A DNA stretch of 64,000 nucleotides, from contig JAUZRZ010000026.1 of the NCBI GenBank assembly GCA_030949945.1, positions 1 through 64,000 on the forward strand. Reading direction: 5' to 3'. The notes under the pieces are model-generated. The model made no database searches. It was not told the DNA's origin and was given only the letters and a program-made list of their open reading frames with translations. Every line of letters starts with the position of its first letter. Within the stretch, counting starts at the first letter, position 1. Both the position numbers and the translations under genes were made by a program. This DNA is from Sulfurimonas sp. (GTDB lineage Bacteria; Campylobacterota; Campylobacteria; Campylobacterales; Sulfurimonadaceae). Below are positions 1 through 64,000 of this stretch, in pieces.

Positions 1-109
1 TTAGAGATTGCTTAAACTGTGAAATAATTCCTATTTATTTTTAAAATTGAATTTGGGCATTAAAATCAATGAATTATCGAAAGATTAAAGTGGTAGTTTA
101 ATTCTAAGT

Positions 110-115
110 ATTATA
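110..115 (-). promoter_or_regulatory. candidate -10 box firing leftward out of the window
   Basis: A TATAAT hexamer on the minus strand lies about 70 bases beyond the rplS stop. The stretch 1-183 has no ORF I trust and no rRNA or tRNA that I recognise. It could be the promoter and leader of whatever lies to the left. In an AT-rich genome the match alone is weak. Confidence 0.25.
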
Positions 116-183
116 GTTATTAGGGAGATTAAATGTTGTAGTTTTAAAAAAAAGGAAAGGGAATGGGGTCGAGCTCAGAAGAA

Positions 184-543
184 TTATTTTCTTCTAAGTT
201 CTTTAATACGAGCTTTTTTACCTGCAAGGTCACGAAGATAGAAAAGTTTTGCACGACGAACACGACCGCGACGGATAACTTTAACTTCAGTAATTGAATC
301 ACTAAACAGTGGGAATATTCTTTCAATTCCAATACCATTAGCACCAATTTTACGAACTGTAATAGTTGCACCAGTACCTTGACCACGTTTTGCTATACAT
401 ACACCTTCATATGACTGAACACGAGACTTCTCGCCCTCTTTAATAGTAACTGCTAAACGTAAAGTGTCACCAGCACGGAACTCTGGAATATTTTTCACAG
501 ATGTTTGTGAGTTTTCAAAATTTTCAATATATTTATTTCTCAT
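184..543 (-). CDS. rplS: 50S ribosomal protein L19
   Basis: This is a component of the large ribosomal subunit at the interface with the 30S subunit. The 119-residue product has the usual L19 length and carries the hallmark RAGDTLRL and QSYEGVCIA segments followed by the basic C-terminal half ([22 protein letters not shown]). It is the last gene of the rpsP-khpA-rimM-trmD-rplS run, about 30 bases after trmD. The stop codon lies inside a small inverted repeat (AGAAGAA / TTCTTCT) that could form a weak 3' hairpin. Identification is secure. Confidence 0.97.
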
Positions 544-573
544 AAATAATCCTTAATTTTATTTGCATCAATA

Positions 574-1260
574 CTATATATTGTGCTTTTTTAGCTGATC
601 TGGTCTGAAAAATTTTGTTTTACATTCAGATAAAGCTAATTTTAATGAGCGAATTTTACTATGATTTCCCTTTAAGTATTCTGATGGAACACTCAAGCCC
701 TCATAGTTCTTCGGTTTTGAGAATGATGGTGCCTCAAGAAGTTCTGATTCAAAACTCTCAACTGTGAGAGAATCACTATTTCCTAAAACCCCATCTATAT
801 TTCTACTGACAGCATCACATATAACTAAAGAAGCTAATTCGCCTCCTGTTAATATATAATCTCCTATAGAAAAAACTTCGTCTGCATACTTTTCTATCAC
901 TCTCTCATCAATTCCCTCATATCTTCCACTCACAAAAGCTATATGGGACTTATTGCTTAAACGTTTTGCATCATTTTGCACAAACGGTTTAGCAACAGGA
1001 GTTAAAAAAACTATATATACATTCTCATCTTCTTTTTTCAAACTATCTAATGCATCAAACAGAGGTTGAGGGTTCATAACCATACCGGCTCCACCACCAA
1101 CTGCTGTATCATCAACTTTAGAATGCTTATTAAGTGAAAAATCTCTGGGATTAAGATACTTAACCTCAAATATATTCTTCTCTATCGCACGCTTTAATAT
1201 AGAGTCATTAAAATAACCCTCTATTAAATTTGAAAAAAGTGTTACAAAAGTAAAAGTCAT
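574..1260 (-). CDS. trmD: tRNA (guanine-N1)-methyltransferase TrmD
   Basis: TrmD methylates G37 of tRNAs that read CNN codons, using S-adenosylmethionine, and so prevents +1 frameshifting. The 228-residue protein shows the SPOUT knot motifs GGGAGMVM (about residues 55-62), [10 protein letters not shown] (about 111-120) and [11 protein letters not shown] (about 131-141). Its ATG overlaps the last base of rimM, so the two are translationally coupled. It sits in the conserved rpsP operon order. Confidence 0.97.
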
Positions 1261-1730
1261 TAAGAAGCTTCTAAAATATCCAAAGCACCACTTAAAGTGA
1301 TAATCTTCTTCTTAATATCCACATCTTTTTTAAATGGCTCTATAAAAGGAACTAAAAAGCTCTTTGGTAAACCACTCTCGACTAAACTTTCATTCGTTAT
1401 TATAAACAAATAGTTTGTTACTGCTATTCTTTCTATCTCTTGAACAACTCCAAGTAGCTTTCCATCTTCATAAACTTCACAATCTTCTAAGTCAAAGAAA
1501 AAAAACTCACCCTCTTCAAGGTGACAATTTTTCCTTGTCTCTTCGTATGTTGTATAAAGTTTTGCATTGACAAACTTTTTACAATCTTGTGGATTACAAA
1601 GATTATTTATCTTTACAAGTCCACGTTCAAAGTTTACATCTGTTAAAGTGATTCTGTCTTTTTTATTTATTAAAAAAGAGCTTCCTACTTTAAACTGTTC
1701 TGGAAAATCTGACTTATCATGAAACTTCAT
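1260..1730 (-). CDS. rimM: ribosome maturation factor RimM
   Basis: RimM assists 16S rRNA processing and assembly of the 30S head around S19. The 156-residue product is slightly short for the family. It has the N-terminal RimM barrel ([10 protein letters not shown] to the basic strand near residue 60) and a C-terminal PRC-type barrel ([10 protein letters not shown], then [20 protein letters not shown]). Position between khpA and trmD is the standard arrangement. The N-terminal part is divergent, so the call rests on both the C-terminal domain and synteny. Confidence 0.93.
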
Positions 1731-1789
1731 ATCACCTTTTATACCGACAGTTTTGCCGATAGTTGCAATATGTAGTAAGCAGTTGTTCC

Positions 1790-2026
1790 TTAAAGTGCTT
1801 CGACATTAATTCTATAACTCATGCCATCTTTGGCCTTACAACCAGAAATAACAGTTTTAATAGCACCAATCATCTTACCACTTTTACCAATAAGTTTACC
1901 AATGTCGGCTTGATTAGCATAAAGTATGATTTCTGTTACTTCATCGCCTTCTTCCACTTCAACTTTAACATCATCTGGATGAGAGGCGATTAGTTTTGCA
2001 AACTCAGCAACGAAATCAGCAATCAT
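1790..2026 (-). CDS. khpA: KH-domain RNA-binding protein KhpA
   Basis: This 78-residue single KH-domain protein carries the GxxG loop (LIGKSGKMIGAIKT, about residues 43-56) that contacts single-stranded RNA. KhpA proteins bind RNA with a KhpB/Jag partner in several bacteria; the partner is not in this window. The gene lies two bases after the rpsP stop and before rimM, which is the usual place for this family. Confidence 0.93.
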   Translation of the reverse strand: MIADFVAEFAKLIASHPDDVKVEVEEGDEVTEIILYANQADIGKLIGKSGKMIGAIKTVISGCKAKDGMSYRINVEAL

Positions 2027-2028
2027 GA

Positions 2029-2257
2029 CTAACGACCTGTAATCTTTTTAACACGGCTACTCATTTGAGCACCAACACTTAACCAATAATCAAGTCTTTC
2101 ATTGTCAACTACAAGAGTTTTTTTCTTCATTCATTGGATTATAGTGACCGATAAGCTCGATCCAACCACCATCTCTGCGTTTACGGCTATCAGTTACCGC
2201 TAAACGATAAAATGGTCTCTTTTTTCTTCCCATACGAGTAAGTCTAATTACTGTCAT
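2029..2257 (-). CDS. rpsP: 30S ribosomal protein S16, broken by a 1-base insertion
   Basis: The ATG at 2257 opens [20 protein letters not shown], which is S16, and runs through [14 protein letters not shown]. It then meets a run of seven A (2118-2124) and stops early. Reading with six A gives an uninterrupted continuation ([20 protein letters not shown] ... KKITGR) ending at 2029, 75 residues in all, the normal S16 length. S16 is essential, so the extra A is almost certainly a sequencing error in a homopolymer. It is the first gene of the operon ending in rplS. Confidence 0.93.
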
Positions 2258-2512
2258 GTATTTCCCTGTTTATTTATTAAAATAATATCTGAGCAAAGCT
2301 CATATATCTATGTTAGCCGCTAGGGCACTAAAGATATTTCTTACGAAATACTGAAAAAATGTTAGGGGTATTGTTTGCAAAATAAATGTAGTTTGTAAAT
2401 AAATACAAGTAGTTTATTGTGCCTCTTACCGCCATTTGGCGTATTATATCTTGCAGTACAAGATACCTTCTAATCACAGAGGGATTATTTCAGAAGTTAT
2501 TACGATAGTGGA

Positions 2513-2518
2513 ATTATA
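2513..2518 (-). promoter_or_regulatory. candidate -10 box of the rpsP operon
   Basis: TATAAT on the minus strand is preceded by a T-rich stretch typical of Campylobacterota promoters, within the 297-base gap between ffh and rpsP. A second TATAAT lies at 2443-2448, just before a CGCC-AAAT-GGCG hairpin. Either could start the ribosomal-protein operon with a leader of roughly 180-250 bases. No known riboswitch or small RNA is evident in this gap. Confidence 0.4.
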
Positions 2519-2554
2519 TCTAAGAAATACTTAAAAGTAAAGTACTATCTCTCT

Positions 2555-3910
2555 TTAGCGTGGTAAACCTGTCATACCACCTGCTCCACCCATACCGCCC
2601 ATCATGGACTGTAGTTGCTTCATTCCATTTTTTCCAGAGAATTTTTTTGCCATTTTTCCTGCATTTTTGAACTGTTTTATCATTCTATTTATTTCAACTA
2701 TTGTAAGACCACAACCAGCTGCTATTCTTTGCTTTCGTGAATTATTTATTAGATCAGGTTCTTCTCTCTCTTTTTTAGTCATTGAACTAACCATTGCTTT
2801 AATATTTTTCAACTCACTAGAGTTTTCAAAGTCAAAATCTTTAATCGCTTTACTCATTGAACTCATACCTGGAATCATCCCCATGATAGAACTCATACTA
2901 CCCATTTTCTTCATTGATTCCATCTGCTCTAAAAAGTCATTGTAATTAAACTTTCCTTTTTGAATCTTTTTACTCAGCTTCTTCGCCTGTTTCTCATCTA
3001 TAACATCAGCAGTCTTTTCAGCTAAACCTTCAATGTCACCATAGCCCATTAGACGGTTCACTATACGCTCAGGTAAAAACACTTCTAAGTCTTCCATCTT
3101 CTCGCCATTACCAATAAAACGCAGTGGCACCTGAACTTGACTTGAAAGTCCTAGAGCTACTCCACCCTTCGAATCTCCATCATACTTTGAAAGTATCACT
3201 CCATCAATACCGATTTTCTCTTTAAATGTAGTTGCCGTTTTAATAGCATCTTGACCTGTGAGTGAATCTGCTACATAAAATATCTCATCAGGAGAAGCTG
3301 CTTTTTTTACATCTTCAAGTTCATTCATCAGTGCATCATCTATGGCTAAACGCCCTGCCGTATCTATTAGGATTACATCAAATATCTTAGAGTTTGCATA
3401 TTCTATAGCGGCTTTTACAACTTCAACTGGCGATTTTGTACTTTCATCTTCATAGAGTTCTACTTCTATTTGTGTAGAAATTTGACGTAACTGCTCAACT
3501 GCTGCTAAACGCTGTAAATCGGCTGCTACAATTAAAACTTTCTTCTGCTTATTTTTTAGATATGTAGCAAGTTTACCAGTAGTAGTAGTTTTACCCGACC
3601 CTTGAAGACCAGTCATAAGTATTGTCGTAGGTGGGTTTGGAGCAAATACGAAGCCCTTATTTCCTCCTACTTCAAGTAACTCAGTTAATGAAGTTCTTAG
3701 TGCTTCAAGAAACTGATCTTTACCAATACCTTTTTCTTTTGTACGTAACTGTACCTTTTGAAGAAGTTCTTTTACTACTTTAAAATTTACATCCGCTTTT
3801 AAAAGATTTTTCTTGAGTTCTGTTAGTGCTTTAGTTAAGGCCTTCTCATCATCATGAAAACGAATCTTTTTTATGGCATTTGTAAACGAATCTGTTAAAG
3901 TATCAAACAT
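2555..3910 (-). CDS. ffh: signal recognition particle GTPase Ffh
   Basis: Ffh binds 4.5S RNA and the signal sequences of nascent membrane proteins and docks with FtsY. The 451-residue protein has an N-terminal helical bundle, the G domain with P-loop GLQGSGKTTTTGK (about residues 104-116), DTAGR and TGQDA motifs, and a methionine-rich M domain ending in GGMGGAGGMTGLPR. Length is normal for bacterial SRP54. It is upstream of the rpsP operon on the same strand. Confidence 0.98.
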   Translation of the reverse strand: MFDTLTDSFTNAIKKIRFHDDEKALTKALTELKKNLLKADVNFKVVKELLQKVQLRTKEKGIGKDQFLEALRTSLTELLEVGGNKGFVFAPNPPTTILMTGLQGSGKTTTTGKLATYLKNKQKKVLIVAADLQRLAAVEQLRQISTQIEVELYEDESTKSPVEVVKAAIEYANSKIFDVILIDTAGRLAIDDALMNELEDVKKAASPDEIFYVADSLTGQDAIKTATTFKEKIGIDGVILSKYDGDSKGGVALGLSSQVQVPLRFIGNGEKMEDLEVFLPERIVNRLMGYGDIEGLAEKTADVIDEKQAKKLSKKIQKGKFNYNDFLEQMESMKKMGSMSSIMGMIPGMSSMSKAIKDFDFENSSELKNIKAMVSSMTKKEREEPDLINNSRKQRIAAGCGLTIVEINRMIKQFKNAGKMAKKFSGKNGMKQLQSMMGGMGGAGGMTGLPR

Positions 3911-3968
3911 ATATTTCTCTCTTGTTTAGGTATATTTTTTTGCATTTTAGCAAAGGATTTCTTGCATA

Positions 3969-4703
3969 CTATTGAAAGTGTACAAACTCTTTTGGTTCAG
4001 GTGAAGTAAATTCCATCCCTAAAAGTCTCACTTTATGAGCATGAAGCATCACTCGTTTAGCACGACGTCCACCATACTGTTCATCACCGACTATTGAATG
4101 ATCAATATAACGTAAATGTACACGAATTTGATGTGTACGCCCATGATGAATGATACATTTAATCTTTGTTTTATTTGCACTTATAAGGTCAGGAAAAAAT
4201 TCACTTCGTGCAGGCTTTCCCTTTGGTGATACATTTGAGTATGCTTTATTGTTCTTTTTTTGTGTAGAGATGGATTTATCAACCTCTATAGGCTCACTCA
4301 TTATCCCTTCAACCCAAGCTATATACTCTTTATAAACCTTATCTTTTCTAAACTCTTTAATAGCTTTTTGGCGAAACTCTTCATTTTTTACAAGCATCAA
4401 AACACCAGATGTTTCACGGTCAAGTCTGTGCAGTAGTACTGCTGGTTTAAACTGTCGCTCTATCTCATCTGAGTTAATATATACTGGTTTATCAACAACA
4501 ACTATATCATCATTTTCAAAGATGATTTTAGGACGTTCGACTTTAATCACTCTAAACTTTGTATCTGCGTTTAACTCTCCACGAGCTATTACTACTTTTT
4601 TGTTTCCAACATACACTAGCCCACGGTCTATCATTGACTTTGCACTGTTGTTAGAAATACCCTCTTGCATTGCAAGAATTTTATATGCTTTTTCTGTCGC
4701 CAT
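3969..4703 (-). CDS. RluC/RluD-family 23S rRNA pseudouridine synthase
   Basis: This 244-residue protein converts uridines in rRNA to pseudouridine. It begins with an S4-type RNA-binding segment (KAYKILAMQEGISNNSAKSM) and has the catalytic motif HRLDRETSG (about residues 91-99) with the active aspartate, then the HHGRTHQIRVHL motif. It is shorter than E. coli RluD. The target site cannot be read from sequence, so no more specific symbol is given. The next gene upstream, waaA, ends 22 bases before it. Confidence 0.9.
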   Translation of the reverse strand: MATEKAYKILAMQEGISNNSAKSMIDRGLVYVGNKKVVIARGELNADTKFRVIKVERPKIIFENDDIVVVDKPVYINSDEIERQFKPAVLLHRLDRETSGVLMLVKNEEFRQKAIKEFRKDKVYKEYIAWVEGIMSEPIEVDKSISTQKKNNKAYSNVSPKGKPARSEFFPDLISANKTKIKCIIHHGRTHQIRVHLRYIDHSIVGDEQYGGRRAKRVMLHAHKVRLLGMEFTSPEPKEFVHFQ

Positions 4704-4725
4704 TTTTATATGTTTCCTTTTATTT

Positions 4726-5892
4726 TTATTTTTCGAGAATTTTATTTACTATCGGGGTTAAATCGACAGTTTGCTCAACGATAGAAGATGGTAACTCTTC
4801 AGCCTTTTTTAAAGCGTCGTAAATCTCATCTCTCTCTACATACTGCACATGATGCACATACTTAAAAAGCTCTTTTTGGTGAAAGAAATGTTTTCCTGTA
4901 ATTATTTTACATCCAAAATGCGCTGGTTCTAGTGGATTATGTCCACCTACATTTTTATTAAATGCACCACCTAAAATTGCTATATCACTTATGCGGTAAA
5001 TATTGTTTAACTCACCCATCTTGTCGATTAGGACTATATCAGCTTTAAAGTTTTGTGTGTTTGAAAAACGACTTAAACTCAAGCCATTATCTTTTGCACC
5101 CTCTTTTAACAACTCATACACTGCTTCAAAACGCTCAGGATGCCGAGGCACAACAATAAGTTTTGCATTCGATTCACGCCTAAACTCTATAAACGCAGCC
5201 AAAAGTGATTTTTCTTCTCCCTCATGGGTACTGCCTGCTACTATTGTTAAAACATCCGGTTTTTCATACTCTTGAGAATGTTTTATCTTCGCAGCTAATT
5301 TAATATTTCCTATAACTTCTATCTTTCTTGCACCTAATGCTATAAAACGATTTTTATCTACTTCGCTTTGTGCATAGACTGTATCTACATAACTCAACAG
5401 CTTTTTATAAAACCATCCAAACTGCAAGTATCTTTTAACACTTTTATCAGATATTCTTGCATTTAAAAGTACTACTTTTGCACCTCGCCTACGAGCAACA
5501 GCAAATAGTAAATACCAAAATTCCGCTTCAAGTACAAGTAAAATTTTTTGACGTCTTATCCAAAATGGCAAAAAAGTTTCATAAGGTAGATATCTAACCT
5601 CTGCATTGTACTTTAAGGCCTCAGTATGTCCTGTCTGCGTAATCGTAGTAATTACAATCTCTTTCTCGTTTAATAAAGCTAAGAGAGGCTTGAGTGCTCT
5701 TGCTTCACCGAGTGAACATACATGGAACCAAATTGCTCCAGTTTTAGAAAATTTTGGATTGTTAAAAAGAAAAAAACGTGCAGGGATTGACTCTTTATAT
5801 TTCTCTTTAAACGCTAGATACACTAAGAGAGGGAGTGCTATAAGATATAGCATCACACTCAAAGTGTAATAAACTAACGTAAAGGGTTTCAA
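4726..5892 (-). CDS. waaA: 3-deoxy-D-manno-octulosonic acid transferase (Kdo transferase)
   Basis: WaaA adds Kdo to lipid A precursor at the inner membrane. The protein opens with one hydrophobic helix (about residues 5-27) and then shows the GT-30 features SIPARFF, LEAEFWYLL, VAGSTHEGEE and GHNPLEP. I place the start at a TTG at 5892, just after the upstream stop codon and about 7 bases after GAAGAG. It keeps the full membrane helix and gives 388 residues. An ATG at 5931 inside the upstream gene and an internal ATG at 5853 are alternatives. Confidence 0.92.
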   Translation of the reverse strand: MKPFTLVYYTLSVMLYLIALPLLVYLAFKEKYKESIPARFFLFNNPKFSKTGAIWFHVCSLGEARALKPLLALLNEKEIVITTITQTGHTEALKYNAEVRYLPYETFLPFWIRRQKILLVLEAEFWYLLFAVARRRGAKVVLLNARISDKSVKRYLQFGWFYKKLLSYVDTVYAQSEVDKNRFIALGARKIEVIGNIKLAAKIKHSQEYEKPDVLTIVAGSTHEGEEKSLLAAFIEFRRESNAKLIVVPRHPERFEAVYELLKEGAKDNGLSLSRFSNTQNFKADIVLIDKMGELNNIYRISDIAILGGAFNKNVGGHNPLEPAHFGCKIITGKHFFHQKELFKYVHHVQYVERDEIYDALKKAEELPSSIVEQTVDLTPIVNKILEK

Positions 5893-5893
5893 A

Positions 5894-6607
5894 CTACTCT
5901 TCGTTAGGCTTTGTGTAAAGTATACGCCCACAATGAGGGCAAGTTGTTATCTCTTCGCCCTTTATAACATCTGCATAAACTTTATCACCAATTACCATAT
6001 GACAACCCATACAAGCTTGTTCTTCAACAGGAACTACTGTTGAATTTTTTGCCCATCTACGAATCTTTTGGTAAAAAGCTAAACCTTTTTGATTCATTTC
6101 GCCAAGAAGTTTTTCTTTTTTAATAAATACTTCTTGACGATTTTTATTAATTGTTTTTAATTTTTCATCTACATCTGCTTTTACTGTTTCTAGTGAAGCT
6201 GAAAGTTCAACTAAAGTTACTTCTGCAACTTCTATTTGCTCTTTTTTAAGTTCGATAATTTTTTCCAAACGTGCAACTTCTTCATTTGCAAAAGTTACTT
6301 GTTCTTTTGCAATCTCTTCTTCAAGTTGTAATGATTTCATTTCACGCTCAGTCTTTACATCACCACTTTTTCTAGAGTTTTCTTCAAGTTTTTGTGAAAG
6401 TTCAGCAAGATGAAGTTCATTTTTACTCTTTTTTACTTCTTCTTCTTTGATTTCGCTACTTAAGTTCTCAATGTCAGACTCAATACTTTTAGTTTTTGCT
6501 AGTGCTGCTTCGTAATTATAGTTTACTTCTTCAATTTGAGGTTCAAATGCATCGATATCTTTGTCTACAATTGAGAGGTCTATAAGTTGCTGAAGGTGGT
6601 TGTTCAT
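5894..6607 (-). CDS. coiled-coil protein with C-terminal C4 zinc ribbon (DUF164 type)
   Basis: About 190 residues of heptad-like, charge-rich helix are followed by a zinc ribbon with two cysteine pairs, CMGCH and CPHCG (about residues 199-228). This matches the DUF164 / CT398-like family, widespread and implicated in flagellar or secretion functions in some bacteria; a role here is not established. The gene ends two bases before the likely waaA start and lies nine bases after the NIF3 gene, so they are co-transcribed. Confidence 0.88.
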   Translation of the reverse strand: MNNHLQQLIDLSIVDKDIDAFEPQIEEVNYNYEAALAKTKSIESDIENLSSEIKEEEVKKSKNELHLAELSQKLEENSRKSGDVKTEREMKSLQLEEEIAKEQVTFANEEVARLEKIIELKKEQIEVAEVTLVELSASLETVKADVDEKLKTINKNRQEVFIKKEKLLGEMNQKGLAFYQKIRRWAKNSTVVPVEEQACMGCHMVIGDKVYADVIKGEEITTCPHCGRILYTKPNEE

Positions 6608-6616
6608 TTAGGTCCT

Positions 6617-7345
6617 TTAAGGGTGTATATATGTAAATGGGTTTTCTGATGATGCAATTATAACTTTTAAACCTAAATTTTTCAAACTTTTCTCTAAAAT
6701 TTGTGCAAAAAAGTGTTCACTTTCATAATGACCGATGTCAATTAGTGATAAATTTATACTTTTTGCTTCCATCGCATCATGGTATTTCACATCCCCTGTC
6801 AAAAAACAATCCGCCTCTAAACTACGCATTAAAGAGCAGCCTGAACCTGTGGTGAAAGCGACCTTTTTCACTCTTTTTGCACACTTCACTGCCTTAACAC
6901 ATTTGAGTCCAAAAGCACGAGAAACTTTCAGTGCAAAAACATCAAAATCCTCATCAACATCAAGGTAGGCAACAAATCCATCTTTTTTTGTAATTTTATA
7001 TCCAAGTATCTCAGTTGCAACATACTCATTGAGGTGTGTTTGATCAAAATTTGTATGCATCGCGATATTTGAAATATTTTTTTGAATCATTTTTTGAATT
7101 AAATTTGCTGGATATTTTGAAAATTCTAGCTGTTTTAATCCACCAAAAATGATAGGATGGTGTGTGATTAAAAGTGTGTTGTTTTCTAAAGAGTCAAGAA
7201 GCTTTTCATCAACATCAATACTCAATGCAATTTGTGTAATATCATCATCAAACGAGCCTATTAATAAGCCTGAGTTATCCCACTTTTCTTGAAGTTCAAA
7301 AGGAGAAAGCTCATTTAAAAAGTCATATATTTGAGATATTTTCAT
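6617..7345 (-). CDS. NIF3 / GTP cyclohydrolase I type 2-like dinuclear metal protein
   Basis: The 242-residue protein has the metal-ligand motifs of the NIF3 family: HHPIIFGG (about residues 62-69), HTNFDQTH (about 97-104) and, near the C-terminus, GHYESEHFF. Members form toroidal hexamers with two metals per subunit; their physiological substrate is unsettled. It is tightly packed between the TPR gene (one base) and the zinc-ribbon gene. The family call is firm and the function is open. Confidence 0.92.
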   Translation of the reverse strand: MKISQIYDFLNELSPFELQEKWDNSGLLIGSFDDDITQIALSIDVDEKLLDSLENNTLLITHHPIIFGGLKQLEFSKYPANLIQKMIQKNISNIAMHTNFDQTHLNEYVATEILGYKITKKDGFVAYLDVDEDFDVFALKVSRAFGLKCVKAVKCAKRVKKVAFTTGSGCSLMRSLEADCFLTGDVKYHDAMEAKSINLSLIDIGHYESEHFFAQILEKSLKNLGLKVIIASSENPFTYIHP

Positions 7346-7346
7346 C

Positions 7347-7838
7347 TTAAACCTTTGAATTCAATTTCTCTAGTTCTTTTTTCGCTTTTTCTAAGTCAGG
7401 ATCGAGTTCTAATGCCTTGTTTAAATGTGTTCTTGCACTTGCTATCTCATCATTTTTTAAATATATATATGCCATTTCTAAGTGAGAAAAAGGATTCTCT
7501 GGATCTACACTCAGAGCATCATTATAGTACTCTAAAGCCTCTTCATATCTCTCTTGAAGACCTAAGGTATATGCCATTTTAAAAAGTGTTTCTCCATTGT
7601 TTGGTTCTTTAATATTTGCCTCGCTGTAAATAGCTAGTGCCTTATCTAAGTTACCAGCTATCACCTCATCATCTGCTTTTTCCATCAAAGAAGTTGAATC
7701 AAATGTAGAAAAAGAATCTGCAGTTCTAGTTGGTTTGCTAGGATTATCTTCTGGCTCTTTAAGTGTTTGAATATGTTCATATATTTTGTATCCGAAATAG
7801 GCTGAAGCCCCTAGCATAAGTATTTGAAAAAGTGTCAT
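7347..7838 (-). CDS. membrane-anchored TPR protein
   Basis: An N-terminal helix (LFQILMLGASAYFGYKIYEHI) would anchor this 163-residue protein to the inner membrane. The C-terminal two-thirds contain about three tetratricopeptide repeats, for example EALEYYNDALSVDPENPFSH and ARTHLNKALELDPDLEKAKK. TPRs mediate protein contacts; no partner can be named. The start directly follows the stop of the M23 peptidase gene, which suggests translational coupling and perhaps a shared envelope role. Confidence 0.88.
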   Translation of the reverse strand: MTLFQILMLGASAYFGYKIYEHIQTLKEPEDNPSKPTRTADSFSTFDSTSLMEKADDEVIAGNLDKALAIYSEANIKEPNNGETLFKMAYTLGLQERYEEALEYYNDALSVDPENPFSHLEMAYIYLKNDEIASARTHLNKALELDPDLEKAKKELEKLNSKV

Positions 7839-8709
7839 CTATTCATTTCCTGTAAGTAAATTTTTGTTTAAAAGTGAAATAAGTTGCAGGGGATCAACCT
7901 GTACTCCATTTATTCTAGCTGAAAAATGCAAATGAGGACCTGTAACACGACCACTTTGTCCAGAGAGTCCCAAAACCTCACCTTGTTTTACCATCTCTCC
8001 CTCTTTGACCTTAAAAGCACTCATGTGAAAGTAACATGTATATATCCCCTCACCATGGTCAAGTAAAACTGTGCCACCTGAATAAAATCTATTCTTAACT
8101 AGAGCAACTCTTCGCATCATTTGTAGCAAGCACAGGAGTGCCTACAGCAGCTCGATAATCTGTACCACTATGATAACCCTTGAGTGACCCATTATAGACT
8201 CTTGCTTTTCCAAAATCACTTGTTATCTTACTCTCAAGAGCTTGGATAAAAGGTTTAGAGATATAACTTTCAGGTGTAACTCTCTTGTAAATTTTCATCG
8301 CCTCGCTATACTCTTGGGCAATTCGTTTTTTTACTTCTTTACTTTTAGGATTTACTTTAGCACTACTTACATGTATCTCTTCTTTATCATATTTTCCATC
8401 TACAACTTTTAACAGTAAAGACTCTACTTTTTCTTTTTTATTCTTTTTATAATAAATATAAAGTTTTTTATTTTCTGCTTTTTCGTAGTATGAAAATGGA
8501 ATTAATACATACATCTTTGTACTATCATTTGGTTTAGGAAATATTTTAAAAGTTTTTTTCCCAACTTTTACATTTTTATACTCTAAACCATCTACAACTT
8601 TAAACTCTAAAAGTGCTGTTTTTCCATTTGGGATTTTCCAATTTTCGACATCAACCTCTAAAGCCAATAAAGCCGCCATAAAACTTATAAAAAGAAAAAC
8701 AGACTTCAC
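7839..8709 (-). CDS. M23-family metallopeptidase (LytM type), broken by a 1-base insertion
   Basis: This is a periplasmic peptidoglycan endopeptidase candidate with an N-terminal signal peptide (MKSVFLFISFMAALLALE). The catalytic domain has GYHSGTDYR (HxxxD zinc ligands) and, after the break, HLHFSARING (HxH). The frame breaks near 8100: deleting one A in GCGAAGAG turns NDAKSC into NDARVALVKNRFYSGGTVLL and restores a single protein of about 289 residues. All catalytic residues survive, so the break is probably a sequencing error. The family includes cell-shape peptidases in Helicobacter and Campylobacter, but specificity is unproven. Confidence 0.88.
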
Positions 8710-9161
8710 TAGTACTCCTTCATAGCCCGTGCCACATCCCTTTTTTGATCTTTCTCTTTTAGGTCTTGGCGTTTGTCATGGAGTTGTTTCCCTTTTGCTA
8801 TACCTATTTGAATCTTAGCTAAGTTTCTATCATTAAAGTAGAGTTGTATTGGTACTATTGTATATCCATCACGATTGACTGCTTTGAGCATTTTTTCTAT
8901 CTGTTTTTTATGTAGAAGTAGTTTACGACTCCCTCTCTCTTCGTGTCCATAAAAATGATTTGTAGTTTCTAGTCTTCCTATATGTGCATTAAAAAGTATA
9001 GGTTCATCTTTTACAAACTTAATAAAACTATCTTTTAAGTTCACCCTATGAGCCCGAAGACCTTTAACCTCACTACCAGTCAGCACTATACCAGCTTCAA
9101 ACTTCTCTTCTATAAAATAGTCATGATATGCTTTTTTATTTTTTGCTATTGTTTCACCCAT
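8709..9161 (-). CDS. smpB: SsrA-binding protein SmpB
   Basis: SmpB delivers tmRNA to stalled ribosomes for trans-translation. The 150-residue product has the family opening ([20 protein letters not shown]), the conserved [18 protein letters not shown] segment and the basic C-terminal tail ([20 protein letters not shown]). The start is 11 bases after ispE, and it overlaps the M23 gene by one base. The tmRNA gene itself is not in the window. Confidence 0.97.
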
Positions 9162-9172
9162 TATTTACTCTC

Positions 9173-9960
9173 TTAGTCTGCTATTTTAAAAAAACTGCTA
9201 CCACTTCCACTGAAGAAGTAGCCTGCTCTGAAATGATTTTTAAGTTCTTTATACTCTTGAAGTGCTGGTTTAAACAAATCATTTGCCTCATCAGCACTCA
9301 TGCTACGAAGTATTTCTAGAAGAAGTTTGTTTTAACTCCTCAGTTTTAAAGCCATCAATTGGATTATAAAAGTCTTCACTATAGACTTTATATACACGAG
9401 GAGTACTTATTTCAACATTTGGAGTCTGCGTTTGTATATCTAAAAGTTCCTCTTTAAACTCCTCGACCACTTCACCTATGCCACTTACATTTGCACTATC
9501 GTAGCCATATACAAAGAAAGGGACATCTGCACCTACACTTAAACCTATTTCCGCTAGTTCATGAAGACTCAGCCCCAAATCTAGTACAGAGTTACACATC
9601 TTCAGATAAGTGGCAGCATCACTACTGCCACCGCCTAGACCTGCAAAAGAGGGTATATTTTTTGTAACTTTTATAGCATATGTATGCATTAACTCTTCTA
9701 AGTTTTTGCTGAGTTTGTTAGCGGCTTTTAGTGCCAAATAGGCTTTGTATATTGTATTTTCTTCTGTTTTACAGGAAAAATCTCCTATAATTTTAAACTC
9801 ATTTCTTTTAGCATCTGTCTCCTCTTTTGGAACAAACTCTAAAATATCATACAGACCCTTTACTTTCATAAAACGCTGAAATGATTTCATGATAACTACC
9901 ACGTTTTCCAGTTATTTTTAAAAAAATATTTACTTTTGCAAAAGCTTTATACTGTTTCAT
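9173..9960 (-). CDS. ispE: 4-diphosphocytidyl-2-C-methyl-D-erythritol kinase, with two 1-base insertions
   Basis: IspE phosphorylates CDP-ME in the MEP pathway for isoprenoids. The ATG at 9960 gives MKQYKAFAKVNIFLKITGKR, then the frame shifts near 9880. The central part carries the GHMP-kinase ATP loop (PSFAGLGGGSSDAATY) and GADVPFFVYG. A second extra base near 9310 cuts off the end, which resumes as SADEANDLFKPAL ... FFSGSGSSFFKIAD at 9173. Corrected length is about 261 residues, normal for the family. The pathway is essential, so error is more likely than a pseudogene. Confidence 0.92.
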
Positions 9961-9964
9961 CAAC

Positions 9965-10201
9965 TTACTTTTTACTTAAAGTCTTACTTAACGCCACTAA
10001 TGCGTCTGTGTCTATTTTACCAGCAGCACTAATGTTTTGCTCTTTAACCTGTTCTAAGAGTTCACTGCGCATGATAGATATCTCCTGTGGAGCATCAATA
10101 CCGAGTTTTACTACACCATTTTCTATGGATACTATTTTTACGACAATATTATCACCTATGACTATTGATTCATCAAGTTTTCTTGCTAATACTAACACCA
10201 T
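9965..10201 (-). CDS. csrA: carbon storage regulator CsrA
   Basis: CsrA is a dimeric RNA-binding translational repressor. In Campylobacterota it controls flagellar and stress functions, in Campylobacter through the FliW antagonist. The 78-residue product has MLVLARKLDESIVIGD-like strands (here MVLVLARKLDESIVIG), VKLGIDAPQEISIMR and a short C-terminal extension. Its start overlaps the preceding 53-codon ORF, and it ends four bases before ispE. Confidence 0.96.
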   Translation of the reverse strand: MVLVLARKLDESIVIGDNIVVKIVSIENGVVKLGIDAPQEISIMRSELLEQVKEQNISAAGKIDTDALVALSKTLSKK

Positions 10202-10353
10202 ATTCTCCCTAGTTCATATTTTACTTCACCATTTTTGAGTGTAATAATAGAGATATTTTCACCATTATCAATCCAGTAAGTTCCCTCATCTTGAATCTTT
10301 AAATCACTCAAAGCAAGAACTCTTCCATAGTTGACATTTTCGCTGTCTCCCAA
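10192..10353 (-). CDS. possible small protein between truB and csrA (53 codons)
   Basis: The reading frame opens with TTG four bases after the truB stop and ends ten bases inside csrA. Its predicted strands include DEGTYWIDNGENISIITLKN followed by GEVKYELGRIWC. Tight packing on both sides, with coupling to csrA, supports a real gene. I do not recognise the family. An alternative is that it starts at the ATG overlapping the truB stop (MTIWETAKMSTMEEFLL) and joins the same C-terminus by a missing base, as seen elsewhere in this sequence. Confidence 0.5.
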   Translation of the reverse strand: MGDSENVNYGRVLALSDLKIQDEGTYWIDNGENISIITLKNGEVKYELGRIWC

Positions 10354-10357
10354 ATAG

Positions 10358-11020
10358 TCATTTTAGTGCAATATTGAGAGATTCTTTAATATTTAAGGCT
10401 TTTTCACCTTCAAATGTAAACTGTCCTTCATTTAAGCGTTCTAGTGCACTTAAACTTCCAAACTCTACACCTAGTCTATTGGCAATAATTTTGCCTAGTG
10501 AACGGATGTATGTTCCCTCACTTACCTTAGCTTCAAAAGTCACAAAAGGATGACAATAATGAATAAGAGTAGCTTCATAAATAGTTGAATTTATCTTGTT
10601 TAACTCAAACTCTACTCCAGCACGAGCCAAATCATAAGCTCTTTTTCCATTTATGCGTTTTGCTGAGAAAATAGGAGGCTCATACTCAAGCTCACCCTCT
10701 AAAGAGTTCACAGCCCTTAGCACTTCTTCTTGACTTAAACTATTGAGTATCTCAACATTTTCTATCATCTCCGTATCAAGTGAATCACTTCTTGCACCAA
10801 GCCATAGAGTAGCTTTGTAAACTTTTGGGGTCTTGTTTAAAAAACGAAATAGTTTTGTATATGAACCAAAACCTATAAGTAAAACTCCTTTTGCAAAGGG
10901 GTCTAGTGTTCCTGAAAATCCTGCTTTTTTATCATTGTACTTTCTCTTAAGTGAATAAAGAAATTTATTTGAACTCATGCCACTTGGCTTATAAGCTACA
11001 AAGAGTCGATTGAGTCCCAT
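10358..11020 (-). CDS. truB: tRNA pseudouridine-55 synthase TruB
   Basis: TruB makes the invariant pseudouridine 55 in the T-loop of tRNAs. The 220-residue protein is shorter than E. coli TruB because it lacks the C-terminal PUA domain. It has the catalytic motif GFSGTLDPFAKGVLLIG with the nucleophilic aspartate (about residue 41) and later GTYIRSLGK. It starts one base past the helicase gene's stop region and leads into the small ORF and csrA. Confidence 0.96.
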   Translation of the reverse strand: MGLNRLFVAYKPSGMSSNKFLYSLKRKYNDKKAGFSGTLDPFAKGVLLIGFGSYTKLFRFLNKTPKVYKATLWLGARSDSLDTEMIENVEILNSLSQEEVLRAVNSLEGELEYEPPIFSAKRINGKRAYDLARAGVEFELNKINSTIYEATLIHYCHPFVTFEAKVSEGTYIRSLGKIIANRLGVEFGSLSALERLNEGQFTFEGEKALNIKESLNIALK

Positions 11021-11021
11021 T

Positions 11022-13070
11022 TTATAATCTTTCTACAAATGAAGCTAAAATATCTCGCTGTGTTCCTGCAAAATTTATGTTAAGTTTAAACTCTTTACCA
11101 GCACGGCTTACACCATTTATTCGCCCTGTACCAAAGATTTTATGTCGCACTAAGTCCCCTTTTTTAAAGGATGTGTTTTTAGTGACAATAAGTGAACCCT
11201 CACAAAGCCCCGCTTCATTGAAAAACGACTTTTTGACAACTCACTTCTTCTTCCCTTATAAAACCTACTTCCTGCATGAGAGAGTGTTAAGGAGTCTTTT
11301 GCTCTAGTCATAGAGACATACCCTAAACGCCGCTCCTCTTCTAGGTCATTTCCATCACCGACAAGTGGTAAAAAGCCCTCTTCCATACCTATAATAAATA
11401 CATGTTCAAACTCTAAACCCTTAGAAGCATGAATACTCATCATATAGATCGACTCACCCTCTACCTGATCTTGTTCACTCTGTAGTGTCAACTCATTTAA
11501 AAACTCATCAAGTGAAACATCTGGAGACTTTTTTATAAAATCACGAAAAAGTCCATAAAACTCATCCATATTTCGAACTCTATCTTCCTCATCTTGCATA
11601 CCTTTATAGATATGTTTAAGGTGAAAAGTATCTTCAAGCACATCTATAAACTTATATGTAGACTCTTTAGATACAGCTGCTACTTCATCTAAGTCACTCA
11701 CAAAACTCTTGAGTGTTGTAGCATTTTTCTTTTTTACAAGGGCTATTAAAGTATTTATATCTGCACTTTTTATATACTCATATATTGATGTTTCATTTGC
11801 ATGAGCTGCTAGTTCTATTTTATCTACACTCGCTTTTCCTAAACCTCTTTTTGGTTTATTTATGATGCGTTTGATTGAGAAATCATCATGAGGATTTGTT
11901 ACAACACGAAGATAAGATATAAGGTCTTTAACCTCTGCACGATCAAAGAAACGCTGACCGCCAACAAGTTTATATCCAATTCCTGAGCGATTTAACCCCT
12001 CCTCAATAGAACGTGAAAGTACATTTACTCGGTATAAAACTGCTATCTCTTTAGCCTGCTACCCCTTTATCTAAAAGTTTTTGAATACTCAAGGCAATTT
12101 TTCGTGCTTCTTCATTTTCATCCATTGAGTTAAGCACAGTAACATCATCACCATTGCCACGAGTGGAGATAAGTTTTTTTCCTAAACGCGAGCGATTATG
12201 TTCTATGAGTGCATTGGCAACTTTTAGAATTGGTGTACGTGAACGATAGTTCTCTTCAAGTTTAAAAACTTTTGCACCCTTAAAATCTTGATCAAATTCA
12301 ATAATATTACGTATATGTGCTCCTCGCCAGCCATATATACTTTGGTCATCATCGCCAACTACGCAGATATTATTATGGGTCACACATAACTTTTGGATAA
12401 GTTTTAACTGCAACTCATTTGTATCTTGATACTCATCAATCATAATATACTGATACTTTTTAGAAGTAGCCCGTGCCAGTTCTGGATTCTCATCTAGTAG
12501 TTTATATGTTAATGCTATTAAGTCATCAAAATCTACAAGGTTGTTTTCTACTAAATGTTTTTCATACTCTCTATAGACTTCAGCAATCTGTTTATAGTTA
12601 AAAAGTTCTGCTTGTTTATAGGCATCATCAGGGCTTAGCAACGAGTTTTTATAACGTGATATTTCGCTTGCAATAAGAGGAGTTGGGAGCTCTGAGTTTA
12701 TTTTTTTAATGATTTTCTTTTTATCATCTGTGTCTATTACTACAAAATTATTTTGTCTTTTTAAGAGATGTATATTAAACTTTAAAAAGAGTAGTCCAAA
12801 CTTGTGAAATGTACAAAGAAGCGGTGGGTATGCGATATTTTCCATCATTGAGAGTGCACGTTCTCGCATCTCTTTTGCTGCTTTATTTGTAAAGGTAAGT
12901 GTTAAAGTATTTGAAGCAGGGATACCTAAAACTTCTAGTAAATATGCTAAACGAGAGATGATAGTCGTGGTTTTTCCACTTCCAGCACCTGCTAAAATAA
13001 GTACAGGACCTTCACTCTGCTTTACAGCTGCTGTTTGTGATTCGTTTAGTTTATTAAATATTTTTTCCAT
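11022..13070 (-). CDS. UvrD/PcrA/Rep-type DNA helicase, with two indels
   Basis: This is a superfamily 1 ATP-dependent 3'-5' helicase for repair or replication restart. The N-terminal part has LAGAGSGKTTTI (Walker A), LTFTNKAAKEMR, MIDEYQDTN and GDDDQSIYGWRGA. One extra base near 12055 and one missing T in a 5-T run near 11221 break the frame. Corrected, it runs through GQRFFDRAEVKDL and MSIHASKGLEF to an end at FVERL, about 682 residues. The ATG at 13070 (MEKIFNKLNESQ) fits the family better than the GTG at 13079. PcrA, UvrD and Rep cannot be separated by eye. Confidence 0.92.
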
Positions 13071-13142
13071 GATTACCACTATAATTTTATATTACTTTTA
13101 TTATAGCTAAATTTAATAAATTATTACAAAAGTATTGCATTA

Positions 13143-13163
13143 ATTATAATTTATCGTTATAAT
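13143..13163 (+). promoter_or_regulatory. inverted repeat and -10 region upstream of the LysR gene
   Basis: A perfect 7-bp inverted repeat, ATTATAA-N7-TTATAAT, lies 32-52 bases before the LysR start. Its right arm also supplies a TATAAT box (13158-13163 reads TATAAT with the preceding T). LysR proteins typically bind T-N11-A dyads and repress their own genes, so this could be an autoregulatory site. The region is very AT-rich, so chance occurrence is a real possibility. Confidence 0.35.
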
Positions 13164-13194
13164 TTCATTATTATATAAACTTATAGGAATTATT

Positions 13195-14097
13195 ATGTTA
13201 AAAGATTTCGCAAAATTACAAACTTTTTTAATGGTTATCAAAGAGAAAAGTTTTTCTAAAGCATCAGCTAAACTAGGTATATCCCAGCCAGCTGTAACGC
13301 AACAGATAAAATATATCGAAGATTATCTTGATACTAAAATTGTTGATAGGAAGAAAAATGGTATTGTCCTCACTAAAGAGGGTGAAGACCTTTTTCGCAT
13401 TGCTACTAAACTTGAAAAAGCTATCGCTAGCAGTGAAAAAGACTTATTAAAAATCATAAATAAAGAGTTTACATTTGTAATGGGTGCCTCTTTTGCTATT
13501 GGTAACTATGTATTGCCAAACTATCTCGGAGAGATTAAAAAGCGTATCGACAATGAAGTATTTATGAATGTAGATATATCTTCAAATATCATTGATGACT
13601 TAGAAAGCAAAAAAATAGATGTTGCACTGATTGAGTCACCTATTTTTCGAGATGGAATTATTTATAGAGAATGGGTTGAAGATGAACTTGTTGTGTTTTC
13701 AAACCAGCAAATTAAGAAAAATTTACACTCTGATGATTTAACTGATTTTGACTGGATTTGTAGAGATGAAAAGTCACATACCCATAAACTAACTGCTGAA
13801 GTTTTTGATGAGATAAATGTAGAAATAAGTTGTTTGAATGTTTTTGGTGTTTTAACAAGCCCAACTTCTATTAAAGAAGCAATTCTACATGCTGATAAAA
13901 CAGCAGAGAAACCTTTAGTTTCAATAATTTCTCGTCATGTTATAAAATCTGAACTTGAGAGTGGTCTTCTATATGAAGCAAGACTTAAAAATCAAAAAAT
14001 CAGCAGACACTTCTACATCGCTTATCTTAAAGATAGAAAACATGATGCATTTGTTGATAATGTAGTTAATTTTCTTCTTTCTCTGAATAAAATCTAA
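13195..14097 (+). CDS. LysR-family transcriptional regulator
   Basis: The 300-residue protein begins with the LysR winged helix-turn-helix (FSKASAKLGISQPAVTQQIK, about residues 21-40) and continues into a periplasmic-binding-protein-like effector domain. It is transcribed away from the UvrD/PcrA helicase gene. No adjacent gene looks like a clear target; cysK lies 2 kb downstream on the other strand, so a CysB-like role cannot be excluded but is not shown. Confidence 0.93.
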   Translation: MLKDFAKLQTFLMVIKEKSFSKASAKLGISQPAVTQQIKYIEDYLDTKIVDRKKNGIVLTKEGEDLFRIATKLEKAIASSEKDLLKIINKEFTFVMGASFAIGNYVLPNYLGEIKKRIDNEVFMNVDISSNIIDDLESKKIDVALIESPIFRDGIIYREWVEDELVVFSNQQIKKNLHSDDLTDFDWICRDEKSHTHKLTAEVFDEINVEISCLNVFGVLTSPTSIKEAILHADKTAEKPLVSIISRHVIKSELESGLLYEARLKNQKISRHFYIAYLKDRKHDAFVDNVVNFLLSLNKI

Positions 14098-14111
14098 TAG
14101 ATTTTATTCTC

Positions 14112-14200
14112 TAATGTTATGGACTGAGCAAACCTCATTTAGGGACCATTGTCCCTCCCTGGAGCTATAAGGACTTTAAGAAAATTCGTAATGTCAGTTA
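14112..14200. repeat. palindromic dispersed repeat, copy A
   Basis: This is the most diverged of three copies (see also 26511-26629 and 49235-49338). It carries the hairpin AGGGAC-CATT-GTCCCT (14141-14156), a GAGCTATAA-GACTTTAAGAAAA segment and a right end reading CGTAATGTCAGT. It nearly fills the gap between two convergent genes and directly abuts the stop codon at 14201. It could act as a bidirectional transcription terminator. No ORF is inside. Confidence 0.7.
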
Positions 14201-14647
14201 CTATTTTAGAATTTTGATTCTCTTTAAAATGAAGCCATGGCTCACTGCCTCGTCTTTTTGCGGTCTCTTTTTTTCTTCAGTTTTTGGACCTTTATATACA
14301 GATAGATTTATTAAAACAGGTGTCTCATCGATAATTATCTGCATTATACTTAGTAGTGGAACACTCACAACACTACCATAATTGTCACTTCCAAAACCAG
14401 CTTCAAAGATAAGTGTATCATCTTCAATCCTTGCAGTATCAAATGTATACCCCGCTAAAAAGAAAAGTGTTAAGGGTCTAAATTCACTCTCTATACTCTC
14501 TGGGAGAGTTGGATTAAAACTCACTTCTTCAATTTTACATAAAATTCCAAAATTTTGTTCTTGCTCAAAAAAATGAATAATTACATCTTGAATATTGTTT
14601 TGCATGATTTTTGAAAAACCAACTTCATCAATTATATTTTCTAACAA
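14201..14647 (-). CDS. conserved hypothetical protein, weakly SspB-like
   Basis: The 148-residue protein is not confidently recognised. The segment LIFEAGFGSDNYGSVVSVPL followed by LSIMQIIIDETPVLINLSVY resembles the Sm-like core of ClpXP adaptor SspB (a strand pair, then a vsVPl..I turn). That resemblance is from memory only. The gene starts seven bases inside the end of the aminotransferase gene, so it is translated from the same message. The basic tail (RIKILK) ends at the repeat element. Confidence 0.8.
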   Translation of the reverse strand: MLENIIDEVGFSKIMQNNIQDVIIHFFEQEQNFGILCKIEEVSFNPTLPESIESEFRPLTLFFLAGYTFDTARIEDDTLIFEAGFGSDNYGSVVSVPLLSIMQIIIDETPVLINLSVYKGPKTEEKKRPQKDEAVSHGFILKRIKILK

Positions 14648-15222
14648 ATTATTTCCTCTATATTATCTGATGCAATTATATCAAAATCTATCATTGCATT
14701 CATAAGTGCTATTTTTTTAAAATTTTTTATATCTTCTACTTTTATATCTGTTGCAATTATTTTACCCTCTTTTAAAAGCCTTGCTCTACATGTACCCTCA
14801 AGAAGTGCTGATTTTGGGGTAAACCAATACTTTCCATCATAAAAAGCAATATTAGCAATACTCGTATCAGTCACAAATCCATTTTTAATAATTAAAATAT
14901 CATCACACTTCTCTTTTTTTTCTACAAGTCTATTAATAGCATCCCTATTCACATATTTTTTATCATATACAAGTGTCTCATTGAAAATAAGTTTTAATGT
15001 CGCTATAGTGCGTTTCTCATATCTTAAATACTCTATCTCTATCTCTTTTAAATCATACACTATGCGACATCTATACAGACCATTTGATGGTGGACTCAGT
15101 AGTTTCTCTAACTCATATACATTTGAAGTTTTTAGTGCTTTATTTAAACGTTCTTGATGGTACTCTAAGTGAAGAGCAACTCCATCAACAATTTTAATAG
15201 TTTCAAGAAACTTTTTATTCAC
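14641..15222 (-). CDS. class IV aminotransferase fold protein (aminodeoxychorismate lyase-like)
   Basis: This PLP-dependent fold-type IV protein is likely a PabC-like 4-amino-4-deoxychorismate lyase of folate synthesis. I start it at GTG 15222 (VNKKFLETIKI), which overlaps the cysK stop by eight bases; the longer frame upstream only shadows cysK. The 193-residue product is short, as is common for Campylobacterota PabC. Conserved parts include GLYRCRIVYD, KCDDILIIKNGFVTDTSIAN and ALLEGTCRARLL. The substrate is inferred, not shown. Confidence 0.85.
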   Translation of the reverse strand: MNKKFLETIKIVDGVALHLEYHQERLNKALKTSNVYELEKLLSPPSNGLYRCRIVYDLKEIEIEYLRYEKRTIATLKLIFNETLVYDKKYVNRDAINRLVEKKEKCDDILIIKNGFVTDTSIANIAFYDGKYWFTPKSALLEGTCRARLLKEGKIIATDIKVEDIKNFKKIALMNAMIDFDIIASDNIEEIIC

Positions 15223-16138
15223 TAAAGAGTTCTGTACTAAGGTAACGCTCTCCTGTGTCACAAAGAATTGTAACCAGTGTTTTACCTGCAAATTCAGGGC
15301 GAGATGCAACTTGCATAGTTGCCCATACATTTGCACCAGCAGAGATACCTACAAGGAGTCCCTCTTTTTTTGCCAACATTTTTGCAGTAGCAATCGCATC
15401 TTCATTACTCACTTTTATAACTTCGCTATATACACTCGTGTCTAAGTTTTTAGGAATAAATCCTGCACCAATTCCTTGTATCTTATGTGGAGATGGAGCT
15501 TCTCCTGAGAGTACTGCTGAATTACTCGGTTCAACAGCTACTATAGTTATATCAGGAATTGTAGCTTTTAAAATATGTGAACAACCCGTTAGAGTTCCTC
15601 CCGTTCCTACTGCAGCTACAAATACATCTATATTATTATCAGTATCACGAAGTAGTTCTGGTGCAGTTGTGAGTTCATGAACTTCAGGATTTGATGGATT
15701 CTCAAACTGTTGTAAAATAATTGAGTTATTTGTCTCTTTTTGTATCTCTTGTGCTTTAGCTATTGCACCATTCATCCCTTTATTTGCTGGTGTAAGTACG
15801 AGCTGGGCTCCTAATGCCTTAAGAAGATTACGTCTCTCTACACTCATGGACTCTGGCATTGTCAAAATAAGTTTTAAGTTTTGTGCAGCACAATTAGCCG
15901 CTAATGCGATACCAGTATTTCCACTAGTTGGTTCTATAATTGTAGTCTCTTTTTTTATAAGTCCAGACTCCATTCCTCTACGAATCATATTCATCCCAAT
16001 CCTATCTTTAACAGAACTAGTTGGATTCATAAACTCACATTTACCTAAAATTGTAGCACCACTCAACTCTGATGGAGTATTAAGTCTAACTAAGGGTGTA
16101 TTACCCACTAACTCTGTAATATTATTTGCGATATTCAT
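15215..16138 (-). CDS. cysK: cysteine synthase A (O-acetylserine sulfhydrylase)
   Basis: CysK makes cysteine from O-acetylserine and sulfide using PLP. The 307-residue protein shows the PLP-lysine motif PTSSVKDRIG (about residues 38-47), the substrate loop TSGNTGIALA, the phosphate loop GTGGTLTGC and the CysK-type HKIQGIGAGFIP segment that favours CysK over CysM. It is first in a run with the aminotransferase and the SspB-like gene, all overlapping. Confidence 0.96.
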   Translation of the reverse strand: MNIANNITELVGNTPLVRLNTPSELSGATILGKCEFMNPTSSVKDRIGMNMIRRGMESGLIKKETTIIEPTSGNTGIALAANCAAQNLKLILTMPESMSVERRNLLKALGAQLVLTPANKGMNGAIAKAQEIQKETNNSIILQQFENPSNPEVHELTTAPELLRDTDNNIDVFVAAVGTGGTLTGCSHILKATIPDITIVAVEPSNSAVLSGEAPSPHKIQGIGAGFIPKNLDTSVYSEVIKVSNEDAIATAKMLAKKEGLLVGISAGANVWATMQVASRPEFAGKTLVTILCDTGERYLSTELFSE

Positions 16139-16238
16139 TATTAAAATCCTTATTGAAGATATTTTACACTAACAAAGATTATATATACTATATATTTTCC
16201 AAAATTAAGTACAATAAAGGATAATTAAAGAGGTAAAT

Positions 16239-16496
16239 ATGGCAATATATATAAGTGATGGAAAAAAGTTAATAAATGCAGAGTATGATGATATTCCTAA
16301 AATAAACGATATTGTAGATGATATGAGAGTATTATCAGTTCATTCAAAGTCTGCAGAAGAGTATGCAGTTTTTTTACTTGAAGCAAATACTCGTATCACA
16401 TGTTATGTATTTGATGAAATATTTATAATTGGTAAAGCAGATAGTTTTGATAATCTTAATGATGCTATAGAAGCTTGGAAGAATGAGGAAATTTAG
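16239..16496 (+). CDS. small conserved hypothetical protein
   Basis: The 85-residue acidic protein has a start preceded by AAAGAGGT eight bases upstream, a good ribosome site. The sequence (MAIYISDGKKLINAEYDD at the start, ending AWKNEEI) suggests a small alpha/beta fold, but I do not recognise a family. It stands alone, divergent from cysK and ahead of the minus-strand tRNA-Leu gene. Confidence 0.72.
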   Translation: MAIYISDGKKLINAEYDDIPKINDIVDDMRVLSVHSKSAEEYAVFLLEANTRITCYVFDEIFIIGKADSFDNLNDAIEAWKNEEI

Positions 16497-16504
16497 TTTA
16501 TAAA

Positions 16505-16588
16505 TGGTGCACTCGGGGAGATTTGAACTCCCACACCCGAAGGCACAACGACCTCAACGTTGCGTGTCTACCGTTCCACCACGAGTGC
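16505..16588 (-). tRNA. tRNA-Leu (anticodon GAG)
   Basis: The minus strand folds as a class II tRNA. The 7-bp acceptor GCACTCG pairs with CGAGTGC, then A and an encoded CCA follow. The anticodon stem CAACG/CGTTG encloses the loop TTGAGGT with GAG at positions 34-36, a short variable arm contains TTCG, and the T-arm includes GTTCAAATC. GAG reads CUC and CUU leucine codons. It lies between a plus-strand ORF and the atpE terminator. Confidence 0.95.
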
Positions 16589-16609
16589 ACTTAAATGTAG
16601 TATTTAAGA

Positions 16610-16633
16610 AGTTTAACTCCGAAGAGTTAAACT
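16610..16633 (-). terminator. hairpin terminator after atpE
   Basis: A perfect 10-bp stem AGTTTAACTC / GAGTTAAACT closes a TTCG tetraloop when read on the minus strand, 31 bases after the atpE stop. The tail TTCTTAAAT is only moderately U-rich. It would separate atpE from tRNA-Leu. Confidence 0.7.
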
Positions 16634-16663
16634 GAGGTTTTACTTATTTGTATCGTTAAACGA

Positions 16664-16978
16664 TTAGCCTAAGTAAGGGTTAGCGTAAAGTGCGATTAAT
16701 GCAATTACTAGTGCATAAATAACTTGTGCTTCGATCATTGCAAGAGCGATGAACATTGTAGTCATAAGTTTAGCACCTAAACCTGGGTTACGTGCAGTAC
16801 CAGCGATAGTTGCAGCAGCAGTATGACCCATACCGATTGCTCCACCAAGTGCAGCTAAACCAAGACCAAGACCTGCAGCGATCATTGAGTATGCTTTTAG
16901 AGTTTCGTTAGCAACGTTACCCTCATTTGCGAATGCAGCAGCAGAAAATGCTACTAGTAAAAAAAGAATTCTTTTCAT
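16664..16978 (-). CDS. atpE: ATP synthase F0 subunit c
   Basis: Subunit c forms the membrane rotor ring of F1F0 ATP synthase. The 104-residue protein has two transmembrane hairpin helices, the polar loop ARNPGLGAK and the ion-binding glutamate at about position 83 (AMIEAQVIY). The usual sodium-site residues are not obvious, which favours proton coupling. It starts with a signal-peptide-like leader (MKRILFLLVAFSAAAFANEG), as in other Campylobacterota. It is separated from the other atp genes, as usual in this group. Confidence 0.96.
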   Translation of the reverse strand: MKRILFLLVAFSAAAFANEGNVANETLKAYSMIAAGLGLGLAALGGAIGMGHTAAATIAGTARNPGLGAKLMTTMFIALAMIEAQVIYALVIALIALYANPYLG

Positions 16979-17090
16979 TATATTTCCTTAAAATTATTAC
17001 AACTACTTTCGGATAGCGTAACCTCATTTTTAATCATGAAGCAACCCACACATAAATGCTAGGATTTCCCTACTAGTGATTGATAGTCGA

Positions 17091-17096
17091 ATTATA
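17091..17096 (-). promoter_or_regulatory. candidate -10 box of atpE
   Basis: TATAAT on the minus strand within AACTATAATTCG lies about 113 bases before the atpE start, inside the 152-base gap after pnp. The implied leader of about 105 bases contains a short CTAG...CTAG inverted repeat. With the terminator downstream this would make atpE a single-gene transcript. Confidence 0.45.
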
Positions 17097-17130
17097 GTTA
17101 AACAGTTCTAAAGAAGAGTTTAAACAGAGC

Positions 17131-19311
17131 CTATGCTCGTCCTAAAGAAATTTTATTTCCCTTAAACTCTAAAATTTCTACAGAAATTTTTTCACCCTCA
17201 CTCAGTACATCACTTACTTTATCAACTCTTTGGTCCGATATTTTGGAGATATGAAGGAGTCCGTCAGTTCCATCGGGAAGTTCTATAAAAGCACCAAAAT
17301 CAACTATGCGTTTTACTGTACCTTCGTATTTTTCTCCAACTTCATATTTTACTTTAGCTGGCTTAGGTGTATTGATAATGTTTTCTATATGTCCACGAGC
17401 ACCGGCTACACCAGATTTATTTTTTCCTGTAATTTTAACTTTTCCATCTTTTTTATCAATATCAATAGCTACTTCAAACTTCTCTATCATCTCACGAATA
17501 GTCTTACCTGCTTGACCAATAATCTCACCAATAAAGCTAGGGTCAATGTGAAAGAAATCTACACTAGGTAAAACGCCATCATTAAACTCTATATTTTTCT
17601 CCGCTTCTATCATAATGTCAATAATATGTGAACGACCCTCTTTTGCCTGATAAAGAGCTTCTTTTAATATATCTAAAGAGATTCCACCAAGTTTAATATC
17701 CATCTGCATAGCAGTAATACCATCTTTAGAACCAGTTACTTTAAAGTCCATATCTCCATCATGATCTTCAAGACCCATAATATCTGAGAGGATAGCATAC
17801 TTGCCGCCCTCACTAACCATACCCATAGCAATTCCAGCAATAGTGTCACTTGTCTCTATGTCGGCAGCACGAAGTGCCATATAACCACCACATACTGTAG
17901 CCATAGAAGAAGAACCATTTGATTCTAGTATTTCAGATACTAAACGCACCGTTTGTCCATCTAAATCGACAACAGGAGATAAGGCACGTTTGGCTAAATT
18001 ACCATGACCGAGTTCTCTGCGTTTAGTTCCCATAACAGGAGATGCTTCACCTACTGAGAACCCAGGGAAATTATAGTGAACCATAAAGTTCTCATTTTGA
18101 GTACCGTTATCTGTTAATGACTCAAACATCTGTGCATCTTTTGGTCCACCCATTGTAAGAACAACAAGTGCCTGCGTTTGTCCACGAGTAAAAAGACATG
18201 AAGCATGAGCACTTGGAAGTACATTTGTATCTATAGTTATAGGACGTACTTCTGTTAAGGCACGCCCATCCGCACGTACATTTTCGTTAAGAATTTGTCT
18301 ACGAACCTGCTCTTTTTTCACTTTTTCAATCGCATCTTTAAGTTCAACTTCTTGTGCTACATCTGACCACTCAGTTTTGAGTGAAATAATCTTTTTACGA
18401 AGACTACGAAGTGCAGTTGAGCGTTCAGACTTTGCCATCAGGCTCACTGCATTTTTTATATCAGACATATGATTATCAACTACATAGGTCATCATCTCTT
18501 CATTTGAGATATGAGCTTTAAGATCAAGTGATACAACTTCTTTTTGAGAATTTGCAAATGCTGTTTCATATTTTGTATTTGCTAAGAAGAGTTCAGCTTG
18601 TGTTTTTTCAAAAACTTCTATAAGTTCATCTTCACTCATTGCATTTGAGATATGAGAAGTAAGTACTGCGCCACTCATTGTAGGATCAAGCATAGGATCT
18701 ATAATCATCTCAGAGACTTCAACTTTTTGGCTGCCAAAAGTTCTCATTTCTATCATAAGTAGATCATCTTTAGTACCGGAGAGATACAAGTCAAGTGTAG
18801 AGTTTTGAAGTTGTGAGAGTGTCGGGTTAATAACCAATTCTCCATCCACTTTAGCAGTACGAACAGCAGATACAGAAGTGTTTATATCTATATCAGAAGT
18901 AAAAAGAGCTGCTGAGGCTGCGTTTAATGCTAAAACTTGTAAATCAGACTCACTATCAGCTGAAAATACCATAATAGTAATCTGAGTTGGATGTCCAAAA
19001 CCTTTTGGAAATAGTGGTCTAAGACTTCTATCTACTATTCTTGATGTTAATGTCTCAAAATCACTTGGTTTTGTTTCGCGTTTAAAAAACCCACCAGGAA
19101 TTTTACCTGCAGCATAAGTTTTTTCTATATACTGAACAGTTAAAGGAAGAAAATCATCTTTAACTATCTCTGTTTCATCAATAACCACAGTAGCAAGAAT
19201 AACACTTTTACCAGACTTTACCCATGCTGCACCATTTGCTTGTTTTGCCACATCTCCAAAAGAGTAAGACTCTTCTCTATTTTCTAACTCTACACTTACA
19301 TCATATTTCAT
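17131..19311 (-). CDS. pnp: polyribonucleotide nucleotidyltransferase (PNPase)
   Basis: PNPase degrades RNA 3'-5' by phosphorolysis. The 726-residue protein has two RNase PH-like cores, the second with ANVLPSAHAS-type and GTKRRELGHGNLAKRAL segments, then a KH domain (IGEIIGQAGKTIREM) and a C-terminal S1 domain (GTVKRIVDFGAFIEL ... DGLLHISKIS). The domain set and length are complete. Its ATG overlaps the stop of the phosphoribosyltransferase-like gene by four bases. Confidence 0.97.
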   Translation of the reverse strand: MKYDVSVELENREESYSFGDVAKQANGAAWVKSGKSVILATVVIDETEIVKDDFLPLTVQYIEKTYAAGKIPGGFFKRETKPSDFETLTSRIVDRSLRPLFPKGFGHPTQITIMVFSADSESDLQVLALNAASAALFTSDIDINTSVSAVRTAKVDGELVINPTLSQLQNSTLDLYLSGTKDDLLMIEMRTFGSQKVEVSEMIIDPMLDPTMSGAVLTSHISNAMSEDELIEVFEKTQAELFLANTKYETAFANSQKEVVSLDLKAHISNEEMMTYVVDNHMSDIKNAVSLMAKSERSTALRSLRKKIISLKTEWSDVAQEVELKDAIEKVKKEQVRRQILNENVRADGRALTEVRPITIDTNVLPSAHASCLFTRGQTQALVVLTMGGPKDAQMFESLTDNGTQNENFMVHYNFPGFSVGEASPVMGTKRRELGHGNLAKRALSPVVDLDGQTVRLVSEILESNGSSSMATVCGGYMALRAADIETSDTIAGIAMGMVSEGGKYAILSDIMGLEDHDGDMDFKVTGSKDGITAMQMDIKLGGISLDILKEALYQAKEGRSHIIDIMIEAEKNIEFNDGVLPSVDFFHIDPSFIGEIIGQAGKTIREMIEKFEVAIDIDKKDGKVKITGKNKSGVAGARGHIENIINTPKPAKVKYEVGEKYEGTVKRIVDFGAFIELPDGTDGLLHISKISDQRVDKVSDVLSEGEKISVEILEFKGNKISLGRA

Positions 19312-19964
19312 TTCATTTCCTCTAAGATTTTTTCAATTTGTTCATCGTTCATTGGTTCTAAATGCTCATAATACAGAGCAGTTTCAACATAATCATCTAT
19401 GTCATGTAAAAAGAATATATCATCTACAAATGGTTCTAGTGTTTCAAGTACATCACTTGGTAGAACTGGAACTGCAATATAGACTGCTTTTGGAGCTTGT
19501 GCTAAAATAGTCTTTAAAGCTGTCATAAACTTACTACCACTCTCACTCCCATCATCTACTAACATAACAACTCTGTTTTTCATACTAGGAAAAGGTTTCC
19601 CTTTTCTGTACTGATAGATACGACTAAGAATATTTTCTTCGTGTTTTCTATGTGCTTCACCATAAATATAATCATACTGAATTTCAAAAGCACTTACAAG
19701 TGCTTCGTTAATAACTATCTCTTCCGTTTCTGAGACTCTTGCTATTTCACACTCTGGATTATTAGGTGCCATAATAGCTTCTAAAAAAAGAATCTCTAAG
19801 TTGTTTGGAAGCTTTCCCTTAATACCAGCAGCAACTTCTAAACCACCACGAGAGACAGCAACTATATCCCACTCTTCTTCTTTTAGTTTATTCATAGGTA
19901 TCACATCTAAAAGCTTAGTTGCTGCATCTTTTCGATCAACTATAATATTTTTATATGACTGCAT
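19308..19964 (-). CDS. phosphoribosyltransferase-like protein
   Basis: The 218-residue protein has a type I PRTase-like pattern: a hydrophobic strand and acidic pair followed by a Ser/Gly-rich loop (VVMLVDDGSESGSKFMTAL, about residues 133-151), and SRGGLEVA earlier. This resembles the COG1926-type group of predicted phosphoribosyltransferases. Substrate is unknown. Coupling to pnp (ATGA overlap) hints at nucleotide or RNA turnover, but that is inference. Confidence 0.8.
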   Translation of the reverse strand: MQSYKNIIVDRKDAATKLLDVIPMNKLKEEEWDIVAVSRGGLEVAAGIKGKLPNNLEILFLEAIMAPNNPECEIARVSETEEIVINEALVSAFEIQYDYIYGEAHRKHEENILSRIYQYRKGKPFPSMKNRVVMLVDDGSESGSKFMTALKTILAQAPKAVYIAVPVLPSDVLETLEPFVDDIFFLHDIDDYVETALYYEHLEPMNDEQIEKILEEMK

Positions 19965-19979
19965 AAAGAATTCCCCTGT

Positions 19980-22142
19980 TTAATTTGAGTTTGGCAACTG
20001 CATTGTAATATTTGAAGAGCCATTGTCTTTCATCAAAGGCTTTAACAAAATCGTGAAATAGATATAACGTTCATCTACGAATGACTCAACATTACTACTC
20101 AAGGTTGGTCGTCTATTTTCACTATATCGAATTCCAAAGTCCCAACACCTTTGTCTATACAAAAAACCTATCTCTTGTGATTTAGCAGTTTGACTAATAG
20201 CATCATAATTATAAAGAGCACTAAAAGAGTAATGATTATCGTAAGTATATCTAAGAGTTGATGTTATGTAACTTGTCAACCGTGGGGTTAGTGTTGTAGC
20301 AGGCACAAAAGTATCCTTGTAAAGATGTGATAATGCCAAATTGATACCAAATTTATTTAAGGATACTTGATTAAAAACTTTTGAAAAATTTGTTTCTTCA
20401 TAATTATAGAACATATTATTATAAAATGAGAGATAATCTGTCACTTGATAATTTAATTCATTTTCCAGTTCACCATAGCGATTACCAATATTTCCATACG
20501 AAATATTTTGTGCTAATCTATGGTAAAGTATCTCACTCCCTTTATCATCATAAATATACTCAATAAAATCTACCTGGGCTTCTTCTTTAATATCAGATAT
20601 ATTATAAAATTCACAACGAGCATCATTTTGATTTTGATTATTTGCACACAGCTCTTCATAGTCTGCATAATAACCATTACTTGACTGAGTTCCTGCCTTA
20701 TTATATGAAATAGATAAACCAATTACATGTGAAAAATCTTCATAGCCGCGAGTAAGTTGTGTTGAGATTGCGATTGTATGAAAATTTCGTAATATATATC
20801 CATTGTTATACTCACTGCTCACTGTTTGGTTTTGCTCCCCACCGCCAAAACTCGAATGTTGCATATATAAATTTGCTTTATAAGATATATTCATATACTC
20901 ATCAAATAGTGGTGTTTGCAAAGTTACAGGTAGATTAACATTTGTTTGTATTGCAGTTTTATTAATAATTCGAGTAAGGTTATTTGACTGAACATCTAAA
21001 TTATAAAGTAAATGGTCTTGAAAGAATGTATCAAGATAGTAGTGATACTGAAGAGTTGGCAGTTTTTGAATAGTGTCATCATTACTAACCTGTGTTAAAT
21101 CTTGGTAATATTTAAAATATCCTCCAAGATAGTGAGAGTCTGTATTGTAAAAAATATTTATTCTCGAGAGGACCTGTGTTGAAGTTGAGTTATTTCTTAC
21201 ATCATTTGATGCAAGATTTATATAATCAACATCATTCATTCTACTTACATCAGCATAAAGCCCTGACTGACCTTCGAAATCTGTACCTAGCCACTGATTT
21301 AAAAAATCATTATTGTCATACTTCATACTAAAACCATAATGTGAGTCATTTTGTAAATTATTTTGTTTAAAATATGACTCAGACTCTTTAAAATAACCTG
21401 TACTTACCTCTCCTCTCGAAGTAGCCGAGTCCACAAATCTAAAAGTTTGATAAATTCCTTGTCCTCTTTGTGTTCTTATCTGCGGCTTAAACTCCAAGTC
21501 CCACCAGTTACTAAGAGCAATATATATTGGTTGTTCATAATATACTCCCTCGTTTGATGAGTACCCAGCTGAAGGCATCAAAAGCCCTGATCTTCTTGTT
21601 GTATCTAAAGAAAATCCAAAATAAGGAATGTAAAAAATTGGAATATCTTCTATGTAGAGTCTAGCATTATAAAGATTCATCCATTTTGAGTCTGAGTTAT
21701 AATCAGATGATGAAAATTCAATTTTCCACAAGGGATTTATGGGGTTACAACCACTTAGTACACCACTCTTTACATCTAGTAATTTCTCTTTGGAAGTTCC
21801 ATTGTTTGCACTCATCCAGACACGTGTATTTTTATCTGACATATAAAAAGGTTTAAAAAATTTCTCTTTTTTAGCAATATTTAATTTAGCATATTTTCCT
21901 AGAACTTTATAAGATTTATCTTGATTCACACGTATATTATCAAATAGCTCTAGTTCACTACTGTTTCTATCATAAATTGCTCTATCTGCCGTAATAAAGT
22001 AGTTTTTATACACAACAGTAACACCACCTGTTGCTTTTACAATATTTCCCTCTGAAACCATAGTTGAGGCAAAAATTTCCACCTTGTCGCTTGCATAAAG
22101 AGTCACAAGCAGGGATAAAAAAACAACTACTGTTTTAAGCAT
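19980..22142 (-). CDS. lptD: LPS-assembly protein LptD
   Basis: LptD is the outer-membrane barrel that inserts lipopolysaccharide into the outer leaflet. The 720-residue protein has a signal peptide (MLKTVVVFLSLLVTLYAS), an N-terminal OstA/LptA-like jellyroll (VKATGGVTVVYKNYFITADR) and a long C-terminal barrel with alternating aromatic strands. Two cysteines, in VLSGCNPINP and YRQRCWDFG, could form the conserved disulfide. The start overlaps the RDD gene by eight bases. Confidence 0.92.
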   Translation of the reverse strand: MLKTVVVFLSLLVTLYASDKVEIFASTMVSEGNIVKATGGVTVVYKNYFITADRAIYDRNSSELELFDNIRVNQDKSYKVLGKYAKLNIAKKEKFFKPFYMSDKNTRVWMSANNGTSKEKLLDVKSGVLSGCNPINPLWKIEFSSSDYNSDSKWMNLYNARLYIEDIPIFYIPYFGFSLDTTRRSGLLMPSAGYSSNEGVYYEQPIYIALSNWWDLEFKPQIRTQRGQGIYQTFRFVDSATSRGEVSTGYFKESESYFKQNNLQNDSHYGFSMKYDNNDFLNQWLGTDFEGQSGLYADVSRMNDVDYINLASNDVRNNSTSTQVLSRINIFYNTDSHYLGGYFKYYQDLTQVSNDDTIQKLPTLQYHYYLDTFFQDHLLYNLDVQSNNLTRIINKTAIQTNVNLPVTLQTPLFDEYMNISYKANLYMQHSSFGGGEQNQTVSSEYNNGYILRNFHTIAISTQLTRGYEDFSHVIGLSISYNKAGTQSSNGYYADYEELCANNQNQNDARCEFYNISDIKEEAQVDFIEYIYDDKGSEILYHRLAQNISYGNIGNRYGELENELNYQVTDYLSFYNNMFYNYEETNFSKVFNQVSLNKFGINLALSHLYKDTFVPATTLTPRLTSYITSTLRYTYDNHYSFSALYNYDAISQTAKSQEIGFLYRQRCWDFGIRYSENRRPTLSSNVESFVDERYIYFTILLKPLMKDNGSSNITMQLPNSN

Positions 22143-22584
22143 TAACTACTAAAGTCTTAGCACTCAAATCATGCCAGGTTTGTCTCATTGGATTTAATAT
22201 ACCCCATAAGAATCCAAGGTACAAGAGCATCTCACTGATGACTCTGATAATAGCTCGATTTAGTGCTACTAAAACATTAGGATTATCCAGTGTTTTTGTA
22301 TCAATCACTCTTATTTTAAGAGCCAACTTACCTAAAGTCGCTCCATACTGCATAACAAAGAAGCTTTGATAAATTATTTTCATCATCATAAATTCTAAAA
22401 CAAAACTATTGGTAAGTATTATAATCTCCTCTGTAGTACCAGCTTGTACAAAGGAGTCCCATAAGGCTATAATAAGCAAAAAAGAGAGTAGCATCTCATC
22501 TATAAAAAATGCAAGTGCTCTTTTTTTATTGGTGGCTAAGGTAATCTCTTCATGATGGAGACGTTGTTCTAGTTCTTCATTCAA
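22135..22584 (-). CDS. RDD-family membrane protein
   Basis: The 149-residue protein has the RDD pattern: an N-terminal KKRALAFFIDE segment leading into the first membrane helix, a second helix, then GATLGKLALKIRVID and a third helix near the C-terminus. RDD proteins are small membrane proteins of unclear, perhaps transport-related, function. It lies between purD and lptD and overlaps lptD. Confidence 0.9.
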   Translation of the reverse strand: MNEELEQRLHHEEITLATNKKRALAFFIDEMLLSFLLIIALWDSFVQAGTTEEIIILTNSFVLEFMMMKIIYQSFFVMQYGATLGKLALKIRVIDTKTLDNPNVLVALNRAIIRVISEMLLYLGFLWGILNPMRQTWHDLSAKTLVVNA

Positions 22585-22595
22585 TATCTATAATC

Positions 22596-23861
22596 CTATA
22601 GGGCTTGATAAGCAATATCGGTACGAATTTTCTTACCAACAAAATGAACTTGTCCACATCTCATGTATGCTCTATCTCTTGCTTCTTGGATAGTATCACC
22701 CAATCCAACACAGACTAAAACTCGACCACCGCTTGCATACAAAACACCATCTTCTTTAGTTACACCCGCATATGAAATATGTGTATACTTTTCTATAATT
22801 TCATGATGCACTTCATCTTCTACAATTTCAGCAGGAAGTGAACTAGAATATGGATAGTTAGCAGATGCCATCACAACACCTACTGCATACTCAGATGAAA
22901 ACTCTACTTTTAGCTCCGAGAGCCTTTTTGTTGCAGCCTTATAAAACATCTCTGAAACTGATGATGTCATAAGAGGCATAAGTATTTCGCATTCAGGGTC
23001 TCCAAAACGAACATTAAACTCTAATGTAATAGGCTCACCATTAACTACCATAATACCTATAAATAGTACACCCTCAAAAGGTGCACCCTCTTTTTTCATT
23101 CCCTCTAAAGTTGGAACAATTACACGCTCCTTTACTTTTTCATAAAGGACATCATCTACTAATGGTGTTGGAGCATAAGCCCCCATTCCACCAGTATTTG
23201 GTCCAGTATCACCATCACCTATACGTTTGTGGTCTTGTGCAGCTTGGAGTAAAATATAATCATCTCCATCACAAATAGCAAACATACTCAGCTCAAAACC
23301 ATCTAAAAACTCTTCAACAATAACTTTTTTACCCGCATCGCCAAAACTTTTTCCACTTAACATCTCACCAATAGCTTTTTTTGCCTCGTCATGACTCGTA
23401 GCAATAATAACACCTTTACCACCACAAAGCCCATCTGCTTTTACAACTATAGGAGTATTTAAAGTATCTGTAAATTTATATAACTCTTCAATACTATCAG
23501 ACTCTATATATGCTGCTGTAGGAATATTGTACTTAGCTAAAAAGTTTTTCATATAGACCTTTGAGCCCTCAAGCTGTGCAGCCTTTGCAGATGGACCAAA
23601 AATTGTGAGGCCTTCTGCTTTAAAAATATCAACTATTCCATCCACTAAAGGAGCTTCTGGACCAACAATAGTTAGCTCAATTTCATTTTCCTTTGCAAAC
23701 ACAGCTAAATCTTTATAATCTTTTATATTGATATTAGTTCCGAGGTTCTCAGTCGCTCCATTTCCTGGTTGGAAAAACAGTTCATGCTCTTGTGTTTCAT
23801 TCTTAATTGCACGCCCTATTGAGTACTCACGTCCACCACTACCTAAAATCAAAATCTTCAT
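22596..23861 (-). CDS. purD: phosphoribosylamine-glycine ligase
   Basis: PurD joins glycine to phosphoribosylamine in purine synthesis. The 421-residue ATP-grasp protein shows LILGSGGREYSI at the N-terminus, the KADGLCGGKGVIIA loop, GPNTGGMGAYAPTP and EFNVRFGDPE. I start at ATG 23861, eight bases after GGAG, instead of the TTG at 23873. The gene begins just past the terminator of the 6S RNA, a synteny also known in Helicobacter. Confidence 0.97.
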   Translation of the reverse strand: MKILILGSGGREYSIGRAIKNETQEHELFFQPGNGATENLGTNINIKDYKDLAVFAKENEIELTIVGPEAPLVDGIVDIFKAEGLTIFGPSAKAAQLEGSKVYMKNFLAKYNIPTAAYIESDSIEELYKFTDTLNTPIVVKADGLCGGKGVIIATSHDEAKKAIGEMLSGKSFGDAGKKVIVEEFLDGFELSMFAICDGDDYILLQAAQDHKRIGDGDTGPNTGGMGAYAPTPLVDDVLYEKVKERVIVPTLEGMKKEGAPFEGVLFIGIMVVNGEPITLEFNVRFGDPECEILMPLMTSSVSEMFYKAATKRLSELKVEFSSEYAVGVVMASANYPYSSSLPAEIVEDEVHHEIIEKYTHISYAGVTKEDGVLYASGGRVLVCVGLGDTIQEARDRAYMRCGQVHFVGKKIRTDIAYQAL

Positions 23862-23882
23862 ATATTGCTCCAAAAATAAAAA

Positions 23883-23925
23883 AAAGTATTTATTAAAAAG
23901 ATAAAACCTTTTTAATAAATACTTT
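23883..23925 (-). terminator. intrinsic terminator of the 6S RNA gene
   Basis: A perfect 18-bp stem (23883-23900 with 23908-23925) and a 7-base loop are followed on the minus strand by a run of about nine U residues. It lies between the 3' end of the 6S RNA and the purD ribosome site, so readthrough would be needed for co-transcription with purD. Confidence 0.85.
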
Positions 23926-23935
23926 TATAGTAGAA

Positions 23936-24133
23936 AACCCGGATAGCCGTTTCGCATTTGGCTTGGTTCTAAAAGCCGAATTTGGGTGAAGAGAGAACTC
24001 TTTAACGGCGGCATCTTCTCGTATATGTTGCCATAACTCAAACGAAGACACTGACTCACAAAAGCTCTACTAGTTCACGATTTGAATATGTAGAACCCTC
24101 ATTAGTGCGATTACTCGTACCACCCAGATTATC
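23936..24133 (-). ncRNA. ssrS: 6S RNA
   Basis: This roughly 195-nt stretch has no ORF. It is preceded by a good sigma-70 -10 box and followed by a strong terminator. Its ends pair in a 12-bp terminal stem (24119-24130 with 23936-23947, including G-U pairs), with a further GGCTT/AAGCC hairpin in the 3' half, giving the long closed rod expected of 6S RNA. 6S RNA mimics an open promoter and binds sigma-70 RNA polymerase. From memory, Helicobacter pylori 6S RNA also lies in front of purD. A covariance-model match would settle it. Confidence 0.72.
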
Positions 24134-24141
24134 TATATATA

Positions 24142-24147
24142 ATTATA
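24142..24147 (-). promoter_or_regulatory. -10 box of the 6S RNA gene
   Basis: TATAAT in the context TTTTTGTATAATTA on the minus strand lies about 10 bases before the inferred 5' end of 6S RNA. A T-rich tract upstream replaces a clear -35 box, as is usual in Campylobacterota. Confidence 0.6.
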
Positions 24148-24201
24148 CAAAAATTTTACTTGATTTAGTTTTATATTTTGATGTTACGGATCATAAGAGG
24201 A

Positions 24202-24855
24202 TCAGTGATCAATACTTTCTAAACAACTTTTAATACTAGGCTCCTGAGCAATCAGAGTTTTAATCCCACTAGGAAGAGCTTTAGCAGTTGTCTTGCCAAT
24301 AACAACAACTTGTTTATCTGCTTTTAATTCGTGGTACTTTAAGAAACATTTTACACTCGAAGGTGATGTAAATATGAGCGTAGCTTTTGGTGGAATTTTA
24401 ACACTCTGTATACTTTGAGAACATTTACTCTCATACACTATGGCTTCATCAATGCTATATCCATTCGCTCTTGAGAACTCAGCAAAATTTGAAGCTACAA
24501 CTTTTGCTCTTAAGTAGAGCCACTTAGTCTCTTTTGGATAAGAAGAGATAATCTGTGACAAATCATCACCATAACCACCTCCAATCTCTAAAACCTTTGC
24601 TCCAATATCTTCAAAACTTTTAGCTGTTGCCTTGGAGATACAAACTCCTTGCAACTCCTGATAATCTTCTTTATCATAATAGCTTAATGCTTTTACCGCC
24701 TGTTTTGAAGTGACAATTATATAGTCATACTGAGTGAAGTTTATAGATGTTTGTAGAAAAGAGATTTCAAGTGGATTTACATGGATTGTATCAGGATAAG
24801 AAGAGGTGGAAAAAGGTAGGGTTTCATAAGAGAAGAGAAAAGTCTCTACTCCCAC
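24202..24855 (-). CDS. hemD: uroporphyrinogen-III synthase
   Basis: HemD closes the tetrapyrrole ring for heme and siroheme. The 217-residue protein is of low general conservation, but it has the HemD pattern of two alternating domains: [14 protein letters not shown] (about residues 46-59), [14 protein letters not shown] in the hinge and [16 protein letters not shown] followed by [12 protein letters not shown] near the end. It begins ten bases inside guaA. Confidence 0.9.
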
Positions 24856-26386
24856 TCAATAGTTGCTGGTGGTTTAGAAGATATATCATAAACCACACGA
24901 TTAATACCATCTACTTCATTAATAATTCTTCTTGAAATTCTCTCAAGTAAGTCATGTGGAAGATGTGCAAATGTAGCAGTCATTCCATCAACTGCCTCAA
25001 CTACTCTTACACAAACAGTATTATCATAAGTACGATTATCACCCATAACACCAACACTTTTTACATTTAAGAGTACAGCAAATGCTTGCCATGTTTTTGC
25101 ATAGTATCCACTTGCTTTAAGCTCATCTAGTAAAATTACATCAGCTTCACGAAGTATTGTTAAATCAGGAACATTCACATCACCCATAATTCTAATAGCT
25201 AAACCAGGTCCAGGAAATGGATGACGGTTAATCATATCAGAAGGTAAGCCTAACTCTAAACCAATTTTACGAACCTCATCTTTAAAAAGTTCACGAAGAG
25301 GCTCTATAAGTTCAAAATCCATCCAATCAGGTAAACCACCCACATTATGATGAGACTTAATAACTTCTGATGGACCATTAACACTTATGGACTCAATAAC
25401 ATCAGGATAAAGTGTCCCTTGTGCTAAAAACTTAATCCCATCATGCTTTTTAGCCTCTTTTTCAAACTCTTCAATAAAAGTATGACCAATAATTTTACGC
25501 TTCTCTTCAGGATCACAGACACCCTCTAGCTTACCAAGAAAATTATCTACGGCATCAACTGTAACGAGTGGTGCTTTTAGATTTATCTTGAAAACTTCTT
25601 GTACCTGCTCTCTTTCACCTTTTCTCAAAAGTCCATTATCAACAAAAACAGGAATAAGCTGATCACCAATAGCTTCATAAAGCATCGCAGCAACAACAGA
25701 GCTATCAACACCACCGCTTAGTCCACAAAGAACTTTACCAGTTCCTACTTTCTCACGAATCATTTTAATCTGCTCTTTTAAAAAGTGTTCCATTTTCCAC
25801 TTCTCTGTAACGCCACAAATATTTCTTGCAAAATTACGAAGCATGAGATAACCCTCTTCTGAGTGTTGTACTTCTGGATGAAACTGCATTGCATAGACAC
25901 GTTTTTCTTCATTGGCAATTGCCGCATAAGGAGAGTTAGCAGATGTAGCAATAGGATGTGAAACCTTCAGGAAGGACATCTACTTTATCAGAGTGAGACA
26001 TCCAAACTATTCTTCCATCATCACAATCTGCTAAAAGTGCAGATGCAGTTTCAAGTTTTAACTCAGCTTTACCGTACTCATGATGGTTAGAACGAATAAC
26101 ACTGCCACCAAAATCAACAGCTATTCGCTGCATACCATAACAGATACCAAGAACTGGTATCCCCATAGAGTAAACACCTTTATCAACCTCATAAGCATCT
26201 TCATTATAAACAGAAGATGGACCACCACTAAGGATAATACCCTGAGGGTTTTTACTTTTAATCTCTTCTACTGAAGTATGGTAAGGTAAGAATTTCACAG
26301 TAAACTTTATCTTCACGAAGACGACGAGCTATAAGTTGAGTGTATTGAGAACCGAAATCTAAAACGATGATGCTAACATTTTTCAT
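24846..26386 (-). CDS. guaA: GMP synthase (glutamine-hydrolysing), with two 1-base insertions
   Basis: GuaA aminates XMP to GMP. The ATG at 26386 gives [20 protein letters not shown]. The glutaminase domain carries the nucleophile in VLGICYGMQ and the later [11 protein letters not shown], and the synthetase domain has the PP-loop [14 protein letters not shown]. Extra bases near 26300 (before LPYHTSVEE) and near 25955 (at [12 protein letters not shown]) split the frame. Corrected length is about 512 residues, as expected. Both breaks leave clean flanking protein, so sequencing error is likely. Confidence 0.95.
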
Positions 26387-26510
26387 ATAAATGCCTTTTT
26401 TAAAATAATTATTTAATTATGAAAGAATACTATAATAAAGATTAATGTTTGATTTAGGAAAGAAAAGAATACCCCCATAAATGGAGATATTTAAAACTAT
26501 TTAATGACTA

Positions 26511-26629
26511 ACTGACATTACGGACTTTTCTTAAAAAAGCCCCTTTTTTATAGCTTTAGGGGGTTGTAGGGACAGTAATGTCCCTGCGACTATAAGGGGC
26601 TTCTGCTCCTTATAGTCCGTAACATCAGT
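26511..26629. repeat. palindromic dispersed repeat, copy B
   Basis: This is the most complete copy. Its ends are near-perfect inverted repeats, ACTGACATTACGGA and (reversed) ACTGATGTTACGGA, 12 of 14 matching. Inside are AGGGAC-AGTAAT-GTCCCT (26568-26585) and a long stem CTATAAGGGGC/GCTCCTTATAG. It lies between nhaD and guaA, both minus-strand, and its end provides the nhaD stop codon. The rest of the 238-base gap (26387-26510) is AT-rich with no gene seen. Confidence 0.8.
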
Positions 26630-27992
26630 GGCTAATATAAAGTCCTAATATTTCATACTGAAAGTACCAAACAGATACAGAAACAATATAACCAACTAGT
26701 ATAGCCCATGAGTGTTTCATATGTGAACTAAATGTATAAATACCATGCAGTCTTCCCATCACTCCAACACCAGCAGCTGAACCAAAAGAGATAAGTGATC
26801 CACCAACACCAGCAGTCATAGTGACAAGCATCCACTGTGCTAAATCCATCTCAGGAGATGATTTTAAAATCGCAGACATTACCGGAACATTATCTACAAC
26901 AGCGGAGAGAAAACCTACTCCAATATTTGCCCACATTGGACCTACCATTGTATACATATCGTGTACATACTCTAAGAAACCAAGATAGTGCAAAGCACCT
27001 ACAGCTGAGAGAATACCGAAAAAGAAGAGAAGTGTATCATTCTCTACTTTTTGCATATTTATATAGATATTAAAAGAGTTTGAACCTCTTTTTGTAAGAA
27101 ATACAGAGTATAGTTTAAGTATAGCCATACCAAACATCATACCCCACATAGCAGGGAAATGAAAGAACTGATGCCCTAAAACAGCAAGTACAATCGTACC
27201 AACACCTAAATATGCCACACCCATTCCACCATCTGCTACAACTGGTTTTTTCTCAGTTGATGCATCAAATACAGGCTGACCAGATGGAACTGACATACTA
27301 AGTAGTGCTGCCGTTACTAACCAACCAAGAACAGATGCAGGGAACAGGAATAAAAAGTCTATAAAGTGACCTTTTTCTGCCGTCCATGCCATAAGTGTAG
27401 TAATATCACCAAATGGAGACCAAGCACCACCAGCATTAGCTGCCACAACGATGTTTACTGCACCAGGAACAAGAAATGCAATATTTTTCTTATCAATTGT
27501 ATAAAGTACAGTTGAGAGGATAAGTGCAGTTGTCAAGTTATCTGCAACCGGAGAGATAAAAAATGCCAAGATACCTGTCATCCAAAAAAGTTTTTTGTAT
27601 GTATATCCCTTAGATACAAGCTTAAATTTCATAAGATCAAATACACCGCGTTCTATTAGTGTTTCAATATATGTCATAGCCACAAGTAAGAAAAAGAAAA
27701 TCTCTGCAATTTCTAAAATAAGATGCTCTAGCTCGTCATGTAAAGGATCCGGATTAAGTCCGTTAATGCTATAAAAAATACCAATAAGCATAAACATAAA
27801 TGTACCTGCAAACAGAGCTGGTTTTGCCTTGTTTACCTCATATTTGTCTTCAGTTGCAATAAAATAATATGCAATTACAAAAACAGCTAAACTTAACCAT
27901 CCTACCCAACTTGTTGCCAAGTTTATCACTTGACCCTCAACTAACACATGACCTGCAGCTATTGCTGAGTCTGCCATCGAACTATGTTCCAT
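26625..27992 (-). CDS. nhaD: NhaD-type sodium/proton antiporter
   Basis: The 455-residue polytopic inner-membrane protein has about 12 transmembrane helices and the ion-transporter-superfamily pattern of NhaD: EIAEIFFFLLVAMTYIETL, FFISPVADNLTTALILSTVL and AANAGGAWSPFGDITT, with a second repeat (VVDNVPVMSAIL). NhaD exchanges Na+ or Li+ for protons, which fits a marine or sulfidic habitat. The stop codon lies inside repeat copy B. The start overlaps the end of nadB. Confidence 0.93.
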   Translation of the reverse strand: MEHSSMADSAIAAGHVLVEGQVINLATSWVGWLSLAVFVIAYYFIATEDKYEVNKAKPALFAGTFMFMLIGIFYSINGLNPDPLHDELEHLILEIAEIFFFLLVAMTYIETLIERGVFDLMKFKLVSKGYTYKKLFWMTGILAFFISPVADNLTTALILSTVLYTIDKKNIAFLVPGAVNIVVAANAGGAWSPFGDITTLMAWTAEKGHFIDFLFLFPASVLGWLVTAALLSMSVPSGQPVFDASTEKKPVVADGGMGVAYLGVGTIVLAVLGHQFFHFPAMWGMMFGMAILKLYSVFLTKRGSNSFNIYINMQKVENDTLLFFFGILSAVGALHYLGFLEYVHDMYTMVGPMWANIGVGFLSAVVDNVPVMSAILKSSPEMDLAQWMLVTMTAGVGGSLISFGSAAGVGVMGRLHGIYTFSSHMKHSWAILVGYIVSVSVWYFQYEILGLYISH

Positions 27993-29440
27993 TATTTCTC
28001 CTCTTGTATTGTGTGAACGCCTATGGATTTTTCTCTAGAGAGTGCTCCAAGAACTATCTCTTTAGCTGTTAATAAACGAAATTTCAACAGTGTACCAATA
28101 TTTTCATTTAAAAGAACATTAATTGACTCAAGCGCATCATTTAATCCTCTCTTTGTGCGAATAATAGAAACATTTTCCCACATTATCCGTCTAAGTTGGT
28201 TCTTTTTTGCTTTATCCTCTTTGAGACTCATTATATTTTGTAATACTTCAAACTCGACAAACTCTTTCTCTTTTGTATCTAAAAGAATATCTTCTACTGC
28301 TTGAGAAGCAAAAACTAAACCTTCTAAAAGAGAGTTTGAAGCAAGTCTATTTGCACCATGAACACGAGTTGAAGCAACTTCACCAATTGCATATAAATTT
28401 TTCACATCTGGGACACGACCTTTTAAGTCGGTTCGTATACCACCTATAGCATAATGAAATGCGGGAGAGATAGGCACTCTCTCATTTGGTACATTGTATC
28501 CCATACCTCTCAAATAGTTACAGATATTTGGAAATCGTTTCTCGAAATACTCTTTTTCAAAATTATTAAACACGAGGTAATTATTCATACCTGTTTTCTT
28601 TTTGTGTAAATAGAGAGATTTACTCACTATATCTCGTGAAGCCAATTCACCCCGTTCATCATAGTCGAACAAGAATCGTCTGCCACTCTCATCTTCTATA
28701 GTAGCACCCTCACCTCTTAATGCCTCAGTTAAAAGCATCTTTTGAGCATTATCATTATTTACAAAAACAGTTGGATGAAACTGTAACATCTCCATTCTAT
28801 CAAGGGCAATGCCTTTTTGTACACAAAGTCCTTGAATATCGGCACTAATACAAGGTGCATTTGTGTGATACTCATAAAGAGAACCCACTCCCCCACTCGC
28901 GATAATAATATCTTTGGCATAAATATTTCTACTCTCTCTGTGATCGAGTACCGTTACACCATAACATACATCATCTTTTATCAGTAAATCCACTACTCTT
29001 GCATCACCAAGCATTGCATGAGGATTGTGAGAGAGTAAAAAATAATGCAAATAGCGTCCCGTTGCATCTCCTCCTGCATGAAGAATTCTCTCACAAGAGT
29101 GTGCTGCTTCTTTAGTGTAAAGCAGTTCTCCTTCCTCATCTGTATCAAACTTAAAGCCATTGTTTACTAAGTCATCTATAGCTTCACGAGAAAACTGTGA
29201 GAGTACTTTTACTGCTTCCTCATCACACAGTCCATCACCTGCATCAAGTGTATCTTGTATGTGAGCTGGAATATCCTCTTTATCTCTAGCTAATGCTACA
29301 CCACCTTGAGCATAAAATGTATTACACTTAAATGTTTCGCGTTTATTAATTATAAGTACTTTTTTATCTTTTGGTAACTTCATAGCAGCATATAAACCTG
29401 CCACACCTGCTCCAATAATTATTACATCATATCTAAACAT
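27992..29440 (-). CDS. nadB: L-aspartate oxidase
   Basis: NadB oxidises aspartate to iminoaspartate for NAD synthesis. The protein has an N-terminal FAD-binding GAGVAGLYAAM loop, the family's AQGGVALARDKEDIPAHI region and HGANRLASNSLLEGLVF near the C-terminus. I use ATG 29440, which overlaps the lipoprotein stop (TAATG), instead of the TTG nine bases upstream. Length is about 482 residues. nadA is not in the window. Confidence 0.95.
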   Translation of the reverse strand: MFRYDVIIIGAGVAGLYAAMKLPKDKKVLIINKRETFKCNTFYAQGGVALARDKEDIPAHIQDTLDAGDGLCDEEAVKVLSQFSREAIDDLVNNGFKFDTDEEGELLYTKEAAHSCERILHAGGDATGRYLHYFLLSHNPHAMLGDARVVDLLIKDDVCYGVTVLDHRESRNIYAKDIIIASGGVGSLYEYHTNAPCISADIQGLCVQKGIALDRMEMLQFHPTVFVNNDNAQKMLLTEALRGEGATIEDESGRRFLFDYDERGELASRDIVSKSLYLHKKKTGMNNYLVFNNFEKEYFEKRFPNICNYLRGMGYNVPNERVPISPAFHYAIGGIRTDLKGRVPDVKNLYAIGEVASTRVHGANRLASNSLLEGLVFASQAVEDILLDTKEKEFVEFEVLQNIMSLKEDKAKKNQLRRIMWENVSIIRTKRGLNDALESINVLLNENIGTLLKFRLLTAKEIVLGALSREKSIGVHTIQEEK

Positions 29441-29610
29441 TATTCGCAACTCTCATTATTATCTTGTGTTATCTGTTTTTCATTTAAGATAAACTCCACA
29501 TTTTCATCACCTTCAGGTGCTACTTGCTCATAATATGGTGCTGCTTTATATCCACATGAACTAAGACTAAACAAAAAGATTGCTATAATTAGTAGATGAA
29601 AACTACTCAT
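29440..29610 (-). CDS. small LptM-like lipoprotein
   Basis: From ATG 29610 the product is about 56 residues: a signal peptide ([15 protein letters not shown]), lipobox LSSC and the mature start CGYKAAPYYEQ. The CGxK...PxY start resembles the LptM/YifL family (CGxKGPLY), which helps LptD mature in E. coli; lptD is elsewhere in this window. The resemblance is limited to a short motif. Its start overlaps that of the divergent gene at 29596. Confidence 0.7.
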   Translation of the reverse strand: MSSFHLLIIAIFLFSLSSCGYKAAPYYEQVAPEGDENVEFILNEKQITQDNNESCE

Positions 29611-30078
29611 GATATACTTACTTCTATTCAACATAAACCTCAATTTAAAAAAATTTTACACTATAAGTGTATTAATAAACTCATCGATACAATTCTTCCA
29701 GCTCTGCGAAGAAATATCAAGCATGGATATATTAACAAAAATATATTTTATATCATAATAACTGCTACTCTTAACAAATATGACAAAGATAATATTATAA
29801 AAACGATTAAAGGGGTTTTAAACTCTCCCATGATTTTAAAATCCGAGCAATTTTTAGAGTGTGATGAAATTAAAATTGAAGATGTAATTGTCTATGTAGA
29901 TCATAAACCAAAGTTAGATTCTAACTTTTATACTACATCTGCGCATAAGATACATTATAAAGAGAGAGCAAGCGGTAATATTATAATTCAAATTAAAGAT
30001 GAAAAACTACATACCCTCGCTACAGATATTCAAAAAATAATCAAAAAAGAGAACAATGAATCTTCTTCAAACAATTAA
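29596..30078 (+). CDS. hypothetical protein, possibly DUF721/DciA-like
   Basis: The 160-residue basic protein has a pattern of N-terminal helix then alternating strands and helices ([20 protein letters not shown], then [20 protein letters not shown]). This vaguely recalls DUF721/DciA helicase-loading proteins, but I would not assert it. The ATG overlaps the start of the divergent lipoprotein gene by 15 bases, leaving no room for separate promoters. Its end overlaps uvrC by 23 bases, so the two are co-transcribed. Confidence 0.75.
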
Positions 30079-31857
30079 ACAGCTTCCAAATACACCTGGT
30101 ATCTATCAGTACTTTGACAAAGATGGACACATACTTTATATTGGTAAGGCAAAAAATCTTAGCTCTCGTGTAAAAAGCTACTGGCAATTCACTCCAAAAC
30201 TACAAGCCAACAAAACCCTCTCTTTACGTATAAGTAGAATGATAGCACAGACTCAAAGTATGAACTATATAGTTGTACAGAGTGAACATGATGCTCTTAT
30301 TCTTGAGAACTCTCTTATTAAACAACTTAATCCTAAGTACAATATTTTACTTCGTGATGATAAAACATATCCCTATATTTACCTAGATAATAATGAAAAA
30401 TATCCTCGTGTTGAAATCACTAGAAAGATAATTAAGAGTAAAGATATTACTTATTTTGGTCCCTACTCAATAGGAGCGAGAGATATACTAGACTCTGTGT
30501 ATGAAATATGTAAACTTGTTCAAAAAAAGTCTTGTCTAAAATCTCATAAGCTCTGTTTGTACCATCAAATAGACAAATGCCTTGGTCCTTGTGAACTTCC
30601 TGTGAGTCAAGAACGATATAAACAGGAGTTAGACCTTGGGATAAAACTTATCAAAAACAAAAACATACTTATAAAAAATTTAGAAGAAAAATGGAATTTT
30701 ATGCACAAGAGATGCGCTTTGAAGAAGCAGGTGAGATTAGAGATAGAATACTGAGAATTAGCCGCTCGGAGATTAAAAGTGAGATAGACTTTGCAAGCAG
30801 TGAGAACTATGATATATTTGTTGTCAAAAACTCTGTAAGTCGTGCAGTAGTGGTAAGAATTTTTATGCGAAATGGTAAGATAATATCTTCTACACATGAT
30901 TTTATAAATATTAATGAGGCTTATTTTGAAGATGAGCTCTATTATAGAGCACTGCTTGATTACTACAAAGAAGAGAAGCCACCAATTATTGCACCTATAC
31001 TTATAGCTAAAGAGATAGAGGGGCTCTCTACAATAGAAGATCACCTCAGTAATATATTTGAGAAAAAAGCAAATATTTCTGTGCCTAAGCGCTCTAAACG
31101 CAGAGACTTAATCAGACTTGCCCTCTTAAATGCAGATGAACTCCTCAAAAAAGATAAAAAAATAGACCATACAAAAATCCCCTTAGAGCTACAAGAACTT
31201 TGTTCCCTTGAGACAACTCCTTCAAGGGTGGAGGTCTTTGACAACTCTCATATGTCTGGTATAGCAACTGTGGGAGCTATGATAGTGTACGAAGATGGAA
31301 AATATGAGAAAAGTTCATACAGGACATATCACCTTGATGCTAAAGATGAGTATGGACAGATGAGAGAGACTCTCTCACGCAGAGTTGCAGGTTTTACTAA
31401 AAGTTCGCCCCCTGACTTATGGATACTAGATGGAGGTTCTACTCTCTTAAAACTTGCATTAGATATTTTAGCCTCAAATGCAATAAAACTTGATGTAATA
31501 GCTATCTCAAAAGAGAAAATAGATGCTAAAACACATAGAGCCAAAGGTAGGGCAAATGATATTCTCTACACTAAAGACTCCGTGTTTAGACTTCAAAATA
31601 GCGATAAACGTTTACAATGGGTTCAAAACCTTAGAGATGAAGCACATAGAAGTGCCATTACATTTCATAAAAAAACAAAACTCAAGCTTGATAAAGAGAG
31701 TAAACTTCTTAACTTAAATGGAATTTCTCATGCAAAAGTACAAAAGCTTCTTAAAGTCTTTGGAACTTTTAGTGAACTAAAAAATGCTTCATTTGAGGAG
31801 ATAAGTACAGTTTTAAACACAAAAGATGCAAAAAACATAAAAAGATTTTATAAATAA
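30056..31857 (+). CDS. uvrC: UvrABC excinuclease subunit C, with one missing base
   Basis: UvrC makes both incisions in nucleotide excision repair. The GIY-YIG nuclease domain ([20 protein letters not shown]) is followed by a cysteine-bearing linker, the UVR segment ([20 protein letters not shown]), the RNase H-like domain ([11 protein letters not shown]) and a C-terminal HhH region. The frame breaks at a 5-A run near 30690, where a sixth A restores [13 protein letters not shown]. Corrected length is about 600 residues. Confidence 0.96.
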
Positions 31858-31917
31858 GTTTTATTTAGCTTTGTTTATGATATATTTATATCAATTCTAG
31901 TTATTTAAGGTTTTTTA

Positions 31918-32334
31918 ATGGAAAAAGTTACACCAATAGACAAAGAGTATATATATGAGGGAGATGTAATAATAAGCCAAACAGACATTAATGGTATTAT
32001 TACATATGCAAATCGAGCCTTTGCAGAAGCCTCAAACTATGAGATTGATGAGCTTGTAGGGAAGTCTCAAAATATAATCAGACACCCAGATATGCCAAAA
32101 GCTATATTTGCAAAAATGTGGGAAACAATTTCAGGTGGACAAGCTTGGAATGGATTAGTCAAAAACTTAAGAAAAGATGGTATGTATTACTGGGTTGAGA
32201 CAGAAATCATTCCTGTTCGCAATAGTGATGAAACTCAAATAACTGGGTATATTGCCGTGAGAAAAGAAGCTTCAAGAAAGAACATTAAAGAAGCACAAGA
32301 GACATATAGTAAAATGTTAGAAATACAAGAGTAG
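31918..32334 (+). CDS. stand-alone PAS-domain sensor protein
   Basis: The 138-residue protein is essentially one PAS domain of the Aer type: DVIISQTDINGIITYANRAF, then IIRHPDMPKAIFAKMW and the YYWVETEIIPV strand. Aer-type PAS domains usually bind FAD and report redox state; a cofactor cannot be seen here. There is no kinase or methyl-accepting domain. It leads a four-gene plus-strand cluster, ten bases before the Hpt gene. Confidence 0.9.
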   Translation: MEKVTPIDKEYIYEGDVIISQTDINGIITYANRAFAEASNYEIDELVGKSQNIIRHPDMPKAIFAKMWETISGGQAWNGLVKNLRKDGMYYWVETEIIPVRNSDETQITGYIAVRKEASRKNIKEAQETYSKMLEIQE

Positions 32335-32344
32335 GGGTGAATAT

Positions 32345-33904
32345 ATGCTAATATATAATTTTAAAAAAGAGTTTCTAGGGATAGATGAAAAAGATCTCAA
32401 AACTTTAGGTTTTAAAGATTTAGCTGGGCTACGTACAGAAGTAACAGATTTTGCTGACCTATTTGTGAAGACACCGGGCTATGTCCACAATTTTAAACAT
32501 GTGCACTGGATTGACTTTATTACTTGTGCCGAATCTAGCGAAGAATCAAAAGTTATTATAAATATAAATAATAAAAACTACAAATGTGTACTGCAAATTT
32601 CTACAACTTTTTTAATAGATAACCCTTCAGCCAAAGCCTATATAGTTAATCTTAATAATTTAAGAGAACTCAGTGCTAGTGAGAGTGAACGTATATCTGG
32701 TGATATCACAAATAGAGAATTACCGCAAAACAAGGTTACACCTACAGAAATTTTCAATACTCCTGAGTTAAGTGATGAATTTGATACAGATGACATTGAA
32801 GAAGAACTTCAAGTTACTCCAAATATAAAAGAAGATCCTTATGAAACACCAATAGAAATTGATTTAGAAACTCCAGACCCCGACTTTGAAGAAGAAATAA
32901 GTACTCTTGACCTAGAGATTAATGAAAATCTAAATATAGATGATTTGAGCCTAGATATAGAATTTGAAGATGACCTCAGTGGCACTTCAGAAGTGGAACC
33001 TCATGAAATAACTACTACAGAAGTACAAACTCACAAAGAAAATTTTGAAAATGGATATGTATATGATCCAAAAGTTGCCTCAGAAGAACTCGGATTACCT
33101 CTTGATTTAATAGAAGAGTTTATTCAAGACTTTATAGAACAAGCTAAAGAGTTTAAAGAAAATTTATACAAAGCAGTAGATGAGCATGACTTAGATAATC
33201 TACGTATTTTATCTCACAAACTAAAAGGTGTTGCAGCTAACTTACGGGTAGAGGATGCACTAGAAACACTAACTACGATTAATACCTTAGAGAATATCAC
33301 AGAAATAGAAGAAAATTTAGATACTTTTTATAAAATAATCTCAAAATTAGCAGGTGAAGAAATTTCTGTAACAAAAGAAGTAGAAGTAACAAAGAATTTA
33401 GAAGAACCTGCAGTAGAAATAACAAAAGCAGATTTAGAACCTGAAAAAACAAATCAAGCACCCCAAGAGGATATGCTTGATATTTCATTTAAAGATGATA
33501 ATGAAGAAGATCTTTATGCTGATCCAATTGAAACAGTTCAGAAGGTCCCAGAAGACTCAGATGAAAGATTAACTCTTCTTGAGCCAACCGTAGAACCTAA
33601 AATTGTATATTCAAAAGAGCTTATTGCAAATGAAATTGGAATAGACTTACAAAGTTTTAACGAGCTTTTTGACGACTATATACAAGAGTCAACTCAACTG
33701 CATAAGTTTATTCAAGATGCACTCAACAATGATGACATAGAAACTTGTAAAAACTCTGCATTGAAGCTCAAAGGTATGGGTGATAATATGCGACTAACAT
33801 CATTATCTGATGAGCTAACAAATATTATTCAGGCAAATAGCACACAAGAGATACAAGAAAGTCTCAATAAAATAGTTACTGCGACAGCAGAACTATCAAA
33901 CTAA
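32345..33904 (+). CDS. double Hpt phosphotransfer protein
   Basis: The 519-residue acidic protein starts with an unrecognised domain of about 110 residues, then a long acidic linker and two Hpt-like helical domains. The first has SHKLKGVAANL with the phosphorylatable histidine at about residue 291. The second reads ALKLKGMGDNM, with leucine (about 473) where the histidine should be, so only one site is likely active. It lies 15 bases before the hybrid kinase and plausibly relays phosphate from it. Confidence 0.88.
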   Translation: MLIYNFKKEFLGIDEKDLKTLGFKDLAGLRTEVTDFADLFVKTPGYVHNFKHVHWIDFITCAESSEESKVIININNKNYKCVLQISTTFLIDNPSAKAYIVNLNNLRELSASESERISGDITNRELPQNKVTPTEIFNTPELSDEFDTDDIEEELQVTPNIKEDPYETPIEIDLETPDPDFEEEISTLDLEINENLNIDDLSLDIEFEDDLSGTSEVEPHEITTTEVQTHKENFENGYVYDPKVASEELGLPLDLIEEFIQDFIEQAKEFKENLYKAVDEHDLDNLRILSHKLKGVAANLRVEDALETLTTINTLENITEIEENLDTFYKIISKLAGEEISVTKEVEVTKNLEEPAVEITKADLEPEKTNQAPQEDMLDISFKDDNEEDLYADPIETVQKVPEDSDERLTLLEPTVEPKIVYSKELIANEIGIDLQSFNELFDDYIQESTQLHKFIQDALNNDDIETCKNSALKLKGMGDNMRLTSLSDELTNIIQANSTQEIQESLNKIVTATAELSN

Positions 33905-33919
33905 ACAGGGGTTCATTTT

Positions 33920-36900
33920 ATGCAACTAGGACTTAAAAATAGACTTAGACTTATCAGTCTGCTTCCAATTATAATTTTAATCTCTATAAGCAGTTATTTT
34001 GTTTTTAACTCTTATGATAACTATATAGCAGCACAACTTTTACAAGATAAGCTCTCAGAAAATAGAGAACTTAATAAACTTGTAAATAATATATCTCGCG
34101 AACGTGGTATGACAGTAATGTACTTAGGAAACTCTTCGCCAAATACATTACGTTCACTTATAAAACAAAGAGGTGTAGTTGATGAAGTTTTTGAAAAATA
34201 TCTACAACATGTTGATTCAAAAGAAGTTCTACATGATCATTCACAAGGTGTAAGTAACTGCCAAACATGTAATGATGTTGCATCACTTCAGACATATTTT
34301 ACAAAAATCATACAAACACGGAAACTTGTTGATGAACACAAAACAAACTTTAAAGATGTCTATGAAAATGTTTATGGAAGGGCACAACATACTGCTGTCA
34401 CACAACTTGAAGAGATAACTTCAAATCAAATTGATTCAAAAATTAATGCCTATGCAACTCAATATATTTCACTAGTACAGACAAATGAATATACATCAGA
34501 TGAGCGTGACTTTATCTCTTTTGCTATATCTCGCTCTACTGAGTTTGAAGAAGAAGAGATAAATGAGTGGATTACACTTATTGCAAAAGCAGATGCTCTA
34601 AATTATTCAAGAGTCAATGACCCAGAACTTCTTTCAAAACTAGATGAAATATTTAAAAATGAAGATAGTTTAGAACTTTTTGATGACATCAACACAGAAA
34701 GAGCTGGTATTATTTTTGCTTCTTTAGAGGGCGAATATGAGATAACATCAGGTATTTGGTTTGCGATGTTATCTGAAAAGATAAATACTATATCTGCTGC
34801 AGAAAACACAATACTTAGTGCAATGGATGAACGTGCTGTTGTAGTAAAAGCTGATGCCCTACAATTTCTTACTATTACATTAACTATATGGTTAGTTTCA
34901 ATTATTCTAGCAATACTCGGTTTTTTACTTTCAAATGAAATTGCAAGAAATATTAAAAATCTTGAGCATGTACTCAAACGAGTTGCAGCTGATACAGCAG
35001 AAGATGAAGAAAGTATTGATATTAACCTTCATACAACAAAAGGTACTTCAGAGGCTTATGACTTACTAGAGAGAATTATTGAACAAACAAGACATGATAA
35101 AGAGTCTGCACAGGAAGCTTCAGAAGCGAAGTCAATGTTCCTTGCAAATATGTCTCATGAAATTCGCACTCCACTCAATGGTATTGTTGGGTTTACTGAA
35201 CTTTTAAAGGATACAGGTCTTAAAGAAGAGCAAACTGAATTTGTTGAAATCATTGAAAAGTCTTCAGAAAACCTTCTTGAGATTATAAATAATATTCTTG
35301 ACCTTTCCAAGATTGAGTCAAATAAACTAGAAATTGAAGATATCGCCTTTAACCCTGCAGAAGAGTTCGAGTCTGCAGTTGATGTGTATGCAGTTCGTGC
35401 GAGTGAGAAACATATTGACCTTGGTTGTTTTATTGATCCTCAACTTGAGAATCCAATTAAAGGTGACCCAACTAAAATTAAAGAAGTTCTTATTAATCTT
35501 CTTTCTAATGCTGTTAAATTTACAAGTAGTTCAGGAATAATTAATGTTGATATTAGAAAACTTGATTCAGCACAAGAAGGTATCACTAGAGTAAGATTTG
35601 AAGTTCAAGATAGTGGTATTGGTGTAACTAGTGAGCAAAAAGCTAAAATCTTTGATGCTTTCTCTCAAGCAGATACAAGTATTACTCGTAAATATGGTGG
35701 TACAGGTCTTGGACTTACAATTTCTTCAAGATTTATCGAACTTATGGGTGGTCAACTTGACCTACATTCTGAACCAGGAGAGGGAACAACATTTTTCTTT
35801 ACTATAGACTTTGAAGAGATTGAGACCCTTAACGAATCAGTAAAAGGTACATTTTCAAGTATTAATGCTCTTGTCCTTGAGTCAGCACACAAAACTAAAC
35901 GCCAAGATGTATACCTGCGTGAGTATTTAGACTTTTACGGTGTAAGCTATACATCATTTAAAGATGCAAGTGAACTGGAAATATTACAACACCAAGTAAA
36001 CTACGACTTAATCATTGTTGATTATGATTATGCTGATGAAGATGCACTTAAACACTATAGTGCACTTCCTCAAGAGTTAATTCTACTTACCAAATCATAC
36101 TTTATGAAAAAAATTGACTCTATGCACTTAGATATATTTAAAACTCTATATGAGCCATTAAATAACTCTAAATTAAGACAAACACTAGATAATATTCACA
36201 GTGAAAACTTTAGTGCAAAACGTGCTAAAAAAATAAATCGCAAGAAATTTAATGCTGAAACATCAAGATTTAATGCAAATGTTTTAATTGCTGAAGATAA
36301 TATAATTAACCAAAAGCTTATTAAGAGAACTTTGGAAGATTTAGGTCTTACTATAACTATCGCATCAAATGGGCTTGAAGCATTTCAAAAACGTAAAGAT
36401 GGTAACTTTGACTTAATATTTATGGATATCCAGATGCCATATTTAGATGGTATGGAAGCTACTAAAGAAATTCTTGAGTATGAAGAAGATTACAACCAAC
36501 CGCATGTTCCCATACTTGCACTAACTGCGAATGCACTTAAAGGAGATAGAGAACGCTTTTTAGAAGCAGGTCTTGATGAGTACACAACAAAACCATTAGT
36601 TCGTTCAGAAATAATCTCACTACTCAACCATTTTTTAGCTGATTATATTGTAGAAGTTGATGCAGTCCCTGATAATATTGAAGACTTGCAAACAAAATCT
36701 GAACCTGAAGAGGAACAAGAAGTAGAGCCTGAAGTTGAACCTGAACCAGAAGTTGAAGCTCCAGTTGAACAAGACATTGAGTCTGAAGTTGAACCTGAAC
36801 CAGAAGTTGAAGCTCCAGTTGAACAAGACATTGAGTCTGAAGTTGAACCTGAACCAGAAGTTGAAGCTCCAGTTGAACAAGACCTTGAGCCTGAAGTTCC

Positions 36901-37294
36901 TCAAGAACTTGATGTTGCAGAAGTTTCACAATACCAAGCAGATGTTCTCATAGCTAAAAAAAGTCTCTTTGAAGCCAAGTTCTTTGCTAAAATTTTAGAT
37001 AAACTAAGTTATACTTACGAGATTGCAAATACAACAGCAGATATAGAATCTAAAATTGATGAGAATTCGTACAAGGTAGTTTTACTTGACAAAGAATGTG
37101 AAGGACTGAATCTTGAAAATTTCTCTAAATTGCTAAAAGAAAGCAACACACAGAGAGCTCTAGAATCAAAACTTATTTTAATAACAGATCCATCATCACA
37201 AGAAGACTCAAGTGATGCGAACTATGCTGATGAATCAGTTAAAAATACACTCAGTAAAGATTTACTTAGACTACTGATAGAAAAATTTATATAA
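33920..37294 (+). CDS. NIT-domain hybrid sensor histidine kinase with several receiver domains
   Basis: The 1,124-residue inner-membrane kinase has one N-terminal helix (about 13-33), a periplasmic NIT-like region (ISRERGMTVMYLG ... RSLIKQRGVVDEVF), a second helix (about 315-335), HisKA with NMSHEIRTPLNG (His about 413) and a HATPase (INLLSNAVKFT, GTGLGLTIS). A degenerate receiver follows, then a canonical receiver (Asp about 836 in IFMDIQMP). After an acidic repeat region comes a last degenerate receiver that keeps LLDKE but lacks the acidic pair. NIT domains sense nitrate or nitrite in some proteins; the ligand here is unknown. Confidence 0.92.
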   Translation: MQLGLKNRLRLISLLPIIILISISSYFVFNSYDNYIAAQLLQDKLSENRELNKLVNNISRERGMTVMYLGNSSPNTLRSLIKQRGVVDEVFEKYLQHVDSKEVLHDHSQGVSNCQTCNDVASLQTYFTKIIQTRKLVDEHKTNFKDVYENVYGRAQHTAVTQLEEITSNQIDSKINAYATQYISLVQTNEYTSDERDFISFAISRSTEFEEEEINEWITLIAKADALNYSRVNDPELLSKLDEIFKNEDSLELFDDINTERAGIIFASLEGEYEITSGIWFAMLSEKINTISAAENTILSAMDERAVVVKADALQFLTITLTIWLVSIILAILGFLLSNEIARNIKNLEHVLKRVAADTAEDEESIDINLHTTKGTSEAYDLLERIIEQTRHDKESAQEASEAKSMFLANMSHEIRTPLNGIVGFTELLKDTGLKEEQTEFVEIIEKSSENLLEIINNILDLSKIESNKLEIEDIAFNPAEEFESAVDVYAVRASEKHIDLGCFIDPQLENPIKGDPTKIKEVLINLLSNAVKFTSSSGIINVDIRKLDSAQEGITRVRFEVQDSGIGVTSEQKAKIFDAFSQADTSITRKYGGTGLGLTISSRFIELMGGQLDLHSEPGEGTTFFFTIDFEEIETLNESVKGTFSSINALVLESAHKTKRQDVYLREYLDFYGVSYTSFKDASELEILQHQVNYDLIIVDYDYADEDALKHYSALPQELILLTKSYFMKKIDSMHLDIFKTLYEPLNNSKLRQTLDNIHSENFSAKRAKKINRKKFNAETSRFNANVLIAEDNIINQKLIKRTLEDLGLTITIASNGLEAFQKRKDGNFDLIFMDIQMPYLDGMEATKEILEYEEDYNQPHVPILALTANALKGDRERFLEAGLDEYTTKPLVRSEIISLLNHFLADYIVEVDAVPDNIEDLQTKSEPEEEQEVEPEVEPEPEVEAPVEQDIESEVEPEPEVEAPVEQDIESEVEPEPEVEAPVEQDLEPEVPQELDVAEVSQYQADVLIAKKSLFEAKFFAKILDKLSYTYEIANTTADIESKIDENSYKVVLLDKECEGLNLENFSKLLKESNTQRALESKLILITDPSSQEDSSDANYADESVKNTLSKDLLRLLIEKFI
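36731..36892 (+). repeat. three tandem 54-nt repeats inside the hybrid kinase
   Basis: Three nearly identical 54-base units encode 18 residues each (EVEPEPEVEAPVEQDIES). The third differs at a few positions near its end. They form an acidic, proline-rich linker between the canonical receiver and the final degenerate one. Copy number could vary without loss of frame. Confidence 0.95.
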
Positions 37295-37307
37295 AGGAGA
37301 GTAAAAT

Positions 37308-37685
37308 ATGCAAAGAGATGACCTCGTTGTTTTAGCTGTAGATGATGACTTAATTAACCTAAAGTTACTCAAATCAATGCTTGGAAAAAGTGGAAAAGTA
37401 AAAGAGGTTATAGAAGCTAAAAATGGTTCAGATGCAATTGGTCATTTAAAAAGTCGTGATGATATAGACCTTATACTTCTTGATATTATAATGCCTATCA
37501 TGGGTGGAATAGATATGTTAAAAGTTGTACGAGCAGATGATAATCTCCGTCAACTTCCTATAATTGTACTTACAACTGATGAAACAAAAAAAGCTGAAGC
37601 CCTTGACTGTGGTGCAAATGGATTTTTAATGAAACCAATTAGAAATGAAGAACTGCTAAAAAAAATAGCAACTGTAATCGTCTAA
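37308..37685 (+). CDS. single-domain response regulator (CheY-like)
   Basis: The 125-residue protein is a lone receiver domain with the acidic pair in LAVDDDLINLKLL, phosphoacceptor at about Asp59 (LILLDIIMP), the Thr in VLTTDE and the conserved lysine in FLMKPI. It has no output domain, so it must act by protein contact. It follows the hybrid kinase by 13 bases and ends the phosphorelay operon at a hairpin. Confidence 0.93.
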   Translation: MQRDDLVVLAVDDDLINLKLLKSMLGKSGKVKEVIEAKNGSDAIGHLKSRDDIDLILLDIIMPIMGGIDMLKVVRADDNLRQLPIIVLTTDETKKAEALDCGANGFLMKPIRNEELLKKIATVIV

Positions 37686-37689
37686 ACCA

Positions 37690-37710
37690 TTAGGGAGATC
37701 TTCTCCCTAA
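37690..37710. terminator. bidirectional hairpin between convergent operons
   Basis: A perfect 9-bp stem TTAGGGAGA / TCTCCCTAA with a 3-base loop lies between the receiver gene (plus) and lon (minus), five bases from one stop and seven from the other. The flanks are AT-rich but not strongly U-tracted on either side. Confidence 0.65.
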
Positions 37711-37716
37711 ATAATT

Positions 37717-40133
37717 CTAAACTAAAACTTGTTTTAATACTTCCTCAATACGAGTAACACCCACAATTTCCATAGCATTTTGCACCTCTTTTGGAATATC
37801 ATCCAAATCACGTTCATAATTTTTTGCAGGAATTAAAACTTTTGTCATACCTGCTTTATGTGCAGCAATAAGTTTTTCTTTTAATCCACCAATAGGTAAT
37901 GCATCTCCACTTAATGAGACTTCACCAGTCATCGCAACCTCTGAGCGTACTTTTTTTCCACTCAATATAGAAGCTATTACACTGCACATAGCTAAACCTG
38001 CACTAGGTCCATCTTTTGGAGTAGCACCATCTGGAACATGTATATGCAAATCATAGCGCTTGTAGACTTCACTGGCATCCATTTTAACATCATCTTCTTT
38101 CTCGTTAAATGTCATAGGAATTTGATCTGGAGCTATTTTTAACTTTCTTGTATCAATAAGAGTTTTAACAACACTCATAGCAATTCTTGCTGATTCTTTC
38201 ATTACATCGCCAAGACTACCAGTGAGCTGCATACCACCCTTACCTTTAATTCTGATTGACTCTATTTTTAAAACATCTCCTCCAACTGCTGTCCATGCAA
38301 GACCATTTACAACACCAACAACAGGAACTTTATCAGTTATTTCAATTTCAAACACTGACTTATCAAAAAAATCTTTCAGGTTTTTGAGAGTAACAGATAC
38401 TTTTTTTGTACCTGAGTCTTGTAAAATACTTTGTGCTACCCTACGACTCATATCTGCTATACGACGTCTCAGGTTACGTACACCTGCTTCTCTTGTATAA
38501 CTATGGATAAGCTCTTTTAATGCTGCTTTAGAGATACTCAGTTCACTCTTTTTAAGACCATGTTTTTTAAGCTCTTGAGGGATAAGATAACGAGATGCTA
38601 TCTCATACTTTTCTTGTGGAGTATATGAGCTAACAGCTATAAACTCCATTCTATCACGAAGTGGGGCAGGAATACGACCAACATCATTTGCTGTTGCTAT
38701 AAAAATAGCATTTGACAGATCTAGGTTAAAGTTAAGATAGTAGTCTCTAAACTCACTATTTTGTTCAGGGTCTAGTATCTCTAAAAGTGCTGCTGTTGGG
38801 TCACCGTGAGTAGAACGAGAAACTTTATCTATCTCATCTAAAACGATAACAGGGTTCATTTTTTTAGCATCGATTAAACCTTGAGTAATTCGTCCAGGCA
38901 TTGCTCCCACATAAGTTCTACGATGACCACGAAGTTCATTTACATCTTCTAGTCCACCCAAAGCAATACGAATAAGAGGTCTTTTTAAAGCAGTAGCTAT
39001 CGAGTTAGCAAGTGAAGTTTTACCAACACCTGGAGGTCCACTAAAACAGAGGATTGCTCCTGCTGTCTTTTTATTACTTATGCCACGAAGTTCCAGTAAC
39101 TCTTTGACTGCAAAGTACTCAACTATACGTTTTTTGGTTTTTCAAGAGAAAAGTGATCTTTATCTAGTTGTGCTTTTACATTATCTATATGCAAAGATTT
39201 TTTAGAGAGATTTCCAAAAGGTATATCTAAAACCCAGTCAAGATAAGTTTGAGTCATAGAGGCATCTGAAGAGTCAGGGTGCATACGCGCAAAACGTTCA
39301 AGCTGTTTGTTGACTTCTTTATATGCATCTGCATTCATCTTTTTCTTTTTTGATTCTAGTTTAGCTCTGTACTCCTCTATCTCTTCATCACGAGAAGTGT
39401 CAGTTCCTAGCTCTTTTTGAATCTGTTTGAGTTGTTCTTTTAAAAAGTACTCTTTGTTTACTTTTTCTATATGAGTGTGTACTTTTGTGCGTATCTCTTT
39501 TTGAAGTTTATTCGCTTCTATTTCATCTATGAGATAATCTATAAGATCTAAAAATCTTTTTTCAGTATCTTGTTCAACAAAAAGTGCATAAGCTTGCTCT
39601 TTTTTTAGCTTCACAGTTGAGCAAATTAAGTCTATCACCCTATTGTGATCATGGTTTTCTTCTATAGTTCGAAGTAAATCAGGGGGGAAGTAACCACTCA
39701 CAGCAGAGAGTGTTCTAACCTTTTCACGGACTACTTCTAAAATAGCATCAATTTTAAGTGTGTGTACTTCTGTTGGCTCCATAATATCTACATGAGCTAT
39801 TAGTGGCTCAGTTGAGACTTCATTTATACTTTTTGCACGTGCAAGTCCTTGAAAAAGCACTTTAACTCGACCATCAGGAAGAGCAACTTTTCTCATAATA
39901 GACCCAACTACTCCAGCATCATAAAGAGAGTCATATTCTCTCTCTCCCTCTTTACCTGCTTTTGTTGTACAAACAATAACTAAAGAGTTATCTTCAATAG
40001 CTTTTGTTGCTGCGTTTATATTCTTCTCATCACTTAAAAAAAGTGGACTTATCATAAATGGGTATAAAAAAAGTTCATCCTCTGCTATCACTGGTAAATC
40101 TGCTGGAAATTCTCCATAATTACTTAATTTCAT
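37717..40133 (-). CDS. lon: ATP-dependent Lon protease, with one missing base
   Basis: Lon degrades misfolded and regulatory proteins in the cytoplasm. The N-terminal LON domain (DLPVIAEDELFLYPFMISPL) is followed by a coiled coil, the AAA module with Walker A SGPPGVGKTSLA and ELRGHRRTYVGAMPGRI, and the Ser-Lys protease domain with GPSAGLAM. The frame breaks at a 6-A run near 39130; a seventh A gives KPKKRIVEYFAVKELLEL. Corrected length is about 805 residues, normal for Lon. Confidence 0.96.
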
Positions 40134-40157
40134 AAATTTGTGTCCTTTATTAAAATA

Positions 40158-40891
40158 TTATTTATTTTCTTCATCATCTGTTATAGAGTTACGTGAAACA
40201 ACACTTCTAGTGTCAGGTATAAGATAGCCGTACCAGCTCTCTGTACCATCACCTTCAAACCACTCTTTATACCAAGGCGAATTTGCACGCTCTATCTCAT
40301 CCCATACTATCCATGGTTGTGGTTTTATTGCCTTGTAGTATGCCGCACTTTTAGGTTTATCTATACGTTCATACAAATCTGCAATCGTTTCATTTAATGC
40401 CGCATCCGCCATGTAAAGGTTTGTAGCCATTGTATCTACAATACTATAATACATAGAGTTAGGATAATTTGCTTTAAACTTTTCAGACTCAGCAATCGCC
40501 TCGCCTATCAGTACTTGATCACGACGAGGATTTGGCAGTGCCATATACTTCGCTTTTATCTTTAAAAACTCTGCAAACTCTTTCTCATTAGAGTTTGCAT
40601 AGCGTTTACATACTCATCTAAAAAGTGTTCTGTAAGAAGATACTCTTCATAATGCATATGAGCAATAGCAAGTATCATAGTCGCTTCAGGAAGCAAAGGA
40701 GAACCTATATGCTCCCCTTGTAAAGAGGAGTAATAGTTATCCGCCTTATCTATACTTCCCTCAGAAATCGATTCAATTATCTTAGCATACCAATAGACAG
40801 CAGGCTTGTTATACTCTTCTAGTTCTTTAGAACAAGAGGTCAAAAATGTCAGGGAGAATATGGCAAGTAAAAAAACTATTCTTTTTTTCAT
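40158..40891 (-). CDS. bamD: outer membrane assembly lipoprotein BamD, with one missing base
   Basis: BamD is the essential lipoprotein of the BAM complex that folds outer-membrane barrels. It has a signal peptide with lipobox FLTSC and TPR-like helical repeats (KPAVYWYAKIIESISEGSID, PEATMILAIAHMHYEEY). A missing A near 40605 breaks the frame; restoring it gives EYVKRYANSNEKEFAEFLKI and about 244 residues. The ATG is 24 bases upstream of lon in the same direction, so they may be co-transcribed. Confidence 0.9.
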
Positions 40892-41080
40892 TAAAATTTA
40901 TTCCTATAATTAATTGTACTCTTATTCTATCTAAAAGAGCTATAGTTCTCATTAAAGTTTATAAAATAATTAAAGGTATTGGATGATTTTAAAAATGATA
41001 TTTATTCTTTCCTTCTAGAATTACAAATATTAATATATACTTTATATCATTGTTGCTAAAATAGCTCAAAGGATTTTACT

Positions 41081-41869
41081 ATGCAAAATATCGATTATAT
41101 AAACATCAATACAGAGACTCTTTCTAATAGAATTTTTTATGCCTTCGTACTGAGCGAAATACTTTTTTTTATACTTGATATCATAATCAACTACAATAGA
41201 GCTATTGACTATGGACCTGTCCGAAGACTTTTTAATACCGCTAGAGAAGACAGTCTCTCCTCGTGGTTTATGACAGCTCAAACACTATTAACTGCACTTA
41301 CATTATGGCTTATTACATACCTATATTCACATAACAAAGAAAGGAAAAACTTTATACAGAGAGGGTGGCTTATACTTGCTCTATTTTTTACTTATTTAGC
41401 AGCTGATGATGGTGCAAAAATTCATGAAAGACTAGGATCTACCTTTAAACTGTTTATGCAAGAACAATCTCAACTTGAAAATTCATTCGCTCCATTTTAT
41501 GCTTACTTTCCAAGTTATCCCTGGCAATTCCTATTACTTCCTTTTTTTGGTGCGATGGGTATATTTATGTTAATATTTTTATGGAGAGTTTTTGGGAAGA
41601 GTACTTCAATGATAAAAATAGTTCTAGCATTAGGATTTCTTTCAACAGCTGTTGTTCTAGATTTTATTGAAGGATTAGATAAAAACTCTCCTCTTAACTT
41701 ATACTCTTTACTTAGTGAGTATTATCATTTAAGAGACTACACAGTAAGCCACTTTGCTAAGTCTATAGAGGAAACTTTTGAGATGCTTGGAATGACACTC
41801 TTTTTACACACATTTATTAGCCAACTCTCAAGAGTGACTAATAAAAAAATATTATTTAGTGAGAACTAA
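41081..41869 (+). CDS. multi-pass membrane protein of unknown function
   Basis: The 262-residue protein has about six hydrophobic segments. Notable polar spots near or in membrane helices are AADDGAKIHERLG (about residues 107-119) and, near the C-terminus, EETFEMLGM. This acidic-His / Glu-Glu pattern could bind metal or protons, but I do not recognise a characterised family. It is convergent with the DSNSD-repeat gene, 15 bases away, and has its own upstream region of about 190 bases shared with bamD. Confidence 0.8.
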   Translation: MQNIDYININTETLSNRIFYAFVLSEILFFILDIIINYNRAIDYGPVRRLFNTAREDSLSSWFMTAQTLLTALTLWLITYLYSHNKERKNFIQRGWLILALFFTYLAADDGAKIHERLGSTFKLFMQEQSQLENSFAPFYAYFPSYPWQFLLLPFFGAMGIFMLIFLWRVFGKSTSMIKIVLALGFLSTAVVLDFIEGLDKNSPLNLYSLLSEYYHLRDYTVSHFAKSIEETFEMLGMTLFLHTFISQLSRVTNKKILFSEN

Positions 41870-41884
41870 AAATATCACTTATGC

Positions 41885-42460
41885 TTATTTCCCACCCATT
41901 ATTGATGGAGAGTAATGCATATTACCAATTCTTTCGCTTGGACAGATACACTCTTTTTGACATGCTCTCATCTGTGCAGGCATATTAGCTTTTGTCCCTT
42001 TATGTACACCATGTTTCATAACACATTTCATAATACACGGTCTCATCCCTTTCCAGTATCTAAAAGCCTTATTCATTTTATCGTCATCACTGTTTGAATC
42101 ATCACTGTTTGAATCATCACTGTTTGAATCATCACTGTTTGAATCATCACTGTTTGAATCATCACTGTTTGAATCATCACTGTTTGAATCATCACTGTTT
42201 GAATCATCACTGTTTGAATCATCACTGTTTGAATCATCACTGTTTGAATCATCATCATACATCTTTTTCATGCATTTAGTGTACGGAATAGATTTCTTTC
42301 CGCACCCAAAATCATCTTCAGTTAACACAACTCCTAAATCAATTACTGAATCTGGAGTCACTACATCAATATCTGAATCAGAAATTGTATCTTTCAAGTT
42401 TGATGCACTTAACACTAATGTGATTGCAAATGTCATTGCTAATAAAACAATTTTTTTCAT
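41885..42460 (-). CDS. secreted acidic repeat protein with cysteine-rich tail
   Basis: The 191-residue product has a signal peptide (MKKIVLLAMTFAITLVLSAS) and a short region with GCGKKSIPYTKC. Eleven identical DSNSD pentapeptides follow, then a basic tail with six cysteines (RPCIMKCVMKH and CQKECICPSE among them). The repeat would be highly acidic and disordered and could bind calcium or act as a spacer. I know no family match. It is divergent from the large secreted-protein gene. Confidence 0.75.
   Translation of the reverse strand: MKKIVLLAMTFAITLVLSASNLKDTISDSDIDVVTPDSVIDLGVVLTEDDFGCGKKSIPYTKCMKKMYDDDSNSDDSNSDDSNSDDSNSDDSNSDDSNSDDSNSDDSNSDDSNSDDSNSDDSNSDDDKMNKAFRYWKGMRPCIMKCVMKHGVHKGTKANMPAQMRACQKECICPSERIGNMHYSPSIMGGK
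42091..42255 (-). repeat. eleven-copy 15-nt tandem repeat
   Basis: A perfect 15-base unit is repeated eleven times without divergence until the last bases of the final unit, encoding (DSNSD)11 in the gene at 41885-42460. Identity at the DNA level, including silent positions, points to recent expansion or ongoing slippage. All units are in frame, so copy changes alter only length. Confidence 0.97.
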
Positions 42461-42620
42461 TCTATACTTCCTTATTTTGATTTAACCTGATTTGAAATTT
42501 ACAATAATAAATATTTATGTTATCTTAAATTATTTTATTAAATATTAATCATATATAAAAATAAAGTTAATAAAAGGATATAATAAGAATATTTTACTTA
42601 ATGTTTCATAAGGATTATCC

Positions 42621-45600
42621 ATGTATTTTCTTTTCCCACTTCTTATTATTTTTTCTTTTTCTTCTTCACTTGTATTATCCGCAGAAATAAAGTTTCAAGA
42701 TACACAGCCATATTCTACTGAAGTCTACGGTAACATAATAATGACAGGAAATACTATACTAGAGCTTGATAATTCTAAAAATAAAAATAATGAGAACTTT
42801 TTTATATCCGATGATAGCTTAGCATATGGACGATATATTACGGATGGACTCATTCAAGATGTCTGGACAGGTATATGGACAGATGTTTCAAGTTCAGAAG
42901 CAAATAACTTTGCATATATGCGATATATAGACATAGACAATAATGATACAACCTTTAATTCATCTTCATCAACATTAAGTATACCTGCAGGAAGTACTAT
43001 TATATTTGCTAGACTATATTGGTCAGGTATGCTCCACAACTATGCTGATGGTTCTTCACTAGAGGATGAGCGAGACACTTCTAAGTCACTAAGCCTAACA
43101 GTAGAAGGCACAACATACCCACTTGTTGTAACAGTAAATGGCTATTCCGATACAGAAGGTTGGACTGATATATATTCTGAAATAACTAATACAATCTCGG
43201 GAAACACCTTGCGGTACTCACGCTACAATGCTTATATAGATGTTACAGATAAATTTAGCACTTTAAACTTTAATGAAAGTGCAATCAATGTAACAGTTTC
43301 AAATCTACTTTCTATGGAGGGTTGGATACGTAACTATGGGAACTATGGAGCATGGAGCCTTGCTATTATATATAAAAATTCTAATGAAACTTATAAACAC
43401 ATTTCACTATATACTGGTTATGAAGAAGTTTATGACAATACTATATCTATAAATATTAACGGCTTTTTAACACCAAAAAGTTCTGATGTTATTTCTACAC
43501 TTTCTGTATTTTCAGTTGAGGGAGAGAAAACTACAGACTTTGGAGAAGACTATTTTAAGGCTGCAGATAACTCGGGGACACTATTCGATGTTACATCTAA
43601 CTCAATTTATCCCAATGCTAAAACGAATATTTTCGACTCAACTATTACAAATAATGAAACACAGACACCAAATATTTCTAATACTATGGGTATTGATATT
43701 GATACATTTAGTATTGGTGCTGATGGTAATACTTCTCATCCTCAAATTATACAAAACAATCAGACCCAAACAACTATAGAGCTATCTTCTGGTGGAGATG
43801 CTTATATGATTAATACAATAGCTCTCTCAACAGAACTCTATGTTCCTACTTTTTGTTATGACTACTCATACAAGCAAGATAGGAACTACTTTACTGAAGA
43901 AAATGATGGACAAAATGATCCGAGAATCGTAGGAACAGTCAGTACTGGTTCCCCTGTTGAAGTATCTATTTTCTTACGAAACCTTGTTGAGTCAGATGTA
44001 AATGTAACAGACATGAATATTAGCATATCAGATATAAACACAACTCAAGCAATCTATATAGATCCTTCAACACAATTAGCAAAACTTGGTAGTGTTGCAC
44101 CATACAATGTCACACCTGCAAGCAGTAGTGATAGTTATATAAGTAATGTAGAAATTGGAAATATAGTGTCACAAGATTACTTTTACTTTTATTATCAACT
44201 CAATCCTAAACAATCAAATTTAGATATGCCGATAAATTTTACCGCTTCATACAATATCAGTTCAGGTGATACAACTATACCATATATTTTAAAACTAGGA
44301 AAAGAGATTCCTCTTTGTGATAGTACTTCATTCACTTATACCCCTACAAATGGAATTTTTAATGTAGTACATAATAACTATTACAATGAAACTACCCAAT
44401 ATTATAATCTACCCACTCAAGTCATCCAAAGAGATGCTTCTTTTAAAGTTATCGCTTTAGATCCTAATAATTATGATGCACTTAAAAATCAATCAACAAT
44501 AGTAGCAGTTGAAGCAATTGATGTAGGTGGATTTCACAATACAGATGCATCTTGTTTTGAACAGTATAATTATATTACAAACAGGGAATGGGTAGTTTTT
44601 GAAAATAATGTAAGTAGTGTTGATTTTCAGCCTTCTAATGGATTTTTTACCGAAGTGAGGGAGAACAGTGCTTTTCGAGGTCTCCTTAAATCTTACAAAT
44701 GATGGTAATGATGCCCTGGTAAACCTTAGTGGTTCAGAAACAGATGGATATTCTATTGAGAATTATACAGAGTTAACAGAAGGTTTAGATAGTTGTGCTT
44801 TACCTGTAAATGTAGATGGAACTAATACAACTAATGTTAATACAGCATGTGGAGGTAATGGAAATATTATCTCAAAATCTCAACTCAAAGCATGTATGCA
44901 ATGCCTTTATAGCATTAATACTATATTTATCTGTTCACGTGACAACTTTTCAATACGACCAGAAGCATTTTCAATACAATTTAATGACCAAAACCAAACT
45001 ACTGGTACAAATATAACACAAATTGCAAATGATATTTCAGCAGTTAATTCACCAAGTCTTAAGACACTTAATCTATCTGCAGGATACAATTATAACCTAG
45101 TTGTATCAGCAACTACATATACTAATAATATTGGATCTATTGGATACACAAAAACATTAAACTTATATACTGGAGATGAATTTTACTACTCATGGGAACC
45201 TCGTTCAATTTCTACTTCAAGCTCATGTAATGACACAAGTGATAAAACACCTTCGAACTCTGTTCGCTTTATCAATGGAACACTAGATCAGAATAGTTCA
45301 GTCGATCAAGTGGGGGAGTACCGTTTATATCTTCGTGATGTAACATGGACAAGTGTAGATTATAATCCTTTTTATATGGGACACCATATTGGAAATCATT
45401 TTTTAGATGTAAATACTCCTGACTGCATAGCTAATTCGACAGAGGTGCAGGATTCCTTATCCCTTACGAATGCGCTCCCTTTAGTAGGATGTGAGATCAG
45501 CAGTTTACATACAAATACAAATACAAATATTAGCTATGTAGACTACAATATAACAATGCATCCCTATAAATTTGATACTTCAAGTTTAACAAAAAGTATA

Positions 45601-46632
45601 CTCACGGACTTTTCAACAAATTTTTCAAACAAACCATATCTCTATACTGCTAATGTATCCAATGACAGTAATATGTCTTACCATATTCAAGGTAATATTA
45701 CAGCACAAGGTCATAATAACCTGCAGTTAAGCAATTTTGTATCAGGATGCTATGCTCAATCTTTAAGTATAAGTATTACGACATCTGATCAAACACTCAA
45801 GGATATAAACAATGATGATATTATACTGCAGTACAAAGCGTATGAATATAATACTAGTACTGAACTAATAGCACAACGAGAGGGAAATGCCACAGCTACA
45901 ACTGAACTCAATACAAGCATACCAAGTACATCATTTTTAAAAAATGCTAATGGTTCTGTCTCCACTCTTCTTAATATCAACTATAATCGAAAAAATAATG
46001 TAGCTCATAATCCAAAAACTCTCTCATTTATAACTTATAATCTCACTAATCAAAATAAAAACAATACTTTTTATGCTGACTTGCAGATAGATAAACTTCC
46101 AAAAGCTGAAAAAGATTTAAATAGTTCTATCACTTTAAACTATTACTATGCAAGAACCCATGCTCCGAGACAAAGAATAGTTGGGAATAGTAGTGATAAT
46201 ATCTTTATATATTATGAAGTGTATTGTAGTGCTTCAGGATGTGATAAAAATCTTCTCCAAGATGCACTCGATTCAAATAGTACAGATGACCCTCGATGGT
46301 TTATAAATTCAAAGCACACCCCTTCACATGGCAGTGCTGGTCTTGTTACACAAAAAAGTGCTTCCAGTGTCCTAGCATCACCTCTCTCAAACACTTCCCC
46401 AGAACTCCTAACACTAACATATGATGAGTCAAAGGGTTACCCATATAAAGCAACTATGCTAAACACTCCTAATAAATGGTTAATCTATAATAAATATCAA
46501 CCTTCTGCTACTACAAACAGTTTTGAGGTAGAATTCACTAATATTAATTCTGCATGGGCTGGTGTGCATGAAACAAATACTACAACTAATATGAATTCTT
46601 CTAATAAAACTAACAGGAGAACTATGTGGTAA
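42621..46632 (+). CDS. very large secreted surface protein, with one extra base
   Basis: The signal peptide (FLFPLLIIFSFSSSLVLSAE) leads a roughly 1,336-residue Asn/Thr/Ser-rich protein with strand-rich domains. The frame breaks near 44680, where removing one T from GCTTTTCGAG joins VRENSAF to EVSLNLTNDGND. The first half has DUF11-like extracellular features (IFARLYWSGM, NYGAWSLAIIYKN, FLRNLVESDVNVTDMNISI). The second has paired cysteines and CSRDNFSIRPEAF, a motif I associate with MshQ-like pilus proteins. The gene overlaps the first prepilin gene, so it may be a pilus-tip or surface component. Confidence 0.82.
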
Positions 46633-47233
46633 AAAGAACTGCATTTACATATATTGAACTTATATTTTCCATTGTTATTATCGCTATTACAGTTGTCTCA
46701 CTTCCAATGATGAGTCGTGTCATCTCAGATGGTATATCTTCAAGTATTGTTCAAGAAGCTATCTTCGCCGCTGCAACTGAGCTCAATGAAGTTACAACAG
46801 CACACTGGGATGATAATTCTCTTGAACCAGGAGCATCTAACTCTTTCGCAAAAGTAATAGACTTTGGTTTATGTAATAACAATAGGCTGATGCCTGGTCA
46901 CATTGAGCAAACACTACACAGAAAATGTTTAGACAGTAATATAACAAACCCATCAGATGCTTCACCAATTACGACAGTTCAGTCTTTAAATGACTATGTT
47001 CATGCATCTTCTAATATTTTTATAAATGCGATAACAGATGAAACAGGGTACAAAGAAGAATATAACTCAGCCCTTACAGTCACAAGACCAGCTAACTTTG
47101 ATGGTAATAATACAAATATTAAAAAAATAACCATCACCATAATAAAAAAAATGATAATACTACTAAGCTCACTTCATTGAGTACATACAGTGCCAATATT
47201 GGTGAAGTTGATTTTTATAAGAAGGTGTACTAA
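46626..47233 (+). CDS. type IV pilin-like protein (PilV-like), with one missing base
   Basis: The prepilin signal KRTA-FTYIELIFSIVIIAIT has the glutamate at +5 and a hydrophobic helix, with alanine instead of glycine before the cleavage site. Start is GTG 46626, overlapping the previous stop. A run of eight A near 47150 lacks one base; adding it gives KKNDNTTKLTSLSTYSANIG and an end at 47233 that overlaps the next ATG (TAATG). Corrected length is about 202 residues. Two cysteines (LCNNN, RKCLD) could form a disulfide. Confidence 0.85.
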
Positions 47234-48198
47234 TGTTAAAACGCAATGCCTTTAGCATGATAGAACTCATTTTTGTCATAGTAATTATGGGAATTATTGG
47301 AAAGTTTGGAGTTGAGTTTTTAGCACAAGCATACAGAAGTTTTATCTTTTCTAGTGTTAACCATAACCTACAAGCAAGTAGTGGTGCTGCGGTCGAATTA
47401 ATCGCAGCAAGATTACAACACCGAATAAAAGATTCTGTTATTGCCAGAACAGGTCTACCGCCTGCAGTCCCTGTAGCAATAGGAAGTGTAAGTGGAAACA
47501 ACTATACAGTTTTAGAGTGGGTTGGAGTTGATTATGAAGGTTTTAAAGGTAACTCAAATTTAATACCATGTATGCCTAACTGGAGTGGTATATTAGATCT
47601 CAACCATCCAAATGCAAATAGTACAACTTTAATATCGCCTTCAACAGACACTTCTCAAGTCAATACAATGATATCAAATTTATCATATGGACATTCATCA
47701 ATTAGTAATGCTGCTATCTTTTTTATAGGTGCTAATAGTAATGTTCAAAGTGGATATGGCTGGGATGGAAATCTTACAGCCATAAACCTTCAGCAAGGTG
47801 CCATGCATCCCATTACAAATATTCCAGGAGTAGGTAACGAAGATAGATTTTCCCCAAGAATTGGTAACTTTACGGGGATAGATGTTTATGAATACTACCA
47901 ACTAGCATGGACTGCATATGCAATTGTCTATGAGCCTGGAGTTAATAATCTAGGTACCCTACGTTTATACTGGGATTATCAACCTTGGGAAGATGAAGAT
48001 GGTGATGGAAATGCAGATCAATTTAACACCCCTGGAATACAAGTAAAAAATGCTATTATTATGGAGAATGTCTCAACTTTTCAGTTTACCTCTGTTGGTG
48101 ATATAATAAAAATACAAGTTTGTACAAAGAGTACTATTATAGATGGAAATAATGATGGAAATGGGTACTCGCTATGCAAAGAAAAAACAGTATTTTAA
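47233..48198 (+). CDS. type IV pilin-like protein (PilW-like)
   Basis: The 321-residue protein has a prepilin N-terminus KRNA-FSMIELIFVIVIMGII with glutamate at +5, again with alanine at -1, and a large globular C-terminal domain. Size and position resemble PilW/GspJ-type minor pilins. A DEDGDGNADQF segment near residue 260 looks like a calcium-binding loop. It is coupled to both neighbours by overlaps (1 base upstream, 25 bases downstream). Confidence 0.86.
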   Translation: MLKRNAFSMIELIFVIVIMGIIGKFGVEFLAQAYRSFIFSSVNHNLQASSGAAVELIAARLQHRIKDSVIARTGLPPAVPVAIGSVSGNNYTVLEWVGVDYEGFKGNSNLIPCMPNWSGILDLNHPNANSTTLISPSTDTSQVNTMISNLSYGHSSISNAAIFFIGANSNVQSGYGWDGNLTAINLQQGAMHPITNIPGVGNEDRFSPRIGNFTGIDVYEYYQLAWTAYAIVYEPGVNNLGTLRLYWDYQPWEDEDGDGNADQFNTPGIQVKNAIIMENVSTFQFTSVGDIIKIQVCTKSTIIDGNNDGNGYSLCKEKTVF

Positions 48199-48635
48199 AT
48201 AGAAACCATAAGAGTGCTATCGCACTTATTATGGCAATGACAGTTATAGTAATTATAGCTACCATTATGGCACTTGCCTTGGCACTGACTTCTCAGACTA
48301 CAAAAAGGACTAATGACCTGTATCTTTATGAACAAGCATCCCTTTTAGCAAAAAGTGCAACTGAGTATGCACTTTTAAGTATCGCACAAGATGGTGCATG
48401 CACACATACAAATGACCTCAATTTTGTGCAAGATACTATTTATGATATAAATATTTCTTTACTTTATGTATATGAAACAACTACTAACCCATGTACAGTT
48501 GCTCAAACATACACAGAAGTGACTACACCAGAACAAAATGGTTCTATACTTATTGATGTAGCTGTAAGTGTTACTGATACATCTGTGGCTACAGAACCAA
48601 TCCGTTATTTTAGAAGAACTATTCAAAAACTTTAA
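48174..48635 (+). CDS. PilX-like minor pilin
   Basis: The 153-residue protein begins with a basic stretch and a long hydrophobic helix (SAIALIMAMTVIVIIATIMA) without the +5 glutamate, as in GspK/PilX-type components. The helix is followed by TSQTTKRTNDLYLYEQASLL, typical of this group, and a small domain with two cysteines (GACTHTN, NPCTVAQ). It is the last gene of the secreted-protein and prepilin cluster. Confidence 0.8.
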   Translation: MQRKNSILNRNHKSAIALIMAMTVIVIIATIMALALALTSQTTKRTNDLYLYEQASLLAKSATEYALLSIAQDGACTHTNDLNFVQDTIYDINISLLYVYETTTNPCTVAQTYTEVTTPEQNGSILIDVAVSVTDTSVATEPIRYFRRTIQKL

Positions 48636-48661
48636 TGCATTAATCTTTGTAAACCTTTTAA

Positions 48662-48670
48662 TGCTATAAT
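48662..48670 (+). promoter_or_regulatory. extended -10 promoter of the hibernation-factor gene
   Basis: TGCTATAAT is a perfect extended -10 element (TGnTATAAT), 30 bases before the start of the hibernation factor gene. It separates this gene from the pilin cluster. Confidence 0.6.
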
Positions 48671-48700
48671 TTATACATGTCACAAACAAAGGATTAAATT

Positions 48701-49234
48701 ATGAATATTTCACTTACTGGAAGACATTTAGAACTAACAGATGCTATTAAAGAGCATATGACTACATCTATCGAAACACTAAATAAATTTAACTTAGAAA
48801 TCATCTCTGTTAATGTCGTTGCTTCCGCACAAACAAAAAAAGGTAAAGAGCACTCAGTTGTTGAGTTTATTATAAACCTAGCACACAAAAACTCAATAGT
48901 TATTAAACAAAATGATGATGATTTATATGCTGCTATAGATAAAGCAATTTCACGTGCTCAAAAAGCAATGCGTCGTATTCACGACAGAGAGAGTGATCAC
49001 CAAAAAGTTGGTCTCAATGAAATAAAATCTGATAATGTTGATCTAAAATCAGCGATAGAAGATATGGAAGATGAGATTGTGCCTGTAGAGTTAGAGCTTT
49101 ACAAACCTCGTGAAGTCGAAGATGTTTTAAATGACCTCAAAGAGAGTGGTAAAATGTTTGAGATTTTCATCGACCATGATGGTAAAACTCGTGTTCTTTA
49201 CAAAAGAAATGATGCAAAATTTGGTCTCTACTAG
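48701..49234 (+). CDS. hpf: long-form ribosome hibernation promoting factor
   Basis: The 177-residue protein has an N-terminal ribosome-binding domain (MNISLTGRHLELTDAIKEHM, basic helix RAQKAMRRIHDRE) and a C-terminal dimerisation domain (ELYKPREVEDVLNDLKESGK followed by MFEIFIDHDGKTRVLYKRND). The two-domain long form ties ribosomes into 100S dimers without RMF. The gene is monocistronic, with its own promoter, and its stop codon abuts repeat copy C. Confidence 0.95.
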   Translation: MNISLTGRHLELTDAIKEHMTTSIETLNKFNLEIISVNVVASAQTKKGKEHSVVEFIINLAHKNSIVIKQNDDDLYAAIDKAISRAQKAMRRIHDRESDHQKVGLNEIKSDNVDLKSAIEDMEDEIVPVELELYKPREVEDVLNDLKESGKMFEIFIDHDGKTRVLYKRNDAKFGLY

Positions 49235-49338
49235 TCAATGTTCGGACTATAAGGAGCAAAGCCCCTTATAGTCTAGGGACAGATTTGTCCCTACAACCCC
49301 CTAAAGCTATAAAGAGGCTTTTTTAAGAGTGTCACTGA
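49235..49338. repeat. palindromic dispersed repeat, copy C
   Basis: It is inverted relative to copy B and matches it over most of its length. It carries GGACTATAAGGAGC, a complementary GCCCCTTATAGTC arm, AGGGAC-AGATTT-GTCCCT (49275-49292), then CCCCCTAAAGCTATAAAGAGGCT-TTTTTTAAGA in two parts. It fills the whole gap between the hpf stop and the recG stop, and its right end contains the recG stop codon. The two stems make it a credible bidirectional terminator. Confidence 0.8.
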
Positions 49339-51155
49339 ATACTATGAGTTAAAGAGAGACTCTCTTTAACTCTTTTTACAACTTCTAAATCCTCCGCAAA
49401 ATCAAACCACTTAAACTGATTTCCACTTTGATTTGCACCTTTGAGTAAATCTCCACTTTTTCTAAACTTCAAATCAAGATTTGCTATATCAAAACCACTT
49501 GTTGTTTGAACAAACTTATCTAAACGCTCAGATCTATTTTGATTAGTATATAAAAAACAGTACCCCTTAAGCCTGTTCTACTCACTCTACCTCTAAGTTG
49601 ATGTAAGGTTGAGAGACCTAGTCTCTCCGCCCCTACTATCACTACTGTAGTAAGCCTTGGGAGTGATATTCCCACTTCAACAACAGTTGTACTTATTAAA
49701 ACACTTTCCTTTTTCTCTAAAGTCAAGAAGTACTTGCTCCTTCTCTTTATCTTTTCCATGGGTCACATAGACATCATCAAAGTTCCTCTCCCAGTACCCA
49801 CGAGCCTCTTGAATACTCTGGTAAGCGATTGCTTCACTCTCCTCCACTAAGGGATAGACAATAAGAACTTGATTGTTTTTGGCTATTTCAGATTTTAGAT
49901 GCACTACTAGGTCTTGAAAATCACTTTTGTGAATTACTTTAGAGCTTATATCTTTTTTAAATGGTGTAGAAGTGATAAGACTTACATCAATATGTGCAGA
50001 CTCAATCATCGCTAGTGTTCTAGGAATTGGTGTAGCTGAGAACTGTAAAAAATGAGGTTTCTCTTCGCCACTACTTACAAGTTTTTCTAGCATATTTCTC
50101 TGCTTTGTACCAAATCTATGCTGCTCATCAACCATAACTAAAGCAGCTTTTGGCAAATCCCTATAAAGTACTGCATGTGTACCTATAATAAAGTCGTATT
50201 CATCTAAATCTACTTTTTTACTTTTATTAGTCACAAGCACTACTTTTAAATTTGGCAAAAATTTCACTGCTTCTTCATACAGCTGTTGTGCAAGTATAGT
50301 AGTTGGTGCCATCAAGATACTTTTTGACTCTCCAATCATATAAGCTGATGCTAAAATAACCATGGTCTTTCCTGAACCTACATCTCCTACTACCATTCGT
50401 TTAGAAGCAACATCTCTACTAAAGTCACTTTGTATATCTTTTATGGCATTTACTTGTTCTCTTGTAAGCTCAAAAGGCAGACTCTTCGCCCAACTTCCAT
50501 AATCACTCTCTACACTCACGATAGACTTAAAGTACCTGCGTTTGTTTCTCAAAACTTTCATATAGCAAAATAGTTCTGTAAACTTTAATGCCTCAATAGT
50601 TTTTAAGTCCAACTCATCTTGCTTTAATACCTCTTCATTCGCAAAGTGAACTGCTAGTAGAGTTTGTGCAACATCCTGTGGTAGCCCCTCCTCGACTAGA
50701 TTATCTAGACTCAAGTTTTTTTGTACAAAACGTGCCATCACATCTGTTCTGAGTCCACACTTATACTTAGGTGTAATTGAGCCAATAGTACTTATCTTTT
50801 TAGGCATACTCATACTACACTGCCCTAGTTTGCACTCTATCATTCCATAGTAGTACTCACGATTCCCTACACTAAACTGATGCATCATATATGCTTTAGG
50901 GCGGAATAAAACGGCATTAATCGTATGAGAAAAATTATGTACAAAAAATGTTATTTGAATGCTATTTTGAGCTCGAAAAACTGATTCGACTGTTGCATCT
51001 ATAAGTTGGGGTTTATGGGGTATGAGTTTATCATGAAGGACTAAATCTTCATAACTGTTTGGAATTATTAGTGCAAGCTCAGCAAAACTACTAATGCCTA
51101 GTTTCGCAAACTTTGTTACTATCTCTTTAGAGTACTTCTCTTGTGCCTTTTTCAT
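49332..51155 (-). CDS. recG: ATP-dependent DNA helicase RecG, with two indels
   Basis: RecG remodels stalled forks and branched DNA. Motifs include Walker [14 protein letters not shown], the DExH box as [24 protein letters not shown] and, after an extra base near 49697, [13 protein letters not shown] and [13 protein letters not shown] missing A near 49567 shifts the frame again before [18 protein letters not shown]. The corrected protein, about 607 residues, ends at 49332 inside repeat copy C. It is shorter than E. coli RecG at the N-terminal wedge region, as in other Campylobacterota. Confidence 0.94.
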
Positions 51156-51216
51156 ACTCTTATTATAGGCAAAAATAGAAACAGACTCTAAAGTATGACA
51201 TATTGCAATATTTATT

Positions 51217-52101
51217 TTAGCCTTTTACTCTTTTTAATCGTTCTGGCTCTTGCTCTTTATAAAGTTCTGCACATCCTTTTGAAAGTTCACGAATTTTTAG
51301 CATATAGTTTTGGCGTTCTGTTTGAGAGATAGCTTTTCTTGCATCTAGTACATTAAATACATTTGACACTTCCATACACAAGTCATAAGCTGGAAGAGGA
51401 AGTCCCGCTTCAAGTACTCTCAAACACTCTGCACTTTTAGCTTCAAACTCATGAAAAAGCATATCAGTATCGGCTACTTCAAAGTTGTACTTTGAGAACT
51501 CTATTTCACTCTCTTTGTGCACATCTCTATAGTAAGTTTTATTCCCATTTTTATCTTCATTCCATACTATGTCAAAGATATTATCAACACCTTGAAGGTA
51601 CATAGCCAAACGCTCTGTTCCGTATGTTATCTCAACGGCTACAGGGTTACACTCAATCCCACCAACTTGTTGAAAGTAGGTAAATTGTGTGACTTCCATA
51701 CCATTAAGCCAAACTTCCCAGCCTAAACCCCAAGCACCAAGTGTTGGAGACTCCCAGTTATCTTCTATAAAACGGATGTCATGTTTACTCACATCAAGAC
51801 CCAAAAACTCTAAAGATTTTAGATATAACTCTTGAATATTATCTGGACTGGGTTTGATGAGTGCTTGAAACTGATAGTATGAACCTAAACGATTAGGATT
51901 TTCTCCATAACGCCCATCAGTAGGACGGCGACATGGTGCCGCATAAGCAACAGACCAAGGTGTAGAGTCAAGTGAGCGAAGAAAAGTAGCAGGATGAAAT
52001 GTTCCTGCACCTGAAGGTATATCGTAGGGTTGCACTATGTTACAACCCTCATTCATCCAAAATTCTTGTAGTTTTAGAAGCATTGTGCTAAAAGTTATCA
52101 T
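51217..52101 (-). CDS. glyQ: glycyl-tRNA synthetase alpha subunit
   Basis: GlyQ is the catalytic alpha subunit of the alpha2-beta2 glycyl-tRNA synthetase. The 294-residue protein is highly conserved: [20 protein letters not shown] near the N-terminus, [40 protein letters not shown] and [13 protein letters not shown]. Length is normal. The beta subunit gene glyS is not in the window. Confidence 0.98.
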
Positions 52102-52150
52102 ACATTCTCTCTTTTAAAATATTTCGAAATTATAGCTTAGATGTCAGTTA

Positions 52151-52957
52151 CTAGAACTTAAACACAGCTCCAATCTTTGCATACTGATTATTTGCAGTAG
52201 AGTCAGGTTCATAAATATTCTTGGATTAGAATCCTCCTTGTACATTGGACTTTTCTATTATCTGCTGTTCATACACATACTCTATAAAAAATTCTACCTT
52301 GTTCATTTAATGTATAACTAGAGGTATTTTTAATTTTGCTATATTTGCAGAACCTAAATCGAAATCTGTAGAAAATCCAGTAGCGGACATTTTAGGGCTT
52401 ATACCATACTGGTACTCTACTAAAGTAGCTACAGAAAATTTTGCAAATTCATATCTAATTTTCACCCGTGGTCGAATAGAATACCAATAATATACCTCTA
52501 TCTGTGTAGCAGAAAGAGCTCTCTCCCAAGAACGGTATCCTAAAGCTAATCCATACCCAATATTAAGTCCACTATCAAGAACATATGTGTATATATAAGA
52601 CCCTGCAATATCAAAAACTCTATTATTTGTTTGAGAAATCACACTTCCATAGCCTGCGTTTGAAGCAATATAAGAACCTACATATTCAGTATTTCCCCCA
52701 AGTATTAAAGTCTCAATTGCTACTTTTGCATAATTATTATCTGAATATGCTTTAGAGTAAGCCAAAATAAATTCAGAGCCTACAATCTCGTTAAAATTAG
52801 ATTTTTCACTATTAAGAATAAGACCTGCATCGCTGTACTCTCTATAATCCATACTCATACCAACTAAAGCAGTACTAAGACTAAAACCACCCTCTTTTGC
52901 TTCAAGTGAGCTACTAATAAGAAGTGATATACTTAATAATATCAAATATATTTTCAA
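52151..52957 (-). CDS. outer-membrane beta-barrel protein, disrupted near its end
   Basis: The start is TTG 52957, overlapping the DUF89 stop (TTGA). A signal peptide (KIYLILLSISLLISSSLEA) precedes alternating amphipathic strands rich in Tyr and Gly, ending in GAVFKF, a typical barrel C-terminus. Two in-frame TAA codons (near 52307 and 52230) interrupt the last third; local shifts restore HLNEKVEFFIEYV and GGFNSKNIYEP, suggesting paired indels. It may be a true pseudogene. No specific function is evident. Confidence 0.7.
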
Positions 52958-53821
52958 AACTCTTCCTTTTTTTTGCAGATAATATCTCCAAGTAGTTTTA
53001 CCCAAAGAGTTTGCGACAACATCACATTTCACTTTGAGTAAAAAGAATATATTACTGCGTTTAGACTCATTTAAACACTCATAGTTTCCCATACCCTTAC
53101 TTATGACTACATCTACACTATCAAAAAGATTTTGAGAGATCTCATTTGCTCGGTTGTATGTAAACCCAGGAGTATTAACACCACTATCTACAAGATTACA
53201 GAGTTTATCAAAACCTGCTTCTTTTGCCTCTTTCATTGTCACATCATTGATAATAGGATTTCCTCTCACCATATAGGAGTACTCAACATCAGGATAGAGT
53301 TCTTTGAGTACCTCAACAAACATATAGTCAAAAATATGTTCTCCAACATTATCACCTATAAGTAAAACAGTTTTTGCCCTACTTAGCTCAGTTTGCATTG
53401 TACTAAAGTCATTGTGTGCAAACTCGGTGTCAAATACTTTGACTAACTCCTCTTCTAAATCAAACTCAACGGCAGCTGCTAAGTCAATAACATTACCAGC
53501 TACGGCAATTTTTGTAGCGGTGAGAAGTTTATGAGAACTTAATCTAAGCTTCTCCTTTAAAGCTGGTACTAATGCCTTTGCTTTTTGAGTAGAGAGCTCT
53601 TTTATCTCATCATATAAGTCAGTTTTATCTACAATTTTTGCCATTTCTTCATAAACATCAGCCGCTATTTCTGGGGGATTGTCTGTAAAAGAGAAATCTT
53701 TACTCATCTGTGTAACGCGAGCATGAAGTATATCTTTTACGCTTGTTTTTGCCCCTATGGCATTTGCAACTTTAAGGCTTTGGTTTATTATGCAAGCCAC
53801 ACACTCTTTATCTATTAACAT
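52954..53821 (-). CDS. DUF89 (ARMT1-like) metal-dependent phosphatase, frameshifted near its end
   Basis: The roughly 289-residue protein has DUF89 signatures: KECVACIINQSLKVANAIGA at the N-terminus, LLIGDNVGEHIFD (about residues 155-167) and MVRGNPIINDVTMKEA. Family members dephosphorylate sugar or cofactor by-products in a metal-dependent way. Near 52995 an indel shifts the frame; the real end reads VKLLGDIICKKKEEF at 52954. Without correction the frame runs on into the next gene and looks like a 504-residue fusion. Confidence 0.88.
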
Positions 53822-54294
53822 TATGAAGTGTGTTCATCTATTGCTTTATTCCACATGAGTTTATATTTTCTACGCATAAACTCTACTTCTTGTTGAGAGA
53901 GTTTTAGCTGCTCTGTTAAGGTTGCGATTGTTTTTCTATCTTCATCGTAGAGTTCTTGAAGTGATTGGAGTGCTTCTCTGAGAAACTCATTTTCCACTTT
54001 TACTGCTTCAATAGTCTCATCTTTTGCATCGAGTACTTTTTCATGAAGATTTATAATAGTACCTATAGTTTTTTCAACAAACGCAGGTTGCACCATCATT
54101 TCATGAGTATTTCTTTGTGCAAGTTCTGTAAGCTTTGCAGGGACAACAGCCTCAATAGCACCTTTTGATGGGTCAATATACCGCACTCCATCTTCAATTT
54201 TAATAGTAAGCTTCCCACTCTCTATCAAATCTTCAACAGCAGATATATCTAAACCAGTTAACTCACAATACTCTTCATCACTCATCCATGTCAT
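53821..54294 (-). CDS. DUF3972-like protein with HTH-like start and coiled coil
   Basis: The 157-residue protein opens with SDEEYCELTGLDISAVEDLI, resembling a MerR-type helix-turn-helix, and ends in a coiled coil (about residues 80-145, for example LREALQSLQELYDEDRKTIA). It matches what I recall of the Campylobacterota-specific DUF3972 group, function unknown. ATG 54294 has GAGGG eight bases upstream. It is coupled to the DUF89 gene by a one-base overlap. Confidence 0.82.
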   Translation of the reverse strand: MTWMSDEEYCELTGLDISAVEDLIESGKLTIKIEDGVRYIDPSKGAIEAVVPAKLTELAQRNTHEMMVQPAFVEKTIGTIINLHEKVLDAKDETIEAVKVENEFLREALQSLQELYDEDRKTIATLTEQLKLSQQEVEFMRRKYKLMWNKAIDEHTS

Positions 54295-54313
54295 GCTTTA
54301 TCCCTCTTATAAA

Positions 54314-54811
54314 CTAAGTAATTATAGTCTCGATTTCTAACGAATCCATCTCAACTTTTTTTGCTTTTGCAATTCTATCTTCTTTGAGTTTTATAGATAA
54401 CTCTTCATTGTCTAGTGCTAAAATTTGCATCGCAAGAAACGCAGAGTTAATCGCACCTGCCTTACCTATAGCAACTGTAGCAACTGGCATTCCAGCTGGC
54501 ATTTGCACAGTTGAGAGCAGAGCATCTATACCTGCAAGTGCAGAAGCGGACATTGGTACACCTATGATAGGTTTGATTGTTTTTGAGCTAAGGACTCCTG
54601 CTAGATGAGCTGCCATTCCTGATGCTGCTATAAAAACTTGAGCACCTTTTTTCTCCGCATCTTCTATATACTTTAAAGTCCTTGTTCGAGAGCGATGAGC
54701 AGAAGATACAATCAGCTCATAGTTTACACCAAAAGCTTCAAATGTATCCGAACATGCTTTCATTATTTGATAATCACTCTTAGAACCTAAAACAATTGAC
54801 ACAAATTTCAT
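54314..54811 (-). CDS. purE: N5-carboxyaminoimidazole ribonucleotide mutase
   Basis: PurE interconverts N5-CAIR and CAIR in purine synthesis. The 165-residue protein has the class I signatures GSKSDYQIMKACSD, VSSAHRSRTRTLKYI, IAASGMAAHLAGVLSS and GVPMSASALAGIDALLS. It lies between the U32 gene and the DUF3972-like gene. purD is present 31 kb away, so the pathway genes are scattered. Confidence 0.97.
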   Translation of the reverse strand: MKFVSIVLGSKSDYQIMKACSDTFEAFGVNYELIVSSAHRSRTRTLKYIEDAEKKGAQVFIAASGMAAHLAGVLSSKTIKPIIGVPMSASALAGIDALLSTVQMPAGMPVATVAIGKAGAINSAFLAMQILALDNEELSIKLKEDRIAKAKKVEMDSLEIETIIT

Positions 54812-54836
54812 ATATTTTCCTTATTTTAAATCCTAA

Positions 54837-56130
54837 TTAATTAGGATTTGTTCCCATGCTTAAGTTAGATGGAACCCTAAAGAATGTAAATGCAGGAAAA
54901 GATGTCGGTAGTATAATCTCATTTGTATTACCACTATGAATTGCTTCATAAAGTTTTCCATTTTTTGCTCTAATCTCTTTAAGTCTCATATAAAATCTTC
55001 CATCTTTTTCGTAAGTAGTTCCTATCTCGTTATCAACAATAGCTACATCACTTCCAAGTGGAAAAACAACTTCCATCTCATCATTTGGCTGCGTTTTATA
55101 CTTACATAAGAAGTGTGTACCCTCAGGATTTACAACACCGCTTACCTGATGTGTTCCTAGTTGCATTGAAAAATCTAAACTTTGAGTATCATTTCGCTCA
55201 AAAGGACGTGATACAAGGTAGGCATCTGTATATCCACGGTTTTGAAGTGACTGCAATTCGTACTGGTACTTATCTTCGTTAAACTTACCATCATAATAAT
55301 CATCTATAGACATTCTATATGCTTTTGCAGTAGTCGCAGCATAGTAGGCAGTTTTTGTCCGCCCCTCTATCTTTACACTATCTACAACATTTGCATCAAG
55401 TATCTCTTTCATATGTGAAGCAAGATTTAAATCTTTTGCATTCATAATATATGTTCCAACACCCTCATCCTCTTCAAGGCGAAAAAGTGTTCCTGTCTCA
55501 GGGTTTGCAGCATACATCTCATACTCAAAACGGCAATCATTAGCACAAGAACCACGGTTTGGTACACGACCACTTTGAAGTGTAGAGATAAGACAACGTC
55601 CACTATATGCAAAACACATACTTCCATGAACAAATACTTCTAACTCAAGATTTGGAAGTTCTTTTTTTATAGCTATAAGGTCTTTGAGTGAAATCTCCCT
55701 AGCGGTAATAATACGAGTAGCACCCATCTCATGATAAATCTGAGCATCAAGAACATTCATAACATTTGCTTGCGTTGAAAGATGTAGTGCCATACCAGGA
55801 ACTAGTTCGTGACATAGTTTTAAAACGCCAGGTGTTGCAACGATAAAAGCATCAGGATTTAGGGCACCCATAGCAACTATATGTTTTTTTAAGAGTGCTA
55901 TTTGAGAGTTAAAAGGAAAACCATTTATGGTTACATAAACTTTTTTTCCTCTTGCATGTGCATACTCTATTCCCTCAGCAAAGTCTTCCATACTGAACTC
56001 TTTACCTGAACGAATACGAAGTGAGAAGTGACTCACTCCACCATAAACAGCATCAGCACCAAAATCGAAGTGCTATTTTTAATTTTTCTAATGATCCTGC
56101 TGGAGAGAGCAGTTCTACTTTTTTACTCAT
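54837..56130 (-). CDS. U32-family protein, probably tRNA hydroxylation enzyme TrhP-like, with one extra base
   Basis: The ATG at 56130 (MSKKVELLSPAGSLEKLKIA) leads to an extra C near 56070; removing it gives ALDFGADAVYGGVSHFSLR and about 430 residues. U32 features include EVFVHGSMCFAYSGRCLIST, RGSCANDCRFEYEM and VDSVKIEGRTKTAYYAA, with cysteines suited to an iron-sulfur cluster. Related YegQ/TrhP proteins hydroxylate U34 of tRNAs using prephenate. It overlaps the cheZ stop (TAATG). Confidence 0.9.
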
Positions 56131-56834
56131 TATTTGCCAAACTGTGCAAGGAGTGCTTCTATATCTTCAGCAGATGCTGTATCATTATGTGTATCACCCA
56201 CGATATGTTGTGCGGATGAGACACGTTTGGAGTCATCTATCTTACCCTCAAAAAGAGTGTTCATATACCCTGCTAAAGCACGCATAACATTTATGACACG
56301 CTCAATTTTTTGTCTATGAATATCTTGATACTGCATAATATCCATAACATTCATAATTTCATCACCACTATTTTGCATAGTTTGAATGATTGTTTGTGCA
56401 GCTACTAAAGCCTCTTCATTTTCCGTTAAACTTGTAGAAAAAACTGCCACATCTGGAAACTTGGTTTTTAAAGTTTTAAATAGCTCTATATTATGTGTCA
56501 ATGTATCTATAGTCTTGTTTGCTTCTTCTTCTTTTTCCATTAATTCATTGCTGATATTTTCAATAATATCGAAGATTTCGCCTGCTTTTTCTTCACTCTC
56601 TTTTGTTACATCATCAAGTTGATGTACCATTTTGTTCTCATCTGTTGCAGGAAGAGGCCAGCGATGTGCTGTATCATCTGAGTAACCAGCTGGTTCTTCA
56701 TCTTTTTTAGAAACTGATTCTTCTTGAGAAACTTCAGGAACAGATTCCTCTTCAGTTTCTTCATCAGATACATCTTCTAATTCATCTAAATCAACATCCC
56801 CACCCATTAAAGCATCTAGTTCTTCTTGTGTCAT
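56130..56834 (-). CDS. cheZ: CheZ-like CheY-phosphate phosphatase
   Basis: The 234-residue helical protein has DIMQYQDIHRQKIERVIN (about residues 165-182), corresponding to the CheZ catalytic helix with its glutamine in QYQD. It is the remote CheZ type known from H. pylori (HP0170). The C-terminus AEDIEALLAQFGK matches the CheY-binding tail of CheZ. The N-terminus MTQEELDALMGG is a second, FliM-like CheY-binding candidate. An acidic region (about 20-60) links them. Confidence 0.88.
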   Translation of the reverse strand: MTQEELDALMGGDVDLDELEDVSDEETEEESVPEVSQEESVSKKDEEPAGYSDDTAHRWPLPATDENKMVHQLDDVTKESEEKAGEIFDIIENISNELMEKEEEANKTIDTLTHNIELFKTLKTKFPDVAVFSTSLTENEEALVAAQTIIQTMQNSGDEIMNVMDIMQYQDIHRQKIERVINVMRALAGYMNTLFEGKIDDSKRVSSAQHIVGDTHNDTASAEDIEALLAQFGK

Positions 56835-56882
56835 TCTCTTTATCTCCAGAGGTAAAATTGTACTTATTTATTAAATTAACAC

Positions 56883-56888
56883 TATAAT
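56883..56888 (+). promoter_or_regulatory. candidate -10 box of the PHP phosphatase gene
   Basis: TATAAT in the context CACTATAATAGC lies 31 bases before the start codon, in the 84-base gap between the divergent cheZ and PHP genes. Confidence 0.5.
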
Positions 56889-56918
56889 AGCATAAAATAT
56901 ATAAATACGAGAAGAGAA

Positions 56919-57698
56919 ATGATAGTTGATATGCACAACCATACCCCATTATGTAATCATGCCGAGGGGAGTATAGAGGAGTATGTTTTAGCTGCGATTA
57001 AGGCTAAAACTGCATTTTTTGGCTTCTCAGACCATGCTCCTATGGATTTTGACCCTAAGTATAGAATGAAATTCCAAGAGATGAAAAAATATGAAAAAGA
57101 TGTCTTAGCTGCACAGAAAAAATATGCCAATGAGATACAAATTCTTCTTGCTTATGAGGTTGATTATCTCCCAGGTCATATGGATGAGAGGGTTTTAAAC
57201 GCAGATGTTGATTACCTTATTGGTTCTATACATTTTTTAGAGGGTTGGGGTTTTGATAATCCAGAGTTTATAGGAAAATGGGAAGAACAAAATATAGATG
57301 AAATATGGCAAAAATATTTTGACACTATAAAAGAGATGGCGGAGTCTAAACTCTTTGACATAGTTGGGCATCTTGACCTTATCAAAGTTTTTAAGTTTAT
57401 GCCAAAATCAGACATAGTAAAGATGGCGACACCAGCACTTCTTGCGATAAAAGAAGCAGGTATGGTTTTAGAGTTAAATGTTGCAGGTTACAGAAAAAAA
57501 GTACAAGAGCCTTACCCTTCTAAAGAGCTACTCCAAAAAGCTTATGACTTAGATATACCCATAACTTTTTCTTCAGATGCACACAAACCAGAACAAGTAG
57601 CTATGTACAATGATGAAATAGTAGCACTTGCAAGAGATGTGGGTTACACACAATGTTCTTACTTTATTAAACGCAAAAAGTACTTTATATCTTTTTAA
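56919..57698 (+). CDS. PHP-family histidinol-phosphatase
   Basis: The 259-residue PHP-domain protein shows DMHNHTPLCNHAEGS (metal ligands, residues 4-18), GFSDHAPM, AYEVDYLPG, IGSIHFLEGWGFDN and a late FSSDAHKPEQ. This is the HisJ/HisK pattern that removes phosphate from histidinol phosphate, using divalent metals. Other PHP phosphoesterases look similar, so the substrate is inferred. It stands alone. Confidence 0.88.
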   Translation: MIVDMHNHTPLCNHAEGSIEEYVLAAIKAKTAFFGFSDHAPMDFDPKYRMKFQEMKKYEKDVLAAQKKYANEIQILLAYEVDYLPGHMDERVLNADVDYLIGSIHFLEGWGFDNPEFIGKWEEQNIDEIWQKYFDTIKEMAESKLFDIVGHLDLIKVFKFMPKSDIVKMATPALLAIKEAGMVLELNVAGYRKKVQEPYPSKELLQKAYDLDIPITFSSDAHKPEQVAMYNDEIVALARDVGYTQCSYFIKRKKYFISF

Positions 57699-57745
57699 AA
57701 AACTAAAATTTATTTAAAGTAAAGATATAATTTACTAATACATTG

Positions 57746-57751
57746 TATAAT
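57746..57751 (+). promoter_or_regulatory. candidate -10 box of the trxA operon
   Basis: TATAAT in TTGTATAATGC lies 32 bases before trxA, after an A/T-periodic tract typical of Campylobacterota promoters. It would drive trxA, the thioredoxin-like gene and trxB together. Confidence 0.55.
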
Positions 57752-57783
57752 GCTACAAAATATTAAAATAAAAGGATTTACAA

Positions 57784-58104
57784 ATGGGTAAATATATAGA
57801 ATTAACTGGTGCAGATTTCGAAGCAACACTTTCAGAAGGTGTATCTTTAGTTGACTTTTGGGCTCCATGGTGTGGACCTTGTCGTATGATTGCTCCTGTT
57901 ATTGAAGAGTTAGCAGAAGATTTTGATGGTAAGGCTAAAATCTGTAAAGTTAACACAGATGAAGAGCAAGAAATTGCTGTAAAATTTGGTATTCGTTCTA
58001 TTCCAACTATCATGTTCTTTAAAGATGGTGAGATGGTTGATCAAGTTGTTGGTGCACAAAGCAAACAAGCTTTAGCTGACAAAATCAACGCTCTTTTAGG
58101 ATAA
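57784..58104 (+). CDS. trxA: thioredoxin
   Basis: This cytoplasmic disulfide reductant has 106 residues. The active site WAPWCGPC places the cysteines at 30 and 33, and the cis-proline loop is RSIPTIMFF. It begins a three-gene run with a thioredoxin-fold membrane protein and trxB, so reductase and substrate are co-expressed. Confidence 0.97.
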   Translation: MGKYIELTGADFEATLSEGVSLVDFWAPWCGPCRMIAPVIEELAEDFDGKAKICKVNTDEEQEIAVKFGIRSIPTIMFFKDGEMVDQVVGAQSKQALADKINALLG

Positions 58105-58121
58105 TCTTTAAGGATTAAACT

Positions 58122-58610
58122 TTGGCTAAAAGAAAAGGAAAATCACTTTTTTCTCTCTCTACACTTTTAGCCTCTTTCTTCGGAGCAGCTATGGTAGCTG
58201 CCTCTTTTGCTTACTTCAACTATAAATTTTCAGAGTATAAGTTTATCGACTTTAAAGAGTGGACTTTTTATGAAAAAAATGACCTTTTTATACCAAAAGA
58301 GGAGAAGTACATTGTAGTTTTTTACTCTTCTCGCCAAAAAGAGACTATGCAACTTTTAGCTGACATAAACTTAACACTTCCCGTTCTTGCCATTGATTAT
58401 TACAACAGAGTAAGAACAAACAGTAAAAATACTACTTTTTTAAGAAGTGGAACAAAAAATTCTCTATCATTTATACAACGTTTTAACATCTACGAATCAC
58501 CCTCTATCTTCTTTATAAAACGAGTAAAAGAGACTCTTTATAAACAAGATAGTATGATACGTAAGCTAGATAATTTAAAAGAACTATCTCAAAAGATAAA
58601 CTCTCTCTAA
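58122..58610 (+). CDS. membrane-anchored thioredoxin-like protein lacking CxxC
   Basis: Start is TTG 58122, 17 bases after trxA. The 162-residue protein has a basic N-terminus and one membrane helix (STLLASFFGAAMVAASFAYF), then a domain that reads like a thioredoxin fold. The strand KYIVVFYSSRQKETMQLL has SSRQ where CxxC would be, and ESPSIFFIKR matches the cis-proline loop. The domain would face the periplasm. It ends ten bases before trxB. The fold is inferred; no function is known. Confidence 0.82.
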   Translation: MAKRKGKSLFSLSTLLASFFGAAMVAASFAYFNYKFSEYKFIDFKEWTFYEKNDLFIPKEEKYIVVFYSSRQKETMQLLADINLTLPVLAIDYYNRVRTNSKNTTFLRSGTKNSLSFIQRFNIYESPSIFFIKRVKETLYKQDSMIRKLDNLKELSQKINSL

Positions 58611-58620
58611 AAGGAATAAA

Positions 58621-59565
58621 ATGGCAATTCTTGATTGTGCTATCGTTGGTGGTGGACCTGCTGGGCTAACTGCTGGACTCTATACAACACGCGGTGGATT
58701 AGAAAATGTAGTTATGTTTGAAAAAGGTATGCCTGGTGGGCAGATTACAAACTCATCAGAGATAGAAAATTACCCTGGAGTTACTGGTGAGATTACAGGA
58801 ATGGACCTTATGATGCCTTGGCCTGCTCAGTGTCAAAAGTTTGGACTTGTGCATGAGATGGTAAAAGTAACATGTGTAAGTAAAAGTGGTGATATTTTTA
58901 CTATTCACAAAGAGGATGGAACTACTACAGATGCACATAGTGTTATCATAGGTACAGGCTCCTCTCCTCGTCGTGTTGGTTTTAAGGGTGAAGATGAACT
59001 TTTTGGTAAGGGTGTGAGTACTTGTGCAACATGTGATGGGTTTTTTTATAAAGGTAAAGAAGTTGTTGTAATCGGTGGTGGAGATACTGCTCTTGAAGAA
59101 GCACTTTATTTAGCAAAAATCTGCTCAAAAGTCTACATTGTTCATCGACGTGATGCTTTTCGCTCTGCCCCAAATACAATAAAACGTGTTCATAATACTG
59201 AAAATATCGAACTTGTACTTGACTCTACACCAGATGAAGTATATGGCGATGATATGGGAGTAACGGGGATAAGAGTTATCAATAAAGATGGTCAAAGTCG
59301 TGATATTGAAGTTCCTGGTGTTTTTACCTTTGTTGGAAATGATGTCAACAATGAAACACTTATACAAAAAGATGGCAATTTTTTATGTGAGATGAATGAG
59401 CTAGGACAGGTAAAAGTTAACCTAAAAATGCAAACTTCACTCCCTGGTCTTTTTGCAACAGGTGATATGCGTCAAGATGCACCAAAACAAGTAGTCTCAG
59501 CAGCAGGTGATGGTGCAGTAGCAGCACTTAGTGCTATATCTTATGTGGATGAGTTATTAAACTAA
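58621..59565 (+). CDS. trxB: thioredoxin-disulfide reductase
   Basis: TrxB is an NADPH-dependent FAD enzyme that reduces thioredoxin. The 314-residue protein has the FAD loop VGGGPAGLTAGLY, the redox pair CATC at residues 135-138, the nucleotide loop VIGGGDTALEEALYL and a C-terminal FATGDMRQDAPKQV. Operonic linkage to trxA supports the assignment. Confidence 0.97.
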   Translation: MAILDCAIVGGGPAGLTAGLYTTRGGLENVVMFEKGMPGGQITNSSEIENYPGVTGEITGMDLMMPWPAQCQKFGLVHEMVKVTCVSKSGDIFTIHKEDGTTTDAHSVIIGTGSSPRRVGFKGEDELFGKGVSTCATCDGFFYKGKEVVVIGGGDTALEEALYLAKICSKVYIVHRRDAFRSAPNTIKRVHNTENIELVLDSTPDEVYGDDMGVTGIRVINKDGQSRDIEVPGVFTFVGNDVNNETLIQKDGNFLCEMNELGQVKVNLKMQTSLPGLFATGDMRQDAPKQVVSAAGDGAVAALSAISYVDELLN

Positions 59566-59614
59566 AAGAGTTATTTAATATGTTATCATTTGAAAAAAGT
59601 AATAAAGGTCTATT

Positions 59615-60382
59615 ATGATAAAAGTTGGAATATTTGGAGCAAATGGTCGTGTTGGGAAACTATTAATTGAAAATCTTTTAGATACTCCTGATATGAGTTT
59701 AAGTAGTGTTTATGTAAGAAATAGTTTAAATTTTTCAGTGGATCCATCTGTTTTAATAAGTACGGATATAAAAATATTTTTAAATGCTTGTGATATTGTT
59801 ATTGATTTCTCACTTCCTGAGGCTTGTGAGGCACTTCTTGAAGCTGTAATGATTACACCAAAACCATTAGTTATAGGAACAACTGGATTAAATACCCATC
59901 AACTTAACCTTCTCAAAGAAGCAAGTCTCAATATGCCAATACTTTATGCAACAAATATGAGTCTTGGAGTTGCACTTTTAAATAAGCTCGTACAACAAGC
60001 ATCAACTGCTCTAAAAGGTTTTGATATTGAAATAGTAGAACATCATCATAAACATAAAAAAGATGCCCCTAGTGGTACTGCTTTGACTCTTGGTGAGCAT
60101 GCAGCCAGAGGTCGTGGTCTTGAACTTGATAAAGTAAGAGTAAGTGGTCGAGATGGGAACATTGGTGAAAGAAGTGAAGATGAGATTGCGGTCATGGCTA
60201 TTCGCGGTGGAGACATCGTTGGGCGCCATACTGTAGGTTTTTATAATGATGGTGAGTTTTTAGAACTAAACCATACAGCAACATCTAGAAGTACTTTTTC
60301 CAAAGGTGCAATTCGTGCAGGCAACTGGTTAGCATCACAAGAGGCTGGACTCTACTCTATAAGTGACTGCTTAAGTCTGTAA
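59615..60382 (+). CDS. dapB: 4-hydroxy-tetrahydrodipicolinate reductase
   Basis: DapB acts in lysine and diaminopimelate synthesis. The 255-residue protein has the Rossmann loop GIFGANGRVGKLL, the catalytic EHHHKHKKDAPSGTA motif and the conserved end ATSRSTFSKGAIRAGNWL. It follows trxB by 49 bases and converges on pflA. No clear terminator is visible in the 36-base gap. Confidence 0.97.
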   Translation: MIKVGIFGANGRVGKLLIENLLDTPDMSLSSVYVRNSLNFSVDPSVLISTDIKIFLNACDIVIDFSLPEACEALLEAVMITPKPLVIGTTGLNTHQLNLLKEASLNMPILYATNMSLGVALLNKLVQQASTALKGFDIEIVEHHHKHKKDAPSGTALTLGEHAARGRGLELDKVRVSGRDGNIGERSEDEIAVMAIRGGDIVGRHTVGFYNDGEFLELNHTATSRSTFSKGAIRAGNWLASQEAGLYSISDCLSL

Positions 60383-60418
60383 CTATGCAGACTATAAAGC
60401 AAATCTAAGCCTGTAAAG

Positions 60419-62771
60419 TTATCTTTTAGCAGTTGTTGCTAACTTAGCCCATGCACTGCTAGGATCTGCTTCTATAGCCTTAGTAAATGCGGTCTCTGCT
60501 TCTTCATCTCTCCCAAAGTTTATTTAAAAGTGTCCCCTTTAAGTACTGCTGACGGGACCTATCATTTTTACTTAAATCAACACTATCTAAAGATTCTATA
60601 ACAGACAAAGCTTTATTGTAATTTTCTCTATTGACATATGCTTCATAAAGTGTAAATTCAACATATGGACTCTGAGCACTTGAGTGAGAACTTTTCTGAA
60701 TGCTCATTACTTTCTCACCGTATTTAATAACTATATTGTCATCTTTTCGAGCAGTTCCTATACTCATAACAGATACATACCGTTCAATATCCTTATAGTC
60801 TAAACCAAATAACTCCTCTATCTTTATCATAATCTTTATCATTTCATCTTTCTTTTCTAAGCGATTATAAGTATCAAAAAGGTATCTATATATTTCATTA
60901 TAGGGTGAATTTTTATCATCTTCTATAAGTGCTATAAGGTCTTTACTAGCATCAATAACATTAGTGTAATTACCAGTTGAAAAATCAACTTTTACATATC
61001 TAAAAAGCCATTTTTTTCTATGTTCTAAGTTTTCACTTTTAAAATTTTTCAGTGCTATACTCTTGGCTAAAGTATAATCTCCCCCATACATTGCACACTC
61101 GTATAAGCCATCATCCCACTCATTTGAGAGTGTCACATTATACTCATTTGACATACTTAGTACTCTGTTGCACTCTTTGTTTTTTAGAGAACTTTTCATG
61201 ACACCTATAACAGCCTTATGAACTATACTTTGTATATCTATATACTTCTCATCATCAAGGTTTAATATCTCATCTTTCATCTCTAAAACATCAGAGTACT
61301 TCTGCTCTTGTAGTAAAAGTTTTGCTTTTTCATATAGTGCACGATTACCTATTGTATCATTAGCATAAGTTGTGATGAGTTTATCATACTCCGCTAATCT
61401 ATCTGTTGCATTTGAGTCTGCAACTTCAAAAAAGAGTTCATCTTTAGCAATTTCAACTTGATTTATATACTCTCCATCGGGAAACTCTTTGATATATTTA
61501 TTTAACACTATTAATGCTTTTTTCTTATCTTGAGTTTTTGCTAGCCAGAGTGCTTTTTTACTTAGAAGTACTTCATACTCATCAAATGTATAATCAATTG
61601 CATCCAGAAGTGCACCTGCCATTTTTGCTGCAGTTTTATAATGCTCTTCATCTGCAAAATTATTCATCATTATTTTAGACTCACGTTCTTTTTCATGTAA
61701 ATAATCAGGTTTTGCATCTATTATCTTATCTATATACTTTGCAGATTCCTTTAAAGAACTCTCCTGTTTGAGTTTAGCAATTCTAAACGCAGCTGTTGCT
61801 GCCACCTCTAAATCTTTAGTACGATAGAGTGCTTTTTTATAAAACTTTAGAGCTGGAGTAATTCCTCCACTTGCTACTAACATATCTGCCTTATAGATAT
61901 ATCCCCACTCTGTAAAAACTGTATTTGCATGTTCACTAAAGAGTCTATCAAAAAAGTAATCAGCATCTGTACTCATACCAATTTGAGCATAAGCATCTGC
62001 TGTATATGCCAAAATTTCAGGAATATTTTCATTAGATGAATACTCATGCAAATACACTTTTGCACTGCTAATAACATTATCATAATCTTTTAACTTATGA
62101 AAAAGCTTTATCTTATAGTAAATAAGTTCCGCCTTAAAAAGAGTGTTTGGGTACTCTTGTAAAATATCATCAACTACATTCATACATAGTTCATACTTTT
62201 TCTCTTTGAAGTAGCGTTTAACTTTAAGGTAGTCTTTTACATCCCCTACTTTTTGGATATGCACAGGATTCCCTTTTATATCAAGGCTTCCAACATATGG
62301 TAATTTATCTCTGTCCATAAAAAATGGCAAATTGAGGCTTATCTCTGGTCGTGGACTGTTTTTAATAAGTGGTAACTTCTCTTTATAACCTATAATACTC
62401 CATCTATCACTCATACTAACATCAGCACTATATACACTATCTTCACGACTAAGATCAAAAACATCAGCAATGAGTTTAATCTTATAGATTGGTTTTATAC
62501 TTATAAAAAAAGTCTCTTTGTTTATAAAAGTATGCACTCTAGAAAATTCATTTTGTAATGTTTTGACATTAGTTGATGGTTTTTTTGAAAATGCACAGAC
62601 TACTTCTGTAGTTAGCATAAAATCATCTTTTATTTTTTGGCATATAAACCTATTTTTATCAGAAATTTTGAGGATAGAATAAGAGGAAAACTCATCTTTT
62701 GCACTATCCATAGAAATTTCAAGTGCAAAAGAGGGAATACATAAAAGAGCTAAGAGTATAGTTTTAAACAA
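60419..62771 (-). CDS. pflA: PflA-like TPR flagellar protein, frameshifted near its end
   Basis: The roughly 783-residue protein has a signal peptide (MFKTILLALLCIPSFALE), an N-terminal strand-rich part and many TPR-like helical repeats (for example ADAYAQIGMSTDADYFFDRL). An extra T near 60530 shifts the frame; corrected, it ends EAETAFTKAIEADPSSAWAK and TTAKR at 60419. In Campylobacter and Helicobacter, pflA (paralysed flagella A) lies directly after nuoN as here; PflA is part of the periplasmic motor scaffold. The name rests on synteny, size and TPR content. Confidence 0.82.
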
Positions 62772-62806
62772 ATGCTCTACTCCTTAACTTTAGAGAGTTA
62801 TAAAAT

Positions 62807-64000
62807 TTAATAACCACTGTTATATACAAATGCAGTAACAAATTCAAGTAATGAATCTAATGCTACAAAAGCAAATACAGTTCCTATAATAGCAAAACCA
62901 ATAATAGTTTTAAGTGCTGTTGTAGCATTTGCCACATAGAGTTGACCATTGTTATCTACATTAGAAGTTATAGGATCTTTCATAAACATATATACTATGA
63001 GTTTAATATAATAATAACCCGCAATTGCAGAGTTGAGTGCCATAATTAGAGCAAGCAGAGTGTAACCACTTGTAACTGCTGAACTAATCATATAAATCTT
63101 ACCCCAAAATAGAGCAAAAGGAGGCAGACCTGCAAGACTTAACATAAACAGACCCATAACAATAGCTGCCATTGGGGATGTTTGTATCATACCTGAGAAC
63201 TTCTCAAAACTATGGTCAGTTTTTTGATACCCTGGAAGCTCTTTTTGACGAGAAATCCAAAGCATAGAAAATGAACCAAGATTTGTAAAACTAAACAGAA
63301 TCCAGTAAAGAAAAAGTGCTGAATTAGACTGCGTAGTACCGATAAGAATAGCAGCCATAACAAAACCTGCATGAGATATAGAAGAGTAAGCAAGCATACG
63401 TTTTACATCGCTTTGAACAAGTGCCCAAATATTTGCTGCAGTCATTGTAACTACTACAAATATATAAAGTACTACTTCTAACCAAACAATATTTGCATGA
63501 ATTAAGAACTCAAAAAGTCTCATTGCTACAACAAACGCAGCTATTTTTGGAACAATTGACATATATCCAGCCATTGCAGCTGAACTACCCTCATAAACAT
63601 CAGGTGTCCAAGTATGAAATGGAACAATTGAGAGCTTAAAGCCAAAAGAAGCTAACATCATAACTACTGCCACAAGTACAAAACCTATGTCCGCATAATT
63701 ATTTGCTTGAAGGACAGCGGCTATTTGGTTTATCTCTATTGAACCTGTTAGTGCATAAAACACCATAGAACCAAAAGAGTAAAAACCTGCAGCTAAGGCA
63801 CCCATAGTAAAGTACTTAATTGCCGCTTCAAATGACTTGTCACGATTATGCATTGCAATAAGAGTATAAAGTGCTAATGAAGCTGTCTCTAAACCTACAA
63901 AGATAAGGATTAAATTATCACTCGCTACCATAAACTGAAAACCTGCAATCATAAATAAGAAAAGTGCAAAAAATTCAGGGTAAGAGAACTCATGAAAACG
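62807..64000 (-). CDS. nuoN: NADH-quinone oxidoreductase subunit N (5' end outside the window)
   Basis: NuoN is an antiporter-like membrane subunit of respiratory complex I. The visible part, about 397 residues, continues open to the right edge. It has many membrane helices and family motifs such as [50 protein letters not shown] and [13 protein letters not shown]. The stop lies 35 bases before pflA. The rest of the nuo operon is expected beyond the right edge. Confidence 0.96.

Follow-up and report, generated by a model that had tools for sequence, protein, structure and literature searches.

A conserved four-gene cassette in Sulfurimonas that probably encodes the tip of an MSHA/Cts-type type IV pilus

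Analysis of a 64,000-nucleotide stretch of a Sulfurimonas sp. genome (hereafter, the window) identified a cassette of four plus-strand genes, at positions 42621-48635 on contig C28, encoding a large protein (BIG) and three prepilin-like proteins (pV, pW and pX). The linkage of the four genes is conserved, their products yield domain matches, pilus machinery is encoded elsewhere in the same genome and BIG varies strongly among close relatives. On these grounds, BIG-pV-pW-pX is likely to be the detached tip cassette of a type IV pilus of the MSHA/Cts type, equipped with a variable tip adhesin. The source genome consists of 90 contigs and is 83% complete and 5.6% contaminated. The features of the cassette are listed in Table 1.

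Table 1. Features of the cassette and of its downstream neighbour, in window positions.
Feature	Coordinates	Strand	Description
BIG N-terminal part	42621..44702	+	693 aa in own frame; signal-peptide-like start, variable surface domains, Ig-like domain (predicted)
Frameshift zone splitting BIG in the assembly	44668..44702	+	Same zone open in relatives
BIG C-terminal part	44668..46632	+	654 aa; DUF6701-type region, Ig-like sandwiches (predicted), conserved CSRDNFxIRPE and HYYGRTHAPRQR motifs
AGGAG, Shine-Dalgarno of pV	46615..46619	+	Within final BIG codons (NRRTMW)
pV prepilin, GspI-like	46626..47180	+	Glu5, Ala at -1; frameshift near end, C-terminus continues to about 47233
pW long prepilin, GspJ-like by exclusion	47233..48198	+	Glu5 present, Ala at -1
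pX prepilin-like, GspK-like	48174..48635	+	Mature position 5 without Glu; probable capping subunit
Ribosome hibernation promoting factor (HPF/RaiA family)	48701..49234	+	Constant downstream neighbour

Linkage, coupling and reading frames

The 40 same-genus loci selected for a match to BIG all keep the order BIG, pV, pW, pX, HPF. Selection by BIG match favours BIG, and a second search was hence anchored on pW. Among the 78 named loci in this search, BIG was present in all 69 reaching far enough upstream, which include Sulfurimonas, Sulfurovum, Nitratifractor and Sulfuricurvum, and the nine loci without BIG start no more than about 1.1 kb upstream of pW. A Sulfurospirillum contig carries pV, pW and pX and is cut before BIG, and the pW profile was matched in 79 of 79 good same-genus genomes, weakly in three. 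Since gene order and overlaps are conserved both in the 40 BIG-picked loci and in the pW-anchored loci, the arrangement is not a product of chance, and the co-occurrence of the four genes in relatives, which an earlier sequence-only reading of the window had put forward as a check, is borne out. HPF probably has no part in the function of the cassette.

The same reading had described all of the genes as overlapping. This is correct for BIG and pV (7 nt, 46626-46632) and for pW and pX (25 nt, 48174-48198), but pV and pW lie apart as read in the window; in relatives they abut or overlap. The pV start sits within the end of BIG, and the AGGAG just upstream of it, found at this position in 35 of 40 loci, encodes two conserved adjacent arginines in the BIG tail. 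Their codons are AGGAGA in 34 of 35 cases, AGG making up only 7% of Arg codons there. The conservation of the BIG tail is thus explained by the Shine-Dalgarno site of pV, and the embedding of this site in the end of BIG supports translational coupling between the two genes. As the simpler explanation, it also led us to reject the NRRxMW tail as a protein sorting signal.

In this assembly BIG is read in two different frames, which give 1,336 residues when joined, whereas the BIG of relatives is a single frame of about 1,230-2,000 aa. The earlier description of a signal-peptide protein of roughly 1,336 residues consequently stands for the signal-like start and the joined length, but not for continuity of the frame. 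Both frames are matched end to end by a protein from another genome of the genus (G019), 66% identical over the N-terminal part of BIG. The pV gene stops early, at 47180 (184 residues versus about 205), following a frameshift near 47,130, and its conserved end (TYSANIGEVDFYKKVY) is readable in another frame as far as the pW start. Other genes of the assembly also look broken, namely Lon and RecG in the window and the platform gene on contig C62. Because relatives have one open frame, the BIG frameshift probably reflects a local mutation or a fault of the assembly, and since Lon and RecG are broken likewise, assembly or sequencing errors would be the simplest cause of the BIG and pV breaks. A programmed frameshift in BIG was rejected on account of the single open frame of relatives and the other broken genes.

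Prepilins and the large protein

The assignment of pV, pW and pX to I-, J- and K-type subunits is weak or made by exclusion. The GspI model was matched by 22 of 33 pV members, weakly and below cut-off (E-values up to 0.1, best 8e-4), and the PilV model by one member only. A weak GspK match was obtained for 25 of 30 pX members. The N-terminal methylation motif PF07963 was matched by all 33 pW members (best 1.2e-5), and the window copy scores above the TIGR02532 cut-off; no closer family was matched, and pW may be regarded as GspJ-like by exclusion. Position 5 of pX is M, T, A or I, never Glu, in all 87 sequences scored (94 in total). Lack of Glu5 is the hallmark of the capping minor pilin (PMC10191384), and pX is a probable capping tip pilin. 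The alanine before the cleavage site that the sequence-only reading had pointed out is present in pV and pW, but not as a peculiarity: Ala occupies position -1 in 82 of 94 pV sequences, in 82 of 99 pW sequences and in all four pseudopilins found on the T2SS contigs of this genome, and is the rule in this lineage. For this reason it was rejected as the sign of a special peptidase.

BIG starts with a stretch that, judged by eye, resembles a signal peptide. A Pfam search matched DUF6701 (PF20419) to the C-terminal halves of four of 38 BIG members (best 4e-12), while none of the 38 matched the PilY1 family. Searched for directly in the genomes, DUF6701 was located in the place of BIG in six genomes of the window's genus, above cut-off in five, and also in a further 24 genomes from the phylum sample. 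The window's own BIG lies under the DUF6701 threshold and shows about 30% identity in an alignment with the DUF6701-matching members. The papers searched contain no mention of DUF6701, and a plasmid search found no MshQ sequence.

The N-terminal 450-500 or so residues of a BIG relative match surface proteins of Thermus, Deinococcus and Priestia (E about 1e-38) that are annotated as DUF11 or tandem-95 repeat proteins. This match is confined to the N-terminus and ends before the DUF6701 half. A first scan of the genome contigs with the N-terminal part of BIG gave no match, and a sequence comparison of BIG with the PDB gave one weak, irrelevant match. In the N-half model, which is of moderate quality (mean pLDDT 67), residues 406-560 or thereabouts of the window's BIG are predicted to fold like adhesin Ig domains (TTHA1873, Z 10.7, rmsd 2.6, 131 residues aligned). 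Modelled with a pLDDT of 80.5, the C-half consists of successive Ig-like sandwiches, and its fold search returned generic Ig-like matches only, the best being to the adhesin FdeC (Z 9.3). The predicted architecture of BIG is hence all-beta, Ig-like and adhesin-resembling.

Close relatives share 88-100% identity in their minor pilins, yet their BIG genes cannot for the most part be aligned as DNA, and the break falls at the BIG start. For genomes G015 and G004, with minor pilins 98-100% identical, identity is 70% in the C-terminal 620 residues of BIG and 47% in its N-terminal part. Their DNA is 84-100% identical until about 40 bases into the annotated BIG, similarity is then undetectable for some 2 kb, and identity returns patchily, at about 70% in the core and about 75% in the C-terminal part, to reach 99% from pV onward. 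A second pair of loci (L053 and L090; pW 90% and pX 96% identical) shows 94% identity upstream; from the BIG start no alignment is possible over 3.2 kb, after which identity is 70% and further on 90-95%. The N-terminal part was less conserved than the C-terminal part in 332 of 358 BIG pairs, a set that contains duplicate genomes and is therefore non-independent. A constant C-terminus, a variable N-terminus and location in a minor-pilin operon form the pattern described for PilY1 (PMC13190605), and the variation of BIG, as seen in these sequence comparisons, agrees with a tip adhesin; the same pattern would result if an exposed protein were under selection by phages or a host. One locus (L133) carries tandem BIG copies with near-identical C-ends.

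The candidate assembly machine and paralogous cassettes

The sequence-only reading had noted no ATPase, platform protein or prepilin peptidase near the cassette. Contig C28 indeed gave no match to T2SSE, T2SSF, secretin or prepilin-peptidase models; the absence is local, and a candidate for the assembly ATPase that the reading suggested seeking elsewhere was found on C62. The operon there encodes a 511-aa protein, PilO, a PilP/CtsR-like protein, an MshL secretin, an AAA ATPase, a GspE/PilB-type ATPase and a platform protein, together with two further small proteins, one of them TPR-like. The secretin passes the MshL cut-off (TIGR02519; 267.9 versus 250.2 bits). The adjoining ATPase and platform protein match the general GspE/PilB and GspF models and fall below equivalog cut-offs, and the AAA protein matches TIGR03015 (7.7e-11), below cut-off and with a model that is not specific to MshM. 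A single prepilin peptidase (peptidase A24) is encoded on C71, PilT-family ATPases on C57 and C25, both above cut-off, and a candidate major pilin of 151 aa beside priA on C80. The mandatory genes of MSHA systems are mshA, E, G, L and M (PMC6668835).

The order of the Campylobacter Cts operon is ctsRDPXEF (PMC10893306), and the C62 operon follows this order with additions. Genomes of genus g15, which, with gene order among the grounds, is probably the C. jejuni group, carry a reduced machine in ctsRDPXEF order, without the 511-aa and PilO genes beside it, and gave no full-length pW match; in genus g9, one genome combines the full machine with a pW match. The MshL cut-off is also exceeded in genus g15 by a Cts-like secretin, so that the MshL model alone cannot separate MSHA from Cts, the two machines being of one family. 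A plasmid search for MshL gave no match.

In four genomes (L168, L169, L173 and L174), a paralogous BIG-pV-pW-pX cassette immediately precedes MshI/PilO/PilP/MshL/MshM-like genes. Two genomes with such machine-joined cassettes (G019 and G002) belong to the window's genus and carry both kinds of cassette, and in the pW tree the machine-joined cassettes form one group, separate from the detached ones. Together with DUF6701, the GspI- and GspK-like prepilins and the linkage, these paralogues agree with the earlier proposal of a pilus or pseudopilus tip combined with a giant surface protein in the place of MshQ or PilY1. Of 79 good genomes of the genus, 72 contain both the cassette and MshL, and four good genomes contain the cassette but match MshL weakly at best; this co-occurrence is statistically uninformative (Fisher p 0.18), because both are core in the genus.

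The same machinery bears on other readings. The cassette could form the tip of a DNA-uptake (competence) filament, with BIG binding DNA or aiding outer-membrane crossing rather than gluing cells to surfaces. The C62 machine is a relative of Cts in ctsRDPXEF order, which its reduced version shares in g15 (PMC10893306), and the candidate major pilin stands next to priA, like C. jejuni Cj0683, which is required for DNA uptake (PMC10046745). However, the g15 genomes keep the machine and gave no full-length pW match, which argues that DNA uptake is independent of the cassette, and rapid exchange of the N-terminus is not expected of a general DNA binder; we regard this reading as unlikely.

It is very improbable that the prepilins are spare T2SS minor pseudopilins and BIG a secreted T2SS substrate. 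T2SS substrates are recognised by I, J and K subunits, and the genome has T2SS-like contigs (C23, C40 and C82) that could in principle use the cassette prepilins, but these contigs carry prepilins of their own, and DUF6701 and the paralogous cassettes point to an MSHA-type machine. Hardly credible, too, is the view that BIG is an independent surface or S-layer protein, tied to the prepilins by nothing more than a common operon: the N-terminal region does resemble Thermus and Priestia surface proteins, and BIG-like or DUF6701 genes occur without adjoining prepilins in a few genomes (L163, L164, L166 and L170), but BIG is linked to three prepilins over many genera and the pV Shine-Dalgarno site is embedded in its coding end.

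Candidate mechanism and relation to known systems

In the favoured reading, that of a detached pilus-tip cassette, the filament would be initiated by a complex of pV, pW and pX (I-, J- and K-like), which would then remain at the tip, with pX, lacking Glu5, as the cap. The pilus may act in attachment and in DNA uptake, singly or together. BIG would pass the inner membrane through its Sec signal and dock on the pX cap through its conserved C-terminal DUF6701 region, leaving the N-terminal Ig-like domains exposed as an adhesin. Cleavage of the prepilins would fall to the C71 peptidase and assembly of the filament to the C62 machine (MshE-, MshG-, MshM-, PilO- and MshL-like), from a major pilin encoded elsewhere, for instance beside priA on C80; retraction would be driven by the PilT-type ATPases. 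The N-terminus of BIG would be exchanged, or diverge very fast, among close relatives, as for a surface ligand-binder. A tip made of minor pilins and a non-pilin effector is established for T4aP (PMC10191384), and loss of mshQ leads to less surface MSHA (PMC7096442).

The cassette resembles, by analogy, MshQ with MshD/O/P of the MSHA systems of Vibrio, Shewanella and Aeromonas, in which a large secreted protein is likewise encoded next to three minor prepilins similar in size; an MshL-class secretin and an AAA protein are also shared with the Sulfurimonas genome. The MSHA order has the large-protein gene, mshQ, last, whereas BIG comes first and its cassette is detached from the machine, beside HPF. 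With PilY1/PilC and FimU/PilV/W/X the cassette has in common the minor-pilin operon, the conserved C-terminus and variable N-terminus of the large protein and a probable cap pilin. In contrast to PilY1, BIG shows no match to the PilY1 beta-propeller family and its C-half is predicted as Ig-like sandwiches; on the favoured reading the cassette would work like PilY1 with its minor pilins, BIG itself not being PilY1. The C62 machine is similar to Campylobacter Cts in gene order and sequence, but the reduced g15 loci lack the cassette.

A broader proposal, which we offer tentatively as possible rather than probable, is that Campylobacterota possess a widespread undescribed pilus in which a detached cassette of a DUF6701 adhesin and I/J/K prepilins caps an MSHA/Cts-type machine, the outer adhesin domains being replaced allelically and the rest of the tip kept constant, and that the competence apparatus of C. 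jejuni descends from it in reduced form, having lost the cassette. The cassette suggests an origin for the Campylobacter Cts apparatus, and would offer a second, non-PilY1 model in which a tip adhesin joins a variable head to a fixed dock. Descriptions of type IV pili from Campylobacterota are few, although many sulfidic habitats are dominated by these bacteria; the cassette supplies named targets for the study of DNA uptake and of attachment, for example to elemental sulfur, on which up-regulation of an mshL gene has been reported in Sulfurovum (PMC10045233).

The cassette, its repetition and its flanks

Some genomes carry a second, complete MSHA-type (pilus assembly) operon, found at loci L173 and L174, both from the genus of the window, and at L168 and L169, and this operon has its own cassette of BIG (the large surface protein) and the prepilins pV, pW and pX, together with one extra prepilin. 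BIG genes are in tandem or repeated at L133, L156, L163 and L172; the L133 copies differ in their N-terminal parts and have near-identical C-terminal halves, and L163 holds three BIG genes without prepilins. A relative of the Asp-Ser-Asn repeat protein upstream of BIG (58% identity) occupies the equivalent position at L029. Within the cassette, pW has a conserved end, CKEKT, and pX a conserved start, MQRKN; these overlap in different frames, so that a single DNA stretch encodes two conserved ends.

Features and coordinates
Feature	Location	Coordinates	Strand	Remarks
Asp-Ser-Asn repeat protein	window	41885-42460	-	191 aa; secreted-looking; long repeat tract; Cys present in the ends
pW/pX overlap	window	48174-48198		
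Lon	window	37717-40133		split, two frames
RecG	window	49677-51155		shortened
Pilin and adjoining protein	L175 (own genome, contig C80)	1076-3742		151 aa and 76 aa; adjoin priA
BIG copies	L133	57-8585		

Broken genes and other systems of the genome

Assembly errors probably account for the broken Lon and RecG genes, whose damage resembles that of BIG and pV. Elsewhere in the genome, the T2SS gene sets on contigs C23, C40 and C82 overlap one another, the C23 set being riddled with frameshifts; the overlapping sets probably reflect one bin holding two strains. The position of the priA-adjacent pilin and its neighbor matches that of Campylobacter jejuni Cj0683.
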